Made by a program: the position numbers and the translations under genes
Shown here: piece by piece, positions 1 through 27,582 of the stretch
Numbering within the stretch: position 1 is the stretch's first letter
Layout: each line of letters starts with the position of its first letter
Source: a virus
Strand: one strand, 5' to 3'
DNA length: 27,582 bases
Virus record (IMG/VR): IMGVR_UViG_3300025716_000007
Span: 1-27,582 of that record
Notes under the pieces: model-generated
Databases searched by the model: none
What the model was told of the DNA's origin: nothing
Seen by the model: only the letters and a program-made list of their open reading frames with translations

Positions 1-97
1 TAACAGCGTTTATGTTATCTATAATACCGTCAAATTCTACTTTTGTGACAATATTATCCCCCGTTATAGTCGATTTGTCTAAATGTGCTACTGTCAT
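1..97 (-). CDS. N-terminal fragment of a phage protein, probably tail-associated (runs off the window)
   Basis: Only the first 32 codons are present; the gene continues past base 1. The start is an ATG at 97-95, three bases after the TAA of the upstream gene. The visible N-terminus (MTVAHLDKSTITGDNIV...) contains a T-x-T-G-D-x-I-V-T pattern followed by a run that looks like FDGIIDNIN. That resembles the opening of many phage fibre or baseplate-attached proteins, where a short beta segment precedes an N-rich helix. This is a weak resemblance. Its place as the last visible gene of the tail operon supports a tail or host-interaction role, but the function cannot be decided from this fragment. 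Confidence 0.55.
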   Translation of the reverse strand, partial: MTVAHLDKSTITGDNIVTKVEFDGIIDNINAV

Positions 98-100
98 GAT

Positions 101-496
101 TTATACATTATTAGATTGATCTTCTTTCGCTTTTTTCAAAGCATTATCAAAAAATTCATATACAGCATAAGTGATTACCATTGGCTGTGTCTTAGATACA
201 ATTGATTTTACAATTGGTATATAGATATCTTCAATCTCTATTTCCTCTCCATTGTTTTCATGAAGTTTATCAATAAATAAGTGATACCCTACAATGTCAT
301 TTCTAAGAGATTCGGGAACAATATCTGCCAATAATTGGTTAGATGTTCTTTTCCCAAATTCTCTACAAGCTATTTTCCTTCCACTAAAATCAGTTGTCTG
401 AATAGCATCTTTCACTATTTCTACTTTAGCTACGTCATTACCATCTTCTTTGACGATAATTTCTTCTTCCGCTATAAATTGTACTTTTACTTTCAT
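101..496 (-). CDS. Hypothetical 131-aa protein of the tail operon
   Basis: This is a complete acidic protein (start MKVKVQFIAEEE, end EDQSNNV) lying between the fibre-like gene and the next tail gene, 12 bp after the fibre stop. I do not recognise a family. The first 35 residues alternate like beta strands (KVQFIAEEEIIV, VAKVEIVKDAI). A helical C-terminal half follows, ending in a lysine-rich helix, FFDNALKKAKE. There is no signal peptide, membrane segment or cysteine motif. In siphovirus late operons, small proteins at this point are often fibre assembly factors or minor baseplate proteins, but that is inference from position only. Confidence 0.6.
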   Translation of the reverse strand: MKVKVQFIAEEEIIVKEDGNDVAKVEIVKDAIQTTDFSGRKIACREFGKRTSNQLLADIVPESLRNDIVGYHLFIDKLHENNGEEIEIEDIYIPIVKSIVSKTQPMVITYAVYEFFDNALKKAKEDQSNNV

Positions 497-508
497 ATCT
501 ATTTATTT

Positions 509-2305
509 TTAATTATTCATATAATTATGTGTCCAAACTGAATTAGTGGCGTCATATATAAATATATGCAATTGTGAATTTGTTATTTCTACAGACGATT
601 GAGTTCCTGCAAATCCATCTTGTATTGTTCCACCAATCCACATGTTAGCTATCCCGCTTTTTCTTACAAGAATAACCTGACCATCTTCTGCATCTGTTGG
701 TAAATTAGCAGCATAATCACTCCCTCCATTGCTTATACCTCTTAATATGCTATCCATGTTTGTAATTTGAAAGGGGTTGGCTGATTCTGTAAATCTCCTC
801 ATTCTTAATCTAAATCCACATATATTCCCTTTTGGTATGTATAATGCATGATTCCCTGTCATTACCTCACTATCATAAGCAGGAGCACCTGTGCAATATA
901 AATACATACAAGCATTAGCGTATTCTCCCGATGTTGGAATCCTATTACTTTCTATTCGTGCAGGACAAGATAAAGCGCCTCCTGTTGTGCTAGGCATAAC
1001 ATCTCCACCCATCCAAATATAATTGTCACTATTATTGAATCTAATTAAAGAGGCATTTAATATCAATTGTTCGTTAGTTGTTCCCGCAGAATTTACAGTG
1101 AATATTCCTACTGCACCTGTAGAATTTGGATTAAAAGAAGGAGCTGACCTACTTCCTGAATATCTTGACGTAAAATCTACATAATCATTGCCAGTAGAAT
1201 AATTTACCGTCCAATCTTCGTAACTTTTGCTAGCCACATGTGCGGCGAGTAATATCGGTGTTGATTGATTAGTTGTGACGGGTATTGCAAAAGAAACTCC
1301 ATCTAATATAATAGCCTGTGTTCCATTTGTTGTTACTCCCGATCTGAAAGTTAACCTGTCAGATTCTTCATTACCTACTGTTGCTGAAAGTTGAGAAGAA
1401 GAAATGACGAACGGTCCGATATTACCCGTATTTGATATTATCTTTCCTGAAAGTTCAGCATTATTGCAAATAAGTTTTCCTGTTGAATCAAGACTGAATG
1501 CAGTTCCGTTTGATATAGATCCGTCTGCCGATACATTCAAAGCTCCTAATTTACTTCCACCTATAACGTTTAGAATTCCTTTTAAATAAACATTCTGTGC
1601 ATATAACCCATATCCCGATATACTAGGAAAATCTGTGTCTACTATTCCATCTAAATCTCCAAATGTAGCTTTTAATTTTCCTGTAGTACTAGCAGAATTT
1701 AATCCATTGAGCACTTCTATCCTAGGCTTCCCGTCTTCACTTGCAACTAAGTATAAAGCTCCCTGCCTTGCAGTATTAGTGGTATTTCCCATTTGTACGA
1801 GTTCGTCTCCGACTTCGGGCAAACAATTACTAAATTCTATTGGCAAAGTATAGGTAAATGTATTATCATGATCTAAATTAATTGCATTCACTGTAATAGT
1901 ATGATCTGTTACCGATTCTACTTTTGCCCAATAATATTTACTATTGGTTGTTCTAAATGTTTGGCATCTTATCAAATCATTTTCAGCGAATGACATATCA
2001 CCGTCTATCTCTAAAGTATATACTCCACCTGCATAAGATACAGATTTTATTTTTCCATTTGCCGGACTAATAACCATACCTCCATTTACAGATCGTAATT
2101 TACTTATTATCAATTCAAATATGGTCATTACTTTACGCACGGTTAATGTATCTATTTCCATATTCCATACGTCCGAATCATTCCAAAGTTTAAATCCATT
2201 TCCAGCCAATCCGCTAGTAAATGTATCTGATACGATTGATCCGTTTAGTTTTATATTATCTACACTTAACAATCCCCTAATACCAACATCTTTCAGAAAT
2301 ATCAT
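509..2305 (-). CDS. Fibre-like tail protein (598 aa), probably the C-terminal part of a split hub-fibre protein
   Basis: This is a long beta-rich protein typical of Bacteroidota phage central or side fibres. Near residues 45-75 is a segment WNMEIDTLTVRKVMTIFEL, followed by VNGGMVISPANGKI, which recurs in tail proteins of this phage group as I know them. The middle is Ser/Thr/Asn/Gly-rich beta repeat (residues about 215-430, for example KLGALNVSADGSISNG). The C-terminus is aromatic and Asn-rich, as in fibre tips. The ATG at 2305 is unlikely to be the original start. The frame is open 22 codons further upstream and reads YLSKLKDDTAAG just before it, a conserved linker of such proteins, back to the TAA that ends the 704-aa hub. 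No obvious ribosome-binding site supports the ATG. The likely role is host-surface recognition at the tail tip. Confidence 0.75.
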   Translation of the reverse strand: MIFLKDVGIRGLLSVDNIKLNGSIVSDTFTSGLAGNGFKLWNDSDVWNMEIDTLTVRKVMTIFELIISKLRSVNGGMVISPANGKIKSVSYAGGVYTLEIDGDMSFAENDLIRCQTFRTTNSKYYWAKVESVTDHTITVNAINLDHDNTFTYTLPIEFSNCLPEVGDELVQMGNTTNTARQGALYLVASEDGKPRIEVLNGLNSASTTGKLKATFGDLDGIVDTDFPSISGYGLYAQNVYLKGILNVIGGSKLGALNVSADGSISNGTAFSLDSTGKLICNNAELSGKIISNTGNIGPFVISSSQLSATVGNEESDRLTFRSGVTTNGTQAIILDGVSFAIPVTTNQSTPILLAAHVASKSYEDWTVNYSTGNDYVDFTSRYSGSRSAPSFNPNSTGAVGIFTVNSAGTTNEQLILNASLIRFNNSDNYIWMGGDVMPSTTGGALSCPARIESNRIPTSGEYANACMYLYCTGAPAYDSEVMTGNHALYIPKGNICGFRLRMRRFTESANPFQITNMDSILRGISNGGSDYAANLPTDAEDGQVILVRKSGIANMWIGGTIQDGFAGTQSSVEITNSQLHIFIYDATNSVWTHNYMNN

Positions 2306-2374
2306 ATTCCCTGCTGCGGTATCATCCTTTAATTTACTTAAATAATAATTACCTCCATAAGTAGCTATTAATTA
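2306..2374 (-). other. In-frame TAA and open linker between the tail hub and fibre frames
   Basis: The TAA at 2374-2372 ends the hub protein (SGLSKDSVQ-stop). In the same frame, 22 sense codons then lead to the ATG at 2305 (distance 69 bases, 23 codons including the stop). The intervening codons read LIATYGGNYYLSK, then LKDDTAAGN, which looks like normal protein joining the two parts. A single protein of about 1325 residues would result if the TAA were a sense codon or read through. The codon context is CAG-TAA-TTA. This may be a real nonsense mutation, a sequencing error, a programmed readthrough or a genuine gene split; the sequence alone does not decide. Confidence 0.7.
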
Positions 2375-4486
2375 CTGAACAGAATCTTTACTTAATCCTG
2401 AACCCGAAGATATACTAGTAATACTATTTTGTATCTTTTGTATTGTGGTAGATTCTACATCATCATCAAGCGTTATATCATAAGAAGGTAATAATTTAGA
2501 TCCCTCTGTGATTGTAACGGTTTTAATAAATACATTCTCGTCAAGTGATAAATCAGTATCGGTAAAGTCAAACAAATCTCCTGCCTTGATAATATTAGAT
2601 ACAGACGGATGATCATTCATCCAAATCTCATCTATTTTAATTGTATAGGTATATTTTGTTTCATCGTTCTTTGCTAAATATGCTCGTCCATAAGAAAGTA
2701 ACTTTTGTGAAGCCGCCTTTACATAGACATCAGGCAACTTTGTGTTTACCAATACGAACATATCGTCTGCGTTTATTTTATAAGAACTATACGGATATGC
2801 TTTGTTTATATTTGTATCTTGTATTCTAGTACAGGTAAATACATATCTAGTATAACCTAAAGTAGTGTCTTTTTCTATTTTATTTATATCGAATGTTCTA
2901 CCCGTACAATTACCACTAATCATTGATATTTGCATCTTATCAGAAGAAGCATAGTAATAATTATCTCCTGACTTTAATGTAAGATCAAACCCTAAATCTT
3001 TTATATATATTTTGAATGTACTTTGCCATGTACTATAACTACTATCGGAAGTGGTCGGTATCGTTCCATCATCTGTAGGATTATCGCATGAATATATCTC
3101 GTCTAATCTACCATTATCATTTTCTTTTATAGATAGACTTATTCCAGCAGCCTCAACTTGTGCAACTGTCATATAAGATATGGTAGGATATATTTCAGGA
3201 TGTTGAGCGTCCGAGCCATCAAAGAATACTTCTGCTTGTCTTACTCCTAATTTAGAGATGTTTTCAGAATCAATATATACCTCACTAGGATTATTTGTTA
3301 CTAGCGGGAAGTCGGGAAGCATTAAATGATTTACAGCTAGATTATCAGATATATTACTATCGTAACTAACATATTCACTTGATAATAAATCCAAATAAAG
3401 ACCTGTGGTAACATAAATAGTTGATCCGACTGAAACACTTGCTGTAAAGTTTGCATAATTTGGATCAGCTTTATTTATTTGTGCATAAACTCCCGTATCT
3501 CCATCAATCCCGTTTGTCATTATAGCACTTACCTCGTAATTACCGCTCTTTAGTTTTACGCTATAATAATTCTGTATAAGTGTTTCACCTGTTGAAAATA
3601 TCTTATTCCTATAGTATTTAGCACCAAATGGGAAATTTAATGTCATTAAAAAACCATACGTTACACCTAAATAAGTACGTTCATATGTAGGACTTATTTG
3701 AGAGGCAGAAGTTATTCCTTTCCCCGTTAATTGGGCATAATATTTAGTAGCAATATTCTTTGTAGACCCATAACAAAATAGCCTAGTTACAATTAATGAA
3801 TCTTGTTTTGTCGTTTGCTGTAAGTCATATATTCCATTACCCTTGCCATAACCGAACGTAGCTCCCACAGATGTACCCGAAGGCGCAACGGTAATAACTC
3901 TACCACGAATGATATAAGTTACTCTAAACGTGTTATATAACTCTGCAAGAGCTTCCATACAAGACTTATTACTAAGACTTAATGTAGCATCAATAGGGTC
4001 ATTCCCACTTTCCGTACAAAGAACTTCATTTGCATCTTTAAGATTTTCGGTAATAACATTTATAGTCCAAGCCTGATCACCCGTATAGCTTTCATTCATA
4101 TTTGCTAATATTCTGTCTGCCAAAGTTTGTGCAGAAGAACAATAGAAATTTGCATCAGGAAGCCCTGTCCATGTTAATCCATTATCATTTGAAACGATAT
4201 CTAAAAATAATCTACGTGAAAGTTCATCGGAAGCAGGATTCATTTTCATACTTGTGTACTTGAATGAATCCCCGCGTGAAGAATTTCTAGCAGTCTTTTC
4301 TACAGCGGGTACATAATTCAAATAAAAGCGTTCAGTCCTATAATCGCAATAATCCCCTATTTCAAATGCTACAGGTGACGGTGATTCTAGTTCAGCGTCA
4401 AGATAACATTCTCCCATAAAAGTATCGTGATAGGTAAATTTCTTTACTTCCGCTCTTTGAACCCCTGTACTACTATAGATTATCAT
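2372..4486 (-). CDS. Tail hub / tail-tip (Tal- or gp44-like) protein, 704 aa
   Basis: It follows the distal-tail-like gene, the usual place of the baseplate hub (Tal) that closes the siphovirus tail tube. The N-terminus (MIIYSSTGVQRAEVKKF, then FMGECYLDAELESPSPVAFEIGDY) is a beta domain like that of hub proteins. Residues about 90-200 contain a segment like other tail-hub proteins: a TLADRILANMN helix followed by SCMEALAELYNTFRVTYIIRG. The C-terminus (SYGRAYLAKNDE..., then IIKAGDLFDFTDTDLSLDENVFIKTV) is the beta segment that ends many hub domains before a coil or fibre. No lysozyme or peptidase motif is evident. The reading frame stops at TAA in what looks like the middle of a larger protein. 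Confidence 0.75.
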   Translation of the reverse strand: MIIYSSTGVQRAEVKKFTYHDTFMGECYLDAELESPSPVAFEIGDYCDYRTERFYLNYVPAVEKTARNSSRGDSFKYTSMKMNPASDELSRRLFLDIVSNDNGLTWTGLPDANFYCSSAQTLADRILANMNESYTGDQAWTINVITENLKDANEVLCTESGNDPIDATLSLSNKSCMEALAELYNTFRVTYIIRGRVITVAPSGTSVGATFGYGKGNGIYDLQQTTKQDSLIVTRLFCYGSTKNIATKYYAQLTGKGITSASQISPTYERTYLGVTYGFLMTLNFPFGAKYYRNKIFSTGETLIQNYYSVKLKSGNYEVSAIMTNGIDGDTGVYAQINKADPNYANFTASVSVGSTIYVTTGLYLDLLSSEYVSYDSNISDNLAVNHLMLPDFPLVTNNPSEVYIDSENISKLGVRQAEVFFDGSDAQHPEIYPTISYMTVAQVEAAGISLSIKENDNGRLDEIYSCDNPTDDGTIPTTSDSSYSTWQSTFKIYIKDLGFDLTLKSGDNYYYASSDKMQISMISGNCTGRTFDINKIEKDTTLGYTRYVFTCTRIQDTNINKAYPYSSYKINADDMFVLVNTKLPDVYVKAASQKLLSYGRAYLAKNDETKYTYTIKIDEIWMNDHPSVSNIIKAGDLFDFTDTDLSLDENVFIKTVTITEGSKLLPSYDITLDDDVESTTIQKIQNSITSISSGSGLSKDSVQ

Positions 4487-4490
4487 TGTG

Positions 4491-4522
4491 CAAATATATA
4501 TAAATTAATTTAAATTAGCAAA
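4491..4522 (-). promoter_or_regulatory. Possible Bacteroidota promoter before the tail hub gene
   Basis: On the minus strand, TATATTTG (4498-4491) fits the -7 element TAnnTTTG. TTTG at 4522-4519 lies 20 bp upstream, one base longer than at the best sites in this window. Transcription would start within a few bases of the hub ATG at 4486, giving an almost leaderless message. The site lies in a 39-bp AT-rich gap, so a chance match is possible. Confidence 0.35.
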
Positions 4523-4525
4523 TAT

Positions 4526-5020
4526 TTATGTTGTTAAATTACCTAAATCTATAGGTAATGTATAAGGGAATTGTGAAAAGGATATTTCAGTTACAGGATC
4601 GTTCACGGTCATTACTAATTTAAAAGAAGCAATATTAGTATCTTCATTATAATATATATCTTGACTTAACGATTTATAGTTTACTTTTGTTCGTCCGATA
4701 CCCGTATAGCTATCATAGAACTTTAATAATCCATTTTCAGATATATATTTGATAAATAATTTTACAGCCGGAGTTGCACTATCTCTACTGCCTACATAAA
4801 TAAACTCACAATCTATATCATAAGCTTTATATACAGGAGTAGCAGGAATATAAACATCATTACCACTTTCGTCTGGCCAATCTTTTATAAATGGATCTTT
4901 TATATCAGCCATAGGTTTATAGGGGAATGACTTAATATACATGTCATAATCCACCAACGAATCTACAACAGGTGCGTTAGTAGTTAGTTTTTGGAAATAT
5001 ATAGGTCTATATGCACTCAT
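4526..5020 (-). CDS. Distal tail (Dit)-like protein, 164 aa
   Basis: This small protein sits between the tape measure region and the hub, where siphoviruses encode Dit, the ring that joins tail tube to baseplate. It starts MSAYRPIYFQKLTT and carries beta segments KAYDIDCEFIYVG and ASFKLVMTVNDPVTE. The last resembles the F.V.f.vnDP ending of tail and Dit proteins. The protein has no coiled coil or membrane segment. The start ATG overlaps the TAG stop of the upstream gene by 14 bp, consistent with translational coupling. It could instead be another minor tail protein; the assignment is from position and beta content rather than a clear domain match. Confidence 0.55.
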   Translation of the reverse strand: MSAYRPIYFQKLTTNAPVVDSLVDYDMYIKSFPYKPMADIKDPFIKDWPDESGNDVYIPATPVYKAYDIDCEFIYVGSRDSATPAVKLFIKYISENGLLKFYDSYTGIGRTKVNYKSLSQDIYYNEDTNIASFKLVMTVNDPVTEISFSQFPYTLPIDLGNLTT

Positions 5021-5501
5021 GGATTAATATGTTTTTATTGTTTTTATCGTAGTTTATCTTACCTCCGTGTCTTTGAACATACACGTTAGATTCTCCTGAA
5101 CAAGTAACGTTTAATACGGAATTGTCATACATAGATACAAGTATTTTTGCGTTATCTTTCACATCTATATTTACTCTTGAATTATGTCTAAGATATATTC
5201 TTCCGATATTAAACTTATCGTAATTTAAAGAGCCAATAGATAAACCGTTTATCGTCATTACTCTTAAATTATCTCTATTTACTATATCGTCTACAAACAT
5301 CCCATGATTTTGCATAACACCATCAAAGTTATCTTTTAGATATTTTGATGATGGGTAATCATGTTCAATGCAAAAGTCTATTCCTCTCATGTACTTCTCG
5401 CACAAGGTATCTTTTGTTTCATCGTCCGACCATTCACTAGTCCATTGTTGGCATAACCCTAGTGATATGGCTTTATCTTTTAATTCATTATTTACTTCCA
5501 T
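5007..5501 (-). CDS. Beta-repeat protein of unknown function between tape measure and Dit, 164 aa
   Basis: Residues 1-70 are helical and acidic (KDKAISLGLCQQWTSEW, KYMRGIDFCIEHDYPS). Residues about 75-155 form short alternating beta segments: IGRIYLRHNSRVNIDVKD, AKILVSMYDNSVLNV, SNVYVQRHGG. The pattern suggests a right-handed beta-helix. I recall similar proteins from Bacteroides mobile elements and prophages but cannot name a function. The gene sits 18 bp after the tape measure and overlaps the Dit-like start, so it is co-transcribed with the tail genes. It ends in TAG, which shows that TAG is a stop in this genome. A role in baseplate, carbohydrate binding or immunity is possible but not shown. 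Confidence 0.6.
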   Translation of the reverse strand: MEVNNELKDKAISLGLCQQWTSEWSDDETKDTLCEKYMRGIDFCIEHDYPSSKYLKDNFDGVMQNHGMFVDDIVNRDNLRVMTINGLSIGSLNYDKFNIGRIYLRHNSRVNIDVKDNAKILVSMYDNSVLNVTCSGESNVYVQRHGGKINYDKNNKNILIHECI

Positions 5502-5519
5502 AACTTATATATATTTTTA

Positions 5520-8500
5520 TTAATTCATGTTTAGACCTGTTCCGCTTCCCTTAATTCCTACTTTACTTATAAAGAATGTAGTCAATTCGTCTATCCTAGA
5601 GGTATTATCTACTATCTGTTTAGTATTAGTATTTATGGCTTTCAATTCAGTCAATGCTAAACTAAACGTTGTTTGATTCAATGTTAAAGCAGATATTACA
5701 TCATCTATTTTGAGCAATTGTTTTGCCACATCCTCACGAATAGAATTGATATAAGATGCCAATATATTACCTGTAGTTTCTGTCAATGACTGTTCGCTAG
5801 CTGTTATTCCACTACTTGAAGTACTTCCCGACATATCTATTCCGGCAGAGTAAGCGGTATCGCTTATAGATTGATACAACTGATCAGCCGTTGCAATAGA
5901 AGTCTTTAATGAAGTAAGTTGAGATACAAGTCCCAAGGCATCCGAAGTAGACAAATTACCATCATTCAGTACACCGTTATCTCCAAATATATAAGTCCTT
6001 AACTTTTCCATTGCGGGCTCTATAACAGCTACCTTTATCATGTTTTGAACTACACTTTTCATAATTGATGCAACTGTATCGTCAAACGCATTTGCGGCAT
6101 CTTCACCTTTAGAGAAAGCGTTCACCAAAGAATCAGATATTTGAGAAGCCCAATCCTTTATATCAATTCCATACACAGACTTAGCGGTATCTTCTGATAA
6201 ATATTTAATTTTATCTTCTAATGATGTTATTTCTTCTTCATAATCGGATATAGCACTTTTATCAGACTTCTTTTTCTTTCTTTCATCCGCCAACTGCAAT
6301 TGTATCTCTGATAATTGGGATTGATAATTAGTAAGAGTTTCACTATATTGATCTTCTGTTATTGACCCTAATTGCCTATCAATCTCCCTAGTTAAGTCTG
6401 TATATCTATTTTGTAACTCTTTTACTTTCTGTTTAGACTTTTCTATAGCTGCATTCAATTTGTTATCATGTGCCTGTGCTAAAGTAGTTACAGCTCCTGT
6501 AATACCTGTAATTACCTGAACAGGATTACCCGAAGCAATGCCCGAAGCAATGTTTCCTACTCCACCAGCCAATCCTGATATTTCAGTCATTGCAGCGGCA
6601 GTCTTATCATCTCCTAATGCTGAAAACATTGTACTTGCACTAGAAGAAGTAGTTGACAAATCATTTGACAATGATCCAACAGATTCACCTATTTTCTTTA
6701 TACCATCCGAAGTATCACCTTTTTTAATATCTTTTAGTCCATTTGAGAACTTAGTAAATGGATCTATTTTTTCTACATCTTTCTCTACTTCACCTGTTTG
6801 CTTTAATATCCTATTAAATGCTGCCAAACTTGTCTGAACTGTTTTTATTTTCCCATCTGAACCTACTGTAGTGAGTTCATATCCTGTTATTTGCCCACTC
6901 TTTTTATCTACAATTGGATTAGCATCTTTTTTCATTTGTTCGATACTATCTTTAGCTTGTTGAAGCAACTTCTTCAAACTGCTAAGACTAAGATCAGATA
7001 TATTTCCAAATAACTTCTGATAAAAAGGAGTAAGTTCTAAAGCTGAATCTTCCAAGTCCTGCATTTCTTTAGTTAATTGTTTCTGCAAAGCATCTTCAAA
7101 AGAGGTAGTATAGAGACCACTGTTCTGTGCTTCTGATCTTAATTCGTTTGCCTTCCCTGTTATTATTTTCTTTTTAGTATCTAAATCACCATATTGAGCA
7201 ACTAAATTAGCTATGTCTAATGCTGCGGTTGATTTTGCTTCAACCATAGTACTATGTAGCTCATCTGTCATAGACTTGATAGAATCAGATATACCATTCT
7301 TTTTCATATCAGAAGGCTTCATATTCAATAAAGTATCTACGTTAACTGTCGATGGTTGACCAGACGCTTTTAACGCTTTATTTATTTCATCTCTATAGTA
7401 ACTAATAATATCCTGTGCAGATTGACCCCCAAATGCTGTTTGAAGTGAACTTTCTTTATCACCCGTGATATTTAATAGTTGTTTATATAAATTCCATTCA
7501 GGTTTATATTTCTGTAATTCTGATTGTATATCATTAATCTTACTTTCAGCAGAATTGATAATCTCATTTGCCTGTGTATCATGGAGTGCTTTCACAAAGT
7601 CCTGTATAGCATTCTTGATATAATTCTTGTTATATTTCTTTCCGGCATTCTGTAATCTACCATACATTTCATTGATAGACTTTTGTAAGAATGTTTCATA
7701 TCCCTTGTCAGATCCTTCAATATTTAAATCGGACGTTTTTACTCCACCTGTAAATACATTTTGAGTTTTCATCTTACCGATAGCTTCCGAAGAAGAAAAT
7801 ACTTTAGTATATTTCTCGTATGCTTCACGGGCTGCATCAATCTTTTTCTTTTGTAAGTCTAATCCTTTAATATATGGATCATCAATATTCGTCTTAGCTT
7901 TCTTCGTCTTTAATTGCGTAGCATCTACAACAATACCTAATTGGTTATGAGCCTGTGTAAGTTTATCTGTAGCCTTTTTAGCTTCATCGTTATTTTTTAC
8001 AACTTCCGCAGCCGTACTTCTTTGCCAAAATGGTAAATTATTTGTCTGATTTAATTGATTTTGAACGGGTTGAGTAGTATTAATTCCTAATTTTACTAGA
8101 ATAGGCTTATAGTTTGCAACTTCTGTCTTTAAATCTTTATATTTTGCTTGTATGCTTTTTGTAACTTCATCCATGTTATCATCCATAGTTATAGTGATAA
8201 CATTCTTTCCTAAGAAATCTTGTAAATCTTTTCTCCAACCCGTAAGTTGTTTAATTGGATCACCATCTGACCATTTTATCCCTAATAAGAAGAATATCTT
8301 TTTCTTAGATTCATCGTTTATATCAGACATGCTCTTTATGATACTAGATATTTGAGCCTTTCCGTCCGCTGTATTTATATTTATATTATGCTCTTTTGCA
8401 ACCGTTTTGATTGTTTCTGCCAATCCTCTTGTATCGTAATTAAGTCCTCTAGTCTTTTGGTTCACTTCCTCAATTGCTTTCGAATAGTCTACCATAGCTC

Positions 8501-10529
8501 CTGCCGTATTTGAATTTGACCAAAACGAAGCACTAGAAAAACCCGATGCGGTTAATGAGTGTAGTGCTTGCAACTTGTCATACATAGATTGTGACCCATT
8601 TATTACCTTATACATAGAATCAATAACATCGTCGGGTATCTTATCTATTCCACCCGTAGAAAGTCCATTTTCTTTATACTGTTTAATAGAATTAGACATT
8701 CTTGAATACGCAGCGGTTAATTCCGCTAAGCCCTTTTCTCTTTCGGTTATAGTTTTATTATAACTATCTTGCGACTCCTTATAACTATTCCCGTTAGAAG
8801 TATCATTTATAGCAAATGTGATAGACTTCTTAACTTCTTGACTTTGTTTATATTGCTGCTCTGCCAAGGTTAATCCTTCTACGCTTGCTCTATGTATATC
8901 TATTTGTGCTGATAGTTCAGGCTCTGTTTGCGCAAGTTTAGTAATAATAGAATTCCTTTCCTGTTCTACTTGTGCATTTTTAGAGCTTTCTTTTGATAGT
9001 TCTGATAGCCTTTCTATTAATTTACTATTTGCTTCTGTTTCATTATCAATCTGATTTACAGTATCAAATGTTTGTTGTAATTGTTGGTCTTGATCTGCTT
9101 TATAAGCACTGTAAATTCCATATACGATTGATAGTCCTGCTGCTGCAAGTCCTAGTTTAGATCCTAGTGTAGACGCCAATGAGCCAACATTCCCAACATT
9201 ACCAACCCCACCAGCTACAGTTTCTCCAACTTCCGCACCCTTAGTCGCGGCAATAGTTTTCTCTACAGCGGCTTGTTGCATCTTAGTAGCTAGATTATCT
9301 TTCTCTAATATATTAGTTATTGCTACAGTTGCCTTATATGCTCCATAGGCTAATACGATTGATCTGATAATCTTTAATGTAGCTTCCCAATGTTGAGCCA
9401 TTGCAGCAATTGCATCTACTCCACCAGATAATAACCCTTCACCTGATTGACCCAATGCAGCCGTCATGATATCTATCTTATCTTTCAGGTTAGATACTTT
9501 ACCTGCCAATGTGTCAGCTTGTTTCTCTTGCATCTGATAGAACATACCGCCATTACTAGTCATACTAGTCATAGCTTCCTGTACGTCTCCAAATGATACC
9601 TTTTTCTTTGATACCATAGTGAATACATCTCCCGCATTAACTACCGTACCCGTTAATTTAGTGAAGTGTTTAGCAAGATCATCTACTAATGGAACACCCG
9701 CCTGTGTGAACTGTCTTAATTGTCTACCTGTTAATAATGTTTGTGTATTTACCTCTCCATAAGCCAATACAAGCCTAGACATATCTGTACCTGTACCTGC
9801 TGCAACGTCACCTAACATCTTAAGCGTGCTCATTAAGTCTTGTGCGGGTATAGAATATGCTGCTAATTGTTTAGCTTGACCTACTAAGTCTTTAAAGTTG
9901 AAAGGAGATACGACAGAGAAACTTTTAATTTGATTGAATAAAGCATCCGCAGCAGGAGCATTTTGCAACATTGATTCCAATGCTACTTTCTGTTTCTGAA
10001 ATTCTCCCGTTATTGAATATAGTTGTTTTACAATATCTGCACTTTGATAAAGAGCAAAATATCCGATTAATCTTCTTTGTAAATATCCTATTATTCCTGA
10101 TTGGGCATTTAACCCTTCATTTGCTTTATTAATAGAAGGATTCATGCTTTGGTAAAGGGAATCTAAATTTGATTTTTGTTGTTTTATCCCATTCAACATT
10201 TCGCCACCCGCAGAAGAATTTCTTTGTGCGTCCGATAGTAATCTATATCTTTCAGTAAGTCTTTTCAGAGATAATTCCAATGCTTCTATAGATGAATTTA
10301 ATCCAGAAGAAGAAACACTAGGAGTAAATATATTTCTAAAGGAAGATTGAAGTTCCTGTGCATCTCTTTTAGCAGCGGATGTATCAATATTTATTTTAAA
10401 GGCTTGTGATTGCGTACCTCCTTGAAGAGTAGTTTGTAATTCTTGCGCTTTCTTCTTAGCATCTTCAATAGCTTGATTGAATTTACTATTATCACCGCCT
10501 ATCTCGAAATTTAATAATCCTAAATCCAT
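5520..10529 (-). CDS. Tape measure protein, 1669 aa
   Basis: It sets tail length and occupies the tail lumen before DNA ejection. Residues 1-130 are helical and coiled (DAKKKAQELQTTL, IEALELSLKRLTERYRLLSD). Residues about 195-360 match the tape measure domain of tailed phages: SVVSPFNFKDLVGQAKQLAA, DVAAGTGTDMSRLVLAYGEV, LLTGRQLRQFTQAGVPLVDD. Hydrophobic stretches at about 387-408 and 451-476 could insert in the host membrane during injection. The C-terminal third has long charged coils, for example KQKVKELQNRYTDLTREIDR. At about 0.15 nm per residue the tail would be near 250 nm. It directly follows the tail chaperone frames, as in most siphoviruses. No peptidase or lysozyme domain is recognised by eye. 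Confidence 0.95.
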   Translation of the reverse strand: MDLGLLNFEIGGDNSKFNQAIEDAKKKAQELQTTLQGGTQSQAFKINIDTSAAKRDAQELQSSFRNIFTPSVSSSGLNSSIEALELSLKRLTERYRLLSDAQRNSSAGGEMLNGIKQQKSNLDSLYQSMNPSINKANEGLNAQSGIIGYLQRRLIGYFALYQSADIVKQLYSITGEFQKQKVALESMLQNAPAADALFNQIKSFSVVSPFNFKDLVGQAKQLAAYSIPAQDLMSTLKMLGDVAAGTGTDMSRLVLAYGEVNTQTLLTGRQLRQFTQAGVPLVDDLAKHFTKLTGTVVNAGDVFTMVSKKKVSFGDVQEAMTSMTSNGGMFYQMQEKQADTLAGKVSNLKDKIDIMTAALGQSGEGLLSGGVDAIAAMAQHWEATLKIIRSIVLAYGAYKATVAITNILEKDNLATKMQQAAVEKTIAATKGAEVGETVAGGVGNVGNVGSLASTLGSKLGLAAAGLSIVYGIYSAYKADQDQQLQQTFDTVNQIDNETEANSKLIERLSELSKESSKNAQVEQERNSIITKLAQTEPELSAQIDIHRASVEGLTLAEQQYKQSQEVKKSITFAINDTSNGNSYKESQDSYNKTITEREKGLAELTAAYSRMSNSIKQYKENGLSTGGIDKIPDDVIDSMYKVINGSQSMYDKLQALHSLTASGFSSASFWSNSNTAGAMVDYSKAIEEVNQKTRGLNYDTRGLAETIKTVAKEHNININTADGKAQISSIIKSMSDINDESKKKIFFLLGIKWSDGDPIKQLTGWRKDLQDFLGKNVITITMDDNMDEVTKSIQAKYKDLKTEVANYKPILVKLGINTTQPVQNQLNQTNNLPFWQRSTAAEVVKNNDEAKKATDKLTQAHNQLGIVVDATQLKTKKAKTNIDDPYIKGLDLQKKKIDAAREAYEKYTKVFSSSEAIGKMKTQNVFTGGVKTSDLNIEGSDKGYETFLQKSINEMYGRLQNAGKKYNKNYIKNAIQDFVKALHDTQANEIINSAESKINDIQSELQKYKPEWNLYKQLLNITGDKESSLQTAFGGQSAQDIISYYRDEINKALKASGQPSTVNVDTLLNMKPSDMKKNGISDSIKSMTDELHSTMVEAKSTAALDIANLVAQYGDLDTKKKIITGKANELRSEAQNSGLYTTSFEDALQKQLTKEMQDLEDSALELTPFYQKLFGNISDLSLSSLKKLLQQAKDSIEQMKKDANPIVDKKSGQITGYELTTVGSDGKIKTVQTSLAAFNRILKQTGEVEKDVEKIDPFTKFSNGLKDIKKGDTSDGIKKIGESVGSLSNDLSTTSSSASTMFSALGDDKTAAAMTEISGLAGGVGNIASGIASGNPVQVITGITGAVTTLAQAHDNKLNAAIEKSKQKVKELQNRYTDLTREIDRQLGSITEDQYSETLTNYQSQLSEIQLQLADERKKKKSDKSAISDYEEEITSLEDKIKYLSEDTAKSVYGIDIKDWASQISDSLVNAFSKGEDAANAFDDTVASIMKSVVQNMIKVAVIEPAMEKLRTYIFGDNGVLNDGNLSTSDALGLVSQLTSLKTSIATADQLYQSISDTAYSAGIDMSGSTSSSGITASEQSLTETTGNILASYINSIREDVAKQLLKIDDVISALTLNQTTFSLALTELKAINTNTKQIVDNTSRIDELTTFFISKVGIKGSGTGLNMN

Positions 10530-10530
10530 A

Positions 10531-10908
10531 TTATTGTTTCTCCTTTTTCTTATTTTCCCTTGCTATTGCTCTCTCTAATGCTTCTTCATTCAATTTTATA
10601 GCCTTATCATCCACAGCAGGTTTCTTACTATCTTTTACATTATAGTCTGTACGTGGGACATCAATAGTTAGTATCTGATAATAAGCTATTGAGTTTTTAA
10701 ACCTATATTGAAACTCTCTAATAGATACCAATCCAAAAAATAACACTAATGGTTTAATTATCCATTCGTGCTCTTTTCCGATTTGTCCTCTTTCACCGAT
10801 AAAAGTTCTTGTTGGGTAGCTTTTTGTTCCTCCGGCGTCATCGACATCATCGTTACGTCCATCGACCATACCAACATGGTACTTTTTGAATATGCCCGCA
10901 GCGGAATC
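10531..10908 (-). CDS. Frameshifted extension of the tail assembly chaperone (GT-like part)
   Basis: This frame is open from the slippery site to the TAA at 10531 and overlaps the end of the upstream chaperone frame in the -1 register. An ATG at 10869 is available, but it lies inside the overlap with no clear ribosome-binding site. Production by -1 frameshift on A-AAA-AAG is the better reading. The joined protein would have 115 residues from the first frame and 125 from this one (240 aa); the extension begins DSAAGIFKK. Its C-terminus is lysine-rich (RAIARENKKKEKQ). The tape measure gene begins one base after the stop. In lambda, the T domain of gpGT recruits tail tube protein to gpG-coated tape measure; the same role is inferred here. 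Confidence 0.75.
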   Translation of the reverse strand, partial: DSAAGIFKKYHVGMVDGRNDDVDDAGGTKSYPTRTFIGERGQIGKEHEWIIKPLVLFFGLVSIREFQYRFKNSIAYYQILTIDVPRTDYNVKDSKKPAVDDKAIKLNEEALERAIARENKKKEKQ

Positions 10909-11252
10909 TTTTTTTTTATCAATTCGAGAATAGGTTCAAGCTGATTATAGGTATATCCTTTGATGTAATATAACCATCTCCAATATGCCCAATGGAAAAA
11001 ATATATCTTCATTCCGTTCAATACGCTATATGATACAGCTTTTGCAACCGACCTAACCTTGAACTTCATTGCTTTCTTATCAAATGTTGCCATTTTCTGT
11101 TGGAAATCTATTCCTAATCCTGACAACTTCTCTTGTGTATAACCTTTAATATATCCTATACGCAGCACTTTATTTGTGCCCGCAATATTTATCTCTTCTT
11201 TCTTGAATAAGTCAAGTAATTCTTTTCTATCTTGTATTTTTGGTTGTTCCAT
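10758..11252 (-). CDS. Tail assembly chaperone, unshifted product (G-like), 164 aa
   Basis: It lies between the tail tube and tape measure genes, the fixed position of siphovirus tail chaperones. These coat the tape measure during assembly and are absent from the mature virion. The protein is helical and basic (KDRKELLDLFKKEE at the start; YWRWLYYIKGYTYNQLEPILELIKKK at about 90-115). A second frame, open in the -1 direction, overlaps its 3' end and continues to the tape measure gene. A run of nine A residues plus G lies at codons 113-115. The frame-0 product ends SEKSTNG. A strong hairpin between this gene and the tail tube gene probably lowers its expression relative to the tube protein. Confidence 0.8.
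   Translation of the reverse strand: MEQPKIQDRKELLDLFKKEEINIAGTNKVLRIGYIKGYTQEKLSGLGIDFQQKMATFDKKAMKFKVRSVAKAVSYSVLNGMKIYFFHWAYWRWLYYIKGYTYNQLEPILELIKKKIPLRAYSKSTMLVWSMDVTMMSMTPEEQKATQQELLSVKEDKSEKSTNG
10908..10917 (-). promoter_or_regulatory. -1 frameshift slippery site A-AAA-AAG in the tail chaperone gene
   Basis: On the minus strand nine A and one G occupy 10917-10908. In the chaperone frame the codons are ATA AAA AAA AAG, giving the slippery heptamer A-AAA-AAG (10914-10908), with A-AAA-AAA just upstream. After a one-base backward slip the next codon is GAT and the frame stays open for 125 residues. The nearest stop in the -1 frame upstream is only about nine codons before the site, so the overlap is bounded as expected. 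I see no convincing pseudoknot downstream; a 5-bp ACCAT/ATGGT hairpin lies about 26 bases away. Confidence 0.75.
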
Positions 11253-11278
11253 AACTTAATTATATTTAATATATATTA

Positions 11279-11308
11279 TAAAGGGATGGGAGTTATCCCA
11301 TCCCTTTA
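11279..11308 (-). terminator. Strong hairpin between tail tube and tail chaperone genes
   Basis: A perfect 13-bp stem (TAAAGGGATGGGA and its complement) with a four-base loop (11292-11295) lies in the 82-bp gap between the tail tube stop and the chaperone start. The sequence after it on the minus strand is TA-rich rather than a clean T tract. It is therefore probably a partial terminator or an mRNA-stabilising hairpin that sets a high tube-to-chaperone ratio. Confidence 0.75.
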
Positions 11309-11334
11309 AGTGATTAATCTGATAAAAATATATA

Positions 11335-11916
11335 TTAAGTTGTGGCAATGCCATTCTTTAATACAGTGAAATCACCATTTTCAAAATGAAGATTTGTAGC
11401 TGTGAAACCGAAAGAAGAAACTGTTGTATTCACAGTCTTATCATCCATAATAGCATAAAAATCGTTATGCATAAAGACGATAGCAGTTTTCCTAGAAGCG
11501 GATTCAACGAACATAGTAACGGGTATGATTTTTTTGTTCAAACTATATACCCCAGCTACTTGATAAGAGAATCCTTTTATCTTCAAATTAGCTGCACTCA
11601 CGACAGGATTAGCCGTTATTTTATTGTAAATATAATCATACAAAGGTGACGACTGTGAAGGGATAGTACCCTTGATAGTTGTTTCTCCGTTCTGATATGT
11701 ATTTGTCAATATTTCACCTCCGTTCTGATCAAGTTTTATACTTGTCTTAGTTGGTTCTGCCTCTGCAATAGCCAAAGTCCCATCTGTTGTAAATATTTCG
11801 TCAGCATCTGTAAAAGACGTATCTGTCAAAACATCTATTTGTGGGATAAGCAATATCCTCGCATTACCTGTAGCGAGATCTGCTTTCATTGCTGCACTGA
11901 TTAATGTTGCTGCCAT
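11335..11916 (-). CDS. Major tail tube protein, 193 aa
   Basis: This is the main tube subunit of the tail, made in many copies. The N-terminus MAATLISAAMKADLATGNARILLIPQ and the beta-rich body (TTIKGTIPSQSSPLYDYIY; KKIIPVTMFVESASRKTAIVFMHNDFYAI) fit a siphovirus tube protein. Its position, after the tail terminator and before the chaperone and tape measure, is diagnostic. The single tube gene without a sheath gene argues against a contractile tail. The gene follows its upstream neighbour by two bases. A strong hairpin 27 bp after its stop should protect its message and reduce readthrough, in keeping with the need for many copies. Confidence 0.85.
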   Translation of the reverse strand: MAATLISAAMKADLATGNARILLIPQIDVLTDTSFTDADEIFTTDGTLAIAEAEPTKTSIKLDQNGGEILTNTYQNGETTIKGTIPSQSSPLYDYIYNKITANPVVSAANLKIKGFSYQVAGVYSLNKKIIPVTMFVESASRKTAIVFMHNDFYAIMDDKTVNTTVSSFGFTATNLHFENGDFTVLKNGIATT

Positions 11917-11918
11917 AA

Positions 11919-12299
11919 TTATTTTTTATAAATTAATGTTTTTATTTTTATCTCTGTGACATTGTACCCCTTATCATCATTTCCCAAAGGAATAATAGTA
12001 GGTAATACGTCAAAATAATAGTTATCAGACTTAATGGGAAACTTACTTGATATTGCATCAATTATAATTCCTAATTTCGTCCCGTTTATTGTTCCATTTG
12101 ACAAATTATATACAAATATCTGTACTGAACTTTCAGTATAATAATAAGCATACTTATCAATAACAGAACTATCCACACTTGTAACAATAAATGGGGGATT
12201 ACCCGTAGGTCTTGTGCTAGGAACTGAAATATATATATTATCGGTAACTCCCGACAACTTATCTTTCAATTCATTTGCTATATCGCTAGGGTTAATCAT
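11919..12299 (-). CDS. Tail terminator / tail completion protein, 126 aa
   Basis: It has the size and place of the tail terminator (lambda gpU or DUF3168 type) that caps the tube and joins it to the head. The sequence opens with a helix (PSDIANELKDKLSG). It continues with beta strands IYISVPSTRP, PFIVTSVDSSVIDKY and SSVQIFVYNLSNGT, then the helix KLGIIIDAISSKF. It ends with EIKIKTLIYK. This alternation of helix and strands fits the fold of tail terminators. It begins one base after the stop of the neck gene and ends two bases before the tube gene. The call rests mostly on gene order; a sequence search could move it to a different connector class. Confidence 0.6.
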   Translation of the reverse strand: MINPSDIANELKDKLSGVTDNIYISVPSTRPTGNPPFIVTSVDSSVIDKYAYYYTESSVQIFVYNLSNGTINGTKLGIIIDAISSKFPIKSDNYYFDVLPTIIPLGNDDKGYNVTEIKIKTLIYKK

Positions 12300-12300
12300 A

Positions 12301-12813
12301 TCATTTTATTGGTTTAAAACTGTTTACAAATGCTGCTATTGACGATATTCTTGCGTCTGTTAAAACGTTCAAATGAAGTTTTGTTTCCAAATAAGAAGAA
12401 TATTCCGTACCTGTAGTAAATACTATTGCGTATTTCCCGTGAGGTGAATAACTATTCAAGAAACTCAATGAAGTAGATTTTCCACTACCACCATCCGTTT
12501 GAATAACGCCTGTAAATTTTCTAGGCGTACCGTCATAATCTATTCCACCAAAATATTCATCTTTTGTCAACTTACCTCTTATAGGATCATTCCCATTAAA
12601 ATAACCTACTTTTACCATTTGTTTGTCAAGGTATACTCCATAAGCAAAGGATGTTATCGTATTGCCCGTTAGATTCTTAAATGCTCTCTGAATAGGTATG
12701 ATATTCTTAACCATTTCAGCACCGAAAGCATCCATTTGATTAATGATATGTTCATCTATCTTCGGACTAGCCTTCTGCATTAAGCTTTCTATTTGAGTAC
12801 GTATATCAACCAT
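12301..12813 (-). CDS. Neck / head-tail joining protein (HK97 gp10-like), 170 aa
   Basis: Proteins of this kind connect head to tail and lie between the stopper and the tail terminator. I prefer the ATG at 12813 (MVDIRTQIESL) to a longer start at 12840 (MDVIYTFIK...). The shorter start overlaps the upstream TGA by only 8 bp and gives a normal helical N-terminus, MVDIRTQIESLMQKASPKID. The helix continues with a FGAEMVKNIIPIQ segment followed by LTGNTITSFAYGVY, as in HK97 gp10 relatives where a helix precedes a G-N-(L/T)-x-(S/D) turn. Residues about 85-115 are glycine-rich (VIQTDGGSGKSTS). It could also be a minor tail protein; the family is not certain. Confidence 0.6.
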   Translation of the reverse strand: MVDIRTQIESLMQKASPKIDEHIINQMDAFGAEMVKNIIPIQRAFKNLTGNTITSFAYGVYLDKQMVKVGYFNGNDPIRGKLTKDEYFGGIDYDGTPRKFTGVIQTDGGSGKSTSLSFLNSYSPHGKYAIVFTTGTEYSSYLETKLHLNVLTDARISSIAAFVNSFKPIK

Positions 12814-13210
12814 TTTTATGAAAGTATATATTACATCCAAAATTAGTTACTCTAAATGAGGATATTTCACCTGATAATGTTTCACCCGTTATGCTGTTAT
12901 CAAACGATATACTATCTTTTAATGCTATCATTGCGCTACTGAATACGATCGGCAAACTTATCGGATATGATACTCCGATAGTATTATTCTTTATGTTTAC
13001 TATACCGTCAATAGGTAATGCAAGTTTTATATCTGTTTCTAACATGCCGGAATTTATATCCGATTGGCTCATCGTTCTTAGACCGCATTGAGTTTCTAAT
13101 ATAGTTTCGTATACTTCATTCCCATCCGAATCAGTTACGGGTGTCCCGCTTGAATCTACTTGCGCTTTTTTTATAGTACAAACATGTGGAAATCTAGGAT
13201 TACTTACCAT
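12806..13210 (-). CDS. Head-tail stopper / adaptor protein, 134 aa
   Basis: The N-terminus, NPRFPHVCTIKKAQVDSSGTP, followed by VTDSDGNEVYETI, is the mark of head-closure adaptors (Phage_H_T_join type): a short beta hairpin, a D-x-x-G turn and a cysteine-containing strand (TQCGLR). The remaining 80 residues are beta strands (TDIKLALPIDGIVNIKNN, ISSFRVTNFGCNIYFHK). In HK97-like and SPP1-like heads this protein plugs the connector after DNA packaging. The gene overlaps the upstream connector by 7 bp and the downstream neck gene by 8 bp if the latter starts at 12813. Position and sequence agree, so the call is fairly firm. Confidence 0.75.
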   Translation of the reverse strand: MVSNPRFPHVCTIKKAQVDSSGTPVTDSDGNEVYETILETQCGLRTMSQSDINSGMLETDIKLALPIDGIVNIKNNTIGVSYPISLPIVFSSAMIALKDSISFDNSITGETLSGEISSFRVTNFGCNIYFHKNG

Positions 13211-13722
13211 ATATGGATAATATTAACAGTTGAGCGATATTTACCATCATTGTATCTCTTATAAATTCCTTCTGCAATTGTTTCAAATCTTTTCTTATCT
13301 GCTGCATTTATCGTACTTGCACCTTCTTGATGCGTCCAGCCTCCATCGCTATCTTGAATGCTTCCATATTGAGAAGGCAAAGTAGCACCGAACATAAGTA
13401 CGTCTGCATACAATAAGTCTTTAGATTGTGCAGTCATTTCAGTAATATCGGAATCAGAAGAAATACCTCTATCTAGTAATATCGAATTTAAATTATTATC
13501 AGGGATATCAAATCCAACTTTACCCTTAAGATAACTTTCAATGCTACAATAGAAAGTAACAGTTATATCCGTGTCTGTTGGCACTGTAATAGGATTATCC
13601 GTATAGTTTGTTCCACCATAAGTGAAATACTTAAACTTGTAATCCGTATTAGGAATAGCCGTGTAAGTGGTGTTTGTTCCACTTACCGTGCTAGTTACTG
13701 TTCCTTTACCTACTATATTCAT
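13204..13722 (-). CDS. Head-tail connector with an N-terminal InlB-repeat-like beta domain, 172 aa
   Basis: The C-terminal 110 residues (SIESYLKGKVGFDIPDN, then LNSILLDRGISSDSDITEM, KDLLYADVLMFGA, KRFETIAEGIYKRY) are helical. They sit directly after the capsid gene, as do gp6-type connectors that bind the portal. The first 58 residues are different: GKGTVTSTVSGTNTTYTAIP, TDYKFKYFTYGG and TDTDITVTFYC follow the pattern of the divergent InlB B-repeat (G-x-V ... Y-x-A-x-P ... Y-x-F-x-x-W/F ... T-x-x-F). This domain is common in bacterial surface proteins. A connector carrying it might display it at the head-tail neck. The fusion is read by eye and is not verified by search. Confidence 0.6.
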   Translation of the reverse strand: MNIVGKGTVTSTVSGTNTTYTAIPNTDYKFKYFTYGGTNYTDNPITVPTDTDITVTFYCSIESYLKGKVGFDIPDNNLNSILLDRGISSDSDITEMTAQSKDLLYADVLMFGATLPSQYGSIQDSDGGWTHQEGASTINAADKKRFETIAEGIYKRYNDGKYRSTVNIIHIW

Positions 13723-13732
13723 TGCTGATTAT

Positions 13733-14974
13733 TTAGGTTGTTTCTTGACTTGTTTTGATATCTAAATACAACCACAAGTCGACATTGTTAGGTACTGCAA
13801 TTCCTTTGCTCTCTGCGCAGAAATACATTTCCTTACTCATTGTTCTTGTCTCTTGTTGTACACCAATTCTTCCACCATCAGACAAATACATAGGATTTAT
13901 CGAAGTAGAGAAGATAGTAGTAGGAGCTTGCCATTGATAATTTCCGCAAATACCTGCCGGACGAAGCAATACCTTACCGTTAGCGAAACCTTGAATGGTT
14001 TTCTTCTCCATTTTCTTTGTTGCAGGATTAATAGCACTTACAGCACCATACCACTTTTCAACTTCAATAGTAGGAAGATTGATAGATTTCAAGTATTCAT
14101 TTGTGATTGATTCATCAACATGAACATTCCCTATTTGAGAAGGGTTAACAACATAGCCCGAACGCCATAATTGTACTTCTGCCTTTGTAGTCGGATGATT
14201 ATAGAAAATATTTGCATCATGCTTGCTCATACGAATTACCGCTGTTGAAGCATCTTGATGTTTATAATTTTCATATACCCAAACCATATCTCTTAAGTCA
14301 CCGATAGGATATGCATTTACATTAGTCCAATCGTGAGCCTTTCCTTGTGCTGTATATTCGCTATCACCTATTCCGAATCCACCTGCCTTTTGAACATTCC
14401 CACTAAAATTAGAAATATTCTTTGTAAAGTCAAATTCAAGCCCGATAATACCTCCATTATTGTTTGTAGAATCAGTAAGTAATTTACCTGTTGATTCAAC
14501 TTGCAATGCTGTATATGAACGCAAAGAATGAACACCTGCAATAAGATCAGTAGTATCTTTCAAGAAAGAACTATAAATCTTCATGTATTCAGGAATACCA
14601 CTTTGACGCATAAGCCTTTGACCGTCCAAGAAAGATTTCTCATTGTATCTATAAGATATACGAGCCTGTGGCATACTTTGAGTTGCTACTTTAAATCCTT
14701 CATTTGAAATCAAATGACCTTCTGCCGATGAACTCGTGTATGTTGCCATAACGGGGACGGTATTTACTCCGTAGAATTGATATACTACGCCATCATCATT
14801 ACTCTCGTCCGATGCAGGGAACAAATCTTGCCATTTTGTGGAAGGAAATGTGTCTTCTGTAAACTCATCACGAAAGAATGATTGTGCATTTTGATATCCC
14901 GCTTTACTTAACGCACCATTAAGTAGGTCGTAAAACGCGGAATTATATGTTAATCCATCTAAAATTGCTGCCAT
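13733..14974 (-). CDS. Major capsid protein (HK97 fold), 413 aa
   Basis: The size, the position after scaffold and decoration genes, and the sequence pattern point to the icosahedral shell subunit. The N-terminus is SAFYDLLNGALSKAGYQNAQ. A spine-like segment follows (SRMPQ-like MPQARISYRYNEKSFLDGQR at about 100-120). Then come the segment DWTNVNAYPIGDLRDMVWVY (about 215-235) and the AAVIRMSK-like STAVIRMSKHDANIF. The C-terminal half (GFANGKVLLRPAG, PMYLSDGGRIGVQQETR, EMYFCAESKGIAV, LWLYLDI) matches the E-loop/P-domain ending seen in HK97-fold capsids. There is no fused protease; the scaffold or another gene outside the window would have to supply maturation, if any. The start ATG lies 5 bp after the decoration gene stop. 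Confidence 0.9.
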   Translation of the reverse strand: MAAILDGLTYNSAFYDLLNGALSKAGYQNAQSFFRDEFTEDTFPSTKWQDLFPASDESNDDGVVYQFYGVNTVPVMATYTSSSAEGHLISNEGFKVATQSMPQARISYRYNEKSFLDGQRLMRQSGIPEYMKIYSSFLKDTTDLIAGVHSLRSYTALQVESTGKLLTDSTNNNGGIIGLEFDFTKNISNFSGNVQKAGGFGIGDSEYTAQGKAHDWTNVNAYPIGDLRDMVWVYENYKHQDASTAVIRMSKHDANIFYNHPTTKAEVQLWRSGYVVNPSQIGNVHVDESITNEYLKSINLPTIEVEKWYGAVSAINPATKKMEKKTIQGFANGKVLLRPAGICGNYQWQAPTTIFSTSINPMYLSDGGRIGVQQETRTMSKEMYFCAESKGIAVPNNVDLWLYLDIKTSQETT

Positions 14975-14979
14975 AATTT

Positions 14980-15645
14980 TTAATTTATTTCAGGTAAATA
15001 TTCATAATTAATCATAGGATTCTCTGCGTTTATAGCAGCAAAAACTACTGCTGGTAGATCAGGCATAGCATTTCTATAAATAGAACACGAATCTTTCTTT
15101 ATAATAGACACCGTGTTTTGATCACCGATAATTAGATCATCTCCCAATAGTGTATTAGGTTGACAATACATTGCAACTGCGCTACCTTGTGATACAGCCT
15201 CAACTAGATAACTAGAAGTAGTTACGGCATCAATATTAGCGGTTACTACAGTAATCACATAACTATTTGCAACGGATATAGAATCTACTGCTGTAAGAGT
15301 TACTGATTTTCCTGTTCCTGCTAAAGTAGAGGGGGCTACCATAATATTCATTCCTGCATGTAATTCGGGAGTAGTCATATTTTTTGCTACAGTGATAATG
15401 GTATTAGAACCACTTACCGTTACTGCTGTCACATCAAAACATTTTAGAATTTTGGCTGTGTGTGCTTGTGCATCATATTGTACAGGAGATCCTGCATGAA
15501 GCAATTCTCCTTTATTAAATGTGCTAGTTAGCAAACCACCTACAATCCTAAAACTCGGAGTATGAACCCATACAGGAGTTCCGCCCGAAAATTCAGAGTT
15601 CCCATTAAAGTAGGAATCTTTGTATTGATAATTTTCTAAACTCAT
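14980..15645 (-). CDS. Head decoration / head-fibre-like protein, 221 aa
   Basis: It lies between scaffold and major capsid genes, the usual place of capsid decoration proteins. The N-terminus carries SFRIVGGLLTSTFNKGELLHAGSPVQYDAQ, a pattern of decoration and head-fibre proteins in which a G-x-x-L-h-x-G-(T/S)-P strand precedes a D-rich turn. A middle beta domain (residues about 70-150: FDVTAVTVSGSNTIITVA, KSVTLTAVDSISVANSYVI) is Thr/Ser/Val-rich. The C-terminus DLPAVVFAAINAENPMINYEYLPEI is helical and acidic. The ATG overlaps the TGA of the scaffold gene by 4 bp (ATGA), consistent with translational coupling and equal dosage. Confidence 0.65.
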   Translation of the reverse strand: MSLENYQYKDSYFNGNSEFSGGTPVWVHTPSFRIVGGLLTSTFNKGELLHAGSPVQYDAQAHTAKILKCFDVTAVTVSGSNTIITVAKNMTTPELHAGMNIMVAPSTLAGTGKSVTLTAVDSISVANSYVITVVTANIDAVTTSSYLVEAVSQGSAVAMYCQPNTLLGDDLIIGDQNTVSIIKKDSCSIYRNAMPDLPAVVFAAINAENPMINYEYLPEIN

Positions 15646-16331
15646 AATTTAAAGTTTTTTATTCTGTTTTTATTTTTCTCTTTAATTGATTCGGCTTCTT
15701 TTGTCGGCTTACCTGAACCATTACCATTACCTCCACCAGAAGGACTATATTTATTGCCGAATAACTTTTTGTACTTTGTGTCGTAGATTTTTTTACCTTC
15801 GCTTACCAAATCTTCAATATTTGAATCCTTGTCTATTTTAGTCTTTAATTCAACTATTTCAAGAATCTCATCATTGTCACACCCTTTTTCTTTCAGCTCT
15901 TTTAAAAAAGATTTTTTCTTTTCAGAAACACTTTTCTCATTTTGAGCGGCTACTTCTTTTTCTTCCATAGCCTGTATCTTTGCAGATAACTCCTCGATAT
16001 GTTTCTTAGTTTCATCTTCTTCGCCTTTTCCCTTATCTGGAACAGATGGTTTACCTTTGACTTTTTCAAGTTCTTTATTCAACTCTGCTATTTTCCCTTC
16101 ATAAGAAGTCTTATTCTTAGAAGTTTCAGTAGCAATAATATGATTCACTTGACCATCTAATGTTTTAAGATATGAGGCTTGCGCATCAATAAACTTGCCA
16201 TAAGCTGATTCATCTTCGGGTGCTATTGCAGCAGCAGCACCTACGATATTGTCCCAAGATTTTTCTGTAAAATTGGTTTCTCCAATCTTCCCCTTCAAAT
16301 CGTTAGAAAGTTTTTCTTTCTCAATTGCCAT
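15642..16331 (-). CDS. Capsid scaffold protein, 229 aa
   Basis: This is the first gene of the minus-strand late operon, 40 bp below its promoter. The protein is highly charged, low in aromatic residues and coiled: KIAELNKELEKVKGK (about 75-90), KKHIEELSAKIQAMEEKE (about 110-130), EKKKSFLKELKEKG. A glycine/serine-rich linker (SPSGGGNGNGSGKPT) leads to a basic C-terminal tail, KEKNKNRIKNFKL. The coil plus basic C-terminal helix is the hallmark of internal scaffolds, whose tail binds the capsid shell. No protease motif is seen. The gene is followed by decoration and capsid genes. A baseplate coil protein is possible, but position favours scaffold. Confidence 0.75.
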   Translation of the reverse strand: MAIEKEKLSNDLKGKIGETNFTEKSWDNIVGAAAAIAPEDESAYGKFIDAQASYLKTLDGQVNHIIATETSKNKTSYEGKIAELNKELEKVKGKPSVPDKGKGEEDETKKHIEELSAKIQAMEEKEVAAQNEKSVSEKKKSFLKELKEKGCDNDEILEIVELKTKIDKDSNIEDLVSEGKKIYDTKYKKLFGNKYSPSGGGNGNGSGKPTKEAESIKEKNKNRIKNFKL

Positions 16332-16370
16332 AATTAATATAATTTATTAGTTTGTGCTTTATTCACCTTG

Positions 16371-16401
16371 CAAATATACATATTTTAATTGAATTAACAA
16401 A
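16371..16401 (-). promoter_or_regulatory. Late promoter for the scaffold-capsid-tail operon (Bacteroidota type)
   Basis: On the minus strand TATATTTG (16378-16371) matches the -7 element TAnnTTTG. TTTG (16401-16398) lies 19 bp upstream. A start near 16367 gives a leader of about 36 bases before the scaffold ATG at 16331. A plus-strand promoter of the same form lies 17 bp away, back to back. Confidence 0.75.
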
Positions 16402-16417
16402 ATATTTTATAATTATT

Positions 16418-16448
16418 TTTGCTAAATGTTATATTTTTTTTATCTTTG
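16418..16448 (+). promoter_or_regulatory. Late promoter for the terminase-portal operon (Bacteroidota type)
   Basis: TTTG at 16418-16421 and TATCTTTG at 16441-16448 are separated by 19 bp, an exact fit to the Bacteroidota -33/-7 pattern. The predicted start is near 16452. An ATG at 16426 therefore lies inside the promoter and cannot be the translation start of the message made here. Confidence 0.75.
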
Positions 16449-16503
16449 TGGAGTGAAAATAAATGAAGACAGCAAATTTGATAAAGTTTTTCAGTCTTAT
16501 GGG

Positions 16504-18141
16504 ATGAATTTTTATTCCACTGAATATGTTAATGTAATTCGAAACGATAAAGAATTATTAGATGCTACTATATGCCCATACGAAGGCAACCAAGAGAAAT
16601 TTCTTACTAGTACCGCAGACCTTGTTTTCTACTCTGGAACCAGAGGCGCAGGAAAAACAGGGGCTTTATTAATGTCAATCTATCCATACATTGAAAAAGA
16701 ATATTTCTCGGGGGTTATATTCCGTAATGAGAAGAAAGATGCAAGTGGAGTAGGCGGTATAGCGGATGAATCAAAATTCTTCTTTAAACAAGACGGTACT
16801 TACAAATCTTCTCAAACAAATATGTGTTGGGACTTTAATAAAGGTGGAAATTTATCTTTTGAATATTACTCACAAGCGTATAAAGATTTTGATAAACGTT
16901 TTAGAGGTAAGGAATTTCCTTTTATAGGAGTAGATGAGGTAAACCAAATACCTTTCAAGCATTTCACTTTCCTATTTTCAGATAATCGTAACTCTTATGG
17001 GTATCCAAATAAGATAAGATGTACGTGTAACCCAGATGGTGATTCGTGGGTATTTATATTTCTTAAGGGAGAATATAGAGATAAAGATGGGAAAGTTCAG
17101 AATAAGTTTATCACCAATGATGGAATGCCTATTCTTGAAAATAACGGTAAAATGCTTTATTTCTATAAGTTTGGAGATAGACCCGATGAGTGTTATTGGG
17201 GAGGTACTAAAGAGGAAGTATACTTGCAAGGTAAAGAGAAAATGGATCGTATATACAATAATGATCCACAACTTAAGAAATATATGAAATCTCCTGCTGA
17301 ACTTGCATTGTCATGTTCACTTGTAACAGGGTTTACTTCTGATAATAGAATCATAATGAAAGGTGGGGATTATACTCGCCGATTAAGTATGATGGGAGAG
17401 GAAGAAAAGGAAAGAGATTTAATAGGTCGATGGATTAAACATACTGATACAGAATCTTTGGTCAATGCAAACGATATGGATGCGTTCTTTGATAATCCCG
17501 AAAAACAAATAACAGATTTTAGATGTGTAACTGCAGATATGTCGGGTAACGGGCGGAATGATCCTGCTACCTTATTCTATTGGGAAGGTTTTCATTTAGC
17601 AGATGTTGAATTTCTACAGGTCGGAGCTGAAACTCTTAAGTTGGCTTGTGATAAGTTCCTAGAGAAACATAATGTAGCACGTGAGAACTTTTGTTTTGAT
17701 GCAACCTCTTTAGGTTCAACTTATTCAGAGTATTTCTCGGATGCAATAAACTATGTTGCCAAGATGGCTGCATTTGATAAAAAGAGCGTGTTATTTAATG
17801 GTAGACGTACAGAGGTATCAAACTACGAAAATGTAAGAGCACAGATATTTGACTGTTTATCACAGAGAATTAAGGCAAGAGGATATTCTATAGAGCACGA
17901 ACTATTGTATCAGACATTTGGAGGTAAGATGTTAGTTGACCACTTTAGAGAAGAATATCCGGCAATAGCTAGAATACAGAATAATGAGTATAAGTTCCAA
18001 GCAATAAAGAAAATAGATATGAAATCAAGAGTAGGTCACTCTCCCGATTTTATTGACTGTTGGACTTTAAGAGAATATATAGAGTTGTACAGGGATAACA
18101 AACAAAAGAAAATAACAAGAAAAAACGCATGGATGCTTTAA
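16504..18141 (+). CDS. terL: Terminase large subunit, 545 aa from the preferred start
   Basis: This is the ATPase-nuclease motor that packages DNA through the portal. The Walker A motif SGTRGAGKTG lies at residues 44-53 and the Walker B FIGVDE at 140-145. The nuclease half has acidic residues in VTADMSGNGRNDPA (D345), NFCFDATSLG (D399) and HSPDFIDCW (D515, D518). The frame is open back to an ATG at 16426, but bases 16418-16448 form a promoter. The real start is therefore the ATG at 16504 (MNFYSTEYV), or possibly a GTG at 16453 that would be leaderless. It heads the plus-strand arm. No small terminase is obvious upstream, since the adjacent gene on that side is the divergent scaffold. Confidence 0.93.
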   Translation: MNFYSTEYVNVIRNDKELLDATICPYEGNQEKFLTSTADLVFYSGTRGAGKTGALLMSIYPYIEKEYFSGVIFRNEKKDASGVGGIADESKFFFKQDGTYKSSQTNMCWDFNKGGNLSFEYYSQAYKDFDKRFRGKEFPFIGVDEVNQIPFKHFTFLFSDNRNSYGYPNKIRCTCNPDGDSWVFIFLKGEYRDKDGKVQNKFITNDGMPILENNGKMLYFYKFGDRPDECYWGGTKEEVYLQGKEKMDRIYNNDPQLKKYMKSPAELALSCSLVTGFTSDNRIIMKGGDYTRRLSMMGEEEKERDLIGRWIKHTDTESLVNANDMDAFFDNPEKQITDFRCVTADMSGNGRNDPATLFYWEGFHLADVEFLQVGAETLKLACDKFLEKHNVARENFCFDATSLGSTYSEYFSDAINYVAKMAAFDKKSVLFNGRRTEVSNYENVRAQIFDCLSQRIKARGYSIEHELLYQTFGGKMLVDHFREEYPAIARIQNNEYKFQAIKKIDMKSRVGHSPDFIDCWTLREYIELYRDNKQKKITRKNAWML

Positions 18142-18153
18142 TAAGATTAATAT

Positions 18154-18738
18154 ATGATAAGACAAATAGGATTAGTAGATGATGAAACATTAATAAATAG
18201 GCTTACGGCATTCGAAAGATTTATTCTTCCGTTATGCCTTACAAGTAAAGACCCGAAGGCTAGGGAAATGATATATACGTCTATACGTTTATATAACGGT
18301 CAGTCACTACCTAATACAGATGGGTCAATGAGAGTGCAGATAACTAGGTATTTCCATCAAAGAGAAGTTCAAACATTCTTAATGGTATATAAGAGTGAGC
18401 ATGAATTACCCGATATTAAGGTAGGTTATAAGAAGAAAGAGAATATTAAAGATAATAATGAGGAAGCCATAGACGTAGCGAACCTAACACGCGAGGGTCA
18501 CTTACAATATCTATTAGGTAAAAGGGATGAGGCTGAAAAAATAAGAGATGAAAAACTTACACTTGACTATAATAAACAGATAGCTTCTATTCAAGGTTGG
18601 ACTAGAGAGCAAAAAGAAGAAACACAGACGAAAAACATTTATGTTCCGATTACATGCTTTGATTGTCCTTTATATAAAGAGAAAAATGAAATATTAAAAC
18701 AAGTAGATAATGATAATACTAGAACAAGTAGCAAATAA
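18154..18738 (+). CDS. Unknown protein between terminase and portal, 194 aa
   Basis: No family is recognised. The first 110 residues are helical (ETLINRLTAFERFILPLCLT, KAREMIYTSIRLYNG, RVQITRYFHQREVQTFLMVY). The middle is charged and coil-like (RDEAEKIRDEKLTLDYNKQI). A C-terminal FDCPLY with a lone C-x-x-C lies at about residue 170. The gene is 12 bp after the terminase stop and overlaps the portal start by 29 bp. A helical DNA-binding front and an oligomerising coil would suit a small terminase subunit, which most phages of this type encode next to TerL, normally before it. That role is only a hypothesis. Confidence 0.65.
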   Translation: MIRQIGLVDDETLINRLTAFERFILPLCLTSKDPKAREMIYTSIRLYNGQSLPNTDGSMRVQITRYFHQREVQTFLMVYKSEHELPDIKVGYKKKENIKDNNEEAIDVANLTREGHLQYLLGKRDEAEKIRDEKLTLDYNKQIASIQGWTREQKEETQTKNIYVPITCFDCPLYKEKNEILKQVDNDNTRTSSK

Positions 18739-20317
18739 AACAGAGAGATTCTATCAGTCAATACCTTTATTGGTAAGTGATAAGGTAGAGGCAAGAAGGG
18801 AAATACCTCAAAGTATGTTCTTACAACAATTAGACCCAAAGGGACATTTAATACTTAATACAACGTACTATCCGAATATACGTAAGGAAGTTCCCGAAAA
18901 AGGTCATGAACGTGAAGAAAATCCCCCAATGTCAATTGTTGAAAAAGAGGTTGAACGTGTTGCAATAGGAATGCAAGACATTATATTAAGTAAACATTTA
19001 ACACATTTATGTGGTAATAAGTTACATTTTGATATATTAAATCTTAGCCCTACAGATTCACAAGACAATGCTTTTGTAGACTATAAACAGAAATGGGATT
19101 TATACAATTTTGATACAGCCAAGTATGAATTTATCAAATCTGTATTAGGAACAGGGGATGGAGCAATCTGTTTATTTAGAAATGAAGACAGCGAAACTGA
19201 TTATAAGGTATTTTCTATATTAAAAAGAGATGTGATGCATCCCGTGTATGATTTTACAGGTAAACTAAGAGTTTTTGGAAGATCTTTTTCAACGAATGAA
19301 AATATAGCGAATCAAACAGTAGACTTCTTAGAGGTTTGGGATGATACAAATTATTATCTATTTTCTACAGATGATAATCTACAAGATAAATCATTAAGTT
19401 ATCCTGAATGGGACGATATGAAAGAGTTTAGCCAATCCTTCTCAAAAAATAACGATACGGGAGAATATTATCCTGTTAAAATGCAGAAACACGGATTTAA
19501 AGAGATACCTATCGTTTATTTAAAAAGAGAAACAGGCGCATGTTGGAGTAGAGTTCAACCATTAATAGAGGCATTAGAGAAAGCTCTATCACAATTGTTT
19601 GAGAATAATAAATCTTATGCTTTTAGAATAATGTACGTCACAGGTGGATTCAATATTCAAGGTACTTTAAAGAATAACTCTATGGAGCCGTCATGCATCA
19701 TGCTAGACGATGCAAGTGCTAAGGCTGGGACTATTGAAGGTGCTGATGCTTCCGCTTCATTTAAAGAGCAATTAACACAGACTATGGACTTCATTAAGAT
19801 GTCAGGTTTTATAGTTATGCCTCCTACAAGTGTAAGTGGTGATACTTCGGGTACGGCAATCAAGATTCTTTATTCTCCGGCAATAGAAAAGGCAATAAAC
19901 GATATACATTTCTTTAATCGTTCAATAAAGTTATTAACAAAACTATTTAAAGAAAGTATTGGGCTAGAAGAGGATTCTTCACCATCTGATTTAAATCAAA
20001 TCAAAATAAGATCAACAATTATACCTTATATTCCTCAAAATGATCAGGAAGTTGTTAATAATCTTAATATAGGGTATGCTTCGGGTAATGGATATTTATC
20101 TGCACAAACATGTCAAGAAAAAGATCCGAATTGTACACCGCAAGAAGCAATAAGAGTTAAGAATGAACAGGAAGAAAAAGCACAAACTGAAAGAAATGCT
20201 ATCGTATATGAAAGTACTCAACAGAATGCAGATAATGGAGGTGCAAGTCCTACGAATGATACTCAAAATGCAAGCAATAAACAAAAACAATTATTAGCAA
20301 ATGCGCAAGCAAAGTGA
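18710..20317 (+). CDS. Portal protein, 535 aa
   Basis: The portal dodecamer is the DNA channel at the head vertex and docks the terminase. Position (after terminase, before a MuF-type protein), length and sequence agree with portals of the SPP1/HK97 broad group. Marks are the early helix EVERVAIGMQDIILSKHL, YEFIKSVLGTGDGAICLFRN (about 140-160), a beta wing EVWDDTNYYLFSTDDN, and KEIPIVYLKRETGACWSRVQ before the stem helix LIEALEKALSQLFENNKSYA. The segment FIVMPPTSVSGDTSGTAIKIL at about 365-385 is the portal crown-side region, and the tail of the protein is Gln/Asn/Ala-rich (QNADNGGASPTNDTQNASNK). It overlaps the upstream gene by 29 bp and the MuF gene by 17 bp. Confidence 0.85.
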   Translation: MIILEQVANKTERFYQSIPLLVSDKVEARREIPQSMFLQQLDPKGHLILNTTYYPNIRKEVPEKGHEREENPPMSIVEKEVERVAIGMQDIILSKHLTHLCGNKLHFDILNLSPTDSQDNAFVDYKQKWDLYNFDTAKYEFIKSVLGTGDGAICLFRNEDSETDYKVFSILKRDVMHPVYDFTGKLRVFGRSFSTNENIANQTVDFLEVWDDTNYYLFSTDDNLQDKSLSYPEWDDMKEFSQSFSKNNDTGEYYPVKMQKHGFKEIPIVYLKRETGACWSRVQPLIEALEKALSQLFENNKSYAFRIMYVTGGFNIQGTLKNNSMEPSCIMLDDASAKAGTIEGADASASFKEQLTQTMDFIKMSGFIVMPPTSVSGDTSGTAIKILYSPAIEKAINDIHFFNRSIKLLTKLFKESIGLEEDSSPSDLNQIKIRSTIIPYIPQNDQEVVNNLNIGYASGNGYLSAQTCQEKDPNCTPQEAIRVKNEQEEKAQTERNAIVYESTQQNADNGGASPTNDTQNASNKQKQLLANAQAK

Positions 20318-21098
20318 TAAATATAGAGAACAACTTATAGACCTTATGGCTCATTCGGAATCAGATATAAATTCCGATATGAGAGATAAGGTTCGTAAGA
20401 TTGTCTTGCTATGTAGCGGATTAAATGATAATAACTTTACATTTAATAATCATAAGGCTATTGAAAAGAAAGTAGATAAGATCATTGATGAATTATCGGG
20501 AGATATCTATGATTCTGTTTCAAGTCGTGCAAAGAAAGCTATAAATTTAGCTTATCAAAAAGAACATGAAGTATTCAAGAATGCTTTATTTATCTCTTTC
20601 ATGTCTTTACTAATTGATGGTAAGACTATTGCAGATAGGATAAACTCTTATTTATCAGGGTTGAAACTTGAAATAGAATCTTATATTGCGGTTGGATTAA
20701 ATAATAGTGATTCTATGACGTCAATATTTAATAATTGGTATTATAATAGAAAAAAACCATATAATTCTTCGATCATTAAAAGTAATATTGGTAAATTTGA
20801 AGCCGAAGGATTAAATAAAGGAATTAGGTTTGGAAGTGGATATAACAGTTCTTCTTTTATGGGTCTTAAAGAACTTGAAATGAATAATACTTTTCAATCA
20901 TACAATTATATTTTGAATGAGATTTGGAAAGAAAAAGGAATAAATGGGTGGTACACGGTAAGAGGATCTAATTATCCTTGTCCAATTTGCCAAGCACAAG
21001 TAGGTAAATTTCATCCAATGTCAGATAAGTTCTTAGGGTATCATAATAGATGTTGCTGTATAATGCTACCGTATACTAAAGATAATAAAAGTGATTAA
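20301..21098 (+). CDS. MuF-like minor head protein, 265 aa
   Basis: MuF-type proteins are minor capsid components made next to the portal and carried in the head. The C-terminal signature is clear: WYTVRGSNYPCPICQAQVGK, then FHPMSDKFLGYHNRCCCIMLP, with C-x-x-C, an H-P and a C-x-C array that probably binds zinc. Residues about 70-150 are helical (SRAKKAINLAYQKEHEVFKN, ELEMNNTFQSYNYILNEIWK nearer the end). It lacks a fused toxin, protease or ADP-ribosyltransferase domain, which some MuF proteins carry. Its start lies inside the portal 3' end, 17 bp before the portal stop, which suggests coupling. Confidence 0.8.
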   Translation: MRKQSDKYREQLIDLMAHSESDINSDMRDKVRKIVLLCSGLNDNNFTFNNHKAIEKKVDKIIDELSGDIYDSVSSRAKKAINLAYQKEHEVFKNALFISFMSLLIDGKTIADRINSYLSGLKLEIESYIAVGLNNSDSMTSIFNNWYYNRKKPYNSSIIKSNIGKFEAEGLNKGIRFGSGYNSSSFMGLKELEMNNTFQSYNYILNEIWKEKGINGWYTVRGSNYPCPICQAQVGKFHPMSDKFLGYHNRCCCIMLPYTKDNKSD

Positions 21099-21100
21099 TT

Positions 21101-22576
21101 ATGGAACAAGAAGAAATTATATTAAGGTTAAACGAGGCTATAAAGGAAATAAGTAAGCCAAAGAATGATGGTTTTAAAATAGGTATTGGAATCACTACCC
21201 ATAATCGTTATGACATATTCAAAGAAACATACGATAAGATGAATGAATTCTTACCCGAAAATTGTAAACTCGTAGTGGTAGATGATTGTTCTGATACACC
21301 CGTAAAAGAAGCAACGTATAGATTTAATACCAATGTGGGCATTGCAAGAGGAAAAAATAAATGTATTGAATTACTGTATGATGCAGGGTGTGAACATTTC
21401 TTTATTTTTGACGACGATTGTTATCCCGCATGTAAAGATTGGTATAAAACCTATATTGAATGTGGAGAAAATCATTTGAATTATATATTTGAAGAGTTCT
21501 CCGGCACACCACAATTTATGCTTAAAGATACCTGTAAACTATATGAAGACGGTAAGATTGTAGCTTATTCCCATACGCGCGGGTGTATGTGCTATTATCG
21601 TAGAATATGTTTTGACAAAGCAGGTGGAATGTCACCAATATTTGGTAAATGGGGATATGAACACCCCGACCTATCTAATAGAATATATAACTTAGGATTA
21701 ACTAAGTTCAAATATATGGATGTTCCAAATAGTAGTAATTACATATATTCTCGCGATGAGCATACAAGGAATGCAGGTTCTACAGTTATAGGGGATGAAA
21801 GGACTAAGCAAATACAAAGGAACTCTGTAATATATGATAGTAGAAAACATTCTACTGAATATGTAGACTTTAGAGAAAGAGAAAATATTATTATAACTTG
21901 CTATTTCACAAAACTGAAAGACTTCCAAAGAAACGAGAATATATTCAAATCTGATACTTCATTATTACAACCGTTAATTGATTCAATGAAAGGGCAGAAA
22001 CTTGTTATTTTAAACGATTGTTTTGAAAACCATACAGATGGTAGCATAGAGTTCGTTCGTGTAAATACGGGTATGGCTAGGGTATACTATCAAAGATGGG
22101 TAAGTATATTAGAGTATCTTATTTTGAATAAGAATAAAATAGGTAATGTGTTTTGTATTGATGGAACGGATGTGGTATTATTGAATAATCCATTTGATAA
22201 GATGAAAGAGAATGTATTGTATACAGGTGATGAGCCTAATAAACTTTCATGCGAATGGATGATGAAAAATCATTTAAACCCTATCCTTCAAAAATTCATG
22301 AATGAGAATAAAGATGAAGTATTATTAAATGCCGGAATCATAGGAAGTAGTTTAGATAATATTACTCGATTTGTTTCTACATTACTATCTACTTATTCTG
22401 AAATGGTGAGTGAAAAGTATTTTAACCAACGAGAAGATAGCGGAGATAGCGATATGGGACTATTCAATTATATTGCGCGTACTTACTTTGGAAATATTAT
22501 TCAACATGGAACAAAGGTAAATACTGTTTTTAAGGATGATAAGGCAAATGATGTGAGTTGGTTTAAGCACAAATAA
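21101..22576 (+). CDS. Two-domain glycosyltransferase (GT2-type N-terminal domain plus a second GT-A-like domain), 491 aa
   Basis: The N-terminal 250 residues look like family 2: IGIGITTHNR (27-36), KLVVVDDCSD (56-65), NVGIARGKN (78-86), the metal-binding FIFDDDC (101-107) and GKWGYEHPDLSNRIY (182-196). Residues 262-491 form a second unit: IIITCYFTKLKDF, GNVFCIDGTDVVLLNNPF (D354 and D357 could be a DxxD nucleotide-sugar site), VLYTGDE, and LLNAGIIGSS (408-417), the pattern of GT-A enzymes that transfer from UDP- or GDP-sugars. The sugar donor and acceptor cannot be read. No membrane segment is present, so it acts in the cytoplasm. It follows the MuF gene by 2 bp and precedes a smaller glycosyltransferase by 3 bp, within the head operon, which suggests modification of virion proteins. 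Confidence 0.85.
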   Translation: MEQEEIILRLNEAIKEISKPKNDGFKIGIGITTHNRYDIFKETYDKMNEFLPENCKLVVVDDCSDTPVKEATYRFNTNVGIARGKNKCIELLYDAGCEHFFIFDDDCYPACKDWYKTYIECGENHLNYIFEEFSGTPQFMLKDTCKLYEDGKIVAYSHTRGCMCYYRRICFDKAGGMSPIFGKWGYEHPDLSNRIYNLGLTKFKYMDVPNSSNYIYSRDEHTRNAGSTVIGDERTKQIQRNSVIYDSRKHSTEYVDFRERENIIITCYFTKLKDFQRNENIFKSDTSLLQPLIDSMKGQKLVILNDCFENHTDGSIEFVRVNTGMARVYYQRWVSILEYLILNKNKIGNVFCIDGTDVVLLNNPFDKMKENVLYTGDEPNKLSCEWMMKNHLNPILQKFMNENKDEVLLNAGIIGSSLDNITRFVSTLLSTYSEMVSEKYFNQREDSGDSDMGLFNYIARTYFGNIIQHGTKVNTVFKDDKANDVSWFKHK

Positions 22577-22579
22577 GTT

Positions 22580-23137
22580 ATGAATGTAAGTTTTATTTCA
22601 GCATATAATACGGATAAGAACATAGGCGGTGAATACAACCGTCTTATTGAGAATATAAATGATGAATACATATTTATCAAGGACGGTGATGTGTTATTTC
22701 TTACTCCTGATTATGGAGATAAGATAATGGATATCATAAATAGTAATCCTGAATATGACATTATAGGTTGCCGGACTAATAGATTGGCAGGAAAACATCA
22801 GCGAGTTGGTGAACTAAATTCAATACCTGATATTGATTACCATATTGAAATAGCAAATAAAATATGGGCTACATGTGGGAACTTAGTACTACCTACTAAA
22901 ATAAACGTTGCTGCAATGTGCATGATCATTAAACGTAAAGTATGGGAACGAATAAAGTTCCCTGAAAATAATATATGCTTTGATAGGATATTCTGTGAAA
23001 AAGCATTATCTTTAGGGTATAAGTTAGGAATAGCGCAAGGGTTGTACGTCTTTCATCTTTATAGATGGGGACATGATCATCCCGAATCGTATACAGGACA
23101 TTTAATAAAGAATAATTATGGAATCAAGGGAATTTAA
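22580..23137 (+). CDS. Small glycosyltransferase-like protein, 185 aa
   Basis: It looks like a short GT-A/GT2 enzyme. It starts with a Rossmann-like MNVSFISAYNTD, then EYNRLIENINDEYIFIKDGDVLFL, where DGD (about residues 34-36) would be the DxD metal and nucleotide-sugar site. Later it carries an aromatic and charged segment with HLYRWGHDHPESYTGH that could be the catalytic end, resembling the W-G-x-D-x-D/H-x of related enzymes. At 185 residues it is short for a full GT2. The gene is 3 bp after the two-domain glycosyltransferase and its 3' end overlaps the next gene by 20 bp. The two enzymes probably act in series on one glycan, though one could be an accessory subunit. Confidence 0.65.
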   Translation: MNVSFISAYNTDKNIGGEYNRLIENINDEYIFIKDGDVLFLTPDYGDKIMDIINSNPEYDIIGCRTNRLAGKHQRVGELNSIPDIDYHIEIANKIWATCGNLVLPTKINVAAMCMIIKRKVWERIKFPENNICFDRIFCEKALSLGYKLGIAQGLYVFHLYRWGHDHPESYTGHLIKNNYGIKGI

Positions 23138-23444
23138 TGCGGATTACGCAAGAGAGATATCGGTATCAAAGATATATGATACTTATAGCAGGGAAATTGA
23201 GAGAATAAAGAAAGGCATTGAAAAGAATGCAAAGAACGGTTTATTCTACTATAATATCAGGTACACCTATACTAATAGTATGGGAATAGAAGATAATGTA
23301 CACGATAATGAGATAAAAGAAATAGAGAATAAGATAAATAATATATCTCTTTACTTTAGATCAAAGTCTTTTGAAGTTAAATCTATTGAGTTGGATAGAG
23401 ATTCTTTTGGTGATTTTGTAGATGGTATGAAGATTATTTGGTAA
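23118..23444 (+). CDS. Small conserved-type phage protein, 108 aa
   Basis: The start overlaps the upstream glycosyltransferase by 20 bp and the gene closes the plus-strand head operon. The sequence opens MESREFNADYAREISVSKIY, followed by a helix (DTYSREIERIKKGIEKNAKNG). It ends with SFEVKSIELDRDSF, then MKIIW. I recall small phage proteins of like design (helix, I-x-x-A-A-x-x-G turn, C-terminal ...I-x-W), whose function is not known to me. It lacks cysteines, membrane segments or nuclease motifs. Its last four codons overlap the end of the convergent cysteine-rich gene. Confidence 0.6.
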   Translation: MESREFNADYAREISVSKIYDTYSREIERIKKGIEKNAKNGLFYYNIRYTYTNSMGIEDNVHDNEIKEIENKINNISLYFRSKSFEVKSIELDRDSFGDFVDGMKIIW

Positions 23445-23658
23445 TTACTTTTTGATAGTACACATTCTTTTTATCTGAACGGAATAAAGCAATACACTTA
23501 ACTATTCCGCATTGTTCCGTATCTTTAAAACAACATATCTTACAGCTATCGGGTATCTTATCTATAGATATTATTTTAGGTGATTCAACTACTATTATTG
23601 TATCACCATTATATGGAAATGTTTCACCTATTTTCTTTTCTGTGTATGTCATAACCAA
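23434..23658 (-). CDS. Small cysteine-rich protein, 74 aa, possible zinc binding
   Basis: Residues about 38-57 carry five cysteines in C-x-x-C-C-(x)7-C-(x)4-C (DSCKICCFKDTEQCGIVKC), followed by LFRSDKKNVYYQKV. Preceding it is a beta hairpin (IGETFPYNGDTIIVVES). The pattern of a small beta protein with two cysteine pairs and a C-terminal R-x-D-x-x-x-V-(Y/F) strand recurs in Bacteroidota phage and mobile-element proteins of unknown function. A similar cysteine pattern is seen in the 62-aa protein at 26978-27166. It ends on the opposite strand within the last four codons of the head-operon gene. It may be transcribed from the promoter at 24748-24777 through the tRNA genes. Confidence 0.55.
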   Translation of the reverse strand: MVMTYTEKKIGETFPYNGDTIIVVESPKIISIDKIPDSCKICCFKDTEQCGIVKCIALFRSDKKNVYYQKVITK

Positions 23659-23748
23659 TTGTTTTAATTTAAAAAGTAGGGATGTTCGTATAACAAATTA
23701 CAACCATTCTCTATAATTATAGCAATCTACTTTTCCATCTAAAGGTTG

Positions 23749-23821
23749 AGCCGATAGCAGGATTCAAACCCGCGACATAAACATTACAAATGTTCCGTTC
23801 TATCAACTGAACTATATCGGC
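23749..23821 (-). tRNA. tRNA-Thr (anticodon UGU)
   Basis: The cloverleaf reads on the minus strand: acceptor GCCGATA/TATCGGC (perfect), D stem GTTC/GAAC, anticodon stem GAACA/TGTTT with loop TTTGTAA (anticodon TGT), T stem GCGGG/CCTGC with loop TTTGAAT, and a T at the discriminator. CCA is not encoded. UGU reads ACA, a codon favoured in AT-rich genes. Confidence 0.9.
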
Positions 23822-24022
23822 AATTCAAAAGTGGGGTAGCTATGAACTAAACTTTAATTTAAACATAACCTTACACCCACTTCCTAACTAGTCACTATTA
23901 CAATGTTATTAATAATACTAGCTATGGATTTTCATAAGTCTAAGAAATACCATCTAAAGCAGTAGGTTTTCTGTTCCCAAGCGAACCTCTTACTCGGTTT
24001 GTTAGACGTTGAAAGCGATGGG

Positions 24023-24095
24023 CGCGAACAGTAGGAATCGAACCTACGACCACTTGATTAACAGTCAAGGGCTCTACCAACTGAGCTATATTCAC
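24023..24095 (-). tRNA. tRNA-Asn (anticodon GUU)
   Basis: The cloverleaf reads on the minus strand: acceptor GTGAATA/TGTTCGC with two G-T pairs, D stem GCTC/GAGC, anticodon stem CTTGA/TCAAG with loop CTGTTAA (anticodon GTT), and T stem GTAGG/CCTAC with loop TTCGATT. The discriminator is G, usual for tRNA-Asn. CCA is not encoded. Confidence 0.95.
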
Positions 24096-24141
24096 TTTTA
24101 CACCGACTAATATTTCTCGCGGTGTCAGAGTTTTTCTACAC

Positions 24142-24243
24142 TTATGTTCCCTAGTAGTAGATACTAGAATGAGAAAATCTCATTGTTTTGTTGACTTTTA
24201 CGTCAACTAGATGTTAAAAACAGAACGGAACTGATCTACATAA
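24142..24243. other. Multibranch hairpin cluster, possible structured RNA
   Basis: An outer stem GTTCC (24146-24150) / GGAAC (24227-24231), extended by TTAT/ATAA across a bulge, encloses three perfect hairpins in tandem: CTAGTA/TACTAG, AATGAGA/TCTCATT and GTTGAC/GTCAAC, plus a 4-bp TGTT/AACA. The arrangement resembles a cloverleaf but has no tRNA T-loop. Transcription strand is unknown; the minus strand would place it between a protein gene and tRNA-Asn. Confidence 0.4.
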
Positions 24244-24395
24244 CGCGTAATACTCATGCTAGTACAACTTGTATTTTACAAACTGTTAATACCGAACCTG
24301 ATCATACTAGTGACCTCTGTTTTTTTATTTTTCATTATCGTTAGAGAAACCTTCCGTTTCTCCGTTTACTTTTCTTTCATCAATTTCTTTCATCA

Positions 24396-24701
24396 TTATA
24401 ATTTTTCAAACGTTTTACCTGATTCAGTCATAATATATGAAGATTGAGATGTAAATAATGGATATATTGCACCGTTTGTACAATCTAAAACAAATCCATG
24501 AACATCTTTCTCATCAGATATTCCACCACTCTTTACGGGAGTTCCATATTCATTTTCGAAACATTCTTTAAACGTATCAAGATATGGTTTATTTACAGGT
24601 ACACCCTCTAAATTTACAATTCTATCAACTGTTTCATATCTATCACTAATAGATACATTCTCTACAACTCCGTCTTTTAATACTCTTCTTAATGTATACA
24701 T
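24396..24701 (-). CDS. Hypothetical 101-aa protein
   Basis: This is a complete small protein, start MYTLRRVLKDGVVENVSISD, end YIMTESGKTFEKL, with beta segments at both ends and no recognisable domain. The middle is acidic (TFKECFENEYGTPVKS, then GGISDEKDVHGFVLDC). Two lone cysteines are present. It has its own Bacteroidota promoter at 24748-24777 and a 12-bp palindrome in its leader. The tRNA genes lie downstream in the same direction, so it may head a short operon with them and with the cysteine-rich gene at 23434-23658. Similar beta-fold accessory proteins are common in Bacteroidales phages; the function is not known to me. Confidence 0.6.
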   Translation of the reverse strand: MYTLRRVLKDGVVENVSISDRYETVDRIVNLEGVPVNKPYLDTFKECFENEYGTPVKSGGISDEKDVHGFVLDCTNGAIYPLFTSQSSYIMTESGKTFEKL

Positions 24702-24725
24702 AACTTTATAAATTTATTTATATAT

Positions 24726-24737
24726 GGCAATATTGCC
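24726..24737. promoter_or_regulatory. 12-bp perfect palindrome (possible operator)
   Basis: GGCAATATTGCC lies just downstream of the predicted transcription start (about 24743) of the 101-aa gene and 25 bp before its ATG. A perfect palindrome here could bind a repressor or fold as a small 5'-leader hairpin. One copy was noticed; no matching site was found by eye at the other promoters. Confidence 0.35.
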
Positions 24738-24747
24738 TTTAATTCCG

Positions 24748-24777
24748 CAAATATAATAAATAATTTCAATATTCAAA
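24748..24777 (-). promoter_or_regulatory. Bacteroidota promoter for the 101-aa gene and tRNA cluster
   Basis: On the minus strand TATATTTG (24755-24748) fits TAnnTTTG, with TTTG (24777-24774) 18 bp upstream. Start is predicted near 24743, about 42 bases before the ATG at 24701. It reads toward the tRNA genes. Confidence 0.6.
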
Positions 24778-24826
24778 CAAATAATATACTATTTAACATT
24801 ATTTAGGTCGTAACTGTTGAAAATAA

Positions 24827-25291
24827 TTACGCTAAAGTTCCCGAAGGCTTAACTACCTTTTGTTCGGGTTGATCAACTTCCATGTGCGGATGCAAATCTT
24901 CATACCTCTTACGTTCTTCCTCGATAGTCTTTTGATTATCTTCTTCCGTATCTTTAATTGTTTTAGACAGTTCAAGAATATCATCTCTATATGCCTCCGC
25001 GATCTTTATTTGACCATTAGGTGTTAAACACCTAGAACTCATAAATTGGATAAGTGTAAATTGTCTATCCAACCAATCATGTTTTTTACTTTTCAAATCA
25101 GAGAAGTCATTCAAACAGTCTTGTATATTTCTATACATTACTGTATCATATCTCCATCTAACACTAAAGGAATGATTTACATCGGTTAATCTGTAATAGT
25201 CAACCTTATTATTCTGTTCCTTGTGTAACATAAGATTCCCAAATCTGAAAGTCTTATCTACTTTTGTCTTTGTAATTATTTTATCGCTCAT
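24827..25291 (-). CDS. Hypothetical 154-aa protein with a charged C-terminal helix
   Basis: The first 75 residues mix beta strands and aromatic residues (KVDKTFRFGNLMLHKEQNNK, FSVRWRYDTVMYRN). A middle helix follows (LDRQFTLIQFMSSR). The last 50 residues are strongly acidic/basic and probably coiled (LELSKTIKDTEEDNQKTIEE, then ERKRYEDLHPHMEVD). No domain is recognised. It has its own promoter (25315-25345) about 20 bp above the ATG, divergent from the small transcript and DNA-binding protein on the other strand. Its position at the junction with the early side suggests an accessory or regulatory role, but nothing in the sequence shows it. Confidence 0.6.
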   Translation of the reverse strand: MSDKIITKTKVDKTFRFGNLMLHKEQNNKVDYYRLTDVNHSFSVRWRYDTVMYRNIQDCLNDFSDLKSKKHDWLDRQFTLIQFMSSRCLTPNGQIKIAEAYRDDILELSKTIKDTEEDNQKTIEEERKRYEDLHPHMEVDQPEQKVVKPSGTLA

Positions 25292-25314
25292 ATATCTTTA
25301 TTGATTAATACCTA

Positions 25315-25345
25315 CAAATATACTCTACAAAATCAACAATTCAAA
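25315..25345 (-). promoter_or_regulatory. Bacteroidota promoter for the 154-aa gene
   Basis: On the minus strand TATATTTG (25322-25315) has TTTG (25345-25342) exactly 19 bp upstream, an ideal match. The predicted start near 25311 leaves a leader of about 20 bases. A plus-strand promoter lies about 50 bp away, pointing the other way. Confidence 0.7.
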
Positions 25346-25394
25346 CTATTAACACAATAAATTATGTTAAAACTTAAATATTCATTGAATTATT

Positions 25395-25424
25395 CTTGTT
25401 TATCAGATTTAATTCGTATATTTG
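25395..25424 (+). promoter_or_regulatory. Bacteroidota promoter before a small RNA / attenuator
   Basis: TATATTTG at 25417-25424 is a clean -7 element. The upstream element at 25395-25398 is CTTG (three of four) with an 18-bp spacer. Transcription would start near 25428 and meet a strong terminator after about 95 bases. Confidence 0.5.
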
Positions 25425-25427
25425 GAG

Positions 25428-25525
25428 CTTTAAAAATAAGAAGACATCAAAGCCAGATGGAAAATATTAAAAAAATTAAAAAGCAATAATATTCAATCTT
25501 GCTGATATTATTGCTTATTTTTTTT
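25428..25525 (+). ncRNA. Short transcript ending at a strong terminator: small RNA or attenuating leader
   Basis: Between the promoter and the terminator there is room for only about 100 nt. It contains a 10-codon frame (ATG at 25457, MENIKKIKKQ, stop TAA at 25487) that ends inside the terminator stem. The DNA-binding protein gene starts 8 bp after the T tract, so readthrough of the terminator would be needed to express it from this promoter. It may be an attenuator leader with a Lys-rich leader peptide, or a free small RNA. Confidence 0.5.
25481..25525 (+). terminator. Rho-independent terminator
   Basis: A perfect 12-bp stem AAGCAATAATAT (25481-25492) / ATATTATTGCTT (25505-25516) with a 12-base loop is followed by A and eight T (25518-25525). 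This is the clearest intrinsic terminator in the window. Confidence 0.85.
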
Positions 25526-25533
25526 ATAAAAAT

Positions 25534-26397
25534 TTGACGTACAATAATTTTAAAACATATAGCGCACCCGTTGTTCTGAATATTCCCAAAAAGCTTATTC
25601 AAGAACACAAGAGAGATAAGGACTACTTAGAACTTATCGCTTTATCTATATGTATTAAAACGAAGTACGGCTCATCAGTGATAAAAAATGCGTCAATACG
25701 CAAAATTATGCAATTGCTACATTGCGGACAAAGTAAAGCAAAAACGCTTTTAAACGCATGTAAAAACAACAGTGAACTATTTGTATACAACGAAGATAAT
25801 AATTCACTCACAGCTATTAGAATGCATAATTACGTAGAGCTAACGACTGACAAACATAATAGAAAGATATATCAAGAGTACAATATAAAATTTGAGATAA
25901 AAGATTACTCCCTAAGAGAGTTGATTAAAAAGTTTCGTGGATGTTTATTTCTATCTGCGATTAATGCTAAAGAAAGAATTGATAAGTTTGAAAGCGATGG
26001 CAACAGAACTATCTTGTGCAATTCTCATTCAGTATTGACCGGAAAGAAATTCTCTAATATTTGTGGAACTAGTAGAACTTCTTTTTTAAGATTGGCAAAA
26101 GATCTACAAAGTAAAAAGATAATAACTAAACATGATTCATCTATTCGCCTTGCATCACAGTCAATCAATAAAGAAGGCATAAAAGAATTTAAGTCGCACA
26201 ATCCAAACAGTTTTTTAGTTTATGATTTGAAAAGAAATTTGGCTTATTCTGTAAGTCCGACTTCTTATTCAATTAATAATTTGTCAACAAATAGAAAATT
26301 TACTAATATCATTTTCAACTATTCAAAAAGACAAACTTCTTTTTCATACAAAAAATTGAGTAAGATTGATGAATATTTAAGCCGTATGGATCATTAA
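25534..26397 (+). CDS. Protein with two helix-turn-helix-like segments, possible replication or regulatory protein, 287 aa
   Basis: The start is a TTG at 25534; the next ATG is at residue 60, inside the first helical domain, so TTG is the better choice unless the gene is read from an upstream frame. Residues about 47-80 (SSVIKNASIRKIMQLLHCGQ, then SKAKTLLNACK) and about 168-200 (TGKKFSNICGTSRTSFLRLA, then KDLQSKKIITKHD) look like winged helix-turn-helix units. Paired wHTH domains are known in plasmid and phage replication initiators and in DnaD-like proteins. The C-terminus is Ser/Asn/Lys-rich. No catalytic motif is visible. The gene lies 8 bp after a strong terminator, so its expression depends on readthrough or antitermination. 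It may be co-transcribed with the small genes downstream. Confidence 0.55.
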   Translation: MTYNNFKTYSAPVVLNIPKKLIQEHKRDKDYLELIALSICIKTKYGSSVIKNASIRKIMQLLHCGQSKAKTLLNACKNNSELFVYNEDNNSLTAIRMHNYVELTTDKHNRKIYQEYNIKFEIKDYSLRELIKKFRGCLFLSAINAKERIDKFESDGNRTILCNSHSVLTGKKFSNICGTSRTSFLRLAKDLQSKKIITKHDSSIRLASQSINKEGIKEFKSHNPNSFLVYDLKRNLAYSVSPTSYSINNLSTNRKFTNIIFNYSKRQTSFSYKKLSKIDEYLSRMDH

Positions 26398-26481
26398 TTT
26401 AGGGTGTATCTATTATGGACACTTATAACATTTAAAAGCGATGGATATAATAACTAGTATATATAATTAACTATATAGAGT

Positions 26482-26652
26482 ATGAAGAAAGTAATTAATA
26501 GAGGCACTACAAGAGAAAAGAAGTTATATGGTAAGGATATAGAGAGAATAAATAATTACTATAAGAAAAACTTCAATAAATCTGATAAAACACTAAAAAT
26601 TGATTTAAATATTCTCGGGTATACAGAACTAGAAAATAAAGAGAATGAATAA
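26482..26652 (+). CDS. Hypothetical 56-aa basic protein
   Basis: This is a small complete gene, MKKVINRGTTREKKLYGKDI to ELENKENE, with ATG at 26482 and stop TAA at 26650-26652. The next gene starts 8 bp before its end, which indicates coupling and supports its reality. It is Lys/Asn-rich and probably helical, with no motif recognised. The 84 bp upstream contain no clear promoter, so it probably shares a message with the DNA-binding protein gene. Confidence 0.55.
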   Translation: MKKVINRGTTREKKLYGKDIERINNYYKKNFNKSDKTLKIDLNILGYTELENKENE

Positions 26653-26965
26653 ACAAGAGAGAAAACTAAAGGGAAAGCATAAATACTTCCGTAGGATTAA
26701 GAGAATGAATATGGAAGGATATTATTTTAGTGAAAGAAATGAATTTGGTCAAAGATTAATATCTAGAAGTTGGGTAAATTTGATCAATGAAGATAGATTG
26801 AAAGTTTACAAAAGTGGAATATCTAAACCATACCGTGATTTTACCTATGACAAATATAGATATCAAAGGCATATTCACAAGAAAGAAGATAGGAATGAGA
26901 TTTTAGATGGAATTGATACTGGGGATATTTTTACGGATGATGAAATAAAATTTATAACAGATTAA
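26645..26965 (+). CDS. Hypothetical 106-aa basic protein
   Basis: The N-terminus is very basic (MNKQERKLKGKHKYFRRIKR) and the C-terminus acidic (EILDGIDTGDIFTDDEIKFI). The middle is aromatic and charged (SGISKPYRDFTYDKYRYQRH). The start overlaps the 56-aa gene by 8 bp. No known domain is recognised; a nucleic-acid-binding role is possible from the basic front but is not shown. Confidence 0.6.
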   Translation: MNKQERKLKGKHKYFRRIKRMNMEGYYFSERNEFGQRLISRSWVNLINEDRLKVYKSGISKPYRDFTYDKYRYQRHIHKKEDRNEILDGIDTGDIFTDDEIKFITD

Positions 26966-26977
26966 AAAATAAACATT

Positions 26978-27166
26978 ATGGATAATAAGATAATCAAAGT
27001 TGGCTTATTGGAAGTTCAATTAGTAAAAGATAATACGCCGGATATTGATGGTTGTATAGCATGTATATTCTATAGATCAAAAAAATGTCCTTGTAATTGT
27101 TCGGGAGATCATCATTATAAGTTGACAGAAGAATTTATTAATATTCAGACAAAAAATTTAAAGTGA
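26978..27166 (+). CDS. Small cysteine-rich protein, 62 aa, possible zinc binding
   Basis: Residues about 26-45 contain C-x-x-C then C-P-C-N-C (DGCIACIFYRSKKCPCNCSG), five cysteines followed by two histidines in DHHYKL. The order is beta hairpin (KIIKVGLLEVQLVKD), then the cysteine cluster. It recalls the 74-aa minus-strand protein at 23434-23658 in size, N-terminal beta hairpin and paired cysteines. Zn binding is likely; the function is not known. It follows the upstream gene by 12 bp. Confidence 0.55.
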   Translation: MDNKIIKVGLLEVQLVKDNTPDIDGCIACIFYRSKKCPCNCSGDHHYKLTEEFINIQTKNLK

Positions 27167-27218
27167 TTAATAAATCATAAATATATTCACGAAAGTAACA
27201 GTTATTCAATAAATAGTT

Positions 27219-27226
27219 TACATTTG
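27219..27226 (+). promoter_or_regulatory. Possible -7 element (TACATTTG) before the last gene
   Basis: TACATTTG at 27219-27226 fits TAnnTTTG, but no TTTG lies 18-20 bp upstream. The 189-bp gap 27167-27355 also holds a 7-bp inverted repeat (ATACCAC 27241-27247, GTGGTAT 27291-27297) and a copy of TTGGAGCTTT (27312-27321) that also occurs at 25422-25431. A short frame MKKGIIE (27336-27359) ends overlapping the next start. Confidence 0.35.
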
Positions 27227-27355
27227 TAATGTAGACCGTAATACCACTACGAATAAAGAAATAGTAAGGCTCTAACAAGTAAAATGATTGGTGGTATCTT
27301 TCATTTGAACGTTGGAGCTTTTAAATTAAAATAGAATGAAGAAAGGGATAATAGA

Positions 27356-27580
27356 ATGACACAAAAAGAAATAGACTTAGTATATTCATTAACTATAATG
27401 ATACTGGAAGATCCATGTTTTAAAGAGAATAAAAGAACTAGAGATGAAGTGCAAGCTTGGGTAACTAAGCAATTAGGTAATAACGGTATTTGTACTCGTC
27501 CGATTGGACAATCATGGGGAGTAATATGTTCAAAAGAAAATATGGAAGAATTTTTAAAACCATTTAAATTTGAAAGATGA
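27356..27580 (+). CDS. Hypothetical 74-aa protein
   Basis: This is a complete small protein: TQKEIDLVYSLTIMILEDPC at the start, an inner helix RTRDEVQAWVTKQLG, then a turn and strand (GQSWGVICSKENMEEFLKPF). The ATG overlaps the TGA of a 7-codon leader frame (27336-27359) by the ATGA arrangement, with a purine-rich AAGGGA about 12 bases before it. No family is recognised. Three cysteines are present, without a paired pattern. Confidence 0.6.
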   Translation: MTQKEIDLVYSLTIMILEDPCFKENKRTRDEVQAWVTKQLGNNGICTRPIGQSWGVICSKENMEEFLKPFKFER

Positions 27581-27582
27581 AG

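Follow-up and report, generated by a model that had tools for sequence, protein, structure and literature searches.

Organization of the hub-fibre locus

The window analysed here, i.e., the whole 27,582-base stretch of an IMG/VR virus record classed as linear and probably a fragment, carries on its minus strand a tail-protein locus interrupted by an in-frame stop codon. Translation of positions 4486-509 (-) yielded a single register composed of 704 amino acids, one stop, 22 sense codons and a 598-residue stretch opening with ATG and closed by TAA—1325 positions in total (704+1+22+598). This confirmed the coordinates and lengths with which a sequence-only reading of the same DNA had placed a hub and a fibre frame in one register, separated by one TAA and 22 codons. 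The features of the locus, with the evidence for each, are:

2375-4486 (-): tail-tip hub part, 704 aa, of an interrupted hub-fibre protein (PHROG matches; homologues 33-52% identical; AlphaFold2 and Foldseek)
2372-2374 (-): in-frame premature TAA (translation; 0 stops in 70 alignments crossing the site)
2306-2371 (-): linker LIATYGGNYYLSKLKDDTAAGN, 22 sense codons past the stop, joined to the hub in homologues (16 of 22 residues identical to the nearest relative, L158)
509-2305 (-): fibre part, 598 codons from an ATG, in the hub's register, the ATG being probably an internal methionine (fibre families; Dysgonomonas prophage matches; poor start context)

The fibre frame terminates in a TAA at 511-509 (-), with no other stop between 2371 and that point. 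By our estimate, a 620-codon stop-free frame directly past a stop has a chance of about 0.925^620 in DNA of 33% GC—an open frame of this length is thus far beyond chance.

Among PHROG families, the hub part has matches in several that comprise long phage proteins, and it is homologous over its length to one-piece tail hub-fibre proteins of Bacteroidota, with the homologues found in both viral contigs and bacterial genomes. An AlphaFold2 model of moderate quality (mean pLDDT of 72) was compared with known structures using Foldseek, which returned the monocin tip 9j1k (E = 2.8e-8), Listeria gp18 (3gs9, E = 3.0e-8), Mu gp44 (1wru) and T4 gp27 (1k28), the TM-scores against gp27/gp44-type hubs being low at about 0.2 by query length. 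These matches place the modelled fold with the gp27-type baseplate or tail hubs, and the protein is accordingly predicted to be a tail-tip hub with a fold of the gp27/Mu gp44/Listeria gp18 type; fusion to a fibre, however, is no feature of that fold. A sequence search of the PDB with the hub profile gave no match. We also observed a segment of approximately 120 residues (hub residues 254-378, about 3353-3727 (-)) that occurs in some relatives (e.g., L005) and is missing from LoVEphage and the Dysgonomonas prophages; this segment is a domain gained or lost within the hub.

The fibre frame matches the tail fibre family phrog_33450 (E = 5.5e-50) and has homologues of its own in 71 phage records, including Bacteroides phages p00, B40-8 and B124-14. 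A search near the fibre for repeats of an invertible or diversity-generating type revealed nothing convincing.

Homologues are open at the site of the stop

Relatives of the hub were drawn from viral contigs and bacterial genomes, and their frames were read at the site homologous to the stop. For 75 distinct homologous loci the match reaches this site; 70 of them give alignments that cross it, all free of a stop at that point. The stop position is variable, with at least 10 kinds of residue among the relatives, and those frames that terminate within their contig do so at least 166 codons past the site. The nearest relatives are Dysgonomonas-type prophages (47-52% identity over the hub C-terminus). 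Alignment of the joined protein to homologous tail proteins, which the sequence-only reading had proposed as a check, gave a single BLASTP match to L158 covering joined residues 379-937 at 45% identity, unbroken at the stop; together with the open relatives, this bears out its suspicion that the TAA splits one tail protein. Moreover, the match between the frame past the stop and Dysgonomonas prophage proteins begins at the first codon and covers residues 1-233, within the hub-bearing frames of 995 and 1635 aa. PHROG families of 961-1386 aa likewise hold hub and fibre matches at successive places of one profile, i.e., 3-224 and 573-803 for phrog_22546 and 5-237 and 515-751 for phrog_17422, which already indicates that relatives carry both parts in one protein.

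Among known systems, several stand closest to the locus. The Dysgonomonas-type prophages—L158/G030, D. alginatilytica (L073) and Dysgonomonas sp. 25 (L072)—are homologous across the stop into the fibre; unlike the window, they have single open frames (2366, 995 and 1635 codons, respectively) and do not contain hub segment 254-378. In LoVEphage (MW660583) and Phocaeicola phage PV4-TP1, hub residues 3-687 match a tail protein at 37% identity, with the linker following in the same frame, and a terminase of LoVEphage type ranks among the best-covering matches. Their tail gene differs in encoding 957 aa with no stop at the site and in having further tail genes downstream, and no counterpart of the window's fibre was present among the matches listed. 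Finally, the minor tail protein of Bacteroides phage p00 (Hankyphage) is one protein of 1338 aa with the same fibre module (37% identity, from post-stop residue 10); it is uninterrupted, and its hub is only weakly related to the one described here.

The uninterrupted hub-to-fibre frame of the Bacteroidota one-piece family is thus broken here by TAA at 2372-2374, a site at which all relatives are open, and because of this interruption we filed the locus as a disrupted gene homologous to that family, not as an intact member. A chimeric assembly was considered and rejected, since both halves find their matches in the same relatives and in a single frame. Neither DNA searches of the phage collection nor single-protein scans of viral contigs found a close relative or a near-identical contig for comparison.

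The linker and the fibre ATG

A conserved YLSK..DDTA.G linker lies right behind the C-terminal helices of the hub, in frame, as in the one-piece family. The sequence-only reading had described this element as one conserved in tail proteins of Bacteroidota phages, and the motif was indeed seen in many of them: a degenerate scan retrieved 21 stretches, many in long hub proteins and several in separate fibre genes. The identity of the 22 post-stop codons to L158 is reached by only 27 of 918 stretches of the same size (top 3%). Had the fibre begun at its ATG, these codons would lie outside any gene product and should have drifted.

An FLSKxxDDTAxG linker was also observed in fibre genes separate from a hub (L083, L086, L089, L090, L091 and L096), where it stands 52-118 codons past the upstream stop (L083 has an open contig end). 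From this distribution, the linker behaves as a movable joining module, and separate fibre genes are a real option in this phage group. None of these genes, however, starts after the linker, as a start at 2305 would require. The sequence upstream of ATG 2305 scores -7.7, the lowest of the 28 genes in the window, a value equalled or exceeded by 76% of internal ATGs, in agreement with the earlier remark that this codon has no clear ribosome-binding site. In addition, no in-frame ATG, GTG or TTG occurs between the stop and this ATG. The hexamer GGAGGT within the linker was tried as a ribosome site and discarded: it encodes a Gly-Gly pair that some homologues share, and an in-frame start at suitable spacing is lacking beyond it. 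Separate homologous genes starting at this ATG, which the sequence-only reading had named as a finding that would speak against an interrupted gene, were not encountered; in relatives of the hub, the linker is continuous with it. The lack of a stop in homologues, the unbroken homology, the conservation of the linker and the poor context of the fibre ATG all show that the hub and fibre frames form a single, stop-interrupted gene rather than a pair of genes.

Other genes in the window

Two adjoining glycosyltransferase genes lie beside the head genes, at 21101-22576 and 22580-23137 (+) (phrog_1579, E = 6e-146, and phrog_14179, E = 1.5e-39). The first is weakly similar to the beta-glucosyl-HMC-alpha-glucosyltransferase family and to TET-associated glycosyltransferases, and the pair could possibly serve DNA or capsid modification. 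Two tRNA genes, Thr (tgt) and Asn (gtt), occupy 23748-23821 and 24021-24095 (-), between the head gene block and genes that have no family matches. From 24396 to the right end of the window (27582), the encoded proteins gave no significant match in the families searched, and two of them gave none in phage records either.

Possible causes of the interruption

Four causes had been offered by the sequence-only reading; a real split and programmed readthrough are now disfavoured, which leaves a nonsense mutation or an error in the consensus. A genuine split, with a hub complete at 704 aa and a fibre made separately from ATG 2305, draws some plausibility from the separate fibre genes of other phages, some with the same linker, and from the additional tail genes downstream of the 957-aa hub gene of LoVEphage. 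Yet it would need a gene beginning after the linker, for which no homologue gives a precedent, an ATG whose start context is the poorest of the window, and protein-level conservation of 22 codons that would go untranslated, and we regard it as unlikely. Programmed or leaky readthrough of the TAA, with hub-fibre fusions as a minority product in the manner of Q-beta A1, would account for a downstream frame that is open and conserved across the stop. It is less probable again: a leaky stop kept among relatives, as in Q-beta A1, was found in none of the 70 homologous alignments, no RNA structure was detected downstream of the stop (z = -0.34 and -0.17), and the bases after it (TAA-TTA) are similar to the ones that follow several ordinary stops of the window. 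TAA is, in general, the least leaky stop. A variant in which this TAA was gained recently and functions as a leaky stop—yielding mostly short hubs and few hub-fibre fusions, and so tuning the number of fibres per virion—is more doubtful still. The poorest candidate, with hardly any probability, is reassignment of TAA to an amino acid in this phage, to which the one in-frame TAA is the only pointer. TAA is the commonest stop here, ending 22 of the 28 genes counted (TGA ends 5 and TAG 1), and the earlier statement that all three codons terminate other genes in a genome that is not recoded therefore holds. The two tRNAs found read Thr and Asn codons, not stops, and no suppressor tRNA occurs in the fragment; the many in-frame recoded stops, rare terminator use and suppressor tRNA typical of code 15 or code 4 are all missing. 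In gut phages, the recoding that has peptide evidence is that of TAG to Gln (PMC9523058). With TAA as the normal stop, no suppressor tRNA or RNA structure, and a stop that is not conserved, both recoding and programmed readthrough are unlikely.

The main rival to a mutation is an error of sequencing or assembly in the consensus, whereby the real phage would have a sense codon and make the whole 1325-residue protein. The stop was read from the consensus sequence, with the nearest relatives 47-52% identical over the hub C-terminus, and an error would give the same picture there as a real mutation: a single-codon lesion with no change of frame, in surroundings that are intact and conserved as if translated as one protein. 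On the other hand, the window showed no further anomaly, and single-base substitutions are rare in the consensus of short-read contigs. We consider such an error a possible explanation, but not the favoured one. Preference for a nonsense mutation over it is a matter of judgement, not measurement, based on the usual rarity of single-base consensus errors and on the presence of integrated phages among the relatives.

A nonsense mutation as the favoured explanation

The best explanation, which we hold to be probable, is a recent nonsense mutation in a LoVEphage-related phage of temperate type, or in a prophage, that interrupts one hub-fibre gene. The two frames belong to one gene encoding a tail-tip hub with a C-terminal fibre, like its relatives, and a nonsense substitution would have placed the TAA between the last helical segment of the hub and the conserved linker. 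Translation would then stop at the TAA, giving a 704-aa hub with neither linker nor fibre, and the downstream frame would still look intact because the mutation is recent. The tail may assemble, albeit without its receptor-binding extension, and the particle would then probably be defective or deficient in adsorption. The interruption, its absence from all homologues, the unbroken homology across it and the missing start signal of the fibre are observations, whereas the reality of the base, the recent age of the lesion and this phenotype are inferred from them.

For the terminase, portal, major head and tape measure proteins, the family matches extend over most of each protein; with the other structural genes examined looking whole, the lesion appears to be a single one. 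Furthermore, the related phages, LoVEphage and those in Dysgonomonas chromosomes, are of temperate or integrated kinds, which makes mutational inactivation plausible. Prophages of the gut have been described as showing elevated substitution-rate ratios, and mutated integration and excision genes have been identified as one way in which they become inactive (PMC12629997); a nonsense mutation in a tail gene would be a lesion of another kind, though related in its outcome.

The case illustrates how an interrupted gene can be told from two real genes; at this locus, gene callers would misplace both the start of the fibre (at 2305) and the end of the hub. Should the base be an error, one codon of the record is wrong. 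Should it be real, the phage is probably adsorption-defective and offers an example of disabling by one point change. Either way, the understanding of phage tails is left unchanged—the interruption would be an ordinary event, not a new mechanism.
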